A model generated the notes under the pieces. It made no database searches. It was not told the DNA's origin and worked only from the letters and a program-made list of their open reading frames with translations. DNA of 64,000 nucleotides, taken from an uncultured Pelagibacteraceae bacterium. GTDB lineage: Bacteria > Pseudomonadota > Alphaproteobacteria > Pelagibacterales > Pelagibacteraceae. Of the stretch, positions 1 through 64,000 are shown in pieces. The translations under genes were made by a program, and so were the position numbers. The stretch lies in contig CABYIV010000001.1 in NCBI GenBank assembly GCA_902519255.1, positions 248,001 to 312,000 on the forward strand, given 5' to 3'. Numbering within the stretch: the first letter of the stretch is position 1; each line of letters begins with the position of its first letter.

Positions 1-1116
1 CAAAGCTGTCATTTTTCTGCCAGCTATATCAATATTAATATCTTTAAGGACTATGTTGTTAACATTTGATTTGTAACTAAAATTAATATTTTGAAATTTT
101 ATTGATGCATTACTTATATCTAATATTTTTCCATTTTCATTTGTTGAAATTTTATTTTGTTGATCAATAATAGGTAATATTCTTTTTCCTGCCGATAGTC
201 CTTGGCCAAAAGCAACGTTAACTGTTGCTAAAGACTTTACTGGTTGATAAGCAAGCATCATTGCAGCCAAAAAAGAGAAAAAATTGTTTATACTAAGCTG
301 GTCATTCATAATTAATTTTCCTGAGTAAAAAATTAATATTGCAATCATTATTCCAGTTACAACTTCCATTATTGGAGTGGATCTTATAAAAACAGTTGCA
401 ATTTTTATTGATTTTTCTTTTAGATCATTGACGAATTTTTCTGATCTTTCATGTTCATAATTCTCTCTTTGAAAAATTTTTATAATTTTATGATTTTTAA
501 AAAGATCAATTAAATATTTATTTAAGTCGCCTGACTTTTCTTGTGCTTCTGTGGCAACTTTAATAATACGTTTTCCTAATTTTTTTGCAGTTATCGTAGC
601 TATTGGAAGCATAATTAAAGCTATAAGAGAAAGCCTCCAATTTTGAAAGAACATCACAAATAATAAGCCAATAAGCGTTAAGCCATCCTTGAATAGGTTT
701 AAAACTGCATTACTTAGCATTCCGGTTATTTGATTTACATCAAAGTTGAGATTTGAAATATATTTACCCGAATGTTTATCTTCAATTTTTTCAGTATCAG
801 CTTTTATGAAAGAAGATAACATATCGATTTGAATATTTTTTTTCACTTCTTCTGCAGTTTTTATCATTAAAACTTTTGCTAAATATAGAGATATACCTTT
901 AGTAGCAAAAGCTATTATGATTAAAAGTGGAATTATGAAAATTAAACTTTGATCTTTGTTTATAAAAATTTTTTCTATTGCAGGGTCAAGTAACCATGCC
1001 GTTGCTGATGTGGCGCCAGCAACTAAAATTGAAAATACTATAGCAAGTATTATTTTGTTAAGATGTTTTGTTGTATAATCATTGTATAATCTTTTTATAA
1101 TATCAATATTTTTCAT
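1..1116 (-). CDS. MsbA-like ABC exporter, fused membrane/ATPase subunit (C-terminus cut by window start)
   Basis: My translation from the ATG at 1116 reads 372 residues and runs off the window. The visible part is an N-terminal exporter membrane domain with several hydrophobic helices, then the start of the nucleotide-binding domain (a KFQNINFSYKS-type first strand near residue 345). Walker A would lie just outside. Family knowledge: such half-transporters flip lipids, lipid A precursors or drugs; MsbA is a reasonable guess but the substrate is not shown. Its start overlaps the stop of the upstream prenyltransferase gene (TAATG), so the two are probably translated together. The ATPase motifs cannot be checked here. 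Confidence 0.85.
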   Translation of the reverse strand, partial: MKNIDIIKRLYNDYTTKHLNKIILAIVFSILVAGATSATAWLLDPAIEKIFINKDQSLIFIIPLLIIIAFATKGISLYLAKVLMIKTAEEVKKNIQIDMLSSFIKADTEKIEDKHSGKYISNLNFDVNQITGMLSNAVLNLFKDGLTLIGLLFVMFFQNWRLSLIALIMLPIATITAKKLGKRIIKVATEAQEKSGDLNKYLIDLFKNHKIIKIFQRENYEHERSEKFVNDLKEKSIKIATVFIRSTPIMEVVTGIMIAILIFYSGKLIMNDQLSINNFFSFLAAMMLAYQPVKSLATVNVAFGQGLSAGKRILPIIDQQNKISTNENGKILDISNASIKFQNINFSYKSNVNNIVLKDINIDIAGRKMTAL

Positions 1117-1985
1117 TAAGTTAATTTTCCTACTAACAAAATTATTAAAATAATAAGACCCAAAAGATTGTTGCTTTTAAATTTTTTTAAGCAGTCATTC
1201 CCACTTTCAGTATTTAATTTAAGAGATTGAAAAATTAACAAATGAGTTAAAGGCACTATTAAAGCAATATAATATAAATAATTAAAATTCATTTTATAAC
1301 CAACAAGAAACAATGATATTAAAAATATAATGTAACAAAACGATATAAATTTTTTTGGGTTATTTTTAAATTTAATCGATGTTGATTTAACTCCAATTAT
1401 TTCATCATCATTAATATCTTGATATCCATATATTGTGTCGTAACCTAATGTCCAAAATGTGGCTCCTAAATAAAATATAATTGGTACTATAGAAACTTCA
1501 TTTTGAATGGATATCCATGCCAAAACTAGACCGTAATTAAAAGTAATACCTAAAAAAAGTTGAGGCCAGTAAGTAAATCTTTTCATTAATGGATATGTAA
1601 AAGCTAATGGCATTGAAATAAGAGCCATATAAATAGTAAATTTGTTAAAATTTATCAAAACTAAAAAAGCGATTAAACATAAGATTGCAGCATATATTGC
1701 TGCATTAAATACTGAAATTTTTTCTGACGCGATTGGTCTATTTTTTGTTCTTTCGACTAACTTATCAATTTTTCTATCACTTATATCGTTAACAATACAT
1801 CCTGCTGATCTCATTAGAACAGATCCAGAAAAAAATAAAAAAGCATAAATAAAATAAGTATTTAAAGAAAGAGAAAAATCATATGAAATTGTTAAACCCC
1901 AAACACAAGGCCAAAATAGAAGCATGAAACCAATTGGTTTATTAAGTCTTGTTAATTCAATAAAAATTTTAACCTTTTCAGACAT
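1116..1985 (-). CDS. ubiA: 4-hydroxybenzoate polyprenyltransferase UbiA
   Basis: 289-residue integral membrane prenyltransferase that attaches the polyprenyl tail to 4-hydroxybenzoate in ubiquinone synthesis. Both Asp-rich diphosphate/Mg-binding motifs are visible: NDISDRKID at residues 66-74 and DTIYGYQDINDD at 183-194. The rest is a series of hydrophobic helices, and the length is normal for UbiA. The only other close family is heme O synthase, which is present separately as ctaB, so UbiA is the better call. It is the first gene of a two-gene minus-strand unit with the ABC exporter (TAATG junction) and is divergent from the small membrane protein at 2035. Confidence 0.93.
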   Translation of the reverse strand: MSEKVKIFIELTRLNKPIGFMLLFWPCVWGLTISYDFSLSLNTYFIYAFLFFSGSVLMRSAGCIVNDISDRKIDKLVERTKNRPIASEKISVFNAAIYAAILCLIAFLVLINFNKFTIYMALISMPLAFTYPLMKRFTYWPQLFLGITFNYGLVLAWISIQNEVSIVPIIFYLGATFWTLGYDTIYGYQDINDDEIIGVKSTSIKFKNNPKKFISFCYIIFLISLFLVGYKMNFNYLYYIALIVPLTHLLIFQSLKLNTESGNDCLKKFKSNNLLGLIILIILLVGKLT

Positions 1986-1992
1986 AATTTAC

Positions 1993-2021
1993 TTGTAAAT
2001 AACAAAGCGTAGATTCATAAT
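1993..2021 (+). promoter_or_regulatory. Candidate sigma70 promoter for the DUF2721-like gene
   Basis: TTGTAA (1993-1998), a 17-bp spacer, then CATAAT (2016-2021). The predicted transcript start is about 7 nt before the ATG at 2035. The -35 lies in the short inverted repeat ATTTACTTGTAAAT (1987-2000), which also abuts the ubiA start on the other strand. Confidence 0.45.
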
Positions 2022-2034
2022 CAAACTGATTCGC

Positions 2035-2442
2035 ATGAATATTGATTACACTGTTACCGCATTAATGTTTCCCGCCATTCCTCTTATTATGGCTGTCTAT
2101 AGTAACAGATTTCATACATTAAGTGGTTTGATTAGAAAAATACACGACGAATATGTTTTTGAAAAGCATACCCCACCAGAGTGGAAGCAGCAGTTAATTA
2201 ATTTAAATGATAGAGTAAAAAATTTAAGGATTACTATACTTTTTGCAGCATTTGGCTTTTTATTTAATATGCTTACTGTTTTTGCTCTTTATTTAGAGAC
2301 ATACTTTTTGGCTAGAATAATTTTTGGCTCTTGTTGTTTATCGATGATGGTTTCAATAATATTTTTTATAAGAGAAATACAAATTTCGACTAGAGCTTTA
2401 AGACTTCATCTTTCAGATATGGATGATCAATTTAAGGAATAA
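2035..2442 (+). CDS. Small membrane protein, DUF2721-like
   Basis: 135 residues. A hydrophobic N-terminal segment (about residues 7-22) is followed by a charged stretch with LSGLIRKIHDEY, then two hydrophobic helices (about 66-88 and 91-112) and a short polar tail. This layout, with a hydrophobic start and an R-rich segment after N-R-F, matches the DUF2721 family of uncharacterised membrane proteins; no function is known to me. It sits alone between divergent ubiA and the convergent quinone reductase gene, whose 3' end it overlaps by 11 bp. It has its own candidate promoter. The family assignment is from memory of the pattern and is moderate. Confidence 0.7.
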   Translation: MNIDYTVTALMFPAIPLIMAVYSNRFHTLSGLIRKIHDEYVFEKHTPPEWKQQLINLNDRVKNLRITILFAAFGFLFNMLTVFALYLETYFLARIIFGSCCLSMMVSIIFFIREIQISTRALRLHLSDMDDQFKE

Positions 2443-3403
2443 TAACCGCTGGTCCGGTTAAAACTCTATTCTCTAAATCTATGTGAGCTTGTTTAGCTTC
2501 ACTTAATTTGTATTTTTTAGATACCTCAATTTTTATTTTCCCTGATAGAACTGCATCAAAAACCAATTTAGCAGATTTTTCTAATTCATCTCTTGTAATT
2601 GTATAATGCATTATTGACGGTCTTGTAAAAAAAAGACCTTTTGTATTTATATGTTTCTTAACATCTATAGTGTGAACATATCCAGATGCATTTCCAAATG
2701 CTACCATCATCCCTCTAATTTTTAAACACTCTATTGATCCCTCAAAAGTTTTTGCTCCAACACCATCATAGACAACATCTATTCCGTTTTTACCTACTAT
2801 TTTTTCAACTTCTTCCACAAAATTATGATCTGTATAATTGATAACATGATGACACCCATTTTTTTTTGCTATTTCAACTTTTTCTTCAGATCCGACTGTT
2901 CCAATGACTTCACATCCTAATGCATTAGCCCACTGGCATAATATTTGACCAACACCACCAGCTGCAGCATGAAATAAAACTTTATCTCCTTTTTTTACAG
3001 CATATGATCTGTGTAACAAATATTCTGAAGTTATTCCTTTTAATAAAATACAAGAGGCTATTTCATCCGAAATACCTTCTGGCACCGTGACTAATTTTTC
3101 TTCTGGCATTATTTGTTTTTCTGAGTATCCACTTATTGGAGCAGATGCATGACTTACTCGATCTCCAACTTTAAAAAGACTTACTTCTGAGCCAATTTCT
3201 TCAACTACTCCAGATGCTTCTAATCCAAGTCCACTTGGTAATTCAATCGGATACAAACCTGTTCGATGGTAAACATCAATATAATTAAGTCCAACTGACA
3301 AATTTTTAACTAGAACTTCCTTTGGACCAGGTTTACCGATTTTAATATCCTTATATTCTAAGACTTCTGGACCACCAAACTTTTCAAATCTTATAGCTTT
3401 CAT
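2432..3403 (-). CDS. qor: NADPH:quinone oxidoreductase, zinc-free MDR family
   Basis: 323 residues with the MDR fold: an N-terminal GroES-like domain containing NYIDVYHRTGLY (40-51), then a Rossmann domain with the nucleotide loop AAAGGVGQ (146-153) and the YDGVG segment typical of quinone oxidoreductases. No cluster of catalytic zinc cysteines is visible. The family reduces quinones or related enones with NADPH in the cytoplasm; the natural substrate here is unknown. It lies 2 bp after the pirin gene on the same strand, in a row HAD-pirin-qor that reads as one operon. Length is normal for the family. Confidence 0.88.
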   Translation of the reverse strand: MKAIRFEKFGGPEVLEYKDIKIGKPGPKEVLVKNLSVGLNYIDVYHRTGLYPIELPSGLGLEASGVVEEIGSEVSLFKVGDRVSHASAPISGYSEKQIMPEEKLVTVPEGISDEIASCILLKGITSEYLLHRSYAVKKGDKVLFHAAAGGVGQILCQWANALGCEVIGTVGSEEKVEIAKKNGCHHVINYTDHNFVEEVEKIVGKNGIDVVYDGVGAKTFEGSIECLKIRGMMVAFGNASGYVHTIDVKKHINTKGLFFTRPSIMHYTITRDELEKSAKLVFDAVLSGKIKIEVSKKYKLSEAKQAHIDLENRVLTGPAVIIP

Positions 3404-3405
3404 AT

Positions 3406-4251
3406 TTACTTTACAAAATTACCATTATGATAATCATCAATTGCTTGAAGTATTTCTTGTTTAGTATTCATGACGAATGGGCCGCCTCTTGCAATCTGTT
3501 CTCCTATCGGTTTTCCAGATATTAGTAAAAATTTAGCGTTTGTTAAAGCAGTTACTTTCAAGTTTTCACCTTTAGATAATAAAATTAAAGTAGAGTCTTT
3601 AACACTTTCATGTTTATTGTTTCCAATTTCTATCTCACCTTCAATTAAATATATGAATGAATTGTGTGTGGATGGAACTTGATGATTAAAAATTTTACTC
3701 TCATGTAATTCTACATCAAAATAAATTGGGTCGACATTGTGTTTTTTTATTGGACCTTCTGAATTTTCAAACTTTCCAGCTATTACTTTTATAAATTTAT
3801 CTTCATCTTTATGTGTGCTCATTTTATCAGCATCTATATAATGGTACTCTGGTTTGCTCATCTTTTCGCTAGCAGGCATATTAATCCATAATTGAAAACC
3901 ATGAAGTTTTCCATCGTTCATAGTTGGCATTTCAGAATGAATTATTCCACTGCCAGTTTTCATCCACTGTACATCTCCTGCAGTCATTTTTCCTTGACCA
4001 CCTGTACTATCTTTATGTTCAAAACTTCCAGCTAACATGTATGTAACTGTTTCAATTCCTCTGTGTGGATGAGGAGGAAAGCCTGCAATGTAATCATCTT
4101 TATTTTCTGATCCAAATTCATCTAACATTAAAAATGGATCATAATAATTTGGTTCAACACCAATACTTCTTTTTAATTTAACTCCCGCACCATCTGATGC
4201 TGGTGTTGGATCTATAATTTTTTCTACTTCTATATTTGTCATGTGTTTCAT
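3406..4251 (-). CDS. Pirin family cupin protein
   Basis: 281-residue bicupin. The pirin metal site is complete: HPHRG at 61-65 and HSE at 105-107 supply the three His and one Glu that bind iron in characterised pirins, and RGIETVTYML follows as usual. Some family members are quercetin dioxygenases and others are redox-sensing regulators; the sequence does not decide between them. It sits between the dehalogenase-like gene (11 bp upstream) and the quinone reductase (2 bp downstream), which suggests a shared role with quinone-like or phenolic compounds, but that is inference. ATG codons at residues 1 and 4 are both possible starts. Confidence 0.9.
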   Translation of the reverse strand: MKHMTNIEVEKIIDPTPASDGAGVKLKRSIGVEPNYYDPFLMLDEFGSENKDDYIAGFPPHPHRGIETVTYMLAGSFEHKDSTGGQGKMTAGDVQWMKTGSGIIHSEMPTMNDGKLHGFQLWINMPASEKMSKPEYHYIDADKMSTHKDEDKFIKVIAGKFENSEGPIKKHNVDPIYFDVELHESKIFNHQVPSTHNSFIYLIEGEIEIGNNKHESVKDSTLILLSKGENLKVTALTNAKFLLISGKPIGEQIARGGPFVMNTKQEILQAIDDYHNGNFVK

Positions 4252-4262
4252 ATAGGATATAT

Positions 4263-4925
4263 CTAAATTAAATCAAGCAATTCTGATAAATTACTTATTT
4301 GTTTGTTAGGTTCAAAATCTAATTTATCAAAAATATTATTATTTCTATTCACCCAAACAGTGTTGTATCCATAATTTCCTGCGCCAGATACATCCCATGT
4401 ATTTGCACTTAAGAATAAAACTTCATTCTTTTCAATATTATATTTATTTATTGGAAGGTCGTAAACTTTTGAATCTGGTTTAAAAATACCAACTTCCTCT
4501 ACAGAAAAAATATCATCAAAAATATCTTTTAACCCATTACTAACAACAAGTTCATTTAAAAGGTCAGGTGTACCATTTGATAGAATTGCTAATTTATAAT
4601 TTGATAGTTTTAATTTATTTAAAGCATCCCTTACTTCTGTAAATGGTGAAAGCACTTTATATAAATTCAATAGTTCTGATCTCATTGCAGTATCAATATT
4701 GTAAAAATTCATAGATTTGTCCAAACTATCTTCGGTGATTTGCCAAAAATCCTTATGTCTTTTCATTAAACTTCTTAGCCAAGTATATTCAAGCTGTGTA
4801 GTTCTCCAATAATTAGCAAATCCTTCCCATTTATCGCCCAATCTTTCTTTGCATTTTTCAGCTGCAGAATTAACATCAAATAAAGTTCCGTATGCATCAA
4901 ATATGATTGCTTTAATATTTTTCAT
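4263..4925 (-). CDS. HAD hydrolase, (S)-2-haloacid dehalogenase type II
   Basis: 220-residue HAD-superfamily enzyme. The nucleophile Asp10 sits in FDAYGTLFDV, followed by the SNG motif, the KPDSKVY motif, and SANTWDVSGAG near the C-terminus, the hallmark of type II 2-haloacid dehalogenases. These hydrolyse L-2-haloacids to D-2-hydroxyacids, but many family members act on unknown small phosphates or acids. First gene of the HAD-pirin-quinone reductase set and divergent from rsmE with only 17 bp between start codons. Length is typical. The family is clear; activity on haloacids is not proven by sequence. Confidence 0.87.
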   Translation of the reverse strand: MKNIKAIIFDAYGTLFDVNSAAEKCKERLGDKWEGFANYWRTTQLEYTWLRSLMKRHKDFWQITEDSLDKSMNFYNIDTAMRSELLNLYKVLSPFTEVRDALNKLKLSNYKLAILSNGTPDLLNELVVSNGLKDIFDDIFSVEEVGIFKPDSKVYDLPINKYNIEKNEVLFLSANTWDVSGAGNYGYNTVWVNRNNNIFDKLDFEPNKQISNLSELLDLI

Positions 4926-4942
4926 AAATTAATTTAATTATA

Positions 4943-5641
4943 ATGAGTAATATTAGAATATTTTATCCAGAAAAATTATCAATTAATTTAGAAACTAATT
5001 TAACTAAGTCTCAGTCACATTATTTATTGAAAGTAATGAGGATTAAACAAGGAGAGACCTTTTCAGTTTTTAATAAATCTGGAGAATGGAAGTCAATTGT
5101 AACTGAAATTTCAAAAAGCAGCTTAAATTTCAAGGTTGTTGAACAGTTGAGACAAAAAGATAAAGAGCAAGAAATCTGGTTAGCCTTCTCACCCATTAAA
5201 TCAAATTATTTTAACTTCATGATACAAAAAGCAACTGAGCTTGGAGTAACAAAATTTGTACCAATTATTTCCGAAAGGACAATTGTTAGAAAAGTAAATA
5301 ATGAGAGACTAAATAAAATAGTTATAGAGTCGTGTGAACAAAGTAATAGAATAAATATTCCTTCAATTGAAAAACCTAAATCATTAGATAAATTCCTGTC
5401 TAACAATTCAGATATCAATTTAATTTTTGCAGATTTAAATACAAATAATAAAAAAATTAAGATTTCTAATTCAAAACCAAATTGTCTTTTAATTGGTCCT
5501 GAAGGGGATTATTCAGCTGATGAAATTAAAAAGATTCTAAACTTTAAAGGGTCTCAATCGATAAAACTAAGCGATAACATTTTAAGGTCTGAAACTGCGG
5601 TTATATCCGCGTTATCTGTCATCAATTATTTGCAAAATTGA
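4943..5641 (+). CDS. rsmE: 16S rRNA (uracil1498-N3)-methyltransferase RsmE
   Basis: 232-residue SPOUT-class methyltransferase that makes m3U1498 in 16S rRNA. The N-terminal PUA-like domain (about 1-70) is followed by the knotted catalytic domain with LIGPEGDY (183-190) and LSDNILRSETA (209-219), both diagnostic of RsmE. The length is normal. It is the first gene of a long plus-strand series and ends 59 bp before the coxB start. That gap contains a promoter-like sequence, so rsmE and the oxidase genes may be transcribed separately. Confidence 0.93.
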   Translation: MSNIRIFYPEKLSINLETNLTKSQSHYLLKVMRIKQGETFSVFNKSGEWKSIVTEISKSSLNFKVVEQLRQKDKEQEIWLAFSPIKSNYFNFMIQKATELGVTKFVPIISERTIVRKVNNERLNKIVIESCEQSNRINIPSIEKPKSLDKFLSNNSDINLIFADLNTNNKKIKISNSKPNCLLIGPEGDYSADEIKKILNFKGSQSIKLSDNILRSETAVISALSVINYLQN

Positions 5642-5645
5642 TAAA

Positions 5646-5676
5646 TTGTCGCGAATTCTCTGGTATTTTTTATAAT
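5646..5676 (+). promoter_or_regulatory. Candidate promoter of the cytochrome oxidase operon
   Basis: A consensus -10 TATAAT (5671-5676) lies 24 bp before the coxB ATG. The best -35-like hexamer is TTGTCG (5646-5651), giving a long 19-bp spacer, so the -35 is weak. This is the largest gap upstream of the cox genes. Confidence 0.45.
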
Positions 5677-5700
5677 ATTTTCGATCTATATAGAAAACAA

Positions 5701-8150
<2,450 letters not shown>

Positions 8151-8177
8151 TAACGTCTTAAGATATAAAAAACTAAA

Positions 8178-9086
8178 ATGGCTACGACGTATTCTAAAGT
8201 AAAAAAATCATATTACGAACTAGGTATTATTACTGAATTATTAAAGTTAATGAAACCAAGAGTAATGTCTCTTGTTATTTTCACATGTGCAGTTGGTCTA
8301 TTAACAGCTCCTACTTCAGTTTCATTTCAACAATCAGTGTTTGGGATATTAATTGTAGCCTTTGGCGCTGGAGCAGCGGGAGCACTTAACATGTGGTATG
8401 AAGCTGACTTAGATAAATTAATGTCTAGAACTTGCCTGCGTCCAATTCCAAGAGGAAAGCTGAATAGAAACCAAGCATTATATTTTGGAACATCTCTGTC
8501 AGTTATTTCAGTTGTAAGCTTATACTTTGTTACAAATGCTTTATCAGCATTTCTATTATTGTTTACGATATTATTTTACGTATTTGTTTATACAATTTGG
8601 TTAAAAAGAAAAACTCCACAAAATATTGTTATAGGTGGAGCGTCAGGAGCTTTACCACCAGTAATTGGATGGGCAATAGCAACAAATTCTATTTCATTGG
8701 AGTCTATTGCTTTTTTTTTAATAATTTTCTTTTGGACACCGTCACACTTTTGGGCATTAAGCTTATACAAAGCTGATGATTATAAAAAAGCAGGTATTCC
8801 AATGCTTCCGGTAACTAATGGAATTCAGGATACTAAAAAGAATATTCTAATTTATTCTTTACTAATGATACCTACAATTATTTTCCCATATTATATTGGA
8901 TTTGTCGGCGAAGTATTCTTAACACTTAGCCTACTACTTACATTTTATTATAATTTAATTTGTTACCAGCTTTACAACTATAAAGTTGGAAAATTTAACA
9001 TAAAGAAAGCTAGACATATTTTCAGCTATTCAATTATTTATCTATTTTTAATATTTGTTTTTTTCTTAGTGGATAAAGTTTTATGA
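8178..9086 (+). CDS. ctaB: Protoheme IX farnesyltransferase (heme O synthase)
   Basis: 302-residue UbiA-superfamily membrane enzyme that adds a farnesyl group to heme b, the first step to heme A for the aa3 oxidase. The active-site motif NMWYEADLDKLMSRT (71-85) with RTCLRP and the later KADDY segment are characteristic of CyoE/CtaB and separate it from UbiA. About nine hydrophobic helices follow. The stop overlaps the start of the 41-residue coxF gene (ATGA), so translation is likely coupled. No heme A synthase (ctaA) is in this window. Confidence 0.94.
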   Translation: MATTYSKVKKSYYELGIITELLKLMKPRVMSLVIFTCAVGLLTAPTSVSFQQSVFGILIVAFGAGAAGALNMWYEADLDKLMSRTCLRPIPRGKLNRNQALYFGTSLSVISVVSLYFVTNALSAFLLLFTILFYVFVYTIWLKRKTPQNIVIGGASGALPPVIGWAIATNSISLESIAFFLIIFFWTPSHFWALSLYKADDYKKAGIPMLPVTNGIQDTKKNILIYSLLMIPTIIFPYYIGFVGEVFLTLSLLLTFYYNLICYQLYNYKVGKFNIKKARHIFSYSIIYLFLIFVFFLVDKVL

Positions 9087-9208
9087 TAGTCAAAGATCAA
9101 AAATTAAAAAAGAAAAATTTATGGACAGCAGTTGGTTTGGTTGCATTTATAGTTTTCTTATTCATTTTCACACTATTTAATATTGGAGTATTTGAAAGAC
9201 CTTTATGA
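9083..9208 (+). CDS. coxF: CoxF-like small single-span membrane protein of the oxidase cluster
   Basis: Very short ORF, 41 residues, starting MIVKDQKLKKKNLW and containing one hydrophobic helix (about residues 15-34) before GVFERPL. It overlaps ctaB by ATGA at its start and ctaG by ATGA at its end, so it is held in a continuous coupled reading chain. Alphaproteobacteria commonly carry a small coxF-type gene exactly between ctaB and ctaG; I use position, size and topology, not strong sequence conservation. Its role in oxidase assembly is not well defined. Confidence 0.78.
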   Translation: MIVKDQKLKKKNLWTAVGLVAFIVFLFIFTLFNIGVFERPL

Positions 9209-9753
9209 TTAAAAAAAATACTTTAACTCCACTAATTCTAGCAGGAATTTTTGTCTTTATGTTGGGATTATCTTTTGCGGCTGTGCCTCTGTATGATTTA
9301 TTTTGCAGAGTAACTGGCTTTGGTGGAACAACACAAATATCCAAAGAGGCTCCTAATATAGTTTTAGATAAAAAAATAAATGTAAGATTAGATACCAACG
9401 TTAACAGTGCTCTTGATTGGAATTTTGATGTTGATCAAAAAACAATGGATGTTCAGCCAGGCAAGGTATACAGAATTAAATTTGAAGTGGAAAACACGGG
9501 AGATGAAATTTCATCTGCTGTGGCTACATATAATGTTTCTCCATCATCATTTGGAGCATATTTTAATAAATTAGGCTGTTTTTGCTTTGAAAAACAAACA
9601 TTAGATCCGGGGGAAAAGGCAAGTTACACCCTAGTTTTTTACCTAGATCCAGAATTAGTAAATGATCCAAAAACATCTAGAGTTGAAGATGTTACTATGT
9701 CATATACTTTTTTCTCATCTGAATATTATAAAAACGAAAAAAAAGAGAGTTAA
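9205..9753 (+). CDS. ctaG: Cytochrome c oxidase assembly protein CtaG/Cox11
   Basis: 182 residues: one N-terminal membrane helix (about 9-29), then a periplasmic immunoglobulin-like copper domain. The copper-binding motif CFCF is at 125-128, and a further conserved Cys is in DLFCRVTG (residue 34). Cox11 delivers copper to the CuB centre of subunit I. The ATG overlaps the coxF stop (ATGA), and coxC begins 5 bp downstream. Length and domain order are normal for the alphaproteobacterial protein. Confidence 0.95.
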   Translation: MIKKNTLTPLILAGIFVFMLGLSFAAVPLYDLFCRVTGFGGTTQISKEAPNIVLDKKINVRLDTNVNSALDWNFDVDQKTMDVQPGKVYRIKFEVENTGDEISSAVATYNVSPSSFGAYFNKLGCFCFEKQTLDPGEKASYTLVFYLDPELVNDPKTSRVEDVTMSYTFFSSEYYKNEKKES

Positions 9754-9758
9754 AATAA

Positions 9759-10550
9759 ATGTCTGCATCTGGTCAAAAACATGATTATCATTTAGTTGAC
9801 CCTAGTCCTTGGCCTCTAGCTACATCTATAGCAACACTAGTTACTGCAGTTGGATCTGTTTATTATTTCCACAGTAAAGTTATGTGGGCAATGGTTTTAG
9901 GTTTTTTACTTATAATTTATTGTGCATTCATGTGGTTCAGAGATGTCGTAATTGAAGCTGAGCACAAAGGTCATCACACACCCGTTGTTCAAATTCATCA
10001 CAGATATGGAATGACATTATTTATTGCATCTGAGGTAATGTTTTTTGTTGCATGGTTTTGGGCATACTTTGATGCAAGTTTGTTTCCAAATGAATTCATG
10101 GGAAATGTATGGCCGCCAAAAGATATTGAGACTTTTGATCCATGGGATATCCCACTTATAAATACTCTTGTCTTACTTTTATCTGGTACAACAGTAACTT
10201 GGGCACACCATTCTTTATTAGAGGATGATAGAAAAGGATTTATAAATGGTCTAATTTGTACAGTAATTTTAGGAGCATTCTTTACGTTATTGCAAATATA
10301 TGAATACCAACACGCTACATTTAGTTTTTCAGGCCATATTTATGGAGCTACATTCTATATGGCCACAGGGTTTCATGGTTTCCACGTTTTAGTTGGGACT
10401 ATTTTTTTAGCGGTTTGCTTATGGAGAGGTAAATTAGGACATTTTACTAAAGAACATCACTTTGGTTTCGAGGCTGCTGCTTGGTACTGGCACTTTGTTG
10501 ACGTTGTCTGGTTATTCTTATTTGCAGCTATTTACATTTGGGGAAGTTAA
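9759..10550 (+). CDS. coxC: Cytochrome c oxidase subunit III
   Basis: 263 residues with seven hydrophobic helices, the usual size for subunit III. Family signatures visible: HDYHLVDPSPWPL at the N-terminus, FWAYFDASLFP, the TWAHHSLL segment, and GFHGFHVLVGT followed by the C-terminal AAWYWHFVDVVWLFLF. It stabilises the catalytic core and proton uptake. It follows ctaG by 5 bp and precedes the surf1 gene by 6 bp. The DUF983 gene often found between coxC and surf1 in other alphaproteobacteria is absent here. Confidence 0.96.
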   Translation: MSASGQKHDYHLVDPSPWPLATSIATLVTAVGSVYYFHSKVMWAMVLGFLLIIYCAFMWFRDVVIEAEHKGHHTPVVQIHHRYGMTLFIASEVMFFVAWFWAYFDASLFPNEFMGNVWPPKDIETFDPWDIPLINTLVLLLSGTTVTWAHHSLLEDDRKGFINGLICTVILGAFFTLLQIYEYQHATFSFSGHIYGATFYMATGFHGFHVLVGTIFLAVCLWRGKLGHFTKEHHFGFEAAAWYWHFVDVVWLFLFAAIYIWGS

Positions 10551-10556
10551 TAGTTC

Positions 10557-11210
10557 TTGAAAAATAAACTATCTTTTTCAATTTTTGTATACTTTTTTAT
10601 TTTAGTTTTTTTGGCATTAGGTACTTGGCAAATTATAAGACTAAACTGGAAGCTTGATTTAATAAATTCAATCGACCAATCTTTAAAAAGTGACTCAGTA
10701 GAATTTAATGGAAGTAATCCAATTAACTTTAAAAAAATCAAATTTGAAGGAATATTAGATAATTCAAAAATAATTTATTTATATTCTTTAAATGAAAAAG
10801 GAGAGCCAGGATTTGACATTGTAAATCCAGTTAGTATTAACAATAAAAGCTATTTAATAAATCGGGGTTGGGTTCCAAGAGATTTTAAATCTAAAAAGTA
10901 TGTTTCAAATGAAAGTAAATTTGAGGGAGTTTTAAAATTAAAAAGCAAATTTAATTATTTCAAGCCAGATAATGACGTAAATAAGAATTACTGGTTCACG
11001 CTTAAAGATGAAGATTTATTGACCTATACAGGTAAAGAATTTTCTCCATTCATTATAAACAATATTAGCAAGCAGGAAGGAATTTACCCTCAGTCAAAAC
11101 AAATTGGAGCCAATATTTCAAACAACCACTTAAAGTATGCTCTTACATGGTTTTCATTAGCTGTTTCCATTTTTTTAATATATTTATATTTTAGAAAAAA
11201 AAATTACTGA
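10557..11210 (+). CDS. SURF1 family oxidase assembly protein
   Basis: 217 residues with the SURF1 layout: N-terminal membrane helix (about 7-22) ending in LGTWQIIRLNWK, a periplasmic domain containing YLINRGWVPRD, and a C-terminal helix (about 195-213) ending in a basic tail. SURF1 helps insert heme A into subunit I. The start is TTG at 10557, 6 bp after coxC; no in-frame ATG is present near the expected start. The stop overlaps the thrC start by one base (TGATG). The position after coxC fits the alphaproteobacterial oxidase cluster. Confidence 0.88.
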   Translation: MKNKLSFSIFVYFFILVFLALGTWQIIRLNWKLDLINSIDQSLKSDSVEFNGSNPINFKKIKFEGILDNSKIIYLYSLNEKGEPGFDIVNPVSINNKSYLINRGWVPRDFKSKKYVSNESKFEGVLKLKSKFNYFKPDNDVNKNYWFTLKDEDLLTYTGKEFSPFIINNISKQEGIYPQSKQIGANISNNHLKYALTWFSLAVSIFLIYLYFRKKNY

Positions 11211-12583
11211 TGGAATATATAAGCACTAGAAATAATTCAGATCATTTTTCATTTAAAAACGTATTTCTGAAAGGCCTAGCTGATGATGGAGGCCTTTTTG
11301 TGCCAAAGTCAATCAAACCATTTAGTAAAGATGAATTAAATAAACTTAGTGGTCTTAATTACAATAAATTAGCAGCCGAAATAATATTCCCATTTATCGG
11401 TGATTTTATGACTAAGGGAGAGTTAATTTCCACAGTATCAAAATCTTACTCAAATTTTAGAGCAGAAGATGTTGTAAAAATCTCTGATTTAGGAAATTTA
11501 AAAGTCTTAGAACTCTATCATGGCCCAACTCTTGCTTTTAAAGATATTGCAATGCAATTGATAGGAAATTTTTATAAATATCATTTAGGAAATGAGCAAG
11601 AAAAAATTAATATTATTGTAGCAACTTCAGGAGATACAGGTGCAGCTGCTATTGATGCTTTAAAAGGCAAAAAGAATTTAAATGTTTTTGTATTACATCC
11701 AAATAACAGAATTTCACCAGTGCAAAGAAGACTGATGACAATCCATGATGAAAAAAATGTATTCAACATTGCTATCGAGGGAAATTTTGATGACTGTCAA
11801 AATTTAGTCAAAGCAATGTTTAATGATGAAAAATTTTCTAGCTCAATAAATATGTCAGGTGTTAATTCGATTAATTGGGCAAGAATTGTTGCTCAAGCTG
11901 TTTATTATTTTTATGCTTATTTTAAAATAGGTAATGGACAGCCTCTGTCCTTTTCTGTCCCGACTGGAAATTTTGGAGATATTTATGCTGGTTATTTAGC
12001 AAAGAAACTCGGTCTTCCAATTGATAAACTTATTGTAGCTACAAACAAAAATGACATTCTTCATAGGGCAATTTCTGGAGGAGATTATACTCAAAAGAAA
12101 GTTGAGGAAACAAATACTCCTAGTATGGATATCCAGATAGCAAGCAACTTTGAGAGACTTTTGTACGATGTAAAAGACTGTAATTCAGATGTTACGAAAG
12201 ATGTAATGAGTAGAATAAAAAACAATACTTACCAAATCGACAATAGTGACTTAGATGAAATAAAAAAGAATTTTACATCTGAGATGTTAGATGAGAACGA
12301 AACTATCCAAATGATAAAAGATATAAATAAAGAATATAAGGTTGTAGTCGATCCACATACTGCAGTTGGAATTGGTGCTGCAAAAAAACTTGGACTAGAA
12401 CAAAATTGTGTTGTTTTATCTACAGCACACCCATGTAAGTTTCCAAAAGCAATAGAAGATGCCATCTCAAAAACTGAAGAATTACCAGATAGTCTTAAAT
12501 ATGTTTATAATAGAGAAGAAAAATTTGAAGTTATATCAAATGATATAAATAAAGTTAAAGATTATGTAATTAATTCCATATGA
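11210..12583 (+). CDS. thrC: Threonine synthase
   Basis: 457-residue PLP enzyme converting O-phosphohomoserine to threonine. The PLP lysine is K111 in HGPTLAFKDIAMQ, followed by the phosphate-binding ATSGDTGAAA loop and the SVPTGNFGD segment of the long-form threonine synthases. The N-terminal YISTRN and DGGLFVP are also typical. It overlaps surf1 by one base and the peroxiredoxin gene by 4 bp (ATGA), so it appears to ride on the oxidase transcript. The homoserine kinase gene (thrB) lies about 1.3 kb downstream on the other strand. Confidence 0.95.
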   Translation: MEYISTRNNSDHFSFKNVFLKGLADDGGLFVPKSIKPFSKDELNKLSGLNYNKLAAEIIFPFIGDFMTKGELISTVSKSYSNFRAEDVVKISDLGNLKVLELYHGPTLAFKDIAMQLIGNFYKYHLGNEQEKINIIVATSGDTGAAAIDALKGKKNLNVFVLHPNNRISPVQRRLMTIHDEKNVFNIAIEGNFDDCQNLVKAMFNDEKFSSSINMSGVNSINWARIVAQAVYYFYAYFKIGNGQPLSFSVPTGNFGDIYAGYLAKKLGLPIDKLIVATNKNDILHRAISGGDYTQKKVEETNTPSMDIQIASNFERLLYDVKDCNSDVTKDVMSRIKNNTYQIDNSDLDEIKKNFTSEMLDENETIQMIKDINKEYKVVVDPHTAVGIGAAKKLGLEQNCVVLSTAHPCKFPKAIEDAISKTEELPDSLKYVYNREEKFEVISNDINKVKDYVINSI

Positions 12584-13065
12584 AATTAAAAATAAAAGAT
12601 CAAATCCCTGATATAGAAATTTTCCATCTAATAGATGGTGAACCACAAACTAGCAAAATTAAAGATATTTTAGGAAATGGTAAAGTTATTTTATTTGGAT
12701 TACCTGGGGCCTTTACCTCAACTTGTTCAAAACTCCATCTACCTGGATATGTTGCTAATGCCGATAAAATAAAAGCTAAAGGAATTGAGAATATATTTTG
12801 TTTATCTGTTAATGATCCTTTTGTTATGAATGCTTGGGGGGAAGCAAATAATGCTAAAAATAAAATTAAGATGTTGTCAGATCCATATTTATTATTCACA
12901 AAAGCAATTGGAGCAGAAGTAGATAGAAATTCAAAAGGAATGGGTATTAGATCAATTCGTTATGCGATGGTAATTGAAAACTTAGAAGTGATTAATATTC
13001 AAGTTGAGAAAGAAACTAAACAATGTGGTTTGTCATCAGCAGAGGGTGTCTTAAAAATTTTGTAA
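12580..13065 (+). CDS. Peroxiredoxin, Prx5/type II group
   Basis: 161-residue thiol peroxidase. The peroxidatic Cys49 sits in LPGAFTSTCSKLHLPGY, the signature of the Prx5 (AhpE/PrxII) group, and the later NDPFVMNAWGEA matches the group. A further Cys occurs in ETKQCGLSSAEG near the C-terminus and could act as a resolving residue, which is my inference. It reduces peroxides using thioredoxin or glutaredoxin. It is the last gene of the plus-strand cox-surf1-thrC series and is convergent with the lipoprotein gene, with a 5-bp gap and no visible terminator. Confidence 0.92.
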   Translation: MKLKIKDQIPDIEIFHLIDGEPQTSKIKDILGNGKVILFGLPGAFTSTCSKLHLPGYVANADKIKAKGIENIFCLSVNDPFVMNAWGEANNAKNKIKMLSDPYLLFTKAIGAEVDRNSKGMGIRSIRYAMVIENLEVINIQVEKETKQCGLSSAEGVLKIL

Positions 13066-13070
13066 ATTAT

Positions 13071-13436
13071 CTAATTTACAGGAATAACGAAGCTTGCGGG
13101 GTATGTTCTGTGCTTATCGGTAATAGAATCGGTAATACCTAAATCAAAAAATACAACACTACCTGCAAGTTTACCAGACTCAATCTCACTAGGTATACTT
13201 CCGAAACCTGTCTTTCCATCAGCAGTTTTACAATTAAATTTTAGTGCATCATCTGATCTTCTAACCATTGGCTGAGAAGGAATTTTAACATTTAAAGAAA
13301 CTCTTTTATTTGATAATTGACATTCACCGCTGCTTCCATCAGAAAAAGATAATGCTACTGGGACATTAGCATCGTTAACTATTGTTGCACACGAAGTTAG
13401 AAATAAACTAATCAAACAAGCAGCTATTAATCTCAT
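13071..13436 (-). CDS. Small lipoprotein of unknown function
   Basis: 121 residues. A short lipoprotein signal peptide ends in the lipobox LTSC with Cys16, followed by ATIVNDANVPVALSFSDGSSGEC. The first mature residues CATIV(N/S)D resemble small alphaproteobacterial outer-membrane lipoproteins, but I do not know a function. The mature part looks beta-rich with three further cysteines lost or kept (two are visible: GEC and NC). It is the last gene of the long minus-strand run after rnhA, separated from it by 38 bp. Confidence 0.72.
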   Translation of the reverse strand: MRLIAACLISLFLTSCATIVNDANVPVALSFSDGSSGECQLSNKRVSLNVKIPSQPMVRRSDDALKFNCKTADGKTGFGSIPSEIESGKLAGSVVFFDLGITDSITDKHRTYPASFVIPVN

Positions 13437-13474
13437 AAATTCATCTTAAATATATAATTTTAATAATTCAACAA

Positions 13475-13897
13475 TTAATTTTTAGCAATTTCTCTTGCAA
13501 GAATATCAACCTCGTTATTTATTTTATCTGTTGAATGTGCTTTTACCCAGCTCCATTTAATCTCAAATGTATTTGAAAGATTATATAATTCAGTCCAAAG
13601 TTCTTTATTCTTAACTTCTTTTTTATTTGCTGTTTTCCAGCCATTTTTTTTCCAATTATGTATCCATTCAGTTATCCCAGATTTAACATATTTAGAGTCT
13701 GTAAATATTTGAACCTTGCTTCCTTTTGGAATTTTTTTTAAAGCTTTAATGGGGGCAAGTAACTCCATTTGATTGTTTGTTGTTTCTTTTTTGCTTCCTT
13801 TAATTTGAGTTTTCTTTCCATTTTCAATAATAATTGCTGCCCAACCACCATTTCCTGGATTTCCAATGCAAGAACCATCTGTGTAAATTTTAATCAT
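13475..13897 (-). CDS. rnhA: Ribonuclease HI
   Basis: 140 residues from the ATG at 13897; a TTG codon one triplet earlier (13900) is also open but less likely. The carboxylate set of RNase HI is visible: Asp7 in IYTDGSCIGNPG, Glu45 in NNQMELLAPI, the Asp in IFTDSKYV, and a C-terminal Asp in NEVDILARE. It cuts RNA in RNA-DNA hybrids. The start shares one base with the thrB stop (TGATG). The order ispH-thrB-rnhA is common in alphaproteobacteria. An unrelated RNase HII (rnhB) is also in this window. Confidence 0.95.
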   Translation of the reverse strand: MIKIYTDGSCIGNPGNGGWAAIIIENGKKTQIKGSKKETTNNQMELLAPIKALKKIPKGSKVQIFTDSKYVKSGITEWIHNWKKNGWKTANKKEVKNKELWTELYNLSNTFEIKWSWVKAHSTDKINNEVDILAREIAKN

Positions 13898-14862
13898 CAA
13901 GAATAATCCTTAAATGAGCTCAGATTTCTATGAAAGTTTAACTTATCTATATACTCCTTTGGATCTTTAATTTTAATGACAGCATTTTTAGGAGTATTTA
14001 AATAATCATAAGATCTAGTCAAAAGATATCTTAAAGCTGATCCTCTACATAATGTATTTAAATTTCTTTTTTCAATTTCACTTAATTTTCTAACAGATTG
14101 GTAGCCTTTTAATAAATTTGAAGATCTTTTTTTATCTAATACAAATTTTCTATTTTTTTTTTTAAAGCATAAAGCATTAATGCAGGTTGCTAATTCATAA
14201 GATAGAAAATCATTAGCTGAAAAATAAAAATCTATAAATCCATGAAATTTACCTTTATTGAAAAAAATATTATCAATAAATAGATCGCTATGAATTATTC
14301 CATTTGGCATTTTTTTCGGCCATTTTTTCTTGAGATCTTTCAAATCATCTCTCATTAAATCTTTTAGGTTTTTTGACAATTTATTAATTTTATTGTCTAT
14401 TTTATTCAGAATTGATCCCCATGAATTAATCGATAGAGAATTTTTTCTATATAATTTTAATTTTTTTGAAGCCTCATGAAGTAGTGCTGCATTTTTTCCA
14501 ACTATAAAACAATCCCTATTATTTAGTTGATTTTTATCTTTTCCTCCTAAGAAACTGACAATACAAGCTTTTTTATTTTTTAAATTAAATAAATATTTAC
14601 CTTTTTTGTCTTTTACAGGAACTGGACATTTTACTTTTAATCTAGATAGACCAGACATAAGATTTACAAAAAATGGAAGATCCTTTTTCTGAACTCTTTT
14701 TTCGTAAATAGTTAAAATATATTTATTTTTCTGTGTCTTCAAAAGGAAGTTGGTATTTTCGATACCTTTTTTTATACCTGAATATTTGTTTATTTTTCCA
14801 ATATTATATTTCTTCTCGATAAATTTTATTTGCTTATTATTAATTTTAGTATAAACAGCCAT
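13897..14862 (-). CDS. thrB: Homoserine kinase, ThrB choline-kinase-like type
   Basis: 321-residue kinase of the aminoglycoside/choline kinase fold used as homoserine kinase in alphaproteobacteria. The catalytic loop HSDLFIDN is at 191-198 and the metal-binding Asp is D211 in GFIDFYFSA. The protein is unusually lysine- and asparagine-rich, as expected from the AT-rich genome. Product O-phosphohomoserine feeds ThrC encoded at 11210. The start abuts the ispH stop and the stop overlaps rnhA. Family membership is clear; the specific substrate is supported by the ispH-thrB-rnhA context. Confidence 0.9.
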   Translation of the reverse strand: MAVYTKINNKQIKFIEKKYNIGKINKYSGIKKGIENTNFLLKTQKNKYILTIYEKRVQKKDLPFFVNLMSGLSRLKVKCPVPVKDKKGKYLFNLKNKKACIVSFLGGKDKNQLNNRDCFIVGKNAALLHEASKKLKLYRKNSLSINSWGSILNKIDNKINKLSKNLKDLMRDDLKDLKKKWPKKMPNGIIHSDLFIDNIFFNKGKFHGFIDFYFSANDFLSYELATCINALCFKKKNRKFVLDKKRSSNLLKGYQSVRKLSEIEKRNLNTLCRGSALRYLLTRSYDYLNTPKNAVIKIKDPKEYIDKLNFHRNLSSFKDYS

Positions 14863-15812
14863 TAATTTAATTTTCCAGGAATTTTAAAAGTAATATTTTC
14901 TTTTACGATTTCTACTTCTTCTATGTTGACTGTAAATTGATCTTTTAACTTTGCTATAAATTTTTCAACAAGTATTTCTGGTGCTGAAGCACCTGAGGAG
15001 ATTCCAATCGTATTACATTCTTTAATCTTATCTATTGGCACTGGACTTTCTGAGTGTATTAATTCAGCAGAACTACAACCAGAGTTTTTAGCAACCTCAA
15101 CTAATCTTACAGAGTTAGATGAATTTCTACTTCCTATTACAAAAAACATATCACATTTATCTGCTATTTCTTTAACTGCTGATTGCCTATTTGTTGTTGC
15201 ATAACATATGTCGTCTTTTTTGGGCTCTTTAATATCTGGATATTTAGATTTTAAAGCTGCAATTATATCTTTGGTATCATCTACAGAGAGTGTTGTTTGA
15301 GTTATGAAAGATAGCTGTTTATTTGAAATATTTTTATACTTATTTGCATCCTCAATATTTTCAATCAAATCTATTGAACCTTTTGGTAATTGACCCATAG
15401 TTCCTATGACTTCTGGATGATTTTTGTGTCCTATTAATAATATATGATGACCTTGTTTATTTAAATTTTCTGCTTCTCTATGAACTTTAGATACTAGAGG
15501 ACACGTTGCATCTACAAACATCATATTTAAATTAGAAGCTTCCTCTGGAACAGATTTTGGAACCCCATGCGCTGAGAAAATAACTGGTCTAGACTTATCT
15601 TTGATTTCATCTAATTCTTCAACAAATATCGCTCCTATCTTTTTTAAACTTTCTACAACATGTTTGTTATGTACAATTTCATGTCTCACATAAACTGGAG
15701 CACCAAATTTATCTATACTCTTTTTTACAATTTCAATCGCTCTATCAACTCCTGCACAAAATCCTCTTGGTGCCGCTAAATAAATTTTTAAACTTTTGTT
15801 ACTCATTTTCAT
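14862..15812 (-). CDS. ispH: 4-hydroxy-3-methylbut-2-enyl diphosphate reductase IspH
   Basis: 316-residue iron-sulfur enzyme, last step of the MEP pathway to IPP and DMAPP. The three cluster cysteines are visible: C19 in APRGFCAGVDRA, C104 in DATCPLVSKVH, and C203 in DDICYATTNRQ; the HGVPKS and GSRNSSNS segments are also typical. ATG codons at 15812 and 15806 are both possible. It overlaps the small membrane protein gene upstream and follows the carotenoid genes, so the isoprenoid precursor step is co-located with the retinal pathway. Confidence 0.95.
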   Translation of the reverse strand: MKMSNKSLKIYLAAPRGFCAGVDRAIEIVKKSIDKFGAPVYVRHEIVHNKHVVESLKKIGAIFVEELDEIKDKSRPVIFSAHGVPKSVPEEASNLNMMFVDATCPLVSKVHREAENLNKQGHHILLIGHKNHPEVIGTMGQLPKGSIDLIENIEDANKYKNISNKQLSFITQTTLSVDDTKDIIAALKSKYPDIKEPKKDDICYATTNRQSAVKEIADKCDMFFVIGSRNSSNSVRLVEVAKNSGCSSAELIHSESPVPIDKIKECNTIGISSGASAPEILVEKFIAKLKDQFTVNIEEVEIVKENITFKIPGKLN

Positions 15813-15969
15813 CCTTTTTAAAAAACGGAATTAAAAATACTATACAAGCAATAAAAAAAAACAGGCTTCCAAACATGGCCCAAAAACTTCCTACACTTGA
15901 GATGATGAAACCTATTGAAGATATAATGAACAATATCCATCCAATTAGATTTATAGTTTTATTTTTCAT
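15799..15969 (-). CDS. Small two-helix membrane protein of unknown function
   Basis: 56 residues, read by hand: MKNKTINLIGWILF, a first hydrophobic helix (about 7-25), a short SSVGSFWAMFGS turn, a second helix (about 33-50), then the charged tail KKDENE. It overlaps the blh stop by ATGA and runs 8-14 bp into the start of ispH, so it is locked into the operon by coupling on both sides. I do not recognise a family. Its reading frame is open over the full gap and its codon use matches the neighbours, which supports a real gene. Confidence 0.65.
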   Translation of the reverse strand: MKNKTINLIGWILFIISSIGFIISSVGSFWAMFGSLFFFIACIVFLIPFFKKDENE

Positions 15970-16859
15970 TTTTTTTCTACCATGAATTCAAGTAAAATAT
16001 GAGGAAAGGTCAATGAAGCCAATCCAATAAATATTATTTTAATAATGCTTTCATCTATACCAAATTTTTCTGAAATAAAATAAAAAACTACTAAATACAT
16101 TATCGCTGTAATTACTGTAAGTGGAATAATTTTTCGTAAAAAAATAGGAAATCCTTTCTTCAAATTTTTATTTATTTCACTAATTAAACTTAGTGAGTGT
16201 CTTATAGAGTGAAGAAAGCAGAAATAAATTGTAAAAGCCAATATAGGGTTAAAAAAATAGTTTAAAATAATTATTGAAAAACTATCTAAAAAAAGAATTG
16301 ATCTTAAATCATTATTATTACCTCTATATATAAGAAAATTACTTAGCACCGATAATATAACTAAAAGAATTAAAAAATTATTAGCCATAATATTTCCATC
16401 TATTGAAAAATTTAACATTTTAAAAATTTCGATTGTCTCAGCTTTATGAAACAGTAAGGGCGCTGAAATAACTAATGATCCTTTAATAAAATAAAAAATT
16501 TCTAAAAAATTAACATTTTTTGTTTCGATAAAGTCACTATCCTCTTTGCCAAAATGATATGCTGCAACTATTAAAAAAAGCGAAAGCAACAATATTGGAC
16601 TTAAAATCCAGATTAAAATAACAAAAATAGCAATACCTATATATGTTATATAGAATACCTCTGTATTTTTAATTTTATAAATTTTTAAAAGTTTTTTACC
16701 CTTTTCATGATCCAGCGCACCGTGAGAGATACCAATTGTAAGAATTAAAAAAAAACTAAAAAGTATAAACGAATTATCTCTCAATACCTCAAAGGCAGAA
16801 AAAAAAATACAGATATTAAAAAAAATAATAGAATGAAAAAAATTTATTTTGTTTATCAT
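15966..16859 (-). CDS. blh: Beta-carotene 15,15'-dioxygenase, Brp/Blh family
   Basis: 297-residue multi-span membrane enzyme that cleaves beta-carotene into two retinals. The conserved His residues expected to hold the catalytic iron are visible: GISHGALDHE (43-52), AAYHFGKED (H102), and FLHSIRHSL (H217, H221), with a further His in FPHILLEF. It is the last carotenoid gene, one base after crtY. Retinal is the chromophore of proteorhodopsin; the opsin gene itself is not in the window. Homology to Brp/Blh proteins is convincing by motif order and topology. Confidence 0.93.
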   Translation of the reverse strand: MINKINFFHSIIFFNICIFFSAFEVLRDNSFILFSFFLILTIGISHGALDHEKGKKLLKIYKIKNTEVFYITYIGIAIFVILIWILSPILLLSLFLIVAAYHFGKEDSDFIETKNVNFLEIFYFIKGSLVISAPLLFHKAETIEIFKMLNFSIDGNIMANNFLILLVILSVLSNFLIYRGNNNDLRSILFLDSFSIIILNYFFNPILAFTIYFCFLHSIRHSLSLISEINKNLKKGFPIFLRKIIPLTVITAIMYLVVFYFISEKFGIDESIIKIIFIGLASLTFPHILLEFMVEKK

Positions 16860-17926
16860 TATTTAAACACAGCTTTAATAAAAATCCATTTTGGCATCTT
16901 TAATATAATGGATAAGTCCTCAAAAATATTACTTTTATTGGAAAGGAAATTAATTACTGTTTTTGACTTGCTTTTAAACATTTTGAAGAAAATATTTGGC
17001 ATGATCTCTGGCCTTTCATCTAGGACTTTCAAAAAAACATTATCTAAAAACTTATACTTAATTTTTATATTGAAAGCTCTAGTTTGGGTTATTTTATCAA
17101 TGTTTTGGGTAATATATTCTGCTTGTTCTTGAATATTTAGGAAAGTATAGCCAGTGCTCAAACGTGTCATACCTCCAGCAGTTCCTATATTAATCGTATT
17201 TTTATCGTTTTTAAATTTTGGATAAAATAATGGTATAGCCCCAACTTCTTTATAATTAATTTTATATTTTTTTAATTTTAAAGTGTTTTCGATGTAATCA
17301 GTAAGTTGTTTATCATAATCTTTTTCACTATCATCTTCCATTTTTGAAAGCCACGTAGTTTCGATTAAAGCTGATTTTTTTGAATAGGGTAGTGTATAGA
17401 AAAAATGAACACTTTTTTTTTGATCGCAATCAAAGTCCATTAAATTCATTATTTGATCATCAAAAAAATCTTTTTCAGTTTCAATCTCGACGCCTTGAAA
17501 GTGTTGCCATAAATTAGAATCTTTATTCTCAAGATTTGGTAGACTGTTAAATAAAATTGCGTTTTCAGTATTTACTTCACTTATATCTTTAAAGAATTGA
17601 ATATTAGGATTTTTGTTAATTTTATTTAAAATTTTTTTGTAGAATAGTCCACTATCAATACTTTCGTAAGGAGTTTCTTTACAATCTTTATATTCAACAT
17701 TACCTTTAAAATTGATTGTATAATCTTTCCATCTTTTTTTTACACAGTCATCAAACTTGTGAGGTACAGTTTTCCAGTATGACCAAGTTTTATCTCTTTT
17801 ATATTCATCTCTTTTTTCAATAATTGCTAAAGTCTTATTTTTAAGTTTATCGTGATACTCTAACTCGTAAGCCAATGTTAAACCTGCACAGCCACCTCCA
17901 ATAATTATGTAATCAAAATCTTTCAT
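16859..17926 (-). CDS. crtY: Lycopene beta-cyclase CrtY
   Basis: 355-residue flavoprotein that cyclises lycopene to beta-carotene. The FAD-binding motif IIGGGCAGLTLAYELE begins at residue 8. Downstream segments typical of CrtY are RDKTWSYWK, the middle FYTLPYSKKSALIETTW stretch, and IGTAGGMTRLSTGYTF. It overlaps crtB by 14 bp and abuts blh. In the pathway it provides the direct substrate for Blh. The length is slightly below that of some CrtY proteins but all core motifs are present. Confidence 0.93.
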   Translation of the reverse strand: MKDFDYIIIGGGCAGLTLAYELEYHDKLKNKTLAIIEKRDEYKRDKTWSYWKTVPHKFDDCVKKRWKDYTINFKGNVEYKDCKETPYESIDSGLFYKKILNKINKNPNIQFFKDISEVNTENAILFNSLPNLENKDSNLWQHFQGVEIETEKDFFDDQIMNLMDFDCDQKKSVHFFYTLPYSKKSALIETTWLSKMEDDSEKDYDKQLTDYIENTLKLKKYKINYKEVGAIPLFYPKFKNDKNTINIGTAGGMTRLSTGYTFLNIQEQAEYITQNIDKITQTRAFNIKIKYKFLDNVFLKVLDERPEIMPNIFFKMFKSKSKTVINFLSNKSNIFEDLSIILKMPKWIFIKAVFK

Positions 17927-18764
17927 TATACTCGATATCTTGCATTATTATCTCATGCTCTTTTATTGTAAGTTTTTTATCTTCTTTTACAAAATATAAT
18001 TTAATTAAATCACCAATAGATAGCACTGTATGTAAGACTTTTCCCAAATTGTTTACATAAATTTTTCCTGATTTATTATAATTTTCTAAGTTTCCTTTTT
18101 TTAAGATTTCATTTCCAATTTGTCTGTATACTCGTCTTGCAACCAAAATCGAAAATCTTAAAAAGAATGGAATTTTTTTAATTGATATAAAAGAATTATT
18201 ATAAAATTTGTCAGCGATTTTTAGAATTCTTTTAATTTCATCAAAATTCTTTTTTATATAAAACCTATTATTGCTTTCATCTTCAATAACATCTCTTGAA
18301 ATATTAGTTAATTGCATTGCAATACCTAAGTCAATCGCTCCTAAAAGTGCTGATCTTTCTTTGACATTTAAAATTTTTGCCATCATTAATCCAACTGTTC
18401 CAGCCACTCTATATGAATAAACATATAGATCTTTGTCAGTGTTGATTTCTACTTTTGATTTTATATCGGCCTCGACGCCATCGAATAAATCATCAATTAT
18501 TTTTTGTGATATTCCAAATTTATTTATTAAAGCCCACATATTTTTAATTATTTGGTTATTTTCATTTTTTAATTTGAAATCTTCTTTGAAAGTATTGAAA
18601 TTTTTTAATTTCGTATCAAGATCACCTTTTTCATCTGCTATATTGTCTATGTATCTGCAAAAATCGTACAAATTAGAGCAATCAGAGTAGACTTGTTTTG
18701 GTAAAAAGAAACCTGCCCAATTAAAAGATTTAGCGTATATCGACAAATAATTTTGTTCATTCAT
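17913..18764 (-). CDS. crtB: Phytoene synthase CrtB
   Basis: 283-residue squalene/phytoene synthase that joins two geranylgeranyl diphosphates into phytoene. The two Asp-rich Mg-binding motifs are visible: DNIAD at 40-44 and DVIED at 158-162 within QLTNISRDVIEDESNNRFYI. The YSYRVAGTVG segment is also diagnostic. It starts on the last base of crtI and overlaps crtY by 14 bp, so the three genes form one coupled unit. A GGPP synthase (crtE) is not in the window and must be elsewhere. Confidence 0.94.
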   Translation of the reverse strand: MNEQNYLSIYAKSFNWAGFFLPKQVYSDCSNLYDFCRYIDNIADEKGDLDTKLKNFNTFKEDFKLKNENNQIIKNMWALINKFGISQKIIDDLFDGVEADIKSKVEINTDKDLYVYSYRVAGTVGLMMAKILNVKERSALLGAIDLGIAMQLTNISRDVIEDESNNRFYIKKNFDEIKRILKIADKFYNNSFISIKKIPFFLRFSILVARRVYRQIGNEILKKGNLENYNKSGKIYVNNLGKVLHTVLSIGDLIKLYFVKEDKKLTIKEHEIIMQDIEYNERF

Positions 18765-20221
18765 TACAAAATTTTATCTAAGACCTTTGCGGATGATAGG
18801 ACCCCTGGAACACCAGCTCCAGGATGAGTGCCTGCTCCAACAAAATATAAACCATCATAAACCTCAGATTTGTTATGAAATCTAAAGTATGCTGATTGAG
18901 AAAATTTGGGCTGAATTGAAAAACCCGAGCCATATTTTGTATTTAATTCATTTTCAAAATAATCAGGGGTTAAATAAAAATCATCTACAATATTTTCTCT
19001 TAAATTTGGTAATAAACTTTTTTCCATTTTATCTATTACAAGTTTTTTTAAATTCTCACCTTCGACTGACCAGTCTATTCCTGATTTATTATTAGGTACA
19101 GGCACTAATACATAAAAGCAATCGTGGTCTTTTGGTGCCATACTCGAGTCAGTCGCGGTAGGCCTATGTAGATAATAGCTTATATCGCTATTTAATTTTT
19201 TGTTTACAAATATATCATCCAAGTGTTCTTTGTACTTATCGCCAAACTTTATAGTATGATGTTCAATATTTTCGTATTTTTTCTTTGTTCCAAAATAATA
19301 AACAAACAATCCCATTGAATATTCCATTCTATTTATCTTCCAATTAAATAAGGTGTTATATTTTTGATTATTTAGCATTTTTGAATAAACACCGGGAGGA
19401 TCTGCATTACAAACTACGTTATCTGCTTTAATTTCCTCATCTTCACTTGTCACAACACCGACAACTCTTTTATTTTCTGTAAGCAAGTTTTTAACTTCTT
19501 TACCTTTAATAATTGTAACATCTTCTTCTAACATCAATTTCTCAAAACCTTTTATGATTTGTCCCGTTCCACCCATAGAATAATGAATTCCCCATTTTTT
19601 TTCTAAATACAAAATTAATCCATATATAGAGGTTGTAGTAAAAGGGTTCCCACCCACCAATAATGGGTGCATACTAAATAGCCTTCTTAGTTTTTCATTT
19701 TCAATAAAACCACTAACCAAAGAATAAACAGATTTATAACTTTTTAAACTTAGCAATGCAGGAATTTGCTTAAACATAAATGAAGGTTTATCAAATGGCA
19801 CATCTGATAATTCTGAATAACCCTTATCAAATATTTTTTTTGTAAATTTAAGTAAATTTCTGTAACCCACAACATCTTTATGATTAATTGTTGCAATCTG
19901 TTCTTCCATTTTCTTTTCATCAGCTGAATAATCAAAATGGCTTCCATCTTCAAAAACAAATCTGTACCAAGTATCCAAATCTTTTATTTTTATGTAATCA
20001 TCTGGATTTTTATTAAAAAGTTTAAAAATTTCATAAATTAAATATGGAGCGGTTATTACAGTTGGTCCACCATCATAAGTGAACCCATTACTTTTAAATA
20101 CTCTCGCTCTTCCACCTAAATCTTTTTGTTTTTCAATTAAAGTGACTTTATGGCCTTTTGCCCGAAGTCTAAGAGCTGCTGCTATGCCACCAAAACCTGA
20201 TCCAATTACAATTGAATTCAT
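18764..20221 (-). CDS. crtI: Phytoene desaturase CrtI
   Basis: 485-residue FAD-dependent desaturase that converts phytoene to lycopene. The N-terminal dinucleotide motif is GSGFGGIAAALRLRAKG (7-23), followed by IEKQKDLGGRA; the C-terminal flavin motif is YFVGAGTHPGAGVPGVLSSA, typical of CrtI. It is the first gene of the crtI-crtB-crtY-blh group and begins 48 bp after the atpF stop, with a clear AAGGA ribosome site 4-5 nt before its ATG. This gap is one of the few in the region that could hold a promoter, though no convincing -35 is visible. Confidence 0.95.
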   Translation of the reverse strand: MNSIVIGSGFGGIAAALRLRAKGHKVTLIEKQKDLGGRARVFKSNGFTYDGGPTVITAPYLIYEIFKLFNKNPDDYIKIKDLDTWYRFVFEDGSHFDYSADEKKMEEQIATINHKDVVGYRNLLKFTKKIFDKGYSELSDVPFDKPSFMFKQIPALLSLKSYKSVYSLVSGFIENEKLRRLFSMHPLLVGGNPFTTTSIYGLILYLEKKWGIHYSMGGTGQIIKGFEKLMLEEDVTIIKGKEVKNLLTENKRVVGVVTSEDEEIKADNVVCNADPPGVYSKMLNNQKYNTLFNWKINRMEYSMGLFVYYFGTKKKYENIEHHTIKFGDKYKEHLDDIFVNKKLNSDISYYLHRPTATDSSMAPKDHDCFYVLVPVPNNKSGIDWSVEGENLKKLVIDKMEKSLLPNLRENIVDDFYLTPDYFENELNTKYGSGFSIQPKFSQSAYFRFHNKSEVYDGLYFVGAGTHPGAGVPGVLSSAKVLDKIL

Positions 20222-20269
20222 ATTCCTTAATTTACATTATTTTTATAAAATTTGATAAACTATCTTAGT

Positions 20270-20767
20270 TTAAGAACTGATTTTCTTTAATTCTGTCTTC
20301 GTTTCTTCAAGATTTTTATTAAACAAATTATCAAGTTTAGACTTATCAACAGATGTTGTAATAATTTTTTTCACAGATTCTACAGCAATGTTAATTGATG
20401 TATCTTTAATTTCTTTAATGGCATTATCCTTCATTTGAGAGATTTTAGTTTCTGCTAGACTTTTCTTTAGTTCAGCTGATTTATGGAATTTGTCATTCAT
20501 TTCAATTACAAATCTTTCAGTTTCATCTTTTGACTGCTGCATAATCTTTTCACTCTCAATTTTTGCAGTATCTAGCTTCTTTTGCGCCTCATCCAATAGT
20601 CTTTTAGATTCAGCTCGGAGTTTTTCACTTTCATCAATTTCATTTTTGATATCAGTAATCATTTTGCTCAATAAATTATTAACATTTTGCGGAACTTTTA
20701 AATAAATTAGCGCTCCAAAAAATATTACAAAAGAAACTGCTACCCAAAATGTTGCATCAAATGCCAT
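20270..20767 (-). CDS. atpF: ATP synthase F0 subunit b
   Basis: 165 residues from the ATG at 20767 (MAFDATFWVAVSF), which I prefer because b subunits begin directly with the membrane helix; an upstream ATG at 20803 would add 12 Lys-rich residues inside atpF'. One helix (about 4-22) is followed by a long charged coiled coil that forms the peripheral stalk. It overlaps the b' gene by 11 bp. Having two b-type genes (b and b') is typical of alphaproteobacteria and phototrophs. Confidence 0.9.
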   Translation of the reverse strand: MAFDATFWVAVSFVIFFGALIYLKVPQNVNNLLSKMITDIKNEIDESEKLRAESKRLLDEAQKKLDTAKIESEKIMQQSKDETERFVIEMNDKFHKSAELKKSLAETKISQMKDNAIKEIKDTSINIAVESVKKIITTSVDKSKLDNLFNKNLEETKTELKKISS

Positions 20768-21347
20768 TATGTTTTTCCATTTCTTTTTTAGAAAGATCTT
20801 CAACTATGGCTGAAAGACTACTTTTATTTATATCTTCACCAATTAATTGTTTAATTAGATCGGAGGATGTCTCAATTGCAATTTTAGTAACTTTCTCTTG
20901 AGAAGTTTTTTTTAATTGGTCTATTTCTTCTTCAGCTTTTATTATTTCCTTTTCGATATCCTTTTCTAAAGATAATCTTTTATTGTTTATATCGTCCAAA
21001 ACTTTTTGTCTTTCACTATTAAAGAAGTTTTTTGCTTCGACTTTTGTATCATTGATAATTTTATCAAATTCTTTAACTTTTTTTTCAGTTTCTTCCCGTT
21101 GCTTGTCTGCAGTTTCGATATTCTCTAAGATTTGTGATTTTCTGGTTTCAAGATTGTTACTAATCTTTGGTAGTATGAACTTAGATAAAATTATAAACAA
21201 TAATCCAAAGGTAAGTACTAACCAAAAAATTTGAGATATCCAAAACTCTGGATTAAGCTGGGGCATACCTCCACTCTCAGCGCTTTGAGCGCTATAAGTA
21301 AAGATAAGACTTAAAGCTAGAAATTGAAAAATTATCTTTTTCAACAT
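20757..21347 (-). CDS. atpF': ATP synthase F0 subunit b'
   Basis: 196 residues. An N-terminal hydrophobic stretch resembling a signal peptide (ending YSAQSAES) is followed by MPQLNPEFWISQIFWLVLTF, the characteristic b' membrane helix, and then a long charged coiled coil. Paired with b it forms the heterodimeric stator that links F0 to F1. It lies between atpE (3 bp) and atpF (overlap). The N-terminal extension before MPQLNPEF is common in alphaproteobacterial b' subunits. Confidence 0.9.
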   Translation of the reverse strand: MLKKIIFQFLALSLIFTYSAQSAESGGMPQLNPEFWISQIFWLVLTFGLLFIILSKFILPKISNNLETRKSQILENIETADKQREETEKKVKEFDKIINDTKVEAKNFFNSERQKVLDDINNKRLSLEKDIEKEIIKAEEEIDQLKKTSQEKVTKIAIETSSDLIKQLIGEDINKSSLSAIVEDLSKKEMEKHNGI

Positions 21348-21350
21348 TAA

Positions 21351-21578
21351 TTAAAACGCGAAAAGAATAATTAATGCAACAACTAATCCAAATAAACCAG
21401 TCGCTTCCGCCAATGCAAAGCCTAATAGCAAGTTTGGAAACTGCTTTTGAGCTGCAGATGGATTTCTCATTGCACCTGAAAGATAATTTCCAAAAATTAT
21501 CCCAATTCCAACTCCTGCACCTGCAAGTGCAATTGCTGCTAGTCCTGCTCCTATCATTTTTGCTGCTTCTAATTCCAT
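21351..21578 (-). CDS. atpE: ATP synthase F0 subunit c
   Basis: 75-residue hairpin of two hydrophobic helices. The polar loop is RNPSAAQKQFPN, and the proton-binding carboxylate is Glu58 in GFALAEATGLFGLV. No sodium-type ligand pattern is evident, so a proton-driven ring is expected. The gene has an unusually strong ribosome-binding site, fitting the high copy number of c per complex. It lies between atpB and atpF' in the order I-B-E-F'-F. Confidence 0.96.
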   Translation of the reverse strand: MELEAAKMIGAGLAAIALAGAGVGIGIIFGNYLSGAMRNPSAAQKQFPNLLLGFALAEATGLFGLVVALIILFAF

Positions 21579-21583
21579 TATAT

Positions 21584-21590
21584 CCTCCTT
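21584..21590 (-). promoter_or_regulatory. Strong Shine-Dalgarno sequence of atpE
   Basis: AAGGAGG on the minus strand, 5 nt before the atpE ATG, is a near-perfect anti-16S match in a window where most genes have weak or no ribosome sites. It fits the need for 8-15 c subunits per complex. Confidence 0.8.
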
Positions 21591-21597
21591 ATGTTAA

Positions 21598-22329
21598 TTA
21601 ATGGTGTAAATTTAATGCATCATTCAAATAGATACATGTTAAAATTGCAAATACATATGCTTGAAGAAAAGCAACTAATATCTCCAAACCTGTTAATGCA
21701 ACTGAAAAACCTAGTGGTAGCCAGCCCCCAACAATTCCTAAGCTAACTACGAAACCTCCAAAAACTTTCATCATCGTATGGCCTGCCATCATATTTGCAA
21801 ACAATCTAACTGATAAACTAATTGGTCTACTTAAGTATGAAATTATTTCTATAACAACTATTAATGGCAATAAAACCATTGGAACACCACTTGGCACAAA
21901 AAGTTTTAAGTATCCAAGTCCATGTTTAATAAATCCAATTATTGTTACTCCTATAAATATAAATGCTGCTAATACAAAAGTTACAATGATGTGGCTAGTG
22001 ACAGTAAAAGAGTATGGTATCATCCCAAACATGTTACAAAATAAAACAAACATGAATAAAGAAAATATGAAAGAAAAGTAAGGCTTAGCTTTCGATCCAG
22101 CTGTATCACTTATCATTTTTGAAATAAAAGAGTAACTGAGTTCCGCAAGTAATTGAATTTTATTTGGTATTATAGATCTCTTCGTGCCTAAATTAAAAAT
22201 AATTAATATTGCTAGTGAACTTATGACCATAAACAAACTCGCGTTTGTGAATGAAATATCTATGTTATTTATTTTAATTTCTGGACCAATTCGGTACACG
22301 TTGAATTGGTACATTGGATTTGCTGCCAT
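21598..22329 (-). CDS. atpB: ATP synthase F0 subunit a
   Basis: 243-residue membrane subunit that forms the proton half-channels. The essential Arg is R175 in RPISLSVRLFANMMAGH, the family signature. Further conserved parts are NPMYQFNVYR at the N-terminus and the C-terminal LQAYVFAILTCIYLNDA. It lies between atpI (7 bp) and atpE (19 bp). F1 genes are not in the window, matching the split F0/F1 operons of alphaproteobacteria. Confidence 0.96.
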   Translation of the reverse strand: MAANPMYQFNVYRIGPEIKINNIDISFTNASLFMVISSLAILIIFNLGTKRSIIPNKIQLLAELSYSFISKMISDTAGSKAKPYFSFIFSLFMFVLFCNMFGMIPYSFTVTSHIIVTFVLAAFIFIGVTIIGFIKHGLGYLKLFVPSGVPMVLLPLIVVIEIISYLSRPISLSVRLFANMMAGHTMMKVFGGFVVSLGIVGGWLPLGFSVALTGLEILVAFLQAYVFAILTCIYLNDALNLHH

Positions 22330-22336
22330 TTGCCTA

Positions 22337-22612
22337 CTATTTTTGCATTTTTTTTGCTGATCTAATAACGTTCATAATTCCAGCTATTACACCAATAAAA
22401 AAAAATATTAAAATTAACCAGGGTTTAGTACCAAACCAATTGTCTAAAATAAACCCAATAATTGTCCCAACAGCTACTGCAGATACCAATTCCGTGCTCA
22501 TTTTGAAGGCTGACCCCATACTTGAGCCTTTATTTCCCTCTTCAGATTTTTTGTCTTTGTCAGTTTTATTTTTTGCAATTTTTAGGCGAGTTTTAAACTG
22601 GTCTTCATCCAT
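22337..22612 (-). CDS. atpI: ATP synthase accessory protein AtpI
   Basis: 91 residues: a charged N-terminal third (KDKKSEEGNKG), then two membrane helices (about 40-58 and 65-83) separated by DNWFGTKPW, the hallmark of the small AtpI family. Family members assist c-ring assembly or Mg transport. It is the first gene of the F0 set and starts 2 bp after the smc stop, so the F0 genes may be co-transcribed with smc or use a promoter within the smc 3' end. Confidence 0.88.
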   Translation of the reverse strand: MDEDQFKTRLKIAKNKTDKDKKSEEGNKGSSMGSAFKMSTELVSAVAVGTIIGFILDNWFGTKPWLILIFFFIGVIAGIMNVIRSAKKMQK

Positions 22613-22614
22613 TA

Positions 22615-25188
22615 TTAAGCAACCATACTCTCTGCTTTTTGAAGATCTACAGCAACTAGTTGGCTAATTCCTTTTTCTGGCATTGTTACGCCGTATAGTC
22701 TGTCCATTTTAGACATGGTTAGAGCGTGGTGAGTTACAATAATAAATCTTGTAGATGTAATTTTAGTTAGTTCCGTCAAAAGATTGCAAAATCTTGTTAC
22801 ATTCGCATCATCTAGAGGTGCGTCTACTTCATCGAGAACACATATTGGAGCTGGATTAGTAAGAAACACTGCAAAGATTAAAGATAAAGCAGTCAGGGCT
22901 TGTTCACCTCCAGATAATAAAGTTATTGATTGTAATCTTTTTCCTGGTGGACTTACCAACATTTCTAATCCTGCATCTAAAGGATCATCAGAGTCTACTA
23001 GCTCTAGTTTTGCACTACCTCCATTAAATAGTTTGGTATAAACTTCATTGAACTTTCTATTCACTTTTTCAAAAGCATCTAGAAGTCTTTCCCTACCTTT
23101 CTGATTGAGTTCAGTAATACTTTCTTTTAACTTTATAATTGCAGTTACTAAATCTTGTCTATCTTTTTCCATTTTCTTAATTTCATCTTCATATTTTGAG
23201 GTCTCTTCGTCTGCTCTTAAGTTAACCGAGCCTAATTTTTCTCTTTCCCTTTTTCTTTCATCAAGCAATTCCTCTTGTGTTACTGTATCTGGATATTCAG
23301 ATACATCTTTTAAGTTTGAAAAATTCAGTATCTCTTCTTCTTTTAAATTAAGTTCTGTTGATACTCTTTCTAGCAAATCATTTCTTCTTTTATTCAAACC
23401 ATCGATTGTTGCTCCAGAGCTTGCCTTTCGTTCTCTTATTTCAATAGACTCCTCTTTTGTTGTATTTAGATTACTTCTTAATTTGTTAATCTCTTTATCT
23501 AGCTCATCTATTAATATTTCATTATCACTTTTTTCTTTTTCAGAAATTCTTAAACTTTCTGATATTTGTCCTTTTCTTTCAGCTTGTGTTTGAGGTTGTT
23601 TTTCAAGGCTATCTAATTTTTTTTGTTGAGTATCTTTTCTACTATTTAATTCATTAATCATTTTTTCAGAATTTACCAATAAGTTTTTCCAACTTTCTAT
23701 TTCTTGGTCAATTATTTTAATTCTTTCACTTCTTTTTATTGACTCTTTTTTAATATTTTGATTTGTACTAAATGCTTCAGCGTATTCTTCTTGTAGACTT
23801 TTGATTTCTTCGTTTTTCTTAGTTACTGTTATCGCTAAATCGTTGTCATGCATTTCATTAATTTTCATTTTTAAAAATGAAAGATTTATTTTGCATTCAT
23901 CTATTAAATTAGTTGCACCATTGATATTATTCTCTGAGAGCATTTCTTTTGCTTTATCTAACTGCTCACTTGCTAAATCAATAGTTTCTGAGTTCTTTTT
24001 TAGTGTATCAAGGTTTAGATTTTCTAGTATTCTCTCTAATTTATCTTGCTCATCTTTTAATTTTCCTTTTGCATTTACAAGATCTAAACCTGATAATTTT
24101 TCAGTTTCATAGTATTTGGAGTCGACTGTAATTAAATTTTCTTTTTCTTCTCTAAGTCTTTTTTCATTAGAGTTTGCATCAATGATTATGCTTTTTTCTC
24201 TTACAATATCCTCATCTATTACACCTAAAGCCTTTCTAATTGATTGTATTTCATCATTAACCCTGTCTTTTTCCTCATCTAAACTTTTTAACTCTAGATT
24301 TAATCTTTGAATTTTTGACAAGTTTTCTTGATTTTTTTCTCTTATAGGATTTACATTTTTATTCTTTTCAATAATTTTCATGCTTAAATCCTCTAATTTA
24401 TCATTGAAGGACTTAACTTGATCATCAGCCTCATTATTGATCTCATTCTCTACTTTAATTTCATTATCAATTTCTAAAAGACGTAAATAATATAAACCTG
24501 CCTCAACTTTTTTTATTTCTTCTGAAATAGATTTGTATTTTGCAGCCTCTTCAGCTTGCTTTTGCAAATTTGCTAATTGTCTTTCCTGTTGTCTTCTTAA
24601 TTCATCTGCCCTTTTTAAATTATTTTCTGCCGCGCCTAATCGTAATTCTGCTTCGTGTCTTCTAACATGTAAACCTGCTATACCAGCTGCTTCTTCTAAG
24701 ATAGCTCTTCGATCTGAAGGTTTTGCTGTGACCAATGCTCCAATTCTACCTTGACTAATAATTGAAGGTGAATGAGCACCTGTTGATAAATCTGCAAAAA
24801 ACATCTGAGCATCTTTAGCTCTAACTTCTTTGCCATTTATATAAAATTTTGAGCCTTTATCTTTTTCTATTTTTCTTCTTATTTCAATTTCATCGAGCTC
24901 ATTATATTGTAGAGGACCATCTTTACTGTCATTTGATAAGCTGACTAAAACTTCTGCAATATTTTTTGATGGTTTGTTTGAAGTTCCGGAAAATATAACG
25001 TCTTCCATTCCTGAACCTCTCATACTTTTTGCTGATGTCTCACCCATACACCATCGCAACGATTCCACTATATTTGATTTGCCACAACCGTTTGGACCAA
25101 CTATCCCAGTTAAACCTTCTTCAATCAGGAAATTAGTTTTTTCAGCAAAAGACTTAAATCCATTTAGTTGGATTTTTTTAAATTCCAT
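22615..25188 (-). CDS. smc: Chromosome segregation ATPase SMC, short form without a recognisable hinge
   Basis: 857 residues, far below the usual 1,150-1,190. The ATPase head is complete: Walker A GPNGCGKSN (31-39) after LNGFKSFAEKT, the signature LLSGGEQALTALSL and Walker B CVLDEVDAPLDD near the C-terminus. Between them are two charged coiled-coil arms of about 250 residues each. Where the globular hinge (about 150 residues) should be, around residues 415-450, I see only a short helical turn with NNINGATNLIDEC and no hinge motif. The N- and C-terminal heads leave little doubt about SMC over Rad50/SbcC (no CxxC hook). It sits between dsbA and atpI. Confidence 0.92.
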   Translation of the reverse strand: MEFKKIQLNGFKSFAEKTNFLIEEGLTGIVGPNGCGKSNIVESLRWCMGETSAKSMRGSGMEDVIFSGTSNKPSKNIAEVLVSLSNDSKDGPLQYNELDEIEIRRKIEKDKGSKFYINGKEVRAKDAQMFFADLSTGAHSPSIISQGRIGALVTAKPSDRRAILEEAAGIAGLHVRRHEAELRLGAAENNLKRADELRRQQERQLANLQKQAEEAAKYKSISEEIKKVEAGLYYLRLLEIDNEIKVENEINNEADDQVKSFNDKLEDLSMKIIEKNKNVNPIREKNQENLSKIQRLNLELKSLDEEKDRVNDEIQSIRKALGVIDEDIVREKSIIIDANSNEKRLREEKENLITVDSKYYETEKLSGLDLVNAKGKLKDEQDKLERILENLNLDTLKKNSETIDLASEQLDKAKEMLSENNINGATNLIDECKINLSFLKMKINEMHDNDLAITVTKKNEEIKSLQEEYAEAFSTNQNIKKESIKRSERIKIIDQEIESWKNLLVNSEKMINELNSRKDTQQKKLDSLEKQPQTQAERKGQISESLRISEKEKSDNEILIDELDKEINKLRSNLNTTKEESIEIRERKASSGATIDGLNKRRNDLLERVSTELNLKEEEILNFSNLKDVSEYPDTVTQEELLDERKREREKLGSVNLRADEETSKYEDEIKKMEKDRQDLVTAIIKLKESITELNQKGRERLLDAFEKVNRKFNEVYTKLFNGGSAKLELVDSDDPLDAGLEMLVSPPGKRLQSITLLSGGEQALTALSLIFAVFLTNPAPICVLDEVDAPLDDANVTRFCNLLTELTKITSTRFIIVTHHALTMSKMDRLYGVTMPEKGISQLVAVDLQKAESMVA

Positions 25189-25196
25189 CCACTGAC

Positions 25197-25772
25197 TTAT
25201 ATCAGTTTTTCAATGTATTTTTTTAATTTTTTGTAGTTTGAGTGATTTTCAAACTTTTTTCCGTTAATTATGACTGTAGGAGTAGCATTCACTTTATACT
25301 TTTTAACACCTTCGATTCGGTCTTCTAAAATATGATCCTCTATTTTTTTATCTGCCAAGCACTTATCAAAATCAAGATTATATTCAGTATTATCAATAAA
25401 TTTTTTCATTGCTTGATTTGCCTCTAATTCATTTTTTCCTTTTATCCACTTATCTTGATTTAAATATAAATGATGCAAAATTTCATGCTCACCATCATTT
25501 CTACAATGCGCTAATTTAGTTGCATTAAATGCAATGATGTCTAATGGAAAGCTTTTAAATTCTATTGAAATCAATCCTTTATCAATAAAATCTTCTTTTA
25601 ATTTAGGATATATATTTTTATGAAAATTTGCACAATGACTACAAGTTAAAGATTCAAAAACCATTAACTTAACTTTAGAGTCTGCACTTCCAACTAAAAT
25701 TGGTTTAACTTCAGAATTAGCATTGATGAAATTAAAAAAAATTAAAATTGAGGTAAAAATTATCTTTTTCAT
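25197..25772 (-). CDS. DsbA-family periplasmic thiol-disulfide oxidoreductase
   Basis: 191 residues: signal peptide (about 1-19), then a thioredoxin-fold domain with an active site CSHC (C44, C47) in FESLTCSHCANFH, a helical insert, and the cis-Pro segment NATPTVIING near residue 167. The family makes or isomerises disulfides in exported proteins. It overlaps the dciA stop by 4 bp and precedes smc by 8 bp; the order dciA-dsbA-smc next to mutY is widespread in alphaproteobacteria. Specific role (DsbA or a DsbC/BdbD-like helper) is open. Confidence 0.88.
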   Translation of the reverse strand: MKKIIFTSILIFFNFINANSEVKPILVGSADSKVKLMVFESLTCSHCANFHKNIYPKLKEDFIDKGLISIEFKSFPLDIIAFNATKLAHCRNDGEHEILHHLYLNQDKWIKGKNELEANQAMKKFIDNTEYNLDFDKCLADKKIEDHILEDRIEGVKKYKVNATPTVIINGKKFENHSNYKKLKKYIEKLI

Positions 25773-26251
25773 TTTATTTTAAAATGTTTACTTAGCTCTA
25801 ACAGTGAGTTTTTTATTTTGTCATTTTTAATATTATTTATGCTCTTTATATGTTTATTTTTTGTCGCATTAATAGCGGTATTTTTATGGCTTTCTTCAAT
25901 TTTTCCATCAAATGTATTCAATTTAATGTCATCTAAAACATGATAGCCAAAAAAAACATTAATTTTTTTTATTATTTCTTTTTTAGAATACTCAACGTCA
26001 ATTTCATTTCCCCTCTTTACTAAAATATTTAAACGACTGCCCGATAACTTGTTTGAACTTTTATATGACTTAGGAAAACTTACTTTAAATAAATCTTTAC
26101 CTACTAAATATTTCCAATTATCTAAAGTTTCATTATAAATTTTACCTTTTTTACTAATTATTCTTTTTGCTTCTGTGGGTAAAGTATCTTTAAAAGATCT
26201 TAAACCTTGAATGGAGTTATATCTCTGCTTAGTATTATATTTTTGACTCAT
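25769..26251 (-). CDS. DUF721/DciA-like protein
   Basis: 160 residues. An N-terminal basic segment leads into a KH-like region with LDNWKYLVGKDLFKVSFPKS, matching the W-x-x-I/L-V-G core of DUF721, then a strand LNILVKRGNEIDVEYSKKEIIKKINVFFGYHVLDDIKL. DUF721 members (DciA) load the replicative helicase in bacteria lacking DnaC. The C-terminal third is low complexity, Lys/Asn-rich. Its ATG lies directly against the mutY ATG on the opposite strand. Family call is by pattern plus the conserved mutY-DUF721-dsbA-smc neighbourhood. Confidence 0.8.
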   Translation of the reverse strand: MSQKYNTKQRYNSIQGLRSFKDTLPTEAKRIISKKGKIYNETLDNWKYLVGKDLFKVSFPKSYKSSNKLSGSRLNILVKRGNEIDVEYSKKEIIKKINVFFGYHVLDDIKLNTFDGKIEESHKNTAINATKNKHIKSINNIKNDKIKNSLLELSKHFKIK

Positions 26252-27244
26252 ATGAATAATAAAAACATACCAAATAAAATTCTACTTTGGTACGATAATA
26301 ATAAAAGAATTTTACCTTGGAGAAAAAAAGTTTCCCAGAGGCAAAAAGAATATTTTACATTTGTTAGTGAATTTATGTTACAGCAAACTCAAGTAAAAAC
26401 TGTTATTCCTTATTTTAAAAAATTTGTAAAACAAATTCCAACCTTTCAATCATTGGCAAATGTCGACGAAAAGATCTTAATGAAACATTGGGAAGGTCTT
26501 GGTTATTATTCAAGAGCAAGAAATCTAAAAAAAAGTGCAATTATAATTGTTAGAGATTTCCATGGTAAGTTGCCAAAATCTTATGAAAAGTTAATACAAT
26601 TGCCAGGAGTAGGCGAATATACATCCAAAGCAATAATGTCTATAGCATTTAACCTTAAAACTATTCCTTTAGATGGAAATGTAGAGAGAATACTTAAAAG
26701 AACTCTATATTTAAAAAAGCAGAATGAAATATCTAAAGATTTTTTAAAAACAAAAATTAATTTTTTTGGACTGTCCAATCGTGCTAGTGATTACTCCCAA
26801 GCAATCATGGAGATAGGTGCTTTAATATGCAAACCAAAAAATCCAAGTTGTAAGGAATGTCCTTTAAATAAAAATTGTATATCTCTAAAAAAAAATGACT
26901 TTGAATTGACCAAATTTAATAAAGAAATAAAAACTAAATACTTCGAAGCGACTATTTATAAAAAACATAATAACTACTTATTAGTCAAAAATGATAAATT
27001 TAAATTTTTAAAAAATATGCCAATTTTTCCAATGACTGAAGTTCGAGAAAGTAAGTATAATTATTCAAATAATAAAAAAATTAATATAAAATTATCTAAT
27101 ATGGAAATGAAAATTTTGTTAAATAACTCGAAAAGACCTCCAAAGATTAAAAATAAAATATTAATTAAAAAAGATAAATTAAGCTCAGAAATAATTCCAT
27201 CATTTACTAAAAAAATATTTTATACCATCTCAAAATCTGAATGA
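26252..27244 (+). CDS. mutY: A/G-specific adenine glycosylase MutY
   Basis: 330 residues from the ATG at 26252. An ATG at 26207 is in frame but would overlap dciA by 45 bp and adds nothing conserved. Catalytic Glu40 is in SEFMLQQTQVKT, the helix-hairpin-helix is LPGVGEYTSKA with catalytic Asp141 in PLDGNVERIL, and the [4Fe-4S] cysteines are C193, C200, C203 and C209 (CKPKNPSCKECPLNKNC). The C-terminal Nudix-like 8-oxoG recognition domain is present but short and degenerate in sequence. It removes A opposite 8-oxoG. It overlaps the monooxygenase gene by 4 bp. Confidence 0.95.
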   Translation: MNNKNIPNKILLWYDNNKRILPWRKKVSQRQKEYFTFVSEFMLQQTQVKTVIPYFKKFVKQIPTFQSLANVDEKILMKHWEGLGYYSRARNLKKSAIIIVRDFHGKLPKSYEKLIQLPGVGEYTSKAIMSIAFNLKTIPLDGNVERILKRTLYLKKQNEISKDFLKTKINFFGLSNRASDYSQAIMEIGALICKPKNPSCKECPLNKNCISLKKNDFELTKFNKEIKTKYFEATIYKKHNNYLLVKNDKFKFLKNMPIFPMTEVRESKYNYSNNKKINIKLSNMEMKILLNNSKRPPKIKNKILIKKDKLSSEIIPSFTKKIFYTISKSE

Positions 27245-28365
27245 AAAAAGTTGCAATTGTAGGAGCTGGTATATCTGGTTTGTATCTTGCAAATGAATTA
27301 AACAAAAATACTGAAATAGACTATAAAATCTTTGAAAAAAAAGATTATCTTAATTTAAATGAAGGTTATGGCATTCAACTTTCAGTTAATAGTATTAATT
27401 TGTTAAATAAAGTAGGATTTAAAAATATTTCAGCATCAGATGTTTATTATCCAACAAAAGTTAATTTTTTCCAGGCTAAAAATATTAAAAAGATTTGTGA
27501 AATTGATTTAAAGCAATTCAATAATGTAAACGACCGTTACACAACACTTAAAAGATCAACATTAACAAAGTTTTTAATTGGCAATATACCTGAGGAAAAA
27601 ATTCAATTTAAAGCCGATATTCAAAATATCGAATATAATGAAAAAATAAAGATTTCTTGGAATAATAACAATGAAAGTTTCGATTATATAGTAATTGCAG
27701 ACGGTGTTTTTTCAAAATTAAAATCTCAAATATCAAATAATCATTTAAACCCAATTTTTAATGGGAACATTGCTTTAAGGGCGAATTTAAAACAACATGA
27801 AAAAGATAATATTTCTATTTATATGGGGTCAAATTTTCACTATGTAACTTATCCTGTAAATCAAAAACTCGAATATAATTTCGTTGCTATAATCAAAAAG
27901 AAACTAACAACTAAAGAAATTGAAAATAAAAATATTCTTAATTCAGAAACATTTATAAAATCTTTAAAAGACTTTATTTCACAAAATTCTACTATAAATT
28001 TGGAAAGTTTAGCAAATATAAAGTGTTTTCCTGTATTTGTAAGCACTGAATTACCCACACTAAAATATCAAAATACTTATTTGAGTGGTGATGCTTTATT
28101 TGCTTTTCCACCTTCTTTTGCACAAGGTGCTTCTCAAAGTATTGAAACAGCAAATGGTATTTTAGAAAATATTACAAATTCAAATAGTATTTATAAAGAT
28201 AAGATAAGTAAAATATTACTAGTAAATAAAAGATCAAAATTAAACCATTTTGCCTTCCATTTAACTAATCCAATAATAATATTAATTAGAAATATTGTTT
28301 TGAAATTTTTATCAAAAAATAAAAAATTTCTAGAGAGTTATCTTGGAAAAATATATAGAAATTAA
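27241..28365 (+). CDS. FAD-dependent monooxygenase, UbiH/salicylate hydroxylase-like
   Basis: 374 residues with the aromatic hydroxylase pattern: dinucleotide motif VGAGISGLYLANEL (7-20), the middle DG motif YIVIADGVFSK, and the C-terminal flavin motif YLSGDALFAFPPSFAQGASQSIETA. These enzymes hydroxylate aromatic rings, for example in ubiquinone synthesis (UbiH/UbiF/UbiL) or aromatic breakdown. The exact substrate is not visible; ubiquinone hydroxylation is possible but unproven. It starts inside the mutY stop (ATGA) and its 3' end overlaps ccrM by 4 bp in a convergent arrangement. Confidence 0.85.
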   Translation: MKKVAIVGAGISGLYLANELNKNTEIDYKIFEKKDYLNLNEGYGIQLSVNSINLLNKVGFKNISASDVYYPTKVNFFQAKNIKKICEIDLKQFNNVNDRYTTLKRSTLTKFLIGNIPEEKIQFKADIQNIEYNEKIKISWNNNNESFDYIVIADGVFSKLKSQISNNHLNPIFNGNIALRANLKQHEKDNISIYMGSNFHYVTYPVNQKLEYNFVAIIKKKLTTKEIENKNILNSETFIKSLKDFISQNSTINLESLANIKCFPVFVSTELPTLKYQNTYLSGDALFAFPPSFAQGASQSIETANGILENITNSNSIYKDKISKILLVNKRSKLNHFAFHLTNPIIILIRNIVLKFLSKNKKFLESYLGKIYRN

Positions 28366-29435
28366 GTAGTTGGCCTTAGTCTTTGCCTCAAATCATCAAT
28401 TGGTTTGAGTGAATTACCTGATTTATAATACCAAAAAGTCCAACCGTTACAGCTCTCAGCACCTAATATTTGTGCAGCAACTTTATGAATTGATCCTTCT
28501 GATTTCCGATATTTTATACTACCATCAATCATAATTTTCGCATTGATTTGTTTTTTTTGATCAAAAATTTCAGTACCAGGTTTAATAATTCCTAATTCAA
28601 CCAAAGATCCAAATGGCACTCTTGGTTTGGATCTATTATTTTTTATAGTATCTAAATATTCATCTTCTATAATTTTTGTATTTTTAATTCTTTTACTTGC
28701 AGCTTCAAAATAGTTTTTTTCTTTTTCTATACCAAAATAATTTCTACCTAACTTTTTTGAAACTACAGCAGTTGTTCCCGTACCGAGAAACGGGTCCAAT
28801 ATTAAATCGCCTTTATTAGACGATGCTAATATAATTCTGTGCAATAAAGATTCTGGCTTTTGCGTTGAGTGAACTTTATTACCATTATTTTTAAGTCTTT
28901 CTTTTCCATTACATATAGGTAAATTCCATGTAGATCTCATCTGTAGATCATCGTTTAAACATTTAAGTGATTGATAATTAAAAGTATATTTTGATCCTTC
29001 ACTTTTTGATGCCCATATAAGTGTTTCGTGCGCATTCGTAAAACGTGTTCCTCTAAAATTTGGCATAGGGTTATTTTTGTTCCAAATCACATCATTTAGT
29101 ATCCAAAAACCTAAATCTTGCATTTTTGAACCAACTCTAAAAATATTATGATAACTTCCTATAACCCATATAGATCCATTTTTTTTTAAAATTCTTTTAC
29201 ATTCTTTGAGCCATTGAACTGAAAACTCATCATAACTTTTAAAACTATCAAATTTATCCCACGCATCGTCTACAGCATCGACTTTAGATCTATCAGGTCG
29301 ACTTAATTCTTTTTTCAGTTGAAGGTTGTAAGGTGGATCTGCAAATATCAGATCAAAACTTTCAGCCGGAATTTTTTTTAATTCCTTAATACTATCTCCA
29401 TTAATAATTTTATTTTTTATGTCTGAAATGATCAT
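28362..29435 (-). CDS. ccrM: Cell-cycle DNA adenine methyltransferase CcrM (GANTC)
   Basis: 357-residue beta-class N6-adenine methyltransferase. Motif IV is DPPY (33-36) in IFADPPYNLQL and the SAM-binding motif follows in the order of this class as LDPFLGTGTTAVVSKKLGRNY. The C-terminal domain (about 275-357) with SLVELGIIKPGTEIF, IHKVAAQILG and SCNGWTFWYYK is the extra domain special to CcrM, which methylates GANTC in alphaproteobacteria. The partner restriction enzyme is absent, as expected for an orphan regulator. It follows rnhB, a neighbour seen in many alphaproteobacteria. Its upstream region carries two GANTC sites inside the candidate promoter. Confidence 0.95.
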   Translation of the reverse strand: MIISDIKNKIINGDSIKELKKIPAESFDLIFADPPYNLQLKKELSRPDRSKVDAVDDAWDKFDSFKSYDEFSVQWLKECKRILKKNGSIWVIGSYHNIFRVGSKMQDLGFWILNDVIWNKNNPMPNFRGTRFTNAHETLIWASKSEGSKYTFNYQSLKCLNDDLQMRSTWNLPICNGKERLKNNGNKVHSTQKPESLLHRIILASSNKGDLILDPFLGTGTTAVVSKKLGRNYFGIEKEKNYFEAASKRIKNTKIIEDEYLDTIKNNRSKPRVPFGSLVELGIIKPGTEIFDQKKQINAKIMIDGSIKYRKSEGSIHKVAAQILGAESCNGWTFWYYKSGNSLKPIDDLRQRLRPTT

Positions 29436-29448
29436 TTTATATTTTTGA

Positions 29449-29477
29449 ATTAGACTCCAGTCAGGAGTCTACGTCAA
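29449..29477 (-). promoter_or_regulatory. Candidate ccrM promoter containing two GANTC sites
   Basis: On the minus strand TTGACG (29477-29472), a 17-bp spacer, and TCTAAT (29454-29449) form a good sigma70-like promoter; the start point would fall only about 7 nt before the ccrM ATG. The spacer and the first bases of the -10 hold GACTC (29469-29465) and GAGTC (29457-29453), both CcrM targets. Confidence 0.65.
29452..29470. repeat. Perfect inverted repeat with GANTC in each arm
   Basis: AGACTCCagtcaGGAGTCT: 7-bp perfect arms around a 5-nt loop, 17-35 bp upstream of ccrM. No T-run follows on either strand, so it is not an intrinsic terminator. Each arm contains one GANTC methylation site. Confidence 0.9.
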
Positions 29478-29516
29478 CCTGTGATTGAATTTATTGATTG
29501 ATAGTTGTTATGATTA

Positions 29517-30089
29517 TTATTTAAGACTCAATATCTTGTGTATTGGTTGGAAGGTTTTTCTATGAAATCTAGTCACTCCAAATTTTTTAATAGCTTTAAT
29601 ATGATCTTTAGTTCCATAACCTGCATTATTATCCCAGCCGTATTTTTTAAAAGAAAAAGACATCTTTTTCATTAGCTTATCTCTTTCAACTTTAGCAATA
29701 ATCGATGCGGCTGAAATTTCAGGAATTTTTTCATCACCTTTTACAATAGTTTTAATTACATAATTTTTTAAGTCTGGTGGTTTATTACCATCTATTAAAA
29801 CTTTTTTAGGTTTCAATTTGAGTTTCTTAATTGCTCTTTTCATTGAAAGTAGGCTAGCATTTAAAATATTAATTTTTTCAATTTCCTTTATTGATGCAGA
29901 TCCTAACGCCCAAACTGAATTTTTTTTTATATATTTAGCTAAAGTTTCCCTTTGAATTTTGTTAAGTTTTTTTGAATCTTTAAGAATTTTTCTATTAATT
30001 TCTTTATTTAATATAACAGCAACTGCATAAACTGGTCCTACAAGGCTCCCTCTTCCAACTTCATCAACCCCAGCAATAATTTTTTTCAT
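29517..30089 (-). CDS. rnhB: Ribonuclease HII
   Basis: 190 residues. The catalytic acidic set of RNase HII is visible: Asp9 and Glu10 in AGVDEVGRGSLVGP, the Asp in VLIDGNKPP, and ISAASIIAKVERD further on. It removes RNA, including single ribonucleotides, from DNA. It is 19 bp after the uracil-DNA glycosylase gene and 81 bp before ccrM; that gap, one of the largest in the window, carries the candidate ccrM promoter. Size is normal for bacterial RNase HII. Confidence 0.95.
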   Translation of the reverse strand: MKKIIAGVDEVGRGSLVGPVYAVAVILNKEINRKILKDSKKLNKIQRETLAKYIKKNSVWALGSASIKEIEKINILNASLLSMKRAIKKLKLKPKKVLIDGNKPPDLKNYVIKTIVKGDEKIPEISAASIIAKVERDKLMKKMSFSFKKYGWDNNAGYGTKDHIKAIKKFGVTRFHRKTFQPIHKILSLK

Positions 30090-30108
30090 ATAAAATATTA
30101 TTAAAAAT

Positions 30109-30813
30109 TTAAATCTCTAAACCAGTTTCATCTATTTTTTTTCTAATTTCTTTAAGATCGGCCCAAGAATATTTTTTTTGCTCTGCTTGTCTTAGTAGAT
30201 ATGCTGGGTGAAAAGTTATCATTGTTAAATATGTTTTATTATTAATTATTACTTCCTTCCATTTTCCTCTTTCTTTAGAGATTTTAATTTTATTCCCGAA
30301 GAGCGCTTCCATTGCTGTGCTTCCCATTAAAATAAGTATTTCTGGATTTATAATCGAAATATGTTTTCTTAAATATTCAGAGTATCTATTTATTTCTGAT
30401 ATTTCAGGCTTTCTGTTATTTGGAGGTCTATAATTTACAACATTAGTTATATAAACGTTAGTTCTATCTAAATTAATAGCTTTCAACATTTTATTTAAAA
30501 GCATTCCTGCATCACCAACAAAAGGTTTTCCTAATTCATCTTCTTTTTGTCCAGGTCCTTCACCTACAATCATTATTTTTGAAGATGAATATCCATCACT
30601 GAAAACAATATTTTTTGCACTATTTTTTAGTTCACAATCTTCAATCTTTTCTATTTCAACTCTAAGTTTTGCTAATTCTTCAGATTTTTCCTCATTAGAA
30701 GCATTATTTTTAAATCTATTTATTGGCTCATCACTAAATTCATATTCAATACCTAGCTCGTTTATTAAATCATTATCAAATATGTCATTTTGATTTTTTT
30801 CATTTAAAGTCAT
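30109..30813 (-). CDS. Uracil-DNA glycosylase, family 4/5 type
   Basis: 234 residues. The active-site motif GEGPGQKEDELGKPFVG (starting near residue 84) and the TFHPAYLLR motif near the C-terminus match the UDG superfamily, and YITNVVNYRPPNNRKP is typical of the iron-sulfur type. However, only one Cys (in EDCELKN) is present in the whole protein, so the four-Cys cluster of classical family 4 enzymes cannot form. The first 60 residues are a low-complexity acidic leader. It removes uracil from DNA in base excision repair. Divergent from the TPR gene with 10 bp between start codons. Confidence 0.87.
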   Translation of the reverse strand: MTLNEKNQNDIFDNDLINELGIEYEFSDEPINRFKNNASNEEKSEELAKLRVEIEKIEDCELKNSAKNIVFSDGYSSSKIMIVGEGPGQKEDELGKPFVGDAGMLLNKMLKAINLDRTNVYITNVVNYRPPNNRKPEISEINRYSEYLRKHISIINPEILILMGSTAMEALFGNKIKISKERGKWKEVIINNKTYLTMITFHPAYLLRQAEQKKYSWADLKEIRKKIDETGLEI

Positions 30814-30823
30814 AAAGTAAAAA

Positions 30824-32503
30824 ATGTTCTTAAAAATTTTTTGTTTTATAATATTAATTCTATACCAAACAAATCTCTATTCAAAAGCAGCGAATGAAAA
30901 AGAATTCAACCAGAAGTATCTATCAAATTATCTTTCAGCATTATTATCATTTGATAACCAGAAAAATAACGATGCTCTTAAGTTTTTTGAAAATTCAAAA
31001 ATATTAATTCAATCACATGATAGTTTTTTGCAAGAATATGTATTTTCTTTACTTTTGGACGGACAGGTTAAAAAAGCAATTAAACAAGTAAAATATTCTA
31101 ATACCTCAATAGGAGGAGATTTTTTTGAAGGAAATTTATTATTAATTTTAGATAGCATTAACAAGAAAAAGTTTAAACAAGCAGCTTTGAAGTTAAAAAA
31201 ATTGGAAAAGTTCAAAGAGGACGACTCGTACAAATTTATAATTTATTCTAGCTTAAAAAGTTACATTGATCTTTTTATATATAAAAAATCTGACATTGTT
31301 GAGCAATTTGGAAAATTAGATTTGATAAACATGGCTTTTCAAAATTGTTATTTGAATTCCAAAAAAACTGAGCCTTATTTTTTAAATTTAATTAACGATC
31401 CTCAAAGTGATTACTCTAGATATACTTTTTTTTATTTGAGTAACGAAGTGTCTAATAATGACCTTGCAACAGTTGATAATTTTGCAGATACAATAGATCC
31501 TTTAAGAAGTAGTTTGCTTGTTTCTCAAGTAAAAAAATGGATAGATGAAAAAAAATATACAAAATTAACACAGCATTTTTCATGTCAAAATGAGAATGAT
31601 ATTTTGGCAGAATTCTTTTTCCTTATATCTAATTTTTATTCATCTCAAAGTAGATTTGATTACTCAAACATATATTTAAATATTTCAAATTATTTAAATC
31701 CAAAATTTTATTTTAATTTATCATTAATAGCTGAAAACTATCAGTCTAATAATAATTATGATCTAGCAAAAAAAACTTTCGAAAAATTTGATGATAAGGA
31801 TGAAATATTTTTTTGGTACAAAACAAAGAAGATTGCCAGAATTATAGCAGAGGAAGAAAATTATGATGCAAGTTTGAACTATATATTAAAAAATCTTGAA
31901 AAATTTAATAATAAATCGACAAAGATGATTTATGATTTGGCAAATATTTACAAAAACTTTAAAAAATATGATGAGGCTATAAATTATTATACTTTGGCCT
32001 TAAAAAATTTGGATAAAAATTCTATGGCTTATGCAGATGTTCTCTATCGCAGAGGTGGAGCGTATGAAAGATTAAAAAATTATGATTTGGCGGATAAGGA
32101 TTTGCTAAATTCAATTAAAATTAGACCTGACGAACCCTATACACTTAACTATCTCGCTTATAGTTGGTTAGAAAGAGGATATAAAATTGAAGAAGCAATA
32201 GAAATGTTAAATCAAGCTTACAAAGGGAAAGAAGAAGACCCTTACATAACAGACTCTGTTGGTTGGGGTTATTATTTGACAGGAAATTATATTGAGGCAG
32301 AAAAATATTTAAGAAAAGCTGTTGAATTGTTACCAAGTGATCCTGTTGCAAGTGATCATTATGGAGATGTTCTTTGGCAATTAAATAGAAAAATCCAAGC
32401 TAATTATTTTTGGAAAAGTGCTTTAAATAGCGATGAAGCAGATGAAGAATTGAAAATTAAAGTTAAGGAAAAATTATATAATGGCTTAAATAATAATTCT
32501 TAA
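30824..32503 (+). CDS. TPR repeat protein, probably exported
   Basis: 559 residues. The N-terminus is a signal-like hydrophobic helix (about 2-18, ending YSKAANEKEF); the rest is helical repeats. Clear TPR units appear in the last third, for example YRRGGAYERLKNYDLADKD, YLAYSWLERGYKIEEAIEML and GWGYYLTGNYIEAEKYLRKA. Similar TPR proteins sit next to ispE in other alphaproteobacteria. Function is unknown; TPR domains mediate protein contacts and this one would act in the periplasm or on the membrane. It abuts ispE without a gap. Confidence 0.85.
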   Translation: MFLKIFCFIILILYQTNLYSKAANEKEFNQKYLSNYLSALLSFDNQKNNDALKFFENSKILIQSHDSFLQEYVFSLLLDGQVKKAIKQVKYSNTSIGGDFFEGNLLLILDSINKKKFKQAALKLKKLEKFKEDDSYKFIIYSSLKSYIDLFIYKKSDIVEQFGKLDLINMAFQNCYLNSKKTEPYFLNLINDPQSDYSRYTFFYLSNEVSNNDLATVDNFADTIDPLRSSLLVSQVKKWIDEKKYTKLTQHFSCQNENDILAEFFFLISNFYSSQSRFDYSNIYLNISNYLNPKFYFNLSLIAENYQSNNNYDLAKKTFEKFDDKDEIFFWYKTKKIARIIAEEENYDASLNYILKNLEKFNNKSTKMIYDLANIYKNFKKYDEAINYYTLALKNLDKNSMAYADVLYRRGGAYERLKNYDLADKDLLNSIKIRPDEPYTLNYLAYSWLERGYKIEEAIEMLNQAYKGKEEDPYITDSVGWGYYLTGNYIEAEKYLRKAVELLPSDPVASDHYGDVLWQLNRKIQANYFWKSALNSDEADEELKIKVKEKLYNGLNNNS

Positions 32504-33346
32504 ATGAAGTTTCATAAAATAAAATCATTTGCAAAAGTAAACTTAACTTTAAAAATTTTAAATAAATACTCAAATGGTTATCATAAAATCGAAAGTTTAA
32601 TATCCAAGATCAATTTGGCTGATGAAATTTTAATAAAAGAGACACAAGGTTCAAAAAATAGAATATCGTTTAGTGGGAAATTTTCCTCAAATATTTCAAA
32701 TACAAATACAATTTCAAAACTACTAAAAATCTTAAATGATCAAAATTATATTAAAAATAAAAAATTCAATATCAAAGTAAAAAAAAATATACCCCAATCT
32801 TCTGGTATGGGGGGAGGATCTATGAATGCAGCATCCATTTTGAACTACCTATTTAAAAAAAGAATAATTAAAACTACAAAAAATAATTTAATTAAAATTG
32901 CAAATAAAGTTGGTTCAGATGTAATTTTGGGTCTTTATGAGAGTCCAATGATCCTACAAGGGCAAAATATAAGTAAAATTAATAAAAAATTAAATTTTCA
33001 TTTGTTAATAATAAAGCCTAATTTTGGATGTTCTACTAAGATGATTTATGCAAAACACAGAGGATTTTCAAAGAGCCTGTTCCATAAATCAAACAACATT
33101 AACAGACAAGATTTATTAAAAGTTTCGAATAACGATTTAGAGAGAGCAGCTTTTAATAAATATCCAATTTTAAGAAGAATCAAAAGTTATTTGCAAAATT
33201 TAGATAATATTTACTTTGCAAATATGACAGGCTCGGGTTCGACTATAATTGGTTATTTTTTAACCAAAAATGCGGCAATAAAAGCTCAAAAAAAATTAAA
33301 AAATAAATATAAAAACTATTGGTGTATTTACTCTAAAACTATATAA
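32504..33346 (+). CDS. ispE: 4-diphosphocytidyl-2-C-methyl-D-erythritol kinase IspE
   Basis: 280-residue GHMP kinase of the MEP pathway. The ATP-binding glycine-rich motif IPQSSGMGGGSMNAAS is visible in the first half, the N-terminus SFAKVNLTLKILNKYSNGYH has the substrate-site Lys and His, and the C-terminal GHMP motif is NMTGSGSTIIGYF. Product feeds isoprenoid synthesis together with IspH, encoded separately at 14862. It starts directly after the TPR gene, and its stop is 33 bp before tRNA-Gln. Confidence 0.93.
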   Translation: MKFHKIKSFAKVNLTLKILNKYSNGYHKIESLISKINLADEILIKETQGSKNRISFSGKFSSNISNTNTISKLLKILNDQNYIKNKKFNIKVKKNIPQSSGMGGGSMNAASILNYLFKKRIIKTTKNNLIKIANKVGSDVILGLYESPMILQGQNISKINKKLNFHLLIIKPNFGCSTKMIYAKHRGFSKSLFHKSNNINRQDLLKVSNNDLERAAFNKYPILRRIKSYLQNLDNIYFANMTGSGSTIIGYFLTKNAAIKAQKKLKNKYKNYWCIYSKTI

Positions 33347-33378
33347 AGCTTTTTTTTTGTGATATACGAAAAACATCT

Positions 33379-33453
33379 TGGGGTGTAGCCAAGTGGTAAG
33401 GCAGCGGTTTTTGGTACCGCCATTCCTAGGTTCGAATCCTAGCACCCCAGCCA
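33379..33453 (+). tRNA. tRNA-Gln (anticodon UUG)
   Basis: A full cloverleaf can be folded: acceptor stem TGGGGTG paired with CACCCCA, D arm from GCCAAGTGGTAAGGC, anticodon stem GCGGT/ACCGC with loop TTTTGGT giving anticodon TTG (Gln), T arm CTAGG-TTCGAAT-CCTAG, discriminator G, and a genome-encoded CCA at 33451-33453. It lies between ispE and the CCA-adding enzyme gene, whose ATG begins only 3 nt after the CCA. Confidence 0.96.
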
Positions 33454-33456
33454 TTT

Positions 33457-34728
33457 ATGAAAGCTTTACTTAAAAAAATTTTTCAAAACAAAAAAATTTC
33501 AAGCTATAAAGATCTCAAATTTCTAGATTTAAAAAATAATAAGGGAGTAAATAAAATATTTGGTGTAATAAATAACCACAATGAAACCAGCGAGATTAGA
33601 TATGTTGGTGGTTGTGTAAGAAAAATTTTAAATGATGAAAAAACAGATGATATCGACCTTGCAACTAATTTAACTCCTGATCAGATTAGGCAATGTTTAG
33701 ATAAAAACCAAATAAAGTTTTTTGAAACAGGAATTGAACATGGCACAATCACAGCAGTGATTGATGATCAAAATTTTGAAATTACAACATTAAGAAAAGA
33801 TGTAAAAACAGATGGAAGGCATGCTGTCGTAGAATATACAACTAATTGGAAGGAAGATTCATTAAGGAGAGATTTTTCAATAAATTCAATATATTCAGAT
33901 TTAGACGGGAATTTATATGATCCAAATTCTGGTTATAAAGATTTAAATGTTGGAATAATTAAATTTATAGGTGATCCAGAAACTAGAATAAAAGAAGATT
34001 ATTTAAGAATTATTAGATATTTAAGATTTTATACTGAATATAGCAAAATCGATCATGAAATTAATATAATAAAAATCATTAAAAAAAATATAGAGGGTTT
34101 AGGAAAAATATCAAAAGAAAGACAATTCAATGAATTAAAAAAAATTCTCAAATTGGATAACTTTTTAAAGTTATTTAAAAATAAAACCTCTTGTGAATTA
34201 TTTTCATTAATTTTCCCTCAACTAAAAAATTTTAAAAAATTGAGCAAGTTATCAAAACCACAAGAAAAGATATTAAAAAATAAAAGTTTAAATTTCGTCG
34301 TTTCTTTTCTTGTAATCGATGAAACTGACAATTCTGACTATTTTGTGTTTAAATATAATTTACCCAATGAGTTAAAAGATAAAATTAATTTTCTAAAAAA
34401 TAATTCGCTAAATAAAGATAGTACTACAATTTTTAACAAGAAAGATTTACAAAAAATATTTTATTATGAGGGTAAATCTAGCACAATCGATTTAATTGAT
34501 TTCAATTTATTATATTTTAAACAAAGTAAAAAACTTTCAGAATTAAAAACTTACTTTGAAAAATTAGATAAACCAGAATTTCCAATAAAAGCTCAGTTAT
34601 TAATAAATGATTATGGATTAAAGGAGGGAAGGGAATTGGGTCAAAAATTAAAAAATTTAGAAATGAAATGGATTGAAAATAATTTTAATTTATCAAAAAA
34701 AGATATGGAAAAAGTTTTATCAAATTAA
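33457..34728 (+). CDS. cca: CCA tRNA nucleotidyltransferase / poly(A) polymerase family
   Basis: 423 residues. The class II nucleotidyltransferase core is clear: [12 protein letters not shown] near residue 46, the metal-binding [26 protein letters not shown], and [11 protein letters not shown]. The later [11 protein letters not shown] marks the tRNA-binding head. It adds or repairs CCA at tRNA 3' ends; some homologues add poly(A). Its start lies 3 nt after a tRNA-Gln gene, leaving no room for a normal leader unless the ribosome site is inside the tRNA. The 3' end overlaps greA by 4 bp in a convergent layout. Confidence 0.92.
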
Positions 34729-35201
34729 ACGTATTTTACGTCTACAATCTCAAAATTTTTTGTCCCTGCTGGTGTATTTATCTCTACAAGATCGCCTTTA
34801 TTTTTACCTATAAGACCTTTTCCTATTGGTGATTGAAAATAAAGAAGCTTTTGTTTTAGATCTGCCTCGTCTTTCCCGACAATTTTGTAATTTATTTTTT
34901 CATTTGTATCTAAATTTTGAAGGTAGACTGTAGATCCAAATATCACCTTCCCATCATTACTAATCTTGGTGATATCAATTACATTTGCTCTTGCAATTAA
35001 ATCCTCAACTTCTTGAATTCTTCCCTCGTTATGAGATTGCTGTTCTTTTGCAGCATGATATTCAGCATTTTCTTTCAAATCTCCATGTGATCTTGCTTCA
35101 GCAATGGCTGCAACAATTTCGGGTCTCTTTTTTTCTTTTAAAAAAATTAATTCACTTTTTAATTTTTCTAATCCTTCAGTAGTAATTGGTTCTTTATCCA
35201 T
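34725..35201 (-). CDS. greA: Transcription elongation factor GreA
   Basis: 158 residues. N-terminal antiparallel coiled coil (about 1-75) contains the tip motif [16 protein letters not shown], where the acidic residues stimulate RNA cleavage by backtracked RNA polymerase; the C-terminal FKBP-like domain ends in [21 protein letters not shown]-type sequence. Length is normal. It is the third gene in the minus-strand row trmL-hemF-greA, with 3 bp to hemF, and converges on cca with a 4-bp overlap. Confidence 0.95.
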
Positions 35202-35204
35202 AAT

Positions 35205-36029
35205 TTACCATTTAGCTGTTGGTGGTAATGACATAAGTATAGCTTCAACATTTCCACCAGTTTGTAAACCAAATTTTGTCCCCCTATCATGTAATAAATT
35301 AAATTCAACATATCTACCTCTTTTTTTGTATTGGATTTCTTTATCTTTAATTGTCCATTTTAATTTATTTTTTTTCTCAATTATTTCATTAGAAATATTT
35401 TTAAAACTTATTCCCACTTCTCGAACAAAAGAAAAATCTTTTTCCCAATTATTTTTTTTATAATCAAAAAAAATCCCGCCAATACCTCTTGGCTCTTTCC
35501 TATGCGGTAAATAAAAATATTTATCACACCACTTTTTATATTTTTTGTAATAATTTTTGTTGTGTTTATTACATGATTTTTTTAGTTCTGAATGAAACCA
35601 ATTTTCTAATTTCTTATCTTTCATACAAGGTGTAACATCCATTCCACCTCCAAACCAACCAAATGAAGTAACTATATACCTCGTGTTAAAATGCATTGCG
35701 GGCACATGAGGATTTTTCATATGCATAACAACAGATATTCCAGATGCCCAAAATTTAGAACTTGTTTTAGTACCTGGTACTTTATTTTTAAATTCATTTG
35801 AAAATTTTCCATAAACTTCTGAAAAATTTACTCCAACTTTATCAAAAATTTTACCGTTTTCTAAAATTCTATATTGTCCTCCACCTTCATCATTACTTTT
35901 ACTTCTATTCCAATTTGTAATTTTAAATTTGGTTTTTTTGCCCTCTTTTTCCTCTATTTCTCTACAAAGCACTTCTTGTAAAGTTTTAAACCAATTTTTT
36001 GCTAATTTCTTTTTTATGTATTGATCCAT
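35205..36029 (-). CDS. hemF: Oxygen-dependent coproporphyrinogen III oxidase HemF
   Basis: 274 residues. Family motifs visible: HMKNPHVPAMHFNTRY in the middle, WFGGGMDVTPC, the HRKEPRGIGGIFFDY segment, and GRYVEFNLLHDRGTKFGLQTGGN near the C-terminus. It converts coproporphyrinogen III to protoporphyrinogen IX with O2, supplying heme for the bc1 and aa3 complexes. It ends with MSLPP, the usual C-terminus. It begins directly after trmL on the minus strand. No HemN is in the window. Confidence 0.95.
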   Translation of the reverse strand: MDQYIKKKLAKNWFKTLQEVLCREIEEKEGKKTKFKITNWNRSKSNDEGGGQYRILENGKIFDKVGVNFSEVYGKFSNEFKNKVPGTKTSSKFWASGISVVMHMKNPHVPAMHFNTRYIVTSFGWFGGGMDVTPCMKDKKLENWFHSELKKSCNKHNKNYYKKYKKWCDKYFYLPHRKEPRGIGGIFFDYKKNNWEKDFSFVREVGISFKNISNEIIEKKNKLKWTIKDKEIQYKKRGRYVEFNLLHDRGTKFGLQTGGNVEAILMSLPPTAKW

Positions 36030-36506
36030 TTAACCTAACTGTCTTATAAATTCTGAAGCTCCTATGGCCACTGATATTGAAATGTTTAACGATCTTTTAT
36101 TTTTTATCATTGGAATCTTAATTCTTTCATTAACCTTAGAATGTACATATTCTGGAACACCAGCACTTTCTCTGCCAAAGAGCAATATATCATTACGCTT
36201 AAATTTAAACTTTGTATAAACTTTGCTAGCTTTTGTCGTCATTAAAACTACTCTATTTTTACTATTTTTATCAAAGAATTCTTTAGGGCTCTTGTAAAAT
36301 TTAATTTCACTGTAATCTAAATAATCCATAACAACTCTCTTGAACCTTTTATCGCTAAATAAAAACCCACAAGGTTCAATTATTTCTAAACCAGCACCTA
36401 GGCAAGAACAAGTTCGAATAATTGAAGCTGTATTTTGAGGAATATCCGGCTGATATAGAGCTACTTTTAGACCGTGTTTTAAAGGTTTCTGTGTCATTGT
36501 TACCAT
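36030..36506 (-). CDS. trmL: tRNA (cytidine/uridine-34-2'-O)-methyltransferase TrmL
   Basis: 158-residue SPOUT methyltransferase. Motifs in order: [33 protein letters not shown] at the start (quoted in part as [14 protein letters not shown]), the [11 protein letters not shown] motif, and [16 protein letters not shown] at the end, all typical of the TrmL subgroup that modifies the wobble base. Starts at 36506 or 36497 are both possible. Divergent from petA; 60 bp lie between their start codons. Confidence 0.92.
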
Positions 36507-36551
36507 AGAAATATCTCTTTTTTATTATATGAAATCATATATTACCAAAGT

Positions 36552-36557
36552 TATAAA
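36552..36557 (+). promoter_or_regulatory. Candidate -10 element for petABC
   Basis: TATAAA, 9 bp before the petA ATG, which would give a nearly leaderless mRNA. No good -35 is visible at the right distance. A short inverted repeat ATATG-aaat-CATAT (36527-36540) lies just upstream. Confidence 0.35.
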
Positions 36558-36566
36558 ATATTAAAG

Positions 36567-37088
36567 ATGTCAGATCAAAAAGACGAAAAAAAGACCAACA
36601 GAAGAGATTTCTTGTTTACTGCTACTGCCGCAGCAGGTGCAGTTGGAGTAGGTGCTGCTGTTTGGCCATTAGTCGATCAAATGAACCCAGATGCCTCTGT
36701 AAAAGCATTAGCAAGCACAGAAGTAGATGTAAGTTCAATGCAACCCGGACAATCTTTAACGGTTCTTTGGAGAGGTAAACCTGTTTTTATAAAGAGAAGA
36801 ACGGATGATGAAATTAAAAAAGCGAGAGCAGTTGACATCAATGATCTTAAGCATCCTGAAAAAGATGAAGATAGAGCAAAAAATCCTGAATGGTTAGTGA
36901 TGCTTGGGATTTGTACTCATCTAGGATGTGTTCCATTAACAGATAAAGGTGATTATGATGGTTGGTTTTGTCCTTGCCATGGTTCTCATTATGATACATC
37001 TGGCAGAATTAGAAAAGGACCAGCTCCAACTAATATGGAGATCCCTAAATACGAATTTGTAAATACTAACACGATTAAGATTGGATAA
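36567..37088 (+). CDS. petA: Ubiquinol-cytochrome c reductase Rieske iron-sulfur subunit
   Basis: 173 residues. The N-terminus carries a twin-arginine motif NRRDFLF (11-17) before a hydrophobic helix, as expected for Tat-exported Rieske proteins. The [2Fe-2S] ligands are C116 and H118 in CTHLGC and C135 and H138 in CPCHGSH. It transfers electrons from ubiquinol to cytochrome c1 in the bc1 complex. First gene of petABC; petB follows after 2 bp. Confidence 0.97.
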
Positions 37089-37090
37089 AT

Positions 37091-38362
37091 ATGAGTGATC
37101 ACGAATACACACCTAGTTCAAAATTTGGTAAATGGTTCAATGATAGACTGCCTTTGCTTACATTGGCAAATCACTTAACAGATTACCCTACACCAAAAAA
37201 TTTAAATTACTGGTGGACCTTTGGTGGGATATTAACTTTTTGCTTAATTACCCAAATAGTTACAGGATTAGTTTTGGCTATGCACTACATTGCTCATGCA
37301 GATATGGCATTCAGCAGTGTCGAACATATAATGAGAGATGTGAATTATGGATGGTTGTTAAGATATGTTCACGCAAATGGTGCTTCTATGTTTTTCCTTG
37401 CAGTTTATATTCATATATTTAGATCTTTATTTTACGGATCATATAAATCTCCTAGAGAAATAATTTGGATACTTGGAATTATAATTTATCTGCTAATGAT
37501 GGCAGCTGCTTTTATGGGATATGTTCTTCCTTGGGGACAAATGAGTTTTTGGGGAGCAACAGTAATAACAAATTTATTTAGTGCAATACCACTTGTGGGA
37601 GAGAGTATAACAACTTGGTTATGGGGTGGTTACTCAGTTGACAATCCAACTTTAACAAGATTTTTTACTCTTCATTACTTGATACCGTTTTTAATACTAG
37701 GGCTTGTAGTACTTCACATATGGGCATTACATGTTCCTGGAAATAACAATCCAGTTGGTATTGATATTAAAAAGCCTTCTAAAGATACAGTTCCGTTTCA
37801 TCCATACATTGTAATTAAAGATGCTTTTGCGTTATTAATGTTTTGTATTGTTTTTGCGATGTTTGTATTTTATCAGCCAAATATTTTAGGACATGCTGAT
37901 AATTATATCGAGGCGGATCCACTTGTAACTCCTGCTCATATAGTTCCTGAGTGGTACTTATTACCTTTTTATGCGATCTTAAGATCTGTTCCTGATAAAC
38001 TTATGGGTGTTGTAGCTATGCTATCAGCTATTTTAATTTTAGCCGCTTTACCGTGGTTGGATACGTCAAAAGTTAGATCAGCAGTTTTCAGACCGTTATT
38101 TAGACAGTTCTACTGGATCTTGGTAGCTGATGTTTTAATTCTAGGATATGTAGGGGCGATGCCAGCTGAAGGATTGTACTTGTTAATTGCAAGAGTTGCT
38201 ACAGCGTATTACTTTGCGCATTTTTTAATTATTCTTCCAGTTTTAGGATGGAAAGAAAAAACTACCCCGCTGCCTTTGAGTATTACCGAGCCAGTTTTAG
38301 GAGGCTCGCCAAATTTTGCTACGGCTAAGAGTGATGAAAAAATAGAAAAAACAATAAAGTGA
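37091..38362 (+). CDS. petB: Ubiquinol-cytochrome c reductase cytochrome b subunit
   Basis: 423-residue, about eight-helix membrane protein. Key motifs visible: the Qo-site PEWY in [16 protein letters not shown], the heme-binding His pairs in [13 protein letters not shown] and [20 protein letters not shown], and [14 protein letters not shown]. It holds hemes bL and bH and both quinone sites of the bc1 complex. It lies between petA (2 bp) and petC (4-bp GTGA overlap). Length is normal for alphaproteobacteria. Confidence 0.97.
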
Positions 38363-39141
38363 GAAAGTTAAAAAATATTTTTTTTGTATTAATATTCTCA
38401 GTTATAGTACTAAATTCATCTAACTCTGCTGAAAAATCACCTCCTTTTTTAGAGACTAAATGGACTTTCAAAGGTCTCTTTGGAAAATTTGATAGAGCAT
38501 CACTTCAAAGGGGTTATCAAGTATATACAGAAGTATGTGCATCTTGCCATTCTATGAAATATTTAACCTATAGAAATTTGGCAGAAAAGGGTGGACCAGA
38601 ATTTTCTGAAGTAGAGGCTAAAGCAATAGCTGCAAGTTTTGAGGTAACAGATGGTCCTGACAGCACTGGAGAAATGTTTGTAAGACCAGCCAAATTGTCT
38701 GATAAATTTGTGATGCCATACGCTAATGAGCAAGAAGCTAAAGCTGCTAATGGTGGTGCTTATCCACCAGATATGTCTGTTCTAGTTAAGGCAAGAAAGG
38801 GCGGAGCAGACTATATTTATTCCTTATTGTTAGGATATTCTGAACCTCCAGAGGGTGTAGAGCTTGATGATGGTGTTTATTACAATAAATATATGTATGG
38901 AAATAAAATTAAAATGCCAGCTCCTTTATCTGATGACTTAATTGAGTATACAGATGGAACAAAAGCTACAGCTGAACAAATGTCTAAAGATGTTACAAAT
39001 TTTCTGATGTGGTCAGCAGAACCACATTTAGAGCAAAGACATAAAACAGGATTTAGAGTTATAGCTTATTTGATAATATTGACTGTATTGGTTTACTTTA
39101 CAATGAAGAAGATATGGTCACGTGTTGAATCTAAAGTTTAG
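38359..39141 (+). CDS. petC: Ubiquinol-cytochrome c reductase cytochrome c1 subunit
   Basis: 260 residues starting with GTG at 38359, inside the petB stop (GTGA). A signal peptide (about 1-24, ending NSSNSAEK) is followed by a cytochrome c1 domain with the heme motif CASCH (C60, C63, H64) in [16 protein letters not shown], the likely axial Met in [11 protein letters not shown], and a C-terminal membrane anchor (about 232-250). It passes electrons from the Rieske protein to cytochrome c. Its last 24 bp overlap the convergent ychF gene. Confidence 0.96.
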
Positions 39142-40191
39142 AACATCCCCATCTTTAACAATATAATCTTTACCCTCTAATCTCATTTTACCGTTTTCTC
39201 TTGATTTTAACCAACCACCACTACCAACGAAATCTTGATAAGACACAGTTTCTGCTCTTATAAAACCTTTTTCAAAATCTGTATGAATTATACCTGCTGC
39301 TTGAGGCGCCATGCAATTTTTGTTAATTGTCCAAGCCCTTGTCTCCTCAACTCCTGAAGTAAAAAACGTCTCTAAAGATAAAAGGTCATATCCTTTTTTG
39401 ATTAATAAATTTAATCCAGTATCATCTACGTTGATCATTTTCATATAGTTTTTTCTCTCTTCATTTTCTAGTTCATTTAATTGATTTTCTATTTCAGCTG
39501 AAATAGTTAGAGTGTTTTTAGAACCATATTTTTCAATAAAACTTTTTGTATAATCATTGCCTTTATCAATGCTATTTTCGTCAACATTACAAACATACAA
39601 TTTAGGTTTTGTTGACAATAATCCTGATAATTTAACATCCTTTTTATCAAATTCTTCGTATAATTTATTTATATCATCGTTATTATTAATTAAATTCTGA
39701 GCTCTTTCTAGAATTTGGTTTTGATTTTCGTCATTATTTTTTTTATTTTTCTTATCTAGTCTTTTTTGAATAGATTCCAAATCGGCTAAAGACATCTCTG
39801 TTTCAATTATTTCTAAATCTCTAATTGGATCAACTGTTGGATTTACATTCTGAATATCATCAGAATCAAAACACCTAATTAAATGAATAACAGCATCTAC
39901 TTCTCTTATGTGGGATAAGAATTTGTTACCTAATCCTTCACCTTTAGAGGCTCCTTCGACTAATCCTGCTATATCAACAAAAGATATTGTGGTATTTATT
40001 TTTTTTTTTGAATTTGAAATTTTAACCAATTCATCTAACCTATAATCTGGTACAGGAACTACACCTATATTTGGATCTATCGTACAGAAAGGAAAATTTG
40101 CTGCTTGGGCTTTACTTGAATTTGTAAGTGCATTAAATAAAGTAGATTTACCAACATTTGGTAAACCAACTATACCACACTTAAAACCCAT
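39118..40191 (-). CDS. ychF: Ribosome-binding GTPase/ATPase YchF (OLA1)
   Basis: 357 residues. The G1 loop is GLPNVGKST (8-16), the G3 motif is in DIAGLVEGASKGEGLGN, and the G4 position reads NVDE, the variant that gives YchF proteins ATP preference. A central coiled-coil region and the C-terminal TGS domain (ending DGDVLNFRF) complete the usual order. It associates with ribosomes and stress responses. Last gene of the minus-strand run lgt-midA-pgeF-prs-rplY-pth-ychF; it directly follows pth. Confidence 0.95.
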   Translation of the reverse strand: MGFKCGIVGLPNVGKSTLFNALTNSSKAQAANFPFCTIDPNIGVVPVPDYRLDELVKISNSKKKINTTISFVDIAGLVEGASKGEGLGNKFLSHIREVDAVIHLIRCFDSDDIQNVNPTVDPIRDLEIIETEMSLADLESIQKRLDKKNKKNNDENQNQILERAQNLINNNDDINKLYEEFDKKDVKLSGLLSTKPKLYVCNVDENSIDKGNDYTKSFIEKYGSKNTLTISAEIENQLNELENEERKNYMKMINVDDTGLNLLIKKGYDLLSLETFFTSGVEETRAWTINKNCMAPQAAGIIHTDFEKGFIRAETVSYQDFVGSGGWLKSRENGKMRLEGKDYIVKDGDVLNFRFNT

Positions 40192-40752
40192 TTAATTATT
40201 GTTAACTTTGCTTGAAAATAAATCTAATTTTTTATCTATCAAAATAGCAATAGAGTCTATTATATTGTGAGTAATTTTTTCTAAGTGTTCTTGTTCATCA
40301 TCAGAAAAATCATTTAAAACAAAGTCTGATACAGACATTTTATTCTCTGGCTTTCCAATCCCAATCCTCACTCTTGAATAGTCTTTTCCAATAAATTTAT
40401 CAATTGAAGCAACTCCGTTGTGACCTGCACTTGATCCACCAAATTTTGCCTTTATTTTTCCAAATTCTACATCTAGATCATCATGAAAAACAATCACATC
40501 CTCTGCATCTATTTTGAAATATTCAAGCAATTCTCTGATACATATTCCTGAGTTGTTCATGAAAGTCAGAGGTTTGATAGCATAAATTTTCTTTTCCCCG
40601 ATATTACCTGTTGTAAGTAAACCCTTAAATTTTGGCTTTTGCTTTGAAAGACCAAATTTTTGATTTATCGCATCTACAACTTTAAAACCTATATTATGTC
40701 TATTATTATGACTGTTTGGGGTTGGATTGCCCAAACCTACGAGTAACAACAT
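40192..40752 (-). CDS. pth: Peptidyl-tRNA hydrolase Pth
   Basis: 186 residues. Family motifs: LVGLGNPTPNSHNNRHNIGF with the catalytic His near residue 21, KPLTFMNNSG, the FHDDLDVEFGKIKAKFGGSSAGHNG region, and YSRVRIGIGKP. It recycles peptidyl-tRNAs dropped from ribosomes. The position between rplY and ychF is a widespread bacterial arrangement and supports co-expression in translation quality control. Length is normal. Confidence 0.96.
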   Translation of the reverse strand: MLLLVGLGNPTPNSHNNRHNIGFKVVDAINQKFGLSKQKPKFKGLLTTGNIGEKKIYAIKPLTFMNNSGICIRELLEYFKIDAEDVIVFHDDLDVEFGKIKAKFGGSSAGHNGVASIDKFIGKDYSRVRIGIGKPENKMSVSDFVLNDFSDDEQEHLEKITHNIIDSIAILIDKKLDLFSSKVNNN

Positions 40753-40780
40753 TTTATTTTATTATTATTTTCACAGATTA

Positions 40781-41497
40781 TTATTTTTTCTCTGCTGGAG
40801 CTTTTCCTTCTTCTTTTCCTTTATCGCCATCTGCAGCTTTTTCTGCACCTTCTTCAGGTTTAGCATCTCCATCCGCAGCTGCCTCTGCAGCTTCTCCACC
40901 TTCTCCCTCAGCTTCTGCTGGTTTTTCAGGCTCTTTAACAACCGTTGGTGCTGCGACGGTTGCGATTACAAAGTCTCTTCCTTGAATTGTAGGTGTTACA
41001 TTTTCAGGTAAATTTATAAAAGATATTTTAATACTTGCTCCAATATCTAAGTTATTTAAATCTACAACTAACTCTGTTGGTATGTTTTCTGTAGGACATC
41101 TTAATTCAACTTTTCGTCTTACTATATTCAAAACTCCACCTCTTTTTAATCCTGGTGATAATTCATGGTTTATAAACTTAACAGGAATTTCTAAAATTAC
41201 TTTTGCACCTTTAACAATTCTTAAAAAATCTAAATGTATAGGCTCATCTGTAACTGTATCAAAATCAATAACTCTTGGTAAAACTTTTTGTTCTTTCCCA
41301 TCAATATTAATTGAAATAATATTTGATAAAATATTTTCTTTATTTAATAAATTTTTTACTTCTTTAACAGAGACAGAGATTTTTTGATTTGGCTCCTCTC
41401 CTCCATAAATTATTCCTGGAACCATACCTTTAGTTCTAAGAGATTTAACTTCACCCTTAGTTTTTGTTTCTCTTATTGTGGCTGCTAATAAACTCAT
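40781..41497 (-). CDS. rplY: 50S ribosomal protein L25/general stress protein CTC
   Basis: 238 residues. The N-terminal 5S rRNA-binding L25 domain begins with the characteristic RETKTKGEVKSLRTKGMVPGIIYGG, then the TL5/CTC C-terminal beta domain with LSPGLKRGGVLNIVRRKVELRCP and the IKISFINLP segment. The last about 55 residues are an Ala/Glu/Gly/Lys/Asp-rich tail with repeated EGAEKAADGDK-like blocks, probably disordered. It binds 5S rRNA in the large subunit. It has a candidate promoter of its own and precedes pth by 28 bp. Confidence 0.93.
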   Translation of the reverse strand: MSLLAATIRETKTKGEVKSLRTKGMVPGIIYGGEEPNQKISVSVKEVKNLLNKENILSNIISINIDGKEQKVLPRVIDFDTVTDEPIHLDFLRIVKGAKVILEIPVKFINHELSPGLKRGGVLNIVRRKVELRCPTENIPTELVVDLNNLDIGASIKISFINLPENVTPTIQGRDFVIATVAAPTVVKEPEKPAEAEGEGGEAAEAAADGDAKPEEGAEKAADGDKGKEEGKAPAEKK

Positions 41498-41508
41498 AAA
41501 GTGTCGGG

Positions 41509-41537
41509 TTTTTAACTTATGAAACTAAATTTTACAA
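41509..41537 (-). promoter_or_regulatory. Candidate promoter of rplY
   Basis: On the minus strand TTGTAA (41537-41532), a 17-bp spacer and TAAAAA (41514-41509) lie just before the rplY ATG at 41497. The -35 is inside the palindrome TTTACTTGTAAA, the same 12-mer found upstream of the gene at 2035. Confidence 0.35.
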
Positions 41538-41542
41538 GTAAA

Positions 41543-42475
41543 TTATTTAAATAGATCTGATACAGAGGTAGAATTTGATATTCTTTTAATAGCTTCTCCA
41601 ACCAAATTAGAGATTGTTAATACCTCAATATTCTTAGCTTTTTTAACTTTCATAGAATTATTTATTGTATCAGTTACAACTAAATTTTTTATCAAAGATT
41701 TCTTAATTTTTTCAACAGCATTACCACTTAATACGCCATGTGTTACATACACATGAACATCTTTAGCTCCTCTTTTTTTTAGTTCAGAAGCTGCATTTAC
41801 AATTGTTCCACCAGAGTCGATTATATCATCAACTAATATACAAGTTTTATTTTTAACATTTCCAATTACATTCATTACTTCTGACTTTCCAGGAGCAGGT
41901 CTTCTTTTATCTACTATTGCTAAATCTACATTTAACAATTTTCCTAAAGCTCTTGCTCTTGCAGTACCACCGACATCTGGAGCAACACAGATTATATTAT
42001 TTTTTTTTAATTTCTTTTTTATATGTCTAGCAAATATTGGAGTTGCAAATAAGTTATCTACTGGAATATCAAAAAATCCTTGAATTTGTCCAGAATGTAA
42101 ATCAACTGTAACGACTCTATCTGCTCCTGCTTTTGCAATAAGGTTAGATACAAGTTTTGCAGATATAGATGTTCTAGGAACCACCTTTCTATCTTGTCTT
42201 GCATATCCAAAATATGGGATCACAGCAGTTATGTTTTTGGCCGATGATCTTTTTAAAGCATCAATCGATAGTAGTAATTCCATTAAATTGTCATTTGCAG
42301 GAGATGAAACGGATTGAATTAAAAAAATACTATTGCCTCTAATATTTTCATTAATTTCTATATAGATTTCTCCGTCTGCAAATTTTCTTATGTTTGAATT
42401 CACTAGTCTATTTTTTAAAAATTTAGATATTTTTTGACTAAGATGTTTATTACTGTTTCCTGTGAGAATTTTCAT
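41543..42475 (-). CDS. prs: Ribose-phosphate pyrophosphokinase
   Basis: 310 residues making PRPP from ribose-5-phosphate and ATP. Motifs in order: KFADGEIYIEINENIRG near residue 36, PYFGYARQDRK (ATP site), VVTVDLHSGQIQGFFDIP, and the PRPP-binding loop CILVDDIIDSGGTI near residue 210. It is a class I enzyme by these motifs. It lies between pgeF (10 bp upstream) and rplY (45 bp downstream). PRPP feeds purine, pyrimidine and histidine synthesis, including the carAB pathway in this window. Confidence 0.96.
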   Translation of the reverse strand: MKILTGNSNKHLSQKISKFLKNRLVNSNIRKFADGEIYIEINENIRGNSIFLIQSVSSPANDNLMELLLSIDALKRSSAKNITAVIPYFGYARQDRKVVPRTSISAKLVSNLIAKAGADRVVTVDLHSGQIQGFFDIPVDNLFATPIFARHIKKKLKKNNIICVAPDVGGTARARALGKLLNVDLAIVDKRRPAPGKSEVMNVIGNVKNKTCILVDDIIDSGGTIVNAASELKKRGAKDVHVYVTHGVLSGNAVEKIKKSLIKNLVVTDTINNSMKVKKAKNIEVLTISNLVGEAIKRISNSTSVSDLFK

Positions 42476-42485
42476 CCGAGATGTC

Positions 42486-43238
42486 CTATTTAATCATAAT
42501 TGCAGAAATATTTCTACCATAATCGTTATGCTTATTTTTTTTTGATCTCCTAGAACTAAAAAAGTTATTTTCTAGAGCGTAGGTATCCTTTCTTATTATA
42601 TCTATTTTTTTAACTCCATTTTCGTAAAATTGAGATTTTATATATTCGCTTAAATCAAAATAAATTTTTTTCCTTTTAAATGTGAAGAAATTCACATTTT
42701 TTTTATTTTTGTCCTTAAACAATTTAAAAAAATCATTTTTTACTTCATAACTATTTTTTTTTATACATGGTCCAATACAAGCAATCATATCTTTCTCTGA
42801 GCATCCATTTTTTTTTAAAAGCTGAATTGTTTTTTTTACTATTCCCTTAAAAGCACCTTTCCACCCAGCATGTATTGCACCAACAAATTTTTGCTTTTTT
42901 TCTATAATTAGAATTGGCGCACAATCTGCAGTAAGTATACTAATCGCAATATTTTGCTTATTTGTAATCATCGCGTCTCCAGTTAATTTTTTTTTTGGAA
43001 CATTATTTATTTTAAGAACTTTATTGCTGTGAATTTGATTAAGAGAAACTAGATCCCCACTTGTACAACCTATTTTTTTTGAAACTATTTTTAAATTTTT
43101 ACTTATATTAGCAATTTTATCTTTTGAACCTTTTCCACAATTTAAACTTTTGTAGATTCCTTTTGAGGTACCTCCTAATCTATTGAAAAAATAATGTGAA
43201 ATGGATTTTTGATCTCTAAAAATTTTTGACTTAATCAC
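42486..43238 (-). CDS. pgeF: PgeF/YfiH/LACC1-family purine nucleoside phosphorylase or peptidoglycan editing factor
   Basis: 250 residues. The family pattern is visible: the metal-binding His in SLNQIHSNKV, Cys in ILTADCAPILI, and His in GAIHAGWKGAFKGI, followed by ACIGPCIKKNSYEV. Early annotations called these polyphenol oxidases; studied members act on nucleosides or edit peptidoglycan precursors. The role here is not decided by sequence. It overlaps the midA stop by 4 bp and is in the same run as lgt. Lysine-rich, in keeping with the genome. Confidence 0.88.
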   Translation of the reverse strand: MIKSKIFRDQKSISHYFFNRLGGTSKGIYKSLNCGKGSKDKIANISKNLKIVSKKIGCTSGDLVSLNQIHSNKVLKINNVPKKKLTGDAMITNKQNIAISILTADCAPILIIEKKQKFVGAIHAGWKGAFKGIVKKTIQLLKKNGCSEKDMIACIGPCIKKNSYEVKNDFFKLFKDKNKKNVNFFTFKRKKIYFDLSEYIKSQFYENGVKKIDIIRKDTYALENNFFSSRRSKKNKHNDYGRNISAIMIK

Positions 43239-44275
43239 TTAAAACCCAAATTAAAATTATTTTTAGATTTGCTTACAAATAAAACTTTAAACAAAGAGCC
43301 CATATATTTTTCATCAATTAATCTTTTTATTCTATAAAATATGTCCGCTTTCTTACTAAATTGTAAATTTTTACTTATTATCTCAGCTCTTTTTAATATT
43401 CCTAATTTTGTTAAGAAATTACCTTGTGTAGTTATTAAAGACTTCAAATTAGAACTTGCAAACTCTTTCTTGTACATTTTAAAATTTATTAAATGAGTAA
43501 TATCCGAGTTATAGGGATTTGCTAAAAAACTAATTTTTCTGTGCTTCTCAACACTTTGCAAAGTATTTTTCATTTTTCCACTGGTAAAGCCATAGTCTAT
43601 CATCAATAAACCACCATTATTTTTAAAAATAAAATTCCCTATTTCGTTGGCAAATTTCATTGCTGAAGGTGAATATTCAACAAATTTTTCTTTTTCTATA
43701 TTTTTACCTAAATATTTCTCAATTATTTTTGACGACACTTTTTGATCACAAACTTCAAATTTATTTTTTTTGTATGCTACATATTTTTCATACCAATTAT
43801 TGCTTTTCTTTAAAAACTGCTTGATAGGAAAGGCATCAAAAAACTCATTAGCCAAGAATATAGTTGGAGCCTTTGGAATTTCTTTTAAATTCCTAATCCA
43901 ACTTGCTTTTTTCTTATCTATTTTACTCTTCTGAATTTTTATCAGTAATGGACTTTTTTCTAAAATTAAGAAATTGGCAGATAAACTAATTTCACTAAAA
44001 TTATTAAAAGTTTTTATAATTTGTGACATCATCTCACCATTACCTGCACCCAGCTCTACAATATTTATTTTTTTTGGCTTTTTTAAATTCTCCCAAAATG
44101 AAATTAACCAAATAGATATCATTTCTGAAAAAAGAACAGAAATATTCGGAGATGTTATGAAATCACCTTTTTTTCCGAAAGGATTTTTTTTAATATAATA
44201 ACCATTATCCTTGTCATACAAAGATTTGTAAATAAATTTATCTAATGCGATTTTTTTATTCTGTCCTATTAGCAT
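43235..44275 (-). CDS. SAM-dependent methyltransferase, MidA/NDUFAF7 family
   Basis: 346 residues. The SAM-binding loop VELGAGNGEMMSQII follows the N-terminal MxxALYDxxxGYY-like segment (here SLYDKDNGYYIKKNPFGKKGDF), and LANEFFDAFPIKQFL is another hallmark. In mitochondria this family methylates an Arg in complex I subunit NDUFS2; the bacterial substrate is presumed similar. It overlaps lgt by 20 bp and pgeF by 4 bp. The lgt-midA-pgeF order is common in alphaproteobacteria. Confidence 0.9.
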   Translation of the reverse strand: MLIGQNKKIALDKFIYKSLYDKDNGYYIKKNPFGKKGDFITSPNISVLFSEMISIWLISFWENLKKPKKINIVELGAGNGEMMSQIIKTFNNFSEISLSANFLILEKSPLLIKIQKSKIDKKKASWIRNLKEIPKAPTIFLANEFFDAFPIKQFLKKSNNWYEKYVAYKKNKFEVCDQKVSSKIIEKYLGKNIEKEKFVEYSPSAMKFANEIGNFIFKNNGGLLMIDYGFTSGKMKNTLQSVEKHRKISFLANPYNSDITHLINFKMYKKEFASSNLKSLITTQGNFLTKLGILKRAEIISKNLQFSKKADIFYRIKRLIDEKYMGSLFKVLFVSKSKNNFNLGFK

Positions 44276-45032
44276 TTTTATAATAGATGATAATTAATCC
44301 GCAGGTTAGTGCTATACAACTTATTATTTGCCCCATACTCAAGTTGAAAAATAAATAACCTATCTGCTGATCTGGTTCTCTAAAGAACTCGATAACAAAT
44401 CTAAAAAAAGAGTATAAAATTAAAAAATAACCCGAAATAATCCCAGGTATGTTCCTTAATCTATTAAACAACAAACTTAAAATAATAAATAGAACAACTC
44501 CCTCAAATATTGCCTCATAAATTTGTGACGGATGTCGATTTAAATAATCAATTTTTATAAACTTTACTGACCATGGTACATTTGTTTCTATGCCATAAAG
44601 TTCTGAGTTTATGAAATTTGATATTCTTCCTAAAAAAATTCCTATAGGAGAACAAACAGCAACCACATCTAAATAACTAAAAATATTTTGATTTTTATTT
44701 TTGCAGAAAAAATAAGTTCCTATAATAATTCCAATTAGTGCACCGTGAAAAGACATGCCTCCTTGCCAAATTTTTACAATCTCAACTGGATTACTGATAA
44801 AATAAATAGGGTCATAAATAATTACATATCCAAGTCTTCCACCAAGGATAATACTTATGATCAAATAAGTTATGTAATCATCGAAATATTCTCTCTGAGC
44901 GTTATCTTTGATTAGTTTGTTTTTTGCAAAATACCAACCAAATACTAAGCCAAATATATAAGACAAGGAATACCATCTAATTTCTAATGAAAAGATCTCA
45001 AAAGCGACTGGGTCAAAATTATTAATAAACAT
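44256..45032 (-). CDS. lgt: Prolipoprotein diacylglyceryl transferase Lgt
   Basis: 258-residue, seven-helix inner-membrane enzyme that attaches diacylglycerol to the lipobox Cys of prolipoproteins. Visible motifs: WYSLSYIFG, GGRLGYVIIYD, WQGGMSFHGALIG (His of the catalytic region), and the Lgt signature GRISNFINSELYG. First gene of a seven-gene minus-strand run; divergent from ubiK with a perfect palindrome in the 48-bp gap. A substrate lipoprotein is encoded in this window at 13071. Confidence 0.96.
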   Translation of the reverse strand: MFINNFDPVAFEIFSLEIRWYSLSYIFGLVFGWYFAKNKLIKDNAQREYFDDYITYLIISIILGGRLGYVIIYDPIYFISNPVEIVKIWQGGMSFHGALIGIIIGTYFFCKNKNQNIFSYLDVVAVCSPIGIFLGRISNFINSELYGIETNVPWSVKFIKIDYLNRHPSQIYEAIFEGVVLFIILSLLFNRLRNIPGIISGYFLILYSFFRFVIEFFREPDQQIGYLFFNLSMGQIISCIALTCGLIIIYYKNANRTE

Positions 45033-45038
45033 TTAATT

Positions 45039-45057
45039 GTAATATTATAAATATTAC
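45039..45057. repeat. Perfect 19-bp palindrome between lgt and ubiK
   Basis: GTAATATTATAAATATTAC: 8-bp perfect arms with a 3-nt centre. It lies 6 bp before the lgt start and 23 bp before the ubiK start, a position suited to a dimeric repressor acting on both genes. AT-rich arms make chance more likely than for a GC-containing repeat. Confidence 0.6.
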
Positions 45058-45080
45058 TTAAACTTTGATAAGAAATTATT

Positions 45081-45323
45081 ATGTCAAAATCAAGATTCGT
45101 ATTTGATAAATTTGCAAAATTTTTGGAAGAAGGACTGGTAAATTACAAAGATTTTAGTGATGAAGTCGTAAATATTTTACGATCAAAAAAAGAGGAAATT
45201 ATTCTTAAAATGAATTTAGTAAGCAAAGATGAAATCGATATATTAAATAAAAGAATTGAAAAACTAGAAAAAAAAATTGCTGAAAAAAAAATTAAAAAAA
45301 AAACTAAACGGGCAAAGAAATAA
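45081..45323 (+). CDS. ubiK: Ubiquinone biosynthesis accessory factor UbiK (BMFP family)
   Basis: 80 residues. An N-terminal amphipathic helix region (FDKFAKFLEEGLVN) is followed by VNILRSKKEEIILKMNLVSKDEIDILNKRIEKLE-type sequence (residues 30-63), the trimeric coiled coil of the BMFP/YqiC family, and a Lys-rich tail. Family members assist ubiquinone synthesis and membrane fusion in vitro. It is divergent from lgt and its 3' end overlaps the sensor kinase gene by 20 bp. Short but well matched. Confidence 0.85.
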   Translation: MSKSRFVFDKFAKFLEEGLVNYKDFSDEVVNILRSKKEEIILKMNLVSKDEIDILNKRIEKLEKKIAEKKIKKKTKRAKK

Positions 45324-46617
45324 TAACTTTTAATCCACCTAAACTAGATTTATCAAATTTAAGATCTCCCCCATGTGATTTTACGACATCTGATGATATA
45401 GCTAAACCAAGGCCAACACTTGACTTTGTTTCAGATCTACTTTTATCAATTTTATAAAATGGCTTCAAAACATTTTGATGTTCTTTCTGTGGTATTCCTG
45501 GACCATCATCCTCAATTGAAATATTGATAGTTGATCTTCCTTTTTTTAAATATAATTCAACATTGTCAGCAAATTTTAAAGAATTATCTATTAGATTATT
45601 GATACATCTACTAATTAAATTCTTTCTTCCATCAAAATAAACCCTCTCTTTTAAAAAATATTTTATATTTGGTTTCTCATATTTTTTACAAATATCTTCA
45701 AGAAGAACAGAAATATCAAACGTTTCAGTCTTATCTTTTGCTCCAGATCTTGCGAATTGAAGATACTCATTTAACATTTTTTCCATTTCATCAACATCTC
45801 TTGAGAGTTTCTCTACAACACTCTTGTCTTTTATCATCGCAATTTGAAGTTTTATCCTCGTCAAAGGTGTTCTTAAATCGTGGCTGATACCCGATAGCAT
45901 TTCAGATCTTTGATTAAGATGTCTAATTATTCTTTTTCTCATTTTGTCGAATTCTAAGCCAGCTTTTCGTATTTCGAGTGCTCCAGAAGGTCTAAATTCG
46001 TCAATATCTTCTCCTCGACCAAATCTTTCAGATGCTTCTGCAAGTTTGGTTATGGGTCTAGTTTGATTCTTTAAAAAAATTATTGCTACCGCTATCATTA
46101 ATAATGCTGGTAATGTTATCCAAAGACCAAATAATCTGGCTGAACTCGTAGTTAGCCTATCTCTTGGAATATAAAATTGAAAATATCCTCTTGAATATCC
46201 TATTTTCAAGTCAACAACCTCTTTGAAGTTTGTTGTATCAAACCAATAAGTTAAATTTTTTTTCTTTAATTCTCTTCTTAGTGATCGATCTACTGGACTG
46301 AACCATCTTTCTGGTATTTTATCTGGTAAAATTTTATCTTTTTCATATTTGATATTAAAACCCAAGTGTTGTTTAAATAAAATTATTATAAAATCTTTGT
46401 TAGTTTCGTCATTATCATAAGCATCTACAAAAGTTTTGACTTCAGAGACTAATGCCCTTGTCATTCCAGAATTAGTTTTGATCCAAAGACTATCAAAAAA
46501 AACTAAAGAGATAGTTATTTGCATAACTACTATTGGAACAGCGACTATGAGTAAACCTCTATAAAAAAGTCTTTTAGGCAAGATATTTTTTATATATTTA
46601 TTCAATCCATAAAACAT
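45304..46617 (-). CDS. EnvZ-like sensor histidine kinase
   Basis: 437 residues from the ATG at 46617, which has a good ribosome site (GAGGTGAAGG) just upstream; an ATG at 46671 would lie 74 bp inside the regulator gene. Two membrane helices (about 20-42 and 164-182) enclose a periplasmic domain of about 120 residues. A HAMP segment leads to the phosphorylated His in GISHDLRTPLTRIKLQ (about residue 246), then the N box NNLIDNSLKFAD and the G boxes DDGPGIP and SVGLGLAIS. It likely phosphorylates the regulator encoded directly upstream. The signal is unknown. Confidence 0.93.
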   Translation of the reverse strand: MFYGLNKYIKNILPKRLFYRGLLIVAVPIVVMQITISLVFFDSLWIKTNSGMTRALVSEVKTFVDAYDNDETNKDFIIILFKQHLGFNIKYEKDKILPDKIPERWFSPVDRSLRRELKKKNLTYWFDTTNFKEVVDLKIGYSRGYFQFYIPRDRLTTSSARLFGLWITLPALLMIAVAIIFLKNQTRPITKLAEASERFGRGEDIDEFRPSGALEIRKAGLEFDKMRKRIIRHLNQRSEMLSGISHDLRTPLTRIKLQIAMIKDKSVVEKLSRDVDEMEKMLNEYLQFARSGAKDKTETFDISVLLEDICKKYEKPNIKYFLKERVYFDGRKNLISRCINNLIDNSLKFADNVELYLKKGRSTINISIEDDGPGIPQKEHQNVLKPFYKIDKSRSETKSSVGLGLAISSDVVKSHGGDLKFDKSSLGGLKVIISLPV

Positions 46618-47275
46618 AACCTTCACCTCGTATTGTTTGTAAATAATTTGGACTTTTGGGGTTTTCTTCAATTTTCTTCCTAAGTCTTGTAATGATTACG
46701 TCAACTGATCTTTCTTTATCAATTTTTATAAGATTTCCAATCTCCTCTCTTTTAAAAATTTTTCCAGGGGAATTAACCATTTTATCCAAAATTATTTTTT
46801 CTGTATTATTGATTTTTATTGATTTATCATTTTTCAAAATAAACTGCTTATTAAGATCTATTTCAATTTTACCAAATTTAAATTTTCTCTTTGTATTTTT
46901 ATATTTTGTTTTATTTAAGATATTATTAATTCTAAGTATTAATTCTTTAGGCTCAAAAGGTTTTGGAAGGTAATCGTCTGCACCAATATCCAAACCCTCT
47001 ATTCTATCTGAAGCTTCACCCTTCGCAGTTAAAAGAATTATAGGGGTCGAAATTTTATCTTTATTTTCTTTTGTAAATTCTAAACCACTCTTTCCTGGCA
47101 TCATTATATCAAGCACTATTAAGTCAAATTTTATAATTTTAACTTTCTCAAGAGCATCTTCGGCACTATTCGAACTAGTTACAAGATATTCATTTTGGGA
47201 AAGGTATTCTTTAACTAATTCTCTTATACCATCATCGTCATCTACAACTAAAATATGTGCTTTAAATTTTTCCAT
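46598..47275 (-). CDS. OmpR/PetR-family response regulator
   Basis: 225 residues: receiver domain (1-120) with acidic pocket DDDD (12-15), phospho-acceptor Asp56 in LIVLDIMMPG, and Lys105 in YLPKPF; then a winged-helix DNA-binding domain with RSVDVIITRLRKKIEENP and YLQTIRGEGYVL. It overlaps the MarR-type gene upstream by 14 bp and the kinase downstream by 20 bp, so the three form one unit. In Rhodobacter an orthologous-looking petP-petR pair sits near petABC, whereas here petABC is about 8 kb away. Confidence 0.94.
   Translation of the reverse strand: MEKFKAHILVVDDDDGIRELVKEYLSQNEYLVTSSNSAEDALEKVKIIKFDLIVLDIMMPGKSGLEFTKENKDKISTPIILLTAKGEASDRIEGLDIGADDYLPKPFEPKELILRINNILNKTKYKNTKRKFKFGKIEIDLNKQFILKNDKSIKINNTEKIILDKMVNSPGKIFKREEIGNLIKIDKERSVDVIITRLRKKIEENPKSPNYLQTIRGEGYVLWIE
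46618..46629 (-). promoter_or_regulatory. Ribosome-binding site that decides the EnvZ-like start
   Basis: GAGGTGAAGGTT immediately precedes the ATG at 46617 and lies inside the end of the response regulator gene. It supports the shorter kinase start over the ATG at 46671. Confidence 0.6.
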
Positions 47276-47705
47276 TAATTATTTTTTTTAAAACATTATC
47301 AAAACTAACAACCTCATTTGCCTTTGATGCAGAGAATGCTTGGTAAATTCTTTTCTTTTGAGCTGAGAAAATTTCGTTAAATAATTTCTCTCCCTCTTCT
47401 GTTAAGAAGACATGTTTTATTCTTGTATCTACTTGATCTTTTTCATATTTTATAGCTTTTAAATTTATTAAATCTTTCAAAACTCTATTCAAACTTTGCT
47501 TTGTAACTTTCAATTTTCTTAAAAGTTCTGATATTGTAATACCCTCATATAATGAAATTAGATGAATAACCTTGTTATGTGCGACACCTATGGAGTATTT
47601 ATTCAACACATTTCTAGCATCTGAGACCGTCTCTCTGTAGCCAAGAAATATTTTTTCAATATATTGTTTGAGATCATCATCTTTTAAATATAAAAGTTTT
47701 TTCAT
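47262..47705 (-). CDS. MarR-family regulator, PetP-like
   Basis: 147 residues with the MarR pattern: N-terminal dimerisation helix, a winged helix-turn-helix (about 50-100) with YEGITISELLRKLKVTKQSLNR and the wing KYEKDQVDTRIKHVFLTEEGEKLF, and a C-terminal helix. It lies first in a three-gene unit with the OmpR-like regulator and kinase, as petP does with petR in Rhodobacter. Its ligand is unknown. Divergent from ilvE with 59 bp between the start codons, an AT-rich stretch where a repressor could act on both. Confidence 0.88.
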   Translation of the reverse strand: MKKLLYLKDDDLKQYIEKIFLGYRETVSDARNVLNKYSIGVAHNKVIHLISLYEGITISELLRKLKVTKQSLNRVLKDLINLKAIKYEKDQVDTRIKHVFLTEEGEKLFNEIFSAQKKRIYQAFSASKANEVVSFDNVLKKIINGKI

Positions 47706-47719
47706 ATTGGTAAGTTATA

Positions 47720-47746
47720 TTGACATATTATATATACAAATATATT
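47720..47746 (+). promoter_or_regulatory. Candidate promoter of ilvE
   Basis: A perfect -35 TTGACA (47720-47725) is followed after a short 15-bp spacer by TATATT (47741-47746), 18 bp before the ilvE ATG. The same stretch read on the minus strand has TATAAT (47732-47727) that could serve the MarR-type gene, so the two promoters would overlap. Confidence 0.45.
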
Positions 47747-47764
47747 TTTTTATAAAATTAAATA

Positions 47765-48646
47765 ATGATACCTTTCGATAAACGATCAGGAAAAATTTGG
47801 TACAATAATGAGCTTGTTGAATGGCAAGATGCAAAATGCCATGTAATCAGTCATGGACTACATTATGCAAGTTTAGTTTTTGAAGGTGAAAGAGTATACG
47901 ACGGAGAGATATTTAAGCTAGAAGAGCACACAGATAGATTATTTTATTCCGCAAAAAGATTAGACATTAATATTCCTTATACAAAAGATGAAATAAATGA
48001 AGCTTCTAAAAAAATAGTGGCGGTTCAAAATATTCAAAATGGATATGTAAGACCATTTGCGTGGAGAGGAAGTGAGATGATGGGTGTTTCTGCACAGAAA
48101 AATACAATTAATGTAGCAATAGCTACATGGGAATGGCCTGCATATTTTGATCCAAAATTAAAAGCCGAAGGAATAAGATTAAATATTTCTAAGTGGCGAA
48201 GACCAGCTCCAAATACTATTCCTTGGGATGCAAAAGCAGCTGGATTATATATGATTTGTACTCTTTCAAAACACGAAGCTGAACAACAAGGTTATTCTGA
48301 ATCATTAATGTTAGATTTTGAAGGCAATGTTGCAGAAGGAACAAGTGCAAACATTTTTTTTAAAGATAAAAATAATGAATTACATACACCAACACCAGAT
48401 TCTTTTTTAAATGGTATTACAAGACAAGCTGTAATTGAATTAGCCAAATCAAAAAATATTAAAGTTCATGAAAAAAAAATTTCTCCAGATGAACTAGGTA
48501 ATTTTGATGGATGTTTCTTAACTGGTACTGCAGCTGAAATAACACCTGTTGCAAGCATAGCAGATCATAAATACAAAATTTGTGATGTTATATTAGGATT
48601 ATCAAAAAGCTTTGATCAGTTAGTTAGACAAAAAAAAGCTGCCTAA
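47765..48646 (+). CDS. ilvE: Branched-chain amino acid aminotransferase
   Basis: 293-residue fold-type IV PLP aminotransferase. The PLP Lys is K157 in NTIPWDAKAAGLYM; other family parts are SHGLHYASLVFEGERVY near the start, the ESLMLDFEGNVAEGTSANIFF signature (in part), and the FLTGTAAEITPV phosphate-binding loop. It makes Leu, Ile and Val from their keto acids. Single gene between the divergent regulator unit and the convergent pgsA, whose end it overlaps by 4 bp. D-amino-acid aminotransferase is a less likely alternative. Confidence 0.93.
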   Translation: MIPFDKRSGKIWYNNELVEWQDAKCHVISHGLHYASLVFEGERVYDGEIFKLEEHTDRLFYSAKRLDINIPYTKDEINEASKKIVAVQNIQNGYVRPFAWRGSEMMGVSAQKNTINVAIATWEWPAYFDPKLKAEGIRLNISKWRRPAPNTIPWDAKAAGLYMICTLSKHEAEQQGYSESLMLDFEGNVAEGTSANIFFKDKNNELHTPTPDSFLNGITRQAVIELAKSKNIKVHEKKISPDELGNFDGCFLTGTAAEITPVASIADHKYKICDVILGLSKSFDQLVRQKKAA

Positions 48647-49227
48647 TCCTTATTATCTTCAGATATTGCATGGTCTATTCCTTTTCTAAGATAATCATAT
48701 CCAGTATAAAGTGTTAAAAATGCAGATAGCCATAAAATAATGATGCCAATTGTTTGAGCATTATAATCTTGAAAATTAACTAATTTATTCCCAGTTTCTC
48801 CAGTCAAAAGTATTGCTATAGAAAACATCTGCAAGAATGTTTTAAGTTTTGCTAAATTAGAAACAGGTAGTTTTATTTTTCCTTTTGCTAGAAATTCTCT
48901 TAAACCTGAAATTAGTATTTCCCTTGTAAGAATTATAATAGCTGCAATAACTTCGTAATTTTTTATTGTTTGGTCCATAACTAATAAAATTAGTGCAGTT
49001 GCAACAATAATCTTATCAGCTATTGGATCTAAAAGTTCTCCAAGTTTAGATTCTTCTTTAAACATCCTCGCCAAAAGGCCGTCTAAAAAATCTGTAAATG
49101 AGGCAATTAAAAAAAGAGCAAATGGTATAACGTCTCCATAAAATCCTGGAAGATAGAACGTAAAAACAAATATTGGAACAATTATTATTCGTCCAATTGT
49201 TAAATAATTAGGTATTTTAAATTTCAT
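48643..49227 (-). CDS. pgsA: CDP-diacylglycerol-glycerol-3-phosphate 3-phosphatidyltransferase
   Basis: 194-residue membrane enzyme for phosphatidylglycerol synthesis. The CDP-alcohol phosphotransferase motif D-G-x2-A-R-x8-G-x3-D-x3-D is present as [19 protein letters not shown] with the last Asp in PIADK, near residues 48-70. About five hydrophobic helices surround it. Starts inside the uvrC stop (ATGA), a long-conserved uvrC-pgsA pairing. Last gene of the uvrB-to-pgsA run. Confidence 0.93.
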
Positions 49228-51059
49228 TCGTGAAAGAAGTTATATATTTTTTTTGCAACTTTTTCCTCAACTCCATCGACTGATTTTATTTCATCTAGAC
49301 TAGCTGATTCCACAGCTCTAGCTGAACCAAAATGATTTAATAATGCCCTTTTTCTGATAGATCCAATACCATCAATCTGATCTAATAATGATTTGCTTAT
49401 ACCCTTTTTTCTCTTTGCTCTGTGAGCACTTATAGCAAATCGATGAGATTCATCTCTCAATCGTTGTAGAAAGAATAATGTTGGATCATTTTTCTCGAAC
49501 TTGAACTCTTTTCCATTATGAAAAAATGTTTCATTTCCACTATTTCTCATTTTACCCTTTGCTATTGCTACAATTGGAATCTCATGTAGACCAAGTTCAT
49601 TCATTGTTTCTCTTGCCACAGAATATTGACCTTTCCCTCCGTCAATTAAAACTAAATCAGGGAAAGTTAAATAGTTATCTTTCTCTTGAACTGCCCTTTT
49701 AAATCTTCTGTTAAGAACTTCTTTCATCATTCCATAATCATCTTGAGCATTTTTTTGAATTTTTATATTAAATTTTCTATACCTTTTTTTTACAAACCCT
49801 TCATCGCCATAAGTAATTAAAGCGCCCACACTATTTGTGCCTTGAATATGGCTATTATCGTAAACCTCGACTAAATTAATATTAGTTTCAAGATTGAATT
49901 TTTTTGATACTGCATCGAAAAGATCTTTATTATTCTGACTCTCATAAAGTTTTCTATTCAAACTATCTTTTGCATTATTTGTTGCTTGATTAATAACTTT
50001 TAGTTTTGTCCCTTTTTTCGCAACAGTAATTGTGATTTGCTTACCTTCTTTTTGTGTAAGTGTTTTTTCAATTAATTCTTTTTCTTTAATTTCATTTGAT
50101 AAAATTATTGAAGATGGCACACTTTTATTTTCATAAAATTGAGAAACAAAAGAATTAATAATATCATTTAGATTTTCTTCTGGATCATGCTTTGGAAAAA
50201 AAGCTTGATTACCCCAATTTTGTTTTGACCTATAGAAAAAAACCTGAATACAGGTTTTTCCAGACTCTTTGTATCCTGCAATAACATCGGCTTCGACTAA
50301 ATTTGCTTCATTAATTCTTTGAGAAGATTGGATAATATTTAATGATTTAATTCGATCTCTTAATATTGCTGCTTTTTCAAAGTCTAAATCTTCACTAGCC
50401 TTTTCCATTTGGTTAGATAAGCTTTTCTGAATTTTTCTAGATTTGCCTGACACAAACTCAATTGCATCATCAACAGTTTGTTTATAATCACTCTCAGTTA
50501 CATAACCAACACAAGGTCCTGAGCACCTTTTAATTTGATAAAGTATGCAGGGTCTTTCTCTATTTTTGAAAACTGTATCATCACAAATTCTAAGATGAAA
50601 TATTTTTTGGATCATTTTTATAGTCCAATTTGCTGATCCAGCTGATGCAAACGGTCCAAAATAAAATCCTTCTTTGCCTTTTTTACCTCTGTGCCTTTTG
50701 ATTTGCGGCCATTTATCTTTGTCGCCTATAAAAATAAAAGGAAAGGATTTGTCATCTCTTAGTAAAATATTAAACTTTGGTTTAAATTTTTTAATTAAAT
50801 TTGCTTCTAAAAGTAAAGCCTCACTTTCATTTGAAGTTGTTGTAATTTCGAGTCTTTTTGTCTGAGAAAGCATTCTTTCAGTTCTAATGATATGATTTTT
50901 TTCTGACACATAACTTTTGAGTCTATTTGGAAGGTTTTTTGCTTTACCCACATAAAGAATTTCTCCTTTTGAATTTAGCATCCTATAAACACCTGGCAAC
51001 TTAGGAACCAAGGGTAATTCTTTTTTAATTACTTCTTTACCAATATCAGAGCTGATCAT
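49224..51059 (-). CDS. uvrC: Excinuclease ABC subunit C
   Basis: 611-residue nuclease of nucleotide excision repair. N-terminal GIY-YIG domain with [20 protein letters not shown] (from residue 24), the UvrB-contact UVR motif [16 protein letters not shown] near 210, the RNase H-like 5' nuclease domain with [13 protein letters not shown] and [10 protein letters not shown], and C-terminal helix-hairpin-helix repeats ([20 protein letters not shown]). All functional domains are present. It overlaps folB by 14 bp and pgsA by 4 bp and is encoded in the same run as uvrB. Confidence 0.96.
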
Positions 51060-51471
51060 GGCTTCTTTTTTTAGAAATCTGGATTCCGACCGAGCTACAA
51101 TCCTTCATTATTTCTAATTTTTCGATTTGAAGAGTAATTTTATCTATTCTTTTATCTTTGAATAGCTCATCAAAAACATCTTCTGCCAACGTTTCAAGAA
51201 AATTGTAATGTTTGTTTTTTACTAGTTTTTTTATTAATTTTACTATTTTAGCATAGTTAACTATCGATTTAATATCTTTATCATTGGATGGCTGTTTATC
51301 TTGATAATTCACTTCTAAATTAAATTTTACTTTTTGAGGCTTTTCTTTTTCAAAATTAAAATAACCAAGTTTTAAACCCAGTATTAATTCTTTTATTAAA
51401 ACTTTTTTTTCGTAATTAAATAAGCTCTTGGTTTTATTTATTTTAACAATCTTTAAGTTATTCTTTTTCAT
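51046..51471 (-). CDS. folB: Dihydroneopterin aldolase family protein FolB
   Basis: 141 residues. After about 20 basic residues the FolB fold begins with [25 protein letters not shown], and continues with the substrate-site segment [26 protein letters not shown] (catalytic-pocket Glu), and the C-terminal strand [21 protein letters not shown]. The enzyme splits 7,8-dihydroneopterin in folate synthesis. It overlaps the pteridine-reductase-like gene by 4 bp and uvrC by 14 bp. The N-terminus is longer than usual; no downstream Met offers a better start. Confidence 0.85.
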
Positions 51472-52223
51472 TCCTTACCACCCATTATGTCTGGAGTTTG
51501 CCAGTTTAAGTTTTGGCCACTATCAATTGCTAAAACTTGACCGGTAATAGATCTATTTTTAATAAAAAAGTCAACAGCATTGCAGATTTCTTCTACATTT
51601 GTCTGTCTTTTAAGAGGTGTTGCCATGTATTGTTTTTTAAAGTGCTTGTCAGACTGTCTTTTATTTTTAATAGTTGGACCTGGAGCAATTCCATTTACTC
51701 TAATATTTGGGGCAAGACTCATAGCGCTGGTTTTGGTTAAAGTGTAAAGACCAGATTTACTTAACGTATATGAAAAAAAATATGGAGTTAACTTGAATAC
51801 TCTTTGATCAATTATATTAATAATATTATTGTTTTTGCCTCTAATATTATTAGCAAAACCCTTTGATAATAAAGCTGGCGCTTTTAAATTCGCTTTTAAA
51901 TGGCTTTCCCAACTTTTTGTTGTGAAATTTTCAAGTTTATCGTTCTCAAATAATGAAGCATTATTAATTAAACAATCAAAATACTTCAACTTTGATTTTG
52001 AAAATTTAAGCATTCTTTCTATTTCTTTTTCTTTAGTTAAATCTGCTTTTGCTAAATAAATTTTTGTACCACTTTTAGTTAAATCTTTTTTAAGATTTTC
52101 TGCTTTGGATCTAGATTTGTTATAATGGATAACAATTTCAATATTAGGTCCAGATAATTTTTTAGCTATGGCAGCTCCCATTCGAGTTGCTGCTCCAGTA
52201 ATTATTATCTTCCGTGCTTCCAT
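51468..52223 (-). CDS. SDR-family pteridine reductase, FolM/PTR1-like
   Basis: 251-residue short-chain dehydrogenase. The NADPH loop [12 protein letters not shown] (9-20), INNAS (86-90) and the catalytic Y152-x3-K156 (SYTLSKSG) are visible. The usual catalytic Ser is replaced by Asp139, 13 residues before the Tyr; in PTR1-type pteridine reductases an Asp has the same spacing. With folB next door this points to dihydromonapterin or dihydropterin reduction (FolM-like), possibly replacing a missing FolA. Overlaps uvrB by 19 bp and folB by 4 bp. The SDR call is firm, the pterin role is a good inference. Confidence 0.85.
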
Positions 52224-54379
52224 TTTTTATCTCTTTTTTTTTTAACTCTTGTTCCTGGCATACCTAGAGTTGATCTACCTTTAGGATAAATTTTATTTTT
52301 AACATCGTACTGTCTAATTTTAGGGTTTAAAGTAATTTCTAATTCAGTACTTTGAAGTTTTCTCATCTCATCTCTAATTTTAGCCGCTTCCTCAAATTCC
52401 AGATTAGATGCAGCTTCTTTCATTTTTTTATCCAATCCTTTTAAATGTTTTTTAAGGTTGCCACCAATATTGGAACCTTCGCTTATTTTGACGTAATCTT
52501 TCTCGTAAACACTTTCTAAAATATCACTTATCTCTTTTTTTACAGATTTAGCGTCGATTTTATTTTTCTTATTGTACTCTAATTGAATCTTTCTTCTTCT
52601 CTCAGTTTCTTTAATTGCTTTCTTTATACTTTTTGTTTCCTTATCGGCATAAAGAATAACTTTTCCATCTACGTTTCTTGCGGCTCTCCCTATTGTTTGA
52701 ATTAGTGAAGTTTCCGATCGCAAAAATCCTTCCTTATCAGCATCTAGTATTCCAACTAACGCACATTCTGGAATGTCTAAACCTTCTCTTAATAAATTTA
52801 TTCCAACTAGAACATCAAATACACCCATTCTAAGATCTCTCATAATCTCTATTCTCTCAAGTGTATCTATATCAGAATGAAGGTATCTTACTTTTATCCC
52901 ATTTTCATGAAGATACTCAGTTAAATCCTCTGCCATTTTTTTTGTAAGTGTTGTAACCAAAACTCTATAATTATTTTCAACTACTTTTTTACATTCATGC
53001 ATAAGGTCATCTACTTGATTTTTTGCTGGTCTAATCTCAACTGGTGGATCTATTAATCCCGTAGGTCTTATCACCTGATCAATAAACTTGCCTTTAGTTT
53101 GTTCTAACTCCCATGGGCCAGGAGTTGCTGAAACAAATACAGTTTGTGTTCTCATCAAATCCCACTCTTCAAATTTTAAAGGCCTGTTATCCATGCATGA
53201 TGGCAATCTAAAACCATATTCTGCCAAAGTGCTTTTTCGAGATCTATCTCCCTTAAACATCCCATTAAGTTGGGGAACTGTAACATGAGACTCATCTACA
53301 AAAACTAATGTGTTATCTGGAAAATATTCAAAAAGAGTAGGTGGTGGCTCTCCTGGTTTTCTACCAGATAAAAATCTTGAGTAATTTTCAATTCCTGCAC
53401 AAGATCCAGTTGCTTCAATCATTTCTAAATCAAATTTAGTTCTCTCCTCTAATCGTTGCGCCTCTAATAACTTGTTTTCTGCTTTGTGTTTTTTTAAAGT
53501 TTCCTCTAATTCTTTTCTTATTTTTATAATTGCTTGTTCTACAGTTGGTTTAGGAGTGATGTAATGAGAATTAGCATAAACTTTTACTAGACTAAGATCT
53601 CTAACCTGATCTCCTGTCAAAGGATCAAATTCCTCAATCTTCTCAAGTTTATCACCAAATAAACTTAGTCTCCATGCTCTATCCTCTAGATGAGATGGAA
53701 ATATTTCTAAATATTCTCCCCTTGCCCTAAATGTTCCTCTAAAAAAATTTTGATCATTTCTCTTATACTGAAGAGCAACAAGAGATTTAATTATTTGTTC
53801 TCTATTATATTCATAGTTTTTCTGAAGAGTTAAAGTCATTTTGCTGTAAGCTTCAACTGATCCCAAACCATAAATACAAGAAACACTTGCAACTATTAAT
53901 ACATCGTCTCTTTCAAGAAGAGATCTTGTTGCCGAGTGTCTCATTCTATCAATCTGCTCGTTTATAGAAGCTTCTTTTTCAATGTAAGTATCTGATCTTG
54001 GTACGTAAGCTTCTGGAGTGTAATAATCATAGTAAGATACAAAATACTCAACAGCATTATCTGGAAAAAAAGTTTTCATCTCACCGTAAAGTTGAGCTGC
54101 CAAAGTTTTATTTGGTGCCAATATTAACGCTGGTCTATTCGTAGCTTCTATAACTTTTGCCATTGTAAAAGTTTTTCCAGATCCAGTTACTCCTAATAAT
54201 ACTTGATTAAACTCATTTTTTTTAGCCCCTTGGACAAGCCTTTTAATTGCATCTGGCTGGTCACCAGCCGGGGTAAAATCTGACTTTATTTTGAATTTTT
54301 TTCCACCTTCGAGTTTTCCACCGATTTTTGGGTTTTTACTCTGAATGTCTGTAATTAGGTCTTGATATGTATTCTCCAT
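52205..54379 (-). CDS. uvrB: Excinuclease ABC subunit B
   Basis: 724-residue helicase-like damage verifier. Walker A GVTGSGKT (63-70), the DNA-clamping beta-hairpin region [20 protein letters not shown], the DEAH-like [10 protein letters not shown], helicase motif [15 protein letters not shown], and the C-terminal UVR motif [16 protein letters not shown] that binds UvrC are all present. First gene of a minus-strand run ending in pgsA. Divergent from aspC; a 19-bp imperfect palindrome lies in the 36-bp gap. UvrA is not in the window. Confidence 0.97.
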
Positions 54380-54396
54380 ATATTAAACAACGTAAT

Positions 54397-54415
54397 TGAA
54401 TAATTTCATAATTCA
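54397..54415. repeat. Imperfect 19-bp palindrome between uvrB and aspC
   Basis: TGAATAATTTCATAATTCA: seven of eight arm positions pair around a 3-nt centre. It ends directly at the aspC ATG and begins 18 bp before the uvrB start. It does not match the GTTC-N7-GTTC or GAAC-N7-GTTC forms of alphaproteobacterial LexA sites. Confidence 0.5.
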
Positions 54416-55603
54416 ATGAGCATAATATCTAATAATTTAAAAAGGATTAAACCATCCCCAACTATTGCAGTTACTCAAAAGGCAAGAGAATTAAAAGCTG
54501 CAGGAAAAGATGTAGTTGGACTTGGGGCAGGGGAACCAGATTTTGATACTCCTATCAATGTTAAAAATGCAGCTATTAAAGCAATAAGAGACGGAGATAC
54601 AAAGTATACAGCAGTTGATGGAACTCCAGCATTAAAAAAAGCAATTTTAAAAAAATTTAAAAGAGAAAATAAACTAAATTATAAACTAGATGAAATCACA
54701 GTTGGAACTGGAGGGAAACAAGTTCTCTATAACACTTTTATGGCAACTTTAAATAAAGGAGATGAAGTTATTATTCCTGCTCCATTCTGGGTTTCATATC
54801 CGGATATGGTTCTCTTAGCAGGAGGAAAACCAAAAATAGTAAAATGTGATGAAAAAGATGGATTTAAAATTACACCTGCAAAATTAAAAGCTGCAATTAC
54901 AAAAAGAACGAAGTGGATAATCCTTAACTCACCATCTAATCCAACTGGATCTGGATACAGCAAATCAGAAATTCAAAAAATAGCTAAGGTTTTAATCAAA
55001 AACAAAAAAGTTCACATTTTGAGCGATGATATTTATGAGCATGTTAAATATGATAATTTTAAATTCTTTACAATTGCACAAATTTCAAAATTAAAATCTC
55101 GAACATTAACAATGAATGGGGTGAGCAAGTCATATGCAATGACTGGGTGGAGAATTGGTTATGCAGCTGGACCAAAAGAAATAATTTCAGCAATTAGAAA
55201 AATTCAATCTCAGTCAACTTCGAATCCCTCGTCAATTAGTCAAGCAGCAGCTGTTGAAGCTCTGAATGGAAAACAAGACTTTATTAAGAAAAGAGCAAAA
55301 TCATTTAAAGAAAGAAGAGATTTTGTTGTAAAAAGTTTAAATAATATTGATGGTATTAGCTGTTTAAAACCTAATGGCGCATTTTATGTATTTCCGAATT
55401 GTAAAAAACTTTTAAATAAAAGAACTAAACTTAAAAAAGATACTGATTTTGTCCAAAAGCTTTTAGAAAAACAAAATGTTGCAGCTGTTCAGGGCTCAGC
55501 ATTTGGTTTGGATGGATATTTTAGAATTTCATATGCGACTTCAATGGCAAAACTTAAAATAGCAATGTCTAGAATTAAAAAGTTTTGTGAGGATTTGGGA
55601 TAA
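54416..55603 (+). CDS. aspC: Aspartate aminotransferase, class I
   Basis: 395-residue fold-type I PLP enzyme of the Igamma/prephenate-active subgroup. Visible: AGEPDFDTP near residue 38, GTGGKQVLYNTF (98-109), NSPSNPTG (171-178) with substrate-binding Asn, SDDIYEH (203-209), and the PLP lysine K238 in NGVSKSYAMTGWRIGYAAGP (in part). It interconverts aspartate and oxaloacetate; some members also act on prephenate. Single gene, divergent from uvrB, convergent with the PsiE-like gene with 2 bp between stops. Confidence 0.93.
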   Translation: MSIISNNLKRIKPSPTIAVTQKARELKAAGKDVVGLGAGEPDFDTPINVKNAAIKAIRDGDTKYTAVDGTPALKKAILKKFKRENKLNYKLDEITVGTGGKQVLYNTFMATLNKGDEVIIPAPFWVSYPDMVLLAGGKPKIVKCDEKDGFKITPAKLKAAITKRTKWIILNSPSNPTGSGYSKSEIQKIAKVLIKNKKVHILSDDIYEHVKYDNFKFFTIAQISKLKSRTLTMNGVSKSYAMTGWRIGYAAGPKEIISAIRKIQSQSTSNPSSISQAAAVEALNGKQDFIKKRAKSFKERRDFVVKSLNNIDGISCLKPNGAFYVFPNCKKLLNKRTKLKKDTDFVQKLLEKQNVAAVQGSAFGLDGYFRISYATSMAKLKIAMSRIKKFCEDLG

Positions 55604-55605
55604 AC

Positions 55606-55980
55606 CTATTTTTTTTTATTTAGTCCAATTAGAGATGAGTTTCTAAATCTTAAAATTACAATTGCTAAAGCAATTAAAACAATCGCACCTGCTTCATATA
55701 GTAATATCTCTGGATTTAGAGATTTTCCTTGTAAAATAATAAATCTAGCAAGTGCAGTTATAGCAATAAATAACGGCAGTGTAATTTGAATTGATTGGCT
55801 TTCCCAAAATACTCTAACCATTGCAAGCACTTCAAGATATAAAAAAAGTAAAAGCAGATCGGCTAAAGTAACTCTTTGCACGAGTATCATCTGGTACATT
55901 TCTTGCCCAAAAGCAATTACTGTACTAACTAAAATGATTACTAATGCTACAAGCTGGATTTGCTTTACAATGTTTTCCAT
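55606..55980 (-). CDS. PsiE-like membrane protein
   Basis: 124 residues with four hydrophobic helices (about 8-24, 38-54, 64-80, 94-110) and the sequence ADLLLLFLYLEVLAMVRVFW that is typical of phosphate-starvation-inducible PsiE proteins. Molecular function is unknown in the family. It sits alone on the minus strand after the reductase gene (66-bp gap), so phosphate-linked regulation cannot be read from context; no obvious pho box was found in the gap. Confidence 0.75.
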   Translation of the reverse strand: MENIVKQIQLVALVIILVSTVIAFGQEMYQMILVQRVTLADLLLLFLYLEVLAMVRVFWESQSIQITLPLFIAITALARFIILQGKSLNPEILLYEAGAIVLIALAIVILRFRNSSLIGLNKKK

Positions 55981-56046
55981 TTACATTCTTTTATAATTTA
56001 AAATAACTTTTTATTCTATACTGAAATAGCTTGTAAATTATTGATA

Positions 56047-57066
56047 TTATACTAATCCAAGTCTAACTACTGATTTTGCTGCATCCTCAATACATCCTCT
56101 AGCCGGCTGAAATTTAAATCCCAATAAATCTTCAGCATACGAAGCATCAGTTTGCATTTGTATCCCTAAATCTGGAACCATCATTTTTGCACTCGTATCC
56201 AGATGACTAATTATTCTCACTAAAAAGTTTGGCAACACTCTTTTTGGAAGTTTTTTTGAATATTTAGGTAATGCTTCAGCCATAATATTTGAAAAATCTA
56301 TCATTCTTTTGACCTCAGAGCCAATTATTAGTCGTCTTCCACCAACATTTGGTCTTGTTAAAGAATTGATGTGAGCTTTCACTACATCTTTCATATCTGA
56401 GACTAAAATACTAAAATCCGGAGCACCTGGATATTTACCTTCTAGAAATAATTTTACATAACTTATCGAAGTTTTTTCTTTAGTATCTAAAGCGTCTCCA
56501 AAGACACCTCCAGGACATATACATACCAACTTATTCTTTAAACCTTTATTCTCCATAAATTCCCAAGCTGCTTTTTCAGCCTTGATTTTTGAAACAAAGT
56601 AATCATTACAACCTTTCCAATTAGCATCACTCCAATCATTTTCACCAAATGTATATGGATTTGTCCTATTAGGTTTTCTAAACATTGTTGCAATTGAAGA
56701 AGTTTTAATAATACGCTCAACTCCCGCATTAACAGCAGCTTTTAAAACTCTTATAGTTCCATCTTTAGCTGTTGGAACAAGACTTTCACGATCTCTAGAG
56801 GTCTTTAAAGGGAAAGGAGAAGCCACATGCATTACATACTTACATCCTTTTAATGCCTCATCCCAACCTTCGTCTTTTAAAAGATCCAATTCGACAAATG
56901 ATAATTTATCAATTGATGCATATTCATTTATGGTTTTTTTTGTTTGCTCTATTAAACCAGAATCTCTAACAGTGCCTAAAACTTTATATCCCGATTTTAA
57001 TAATTCAATTGCAGTATGTTTAGCGATCCATCCACTTATCCCCGTTAACAATACTGTTTCATTCAT
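56047..57066 (-). CDS. NAD(P)-dependent epimerase/dihydroflavonol-4-reductase-like reductase
   Basis: 339-residue extended SDR. The dinucleotide loop LLTGISGWIAKHTAIELL (6-23) has a GxxGxxA-like variant, and the catalytic Y-x3-K is in YFVSKIKAEKAAWEF. The middle MHVASPFPL and the RIIKTSSIATM segments match plant-type dihydroflavonol reductase and bacterial aldehyde/ketone reductase relatives. Substrate is unknown; flavonoid chemistry is not implied. It begins directly after trxB on the same strand, with no gap, suggesting one transcript. Confidence 0.85.
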   Translation of the reverse strand: MNETVLLTGISGWIAKHTAIELLKSGYKVLGTVRDSGLIEQTKKTINEYASIDKLSFVELDLLKDEGWDEALKGCKYVMHVASPFPLKTSRDRESLVPTAKDGTIRVLKAAVNAGVERIIKTSSIATMFRKPNRTNPYTFGENDWSDANWKGCNDYFVSKIKAEKAAWEFMENKGLKNKLVCICPGGVFGDALDTKEKTSISYVKLFLEGKYPGAPDFSILVSDMKDVVKAHINSLTRPNVGGRRLIIGSEVKRMIDFSNIMAEALPKYSKKLPKRVLPNFLVRIISHLDTSAKMMVPDLGIQMQTDASYAEDLLGFKFQPARGCIEDAAKSVVRLGLV

Positions 57067-58011
57067 TTATTCGGATAAATGTTTTTCAGCCTCTAATGCT
57101 GCCATACATCCCATACCAGCTGCTGTAACTGCCTGTCTAAATACTTTATCTTTGACATCACCAGCAGCAAAAACTCCTGGTATATTTGTTTCCGTAGAAT
57201 CTGGTTTTGTTATTAAATAACCCTCATTATCCATTTCTAGTTGGTCTTTAAATAATGAGGTTGCTGGATCATGTCCTATAGCAATGAACAAGCCATCAAT
57301 TTTTAGTTTGTCTATTTTATTTGTTTTAACATTTTTAATTTTTAATCCAGTTACATTTTTAGGATCATTATCCCCAATAACTTCATCAACAACAGAGTCC
57401 CAAATTATTTCAATTTTTTTATTTTCCATTAATTTCTTTTGAAGTAATTTTTCTGCTCTCAAACTATCTCTTCTGTGTATAAGTTGAACTTTTGAAGCAA
57501 ATTTTGTTAAAAACATAGCTTCTTCAACTGCAGCATTTCCACCTCCAACAACTGCTACAGTTTTGTCTTTAAAGAAAAATCCATCACATGTTGCACATGC
57601 AGATACACCAAAACCTCTAAAATTTTGTTCTGAGTCAATATTTAACCATCTAGCTTGAGCTCCTGTTGAAATAATTATTGAGTCTGCTTCATAAATTTGG
57701 CCGCTATCTCCAACAGCTTTAAATGGCTTAGATTTTAAGTCCACTGATGCAATATGATCTTGAATCATCTCAGTTCCAACTACTTCTGCCTGACCTTTCA
57801 TTTGATCCATAAGCCATGGCCCTTGTATTACATCTTTAAATCCAGGAAAATTTTCAACATCAGTTGTAGTTGTTAATTGGCCACCAGGTTCCATACCATG
57901 AACTAATATTGGTTTTAACATTGCTCTTGCAGCATAAATTGCGGCTGTATATCCAGCGGGACCTGACCCAATTATTAACACTTTTGTGTGTTTAGTTGGA
58001 TTTTCACTCAT
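57067..58011 (-). CDS. trxB: Thioredoxin reductase
   Basis: 314-residue flavoprotein. FAD motif GSGPAGYTAAIYAARA (15-30), redox site CATC (C139-C142), NADPH motif GGGNAAVEEA, and the C-terminal FAD motif GVFAAGDVKDKVFRQAVTAAGMG (in part). It reduces thioredoxin, and probably supports the peroxiredoxin at 12580. Divergent from the ELM1-family gene with 21 bp between the starts. Length is normal for the low-molecular-weight type. Confidence 0.96.
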   Translation of the reverse strand: MSENPTKHTKVLIIGSGPAGYTAAIYAARAMLKPILVHGMEPGGQLTTTTDVENFPGFKDVIQGPWLMDQMKGQAEVVGTEMIQDHIASVDLKSKPFKAVGDSGQIYEADSIIISTGAQARWLNIDSEQNFRGFGVSACATCDGFFFKDKTVAVVGGGNAAVEEAMFLTKFASKVQLIHRRDSLRAEKLLQKKLMENKKIEIIWDSVVDEVIGDNDPKNVTGLKIKNVKTNKIDKLKIDGLFIAIGHDPATSLFKDQLEMDNEGYLITKPDSTETNIPGVFAAGDVKDKVFRQAVTAAGMGCMAALEAEKHLSE

Positions 58012-58032
58012 ATGAAAGCTATATAATGATTA

Positions 58033-58980
58033 ATGACTAAATTGAAAGGTATATTATTAACAGAAGGTATGCATGGGATGATTAGCCAAGTAGAAGGTTT
58101 GGCTAAAGCTTTAAATATAAATTATTCTCACCACACAGTTGAAACAAAAGGTTTCTGGAAAGTTATACCGCCAAAATTCACTCCAATATCCGACTCAGTT
58201 TTTAAAAAAATTGAATGCGAAGATGTTGATTTAATAATTTCATGTGGAAGAAAAAGTATTATTCCATCATTATTCTTAAAAAAAAATTCAAAGAAAAAAG
58301 TATTTAACATTCATATTCAAAACCCAAAGGTAAAACTTGATAATTTTGATCTAGTTGTAGTGCCTGAGCACGATAATCTTCATGGACATAATGTATTAAA
58401 AACAAAAGGAGCTATTCATTATTTAACAAGTGAAGAAATTGAAAAAGACAAAGAATATTTGTTTAGTATTTCAAGCAAATTGAGGCATAAAAATATAATT
58501 TCTTTAATAATTGGTGGTCCTACCCAGTATTATGATTATTCAGATAGAAATATCCAAGAAATTTTTTCAAAATTAAATTATTTAGTTAAAGAAAATAATC
58601 TTAATTTAGTAGTCATCCCTTCTATGAGAACGCCAAAGGGAACTATAGAACATGCAAAAATATATTTTGGAAACGATCATATAGTATTAGATGGTGTTGA
58701 TAAAAAGGCCTATTTAAGTGCGCTTGCAATATCTAAACATATAGTTATTACGTGCGATTCAAGCTCTATGATTTCAGAAGCGGCTTTAACTGGGAAGCCA
58801 ATTTATATTGCCACTATTCCACCTAAAAAAAGCGATAAAAGATTTAAAAATTTTAGAAAATTATTTCAAAAAATGAATATTGTAAAAGAATTGGGAGAAA
58901 AATTAGAAAATTGGAACTATGAAAAATTAGATGAAACGAATAGAGTAGCAAATATCATTAAAGATAAAATTCAATTATAA
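58033..58980 (+). CDS. ELM1-family protein (mitochondrial-fission-like, glycosyltransferase fold)
   Basis: 315 residues. The start LLTEGMHGMISQVEGLAKAL, a central SCGRKSIIPSLFLKK and IHIQNPKVKLDNFDLVVVPEHDNL (in part), then GGPTQYYDYS and the C-terminal CDSSSMISEAALTGKPIYIATI match the ELM1/DUF1022 family. Plant ELM1 recruits a dynamin to mitochondria; many alphaproteobacteria carry relatives, with a glycosyltransferase GT-B-like fold and unknown role, perhaps in envelope sugar transfer. It overlaps the next gene by one base. Confidence 0.82.
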   Translation: MTKLKGILLTEGMHGMISQVEGLAKALNINYSHHTVETKGFWKVIPPKFTPISDSVFKKIECEDVDLIISCGRKSIIPSLFLKKNSKKKVFNIHIQNPKVKLDNFDLVVVPEHDNLHGHNVLKTKGAIHYLTSEEIEKDKEYLFSISSKLRHKNIISLIIGGPTQYYDYSDRNIQEIFSKLNYLVKENNLNLVVIPSMRTPKGTIEHAKIYFGNDHIVLDGVDKKAYLSALAISKHIVITCDSSSMISEAALTGKPIYIATIPPKKSDKRFKNFRKLFQKMNIVKELGEKLENWNYEKLDETNRVANIIKDKIQL

Positions 58981-59642
58981 TGGCATTTTTAAATTCAATA
59001 TTAAAAAATTCATCAAATCACAAAATTCCTTTTGAACATTGGGAATTAAATCAACCACTAACTGATGGCCAAGTTCAAGAAATTGTAAACGCTGATATAG
59101 CTAATCCGATAGAACATAATTTAAACTATGATGGCACAAGAGCAATTGATGGAGGTGAAGGTAAGTTTAGAGAAGGTATATCAGATGGAGGTAAGGCATT
59201 AAAATTTAGATGTTTTGTGACAAAAGAAAATTCAAACCAATTTCCTAATCTTGTTGAATTTATTAAAGAACTTCAAAATCCATCAACTTATAAAAAAATT
59301 TCTGAAATGATAAATAAAGATCTTTCAAATTCATATGTAAGAGTTGAAGTTATCTGTGATAGAAAAGGATTCTGGTTAAAACCACATTGTGATATTAAAG
59401 AAAAACTGATGTCATGTTTATTATTCGTAAACAAGCATAATGAAAAAGAAGATCTAGGTACAGATTTTTATGATGAAAATCTAAAATTAGCAAAAACTGT
59501 TCCTTACAAAGATAATTACGGTTATTTTTTTTCAAGTGGTCCTAATACATGGCATGGTATGGAAAAAAAAGAAATAGTAAAAGAAAGAAGATGTCTTCAA
59601 GTAAATTATGTTACATTTGAGACAGATTGGAAAGTTAATTAA
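58980..59642 (+). CDS. 2OG-Fe(II) oxygenase-like protein
   Basis: 220 residues. A possible iron triad is visible: H136 and D138 in LKPHCDIKEK and H192 in GPNTWHGMEKK; an Arg (R203 or R204) in KERRCLQVNY could bind 2-oxoglutarate. The spacing and the strand-rich C-terminal half suit a double-stranded beta-helix oxygenase, as in prolyl hydroxylase relatives. Substrate is unknown. It starts on the last base of the ELM1-family gene and may act with it. The call is by motif only, so it is moderate. Confidence 0.65.
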   Translation: MAFLNSILKNSSNHKIPFEHWELNQPLTDGQVQEIVNADIANPIEHNLNYDGTRAIDGGEGKFREGISDGGKALKFRCFVTKENSNQFPNLVEFIKELQNPSTYKKISEMINKDLSNSYVRVEVICDRKGFWLKPHCDIKEKLMSCLLFVNKHNEKEDLGTDFYDENLKLAKTVPYKDNYGYFFSSGPNTWHGMEKKEIVKERRCLQVNYVTFETDWKVN

Positions 59643-59644
59643 AA

Positions 59645-62600
59645 TTAATTATCTTGCAAAGATTTGACTCTTAATTTTGTAGTTTTTAAAGATTTTATTG
59701 CTTCTAAAAATGAATAGGCTGTAGACATATTCGTACAATAAGGAATTTTGTTTGCAAGAGTTCCTCTTCTTAATGCTCTTGCATCACTAATTCTGTGCTC
59801 AGAGTTTCCACCTCCAGTATTTATTACCAATGATATTTTTTTAGAATTTAAAACATCTACTATATGTGGTCTACCACTACTGACTTTATTAATTTTTTTA
59901 CATTTAATTCCATTTTGTTTTAAAATCTCTGAAGTTCCTTTAGTTGCAGAAAGTGTAAATCCAAGTTTTATCAATCTTTGTGCAACACCAATTATTTCTT
60001 GTTTATGCGAGTCTTTTACCGATAAGAATGCCATTCCTTTTGTAGGTAAAGAATTTGAAGCAGCAATTTGACTTTTTGCAACAGCCATTCCAAAATCATC
60101 ATCAAAACCCATTACCTCTCCAGTAGACTTCATTTCAGGACCAAGCAATAAATCGCTATCTGGGAATTTATTAAATGGAAACACAGCTTCTTTAACAGCA
60201 AATTTTTTATTGGTTTTATATTTTAATTTATATTTACTTAACTTTTCTCCAGACATTATTCTTGATGCAATTTTTGCAAGCGGCATACCATTTGCTTTTG
60301 AAACAAAGGGAACAGTTCTGCTTGCTCTAGGATTAACTTCAATTACGAAAATTTCATCATTTTTAATTGCGAATTGAATATTTAAAAATCCTTTAACTTT
60401 TAAAGCCAAAGCTAATTTTCTTGTTTGTATTTTAAGTTCTCTTAAAAGGTTTGCTTTTATTGATACTGGCGGTAAGCAACACGCAGAGTCTCCAGAATGA
60501 ATCCCAGCTTCTTCAATATGTTGCATTATTCCAGCAACATAAACATCTTTTCCATCAGAAATTGCATCTACATCTACTTCCATTGCACTATCAATAAATT
60601 TGTCAATTAAGATTGGATTTTGTTCTGATGCTTTGAAGGCTTCATTTATAAATTGTTTCAATTGGCTTTTGTCATGAACAATTTCCATTGCCCTACCTCC
60701 TAAAACATAAGAAGGTCTAACAACTACAGGCAATCCAATTTTTTCAGCAACATTAATAGCTTGATCGAATTTGTAGGCTATTCCGCTTTCAGCTTGTTTT
60801 AATTTAAGCTTTATAAGCAACTCTCTAAATCTGTCTCTATCCTCTGCAAGATCAATCGATTTATATTGTGTCCCTAAAATAGGTAATTTATTTTCATCTA
60901 AAAATTTAGCTAATTTGATAGGAGTTTGGCCTCCAAATTGTGCAATAATCCCAATTAGATTTCCTTTTGATTTTTCTTTTAAAATTATATTCTCAACATA
61001 CTCTTCAATTAAAGGTTCAAAGTATAATCTATCACTTGTATCATAATCTGTAGAAACAGTTTCAGGGTTACAATTTATCATTATTGTCTCAAAACCTGCT
61101 TCTTTTAAAGAAAAGCTAGCTTGACAACAGCAGTAATCAAACTCTATACCTTGACCAATTCTATTTGGTCCTCCACCTAAAATTATTATTTTCTTTTTAT
61201 TGCTTGGCTCAGCTTCGCATTCAGTTTTAATAGAAAAATTTCTTTGATATGTAGAATACATATAAGGTGTGAAAGATTTGAATTCAGCAGCACAGGTATC
61301 AACTTTCTTAAAGACAGGAATAACTTTTAGCCCTTTTCTTCTGGATTTGACGATTGTTTCTTTTTGACCAGTCAATTGTGAGATCTTTTTATCAGAAAAG
61401 CCTATTGATTTTATTCTATTAAATTCCTCATAAGTTTTGGGTACTCCTTTTGAGATTAGTATTTTTTCTTCATCAACTATTTCCTTAATTTGATTTAAAA
61501 ACCAAGGATCTACCTTTGATAATTTATATATAATATCTAAAGAAATTTTTTTTCTAAAAGCCTCAGCAATTAGAAGTAATTTGTTTGGAATATTGATTTT
61601 TAAATTTTTTAGGATTTCTTTTTTTGAATAGTTAAAAATATTATCTAATCCTGATAAACCAGTTTCAAGTGAAACTAGGGCTTTTTGAAAAGATTCTTTG
61701 AAGTTTCTCCCAATTGCCATTGCTTCACCAACTGATCTCATGGATGTGCCTAAAATTGCTTCTGTGTCAGAAAATTTTTCAAACGTAAACCTTGGAATTT
61801 TTGTTACAACATAATCGATTGTTGGTTCAAAAGAAGCTGGTGTTACTTTAGTTATTTCATTTTGTAGTTCATCGAGAGTATAACCAACTGCTAATTTCGC
61901 AGCCACTTTTGCTATTGGAAAGCCAGTTGCTTTAGAGGCTAATGCAGATGATCTTGAAACTCTGGGGTTCATTTCAATAATTACCATTCTTCCGTTTTTG
62001 GGATTTATGGCGAATTGAACATTTGAACCTCCTGTCTCAACACCTATTTTTCTTAAGCAAGCAATAGATGCATTTCTCATTACTTGATACTCTTTATCTG
62101 TCAATGTTAATGCCGGAGCTATAGTAACAGAGTCACCAGTATGAGTTCCCATTGGATCAACATTTTCTATTGAACAGATAATTATACAATTATCATTTTT
62201 ATCTCTAACGACCTCCATCTCAAATTCTTTCCAACCATCCAAACATTCTTCAACCAAAACCTGATTTTGAGGAGACTCATTCATTCCTTCTTTAACAATT
62301 TTAAAAAAATCTTTTTTTGTTCTAGCAATACCTCCACCCAATCCTCCCAAAGTAAATGAAGGTCTAATAATTGCAGGTAATCCTATTTTGTTTAAACATT
62401 TTTTCGCATTTGAAAATTTATTGAGAACTTCTGATTTTGGTAAATCGATACCAATATCAGACATATTTTTTCTAAATTTTTTTCTATCCTCAGCGTTCGC
62501 TATTGCCTTGGAGTTAGCTCCTATAAGTTCAATTTTATGCTTTTTAAGTAAACCAATTTTCTCTGCATTAATTGCAAGATTTAATGCTGTTTGACCACCC

Positions 62601-62869
62601 ATAGTAGGCAAAATAGCATCAGGCTTTTCTTTTTTGATGACTTCCTCTAGTATTTCTAAAGATATTGGTTCTATATAAGTCTTATCAGCAACACCAGGAT
62701 CAGTCATTATAGTTGCTGGATTTGAATTGATTAATATTACTTTATACCCCTCATCCTTTAATGCTTTACACGCCTGCGTTCCTGAATAATCAAATTCACA
62801 AGCTTGACCAATAATAATTGGTCCAGCACCAATGACTAAAATTTTTTTAATGTCTTTTCTTTTTGGCAT
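59645..62869 (-). CDS. carB: Carbamoyl-phosphate synthase large chain
   Basis: 1,074 residues with two homologous ATP-grasp halves. The first starts [30 protein letters not shown] (in part) and the second [21 protein letters not shown] about 545 residues later. [19 protein letters not shown] and [19 protein letters not shown] are the paired signature segments. The C-terminal domain (last about 130 residues) is the regulatory MGS-like domain. It makes carbamoyl phosphate for pyrimidines and arginine with CarA, whose 3' end it overlaps by 23 bp. Complete. Confidence 0.97.
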
Positions 62870-64000
62870 ATTTTTTTATGTCTTTAATAAAATTACTAAA
62901 TAAATATTTACTATCTTGTGGTCCTGGATTTGCTTCAGGATGATACTGAACTGAGAAAACTGGTTTATTTTTTAATCTTATTCCTTCAATAGAATTGTCG
63001 AATAATGATAGATGGGTTATTTCTGTATTTTTTTTTAAACTTTTTTTTACAACTTCAAATCCATGATTTTGACTGGTAATTTCAACTCTTTTGGTAATTA
63101 AATTTTTGACTGGATGATTAGCGCCTCTATGTCCTAATTTCATCTTTTTGGTTTTTGCATCTAAAGCTAAAGCTAATATTTGATGACCCAAACATATCCC
63201 AAATAATGGAATATTTTTTTTTATTAAATTTTTTACAACTTTAACCGCATACTTTCCTGTTGCGGCAGGATCCCCAGGACCGTTTGATAAAAAAATTCCA
63301 TGAGGCTTTAAATTAAGTATATTATTTGCATTTTCTTTACAGGAAACAACTTTAACTTCACAATCAAAGTCAGAGAAATATCTAAGTATATTTTTTTTAA
63401 TTCCATAATCTATTGCAACAACCCTAAATTTTTTCTTTTTATTTTTCTCATAACCTTTAGTTTTTTTCCAAGTTTTATATCCTTTCCAAATATATGTCTT
63501 TTTAGTTGTGACCTCTTGCGCTAAATCCATTCCGCTTAAACCAGGCCATTTAATTGATTTATTTATAAGTTTATTGATATTAAATTTACCATTTTTGTTG
63601 TTTGATATTGTTCCTTTTGGAGCCCCCTTATCTCTAATAAAATTTGTTAAACTTCTTGTATCGAGACCAGTTATGCCTACTATTTTATTCCTTTTAAGCC
63701 ATTTATCTAAATTCTGAAGAGATCTATAATTAGATGGACTTGTTATTTCAGAATTAAAAATAACTCCTCTTGTCCATATTTTATCAGACTCTATGTCCTC
63801 TTTGTTAGCCCCAACGTTCCCAATGTGTGGAAATGTAAAATTTATTATCTGTCCTGCATACGATGGATCAGATATTATTTCTTGGTAACCAGTTAACGAG
63901 GTATTAAAGCATACCTCTCCAGTTGCCTCTCCTTTATATCCTAGTCCGATACCTTTAAAGACTGATTTATTTTCAAGAACTAAAATAGCTTTATTAAAAT
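62847..64000 (-). CDS. carA: Carbamoyl-phosphate synthase small chain (N-terminus just beyond window)
   Basis: The frame is open from the stop at 62847 through to 64000 with no start codon that leaves a full protein; an ATG at 63530 would remove the N-terminal domain. The visible N-terminal part reads [20 protein letters not shown], matching CarA, so only a few residues are missing. The glutaminase domain has the nucleophile in [15 protein letters not shown] and the His/Glu pair in [10 protein letters not shown]. It hydrolyses glutamine and passes ammonia to CarB. The [12 protein letters not shown] segment is also typical of CarA. Confidence 0.94.

Follow-up and report, generated by a model that had tools for sequence, protein, structure and literature searches.

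What do the relatives of this SAR11 genome keep upstream of ccrM: the two GANTC sites that the encoded methyltransferase would itself modify, or the hairpin that the two sites can form with each other? And what would read such sites in a promoter? The stretch of DNA analysed here (the window, 64 kb) belongs to contig 1 of an assembly that totals 1.07 Mb in 33 contigs, and the closest named genomes carrying this ccrM are uncultured Pelagibacteraceae. We find that the relatives keep the two GANTC sites as a pair and do not keep the hairpin.

The ccrM product matches PF01555 and PF18755/RAMA above cut-off in a profile search and aligns with the solved CcrM structure 6pbd at an E-value of 7.8e-139. 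Against the NCBIfam CcrM model NF050803 it reaches an E-value of 7.6e-175, but its 581 bits stay below the cut-off of 830. An 81-bp gap separates ccrM from rnhB, and both genes are on the minus strand. The features of the locus are collected in Table 1.

The promoter proposed in the initial annotation is borne out by the sequence: TTGACG and TCTAAT stand before ccrM, 17 bp apart; the spacer contains GACTC, and GAGTC overlaps the -10 element. The transcript start, about 7 nt before ccrM (ATG at 29435), is a prediction on which the promoter positions of the sites rest, and both sites fall upstream of it. CcrM targets are thus present within the predicted core promoter of ccrM, as had been claimed, and their positions are kept in relatives. 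On this predicted promoter, GANTC lies within the -35/-10 region, as it does in the GcrA/CcrM class of sigma70 promoters.

In the -10 element a C replaces the usual A, and a consensus promoter scan, which demands that A, does not list the promoter. GANTC is depleted more than 2-fold in the window, with 78 copies found against a shuffle mean of 177. Neighbouring GANTC pairs 9–13 bp apart occur at two places in the 64 kb, one being the ccrM promoter and the other lying inside the long ORF 59645–62869.

Table 1. Features of the ccrM locus, in window coordinates, with the evidence for each
Feature	Position	Strand	Evidence
ccrM, GANTC adenine-N6 DNA methyltransferase, 357 aa	28362..29435	minus	profile and structure matches
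-10-like TCTAAT, C at -11 atypical	29449..29454	minus	sequence
Inverted repeat, two sites and flanks, 8-bp arms, 5-nt loop	29451..29471	.	sequence
GANTC site 2 (GAGTC), overlaps first two -10 bases	29453..29457	minus	sequence
GANTC site 1 (GACTC), in spacer, 3 bp after TTGAC	29465..29469	minus	sequence
-35 element TTGACG	29472..29477	minus	sequence
TTCAATC, genus-conserved element	29483..29489	minus	0–2 parsimony changes per column, 115 sequences
rnhB (RNase HII), upstream neighbour of ccrM	29517..30089	minus	PF01351, E 2.3e-41
Third GANTC, in rnhB 3' end, 47 bp before TTGAC	29525..29529	minus	sequence

A further element, TTCAATC, is almost invariant in the genus and stands 5 bp before the GTTGAC-type -35. 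Together with the -35 it gives TCAA-N7-TTGA, which we take to be the geometry of a CtrA box, though SAR11 reportedly lacks ctrA.

The two sites do form a perfect inverted repeat, as first described, and its arms of 8 bp are one pair longer than was claimed then. It reads TAGACTCC-TGACT-GGAGTCTA. Folded as single-stranded DNA, the 81-nt rnhB–ccrM gap gives -8.6 kcal/mol with a z of -3.59, and the 7-bp-arm pattern has a single place in the own genome assembly, read on both strands. By itself the hairpin is not notable since 7-bp inverted repeats with a loop of 3–8 are common; perfect ones are found in 169 of 2368 81-nt windows, a background that counts 7-bp rather than 8-bp arms.

That the palindrome is the functional unit, as a hairpin or as the operator of a dimeric regulator, is hardly credible. 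Its perfect 8-bp arms in the window and the low z of the single strand speak for it. Nevertheless, 7-bp arms are perfect in only 27 of the 119 twin-site upstreams of the genus, in 0/20 of the second SAR11 family (f2) and in 0/25 of the class, and the two sites start anywhere between 9 and 12 bp apart. Neither the arms nor their distance is conserved as in a palindromic operator. The hairpin or operator reading was rejected on this lack of arm conservation, and with it goes the earlier suggestion of a binding site for a dimeric regulator.

The sites themselves fare differently. We detected ccrM in 83 of 101 near relatives and in 136 of 147 genomes of an order sample, and upstream sequences were fetched for part of these ccrM genomes together with 80 loci from named genomes. 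Both GANTC sites occur in 119 of the 130 distinct upstreams of the window's genus; ten of the remaining 11 retain site 2 and one retains site 1, which brings site 2 to 129/130 and site 1 to 120/130. In all 119 twin-site upstreams site 2 lies 15 bp from TTGAC and is followed by T-A-A/C-T, and site 1 lies at 3 bp (93) or 4 bp (26). The comparison of the rnhB–ccrM gap, proposed at the outset as a check, hence finds both the sites and their positions conserved.

For the parsimony counts, a tree was used that comprised 115 distinct loci of the genus, reduced from 136 after one short locus (L224) among 137 had been dropped; L032–L048, which contain little coding sequence, were left out. Each sequence was anchored by TTGAC and TCTA, so the zero change in their columns holds by construction. 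Not one change falls in the three free columns of site 2. The defining columns of site 1 change 0–3 times among the 98 sequences of the same spacing, against 6–15 times in most free spacer columns. A freer N in site 1 was not seen within the genus, where by parsimony it changes no more often than its neighbours; all four bases occur at it, both within the genus and within the class.

Beyond the genus the layout is kept in some lineages and shifted in others. Family f2 has both sites in 20 of 24 upstreams and site 2 in 24/24, at 14 bp after TTGAC, and the four upstreams without site 1 keep site 2. Site 2 is found 14–15 bp past TTGAC except in one SAR11 genus, where the distance is 20. The standard twin spacing appears in 0/18 from the other genera of the window's family; in ten of these the second site lies at 20 bp, usually together with a first one at 4 bp, and in four (L124, L232, L236 and L237) no GANTC was seen by eye in the ccrM promoter. 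CcrM and GcrA are both present in all 18 genomes of these genera.

Two side observations concern the last group. L124, L232 (genus g5), L236 and L237 (genus g7) encode CcrM and GcrA and have lost the promoter GANTC. The -10 element of genus g7 is TTTATT instead of TCTAAT.

A whole-genome pattern search places the twin motif in 106 of 147 order genomes. Among 113 listed places, 103 are at ccrM as judged by eye from coordinates and sequence, and in the own genome the motif occurs only at ccrM. A genome-wide regulon in the own genome was considered and rejected, as TTGAC-N2/17-GANTC gave 36 matches, fewer than the 85 obtained with the reversed pattern as a control. Thirty of the 36 match loci were examined: 27 lie inside ORFs of at least 100 aa, two are the same ccrM place and one (L318) is outside ORFs. 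This last match, at G000:C5:24442-24467, reads TTGACTTCCGAGTTCGGAATGGAATC and looks like 5S rRNA, not a promoter.

The class sample rules out a SAR11-specific architecture. The twin motif was scored by coordinates, with at most 150 bp allowed between it and the ccrM match that follows. Of the 191 Alphaproteobacteria sampled, at least 40 from at least 32 families have a twin site at this place, including at least 38 non-SAR11 genomes from at least 31 families. The earlier view of a switch peculiar to a streamlined genome does not survive this recurrence across the class. Among 67 class ccrM upstreams, a set that includes one locus (L291) with just 37 nt upstream, the strict twin motif is found in 19 against 0.005 expected from shuffles, the loose one in 26 against 0.01, and TTGAC-N0/17-GANTC in 45 against 1.4.

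The offsets from TTGAC to GANTC in the 66 distinct class upstreams cluster at 3–5 bp, with 34 counts, and at 14 bp, with 30, while offsets of 6–13 bp have 0–1; the reverse strand of the same upstreams gives 0 counts at offsets 3–21. Flanking columns were compared at loci with an anchored TTGAC (132 of the genus, 40 of the class and 24 of f2). The class -10 is CANNNT, its first base being the C of site 2 (40 loci). An extra GANTC stands 5–30 bp before TTGAC in 34 of the 40 class loci and in 24/24 of f2; in the genus, GANTC 46–48 bp before TTGAC has 97 occurrences in the 132 upstreams. Because the same offsets recur across the class, the twin-site layout looks old, and it appears to have been lost or shifted in some lineages.

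A candidate reader of the mark is encoded in the same genome. GcrA, the known reader of methylated GANTC, was left out of the initial annotation, and its gene is on contig 2 (PF07750, E 2.4e-32). The product aligns with the Caulobacter GcrA structure 7ye1 at an E-value of 1.1e-19 over residues 1–49 and 98–146, which covers the methyl-GANTC DNA-binding part (1–49) and the sigma-interacting part. The genome therefore holds CcrM and a GcrA with both parts, as GcrA/CcrM promoters need. PF07750 is matched in 85/101 near relatives, 128/147 of the order and 122/191 of the class, counts that overstate GcrA since the model also passes its cut-off in the control genome of Sulfolobus acidocaldarius, so that a match alone is no proof.

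In the class set, GcrA and the loose motif show no association: 22 of 59 upstreams from genomes with GcrA contain the motif, as do 3 of the 7 whose genomes gave no GcrA match and the single one with a weak match. GcrA was rejected as a predictor of the motif for this reason, and the result argues against strict dependence or for missed GcrA genes. The own gcrA promoter shows no sign of a site: its 1301-bp stretch has 4 GANTC against 3.3 expected and none between 126 and 888, with gcrA starting at 505.

As reported in PMC3667746, methylated GANTC is bound by GcrA, which brings RNA polymerase to promoters that carry the methyl mark. Such recruitment is reported also in PMC7403470, according to which GcrA binds sigma domain 2, promotes open complexes and has a flexible linker at 46–107. 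In Caulobacter, transcript starts that have GANTC between the -10 and the -35 are described as switching on at 40–60 min, and GANTC is placed at -29 in ctrA P1 and at -24 in podJ P2 (PMC4287350). In the field, GANTC is reported methylated in Pelagibacter/SAR11 at 71–95% by sample (PMC9516812). The survey in PMC7987155 counts ccrM among the predicted core targets of GcrA in many orders, by motif presence without position, lists few likely GcrA targets in Ca. P. ubique and gives YGAKTCK as the extended GcrA motif of the Caulobacterales.

That extended motif is unmatched by A-GACTC-C and G-GAGTC-T on either strand, by eye. A Caulobacterales motif may not hold for a SAR11 GcrA, so the promoter would work like the GcrA/CcrM class and is not a proven member.

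Our favoured reading, to which we give about even chances, is that ccrM has a GcrA-read, methylation-dependent sigma70 promoter closing the CcrM feedback loop at ccrM itself. It builds on the sites, their conserved positions and the presence of GcrA and CcrM; we infer that both sites are methylated, that GcrA binds them and which sign the loop has. Relative to the predicted start, site 1 would be centred near -25 and site 2 would lie at the upstream edge of the -10. CcrM would methylate both, and GcrA, with its N-terminal domain on m6A-GANTC and its C-terminal domain on sigma domain 2, would read them and aid RNA polymerase at the weak -10. Replication of the locus would turn the sites from fully to hemi-methylated, so ccrM output would change, and CcrM activity would feed back on ccrM transcription via GcrA. 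The feedback is most likely a methylation-dependent activation that replication and protein turnover would keep within bounds.

Several observations favour this GcrA-read promoter. The genome encodes a GcrA with methyl-GANTC- and sigma-binding parts, and the offsets of the sites from TTGAC are rigid. The N of site 1 takes all four bases in the genus and in the class, as expected of a methylation site. The weak -10, TCTAAT here and CANNNT in the class, suits an activator, and a site distance that varies by at most 3 bp with site 2 fixed to the -35 fits a DNA-binding domain tethered by a flexible linker. The reading is weakened by the missing association of GcrA with the motif in the class, by the family genera that have CcrM and GcrA yet 0/18 with the standard spacing, by the loss of site 1 in 10/130 genus upstreams, often among near-identical strains, and by the within-genus N of site 1 being no freer and YGAKTCK unmatched.

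The main rival, possible but rather unlikely in our judgement, does without GcrA: full methylation would block sigma70 directly and shut ccrM, and hemi-methylation would open it. m6A at the -10 edge would weaken the sigma70 contacts, and the negative loop would yield a CcrM pulse. Such a switch is suggested by the overlap of site 2 with the -10 and its better retention in the genus (129/130 against 120/130), has a reported precedent in Agrobacterium gcrA (PMC11514494) and fits the absence of association between motif and GcrA. However, it leaves unexplained a spacer site that is off the sigma contacts and is kept in at least 31 further families, and the documented reader is the GcrA–CcrM partnership (PMC3667746).

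Occlusion is more doubtful still. Here RNA polymerase or GcrA on the promoter would exclude CcrM, and the hypomethylated sites would sense the CcrM level. A Pelagibacter MAG does have 42 of 1719 GANTC always unmethylated, mostly intergenic, in an account that does not name ccrM among them (PMC9516812), whereas occlusion requires no fixed geometry. Least probable of these three is plain promoter conservation, with GAGTCTAAT simply the -10 region of the lineage and GANTC incidental; we consider it very improbable. Within the genus, site 2 hardly varies, and neither do the bases that follow it, so there site 2 alone is indistinguishable from a -10. But in the class both offsets return with other letters, at the N of both sites and in the -10 flanks, and the window is depleted of GANTC in general. 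The class motif excess and the offset data disfavour plain conservation.

Among known systems, Caulobacter ctrA P1, mipZ and podJ P2 share with this promoter GANTC in or beside the -10/-35 elements and the encoded CcrM and GcrA. Here, in contrast, two sites are fixed from the -35 with one on the -10, the regulated gene is the writer itself, YGAKTCK is unmatched and the GcrA dependence is putative. The Caulobacter ccrM promoter is reportedly CtrA-activated with GANTC sites in its leader. It has GANTC in cis at ccrM likewise, whereas the SAR11 sites lie upstream of the predicted start, and no Caulobacter-type CtrA box TTAA-N7-TTAA was seen by eye in 29436–29516. Pelagibacter is said to lack ctrA (PMC2877005, PMC7987155). 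The initial statement that GANTC controls ccrM in Caulobacter is in line with a report that methylation 'most probably' acts on ccrM itself (PMC3973325).

The Agrobacterium gcrA promoter is likewise rich in GANTC and likewise drives a component of the CcrM/GcrA loop. It belongs to another gene, and methylation of its six upstream GANTC is reported to repress it without GcrA, even in E. coli (PMC11514494). The predicted core GcrA regulon agrees with our reading in having ccrM as a likely target across orders (PMC7987155). That ccrM is a GcrA target was thus already predicted; in the open-licence literature searched, we found no description of the fixed twin-site geometry.

The class pattern search also gave TTGAC-N4/5-GANTC-N6/7-GATTC at places other than ccrM, and 20 of them were fetched (L321–L340). 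The downstream ORF matches PF04977 (FtsB/DivIC) in 12 of the 12 tested, and these ftsB-type ORFs start 9–13 bp after site 2. Five loci of family f2 (L359, L364, L367, L368 and L370) have GATTC-N9-GATTC upstream of ftsB. In the genus g1 loci inspected, ftsB closely follows the preceding reading frame and no such GANTC pair is seen.

A broader reading, which we hold only tentatively, is that of an ancient methylation-gated core promoter with GANTC at 3–5 and 14–15 bp from the -35, used by ccrM on itself and by ftsB at slightly longer spacing. One geometry would then tie DNA methylation to its own maintenance and to septum formation, and in SAR11, said to be without CtrA, it may be what remains of a cell-cycle clock.

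In summary, the vague prediction that ccrM is a GcrA target becomes a position-by-position promoter rule, which frames the question of which site, strand and methylation state set ccrM output. The same layout links the writer's own promoter to the division gene ftsB. Its recurrence in other Alphaproteobacteria suggests a feedback of long standing that couples DNA marking with the gene of the marking enzyme. It offers a simple candidate for the timing of DNA methylation in the most abundant ocean bacteria.
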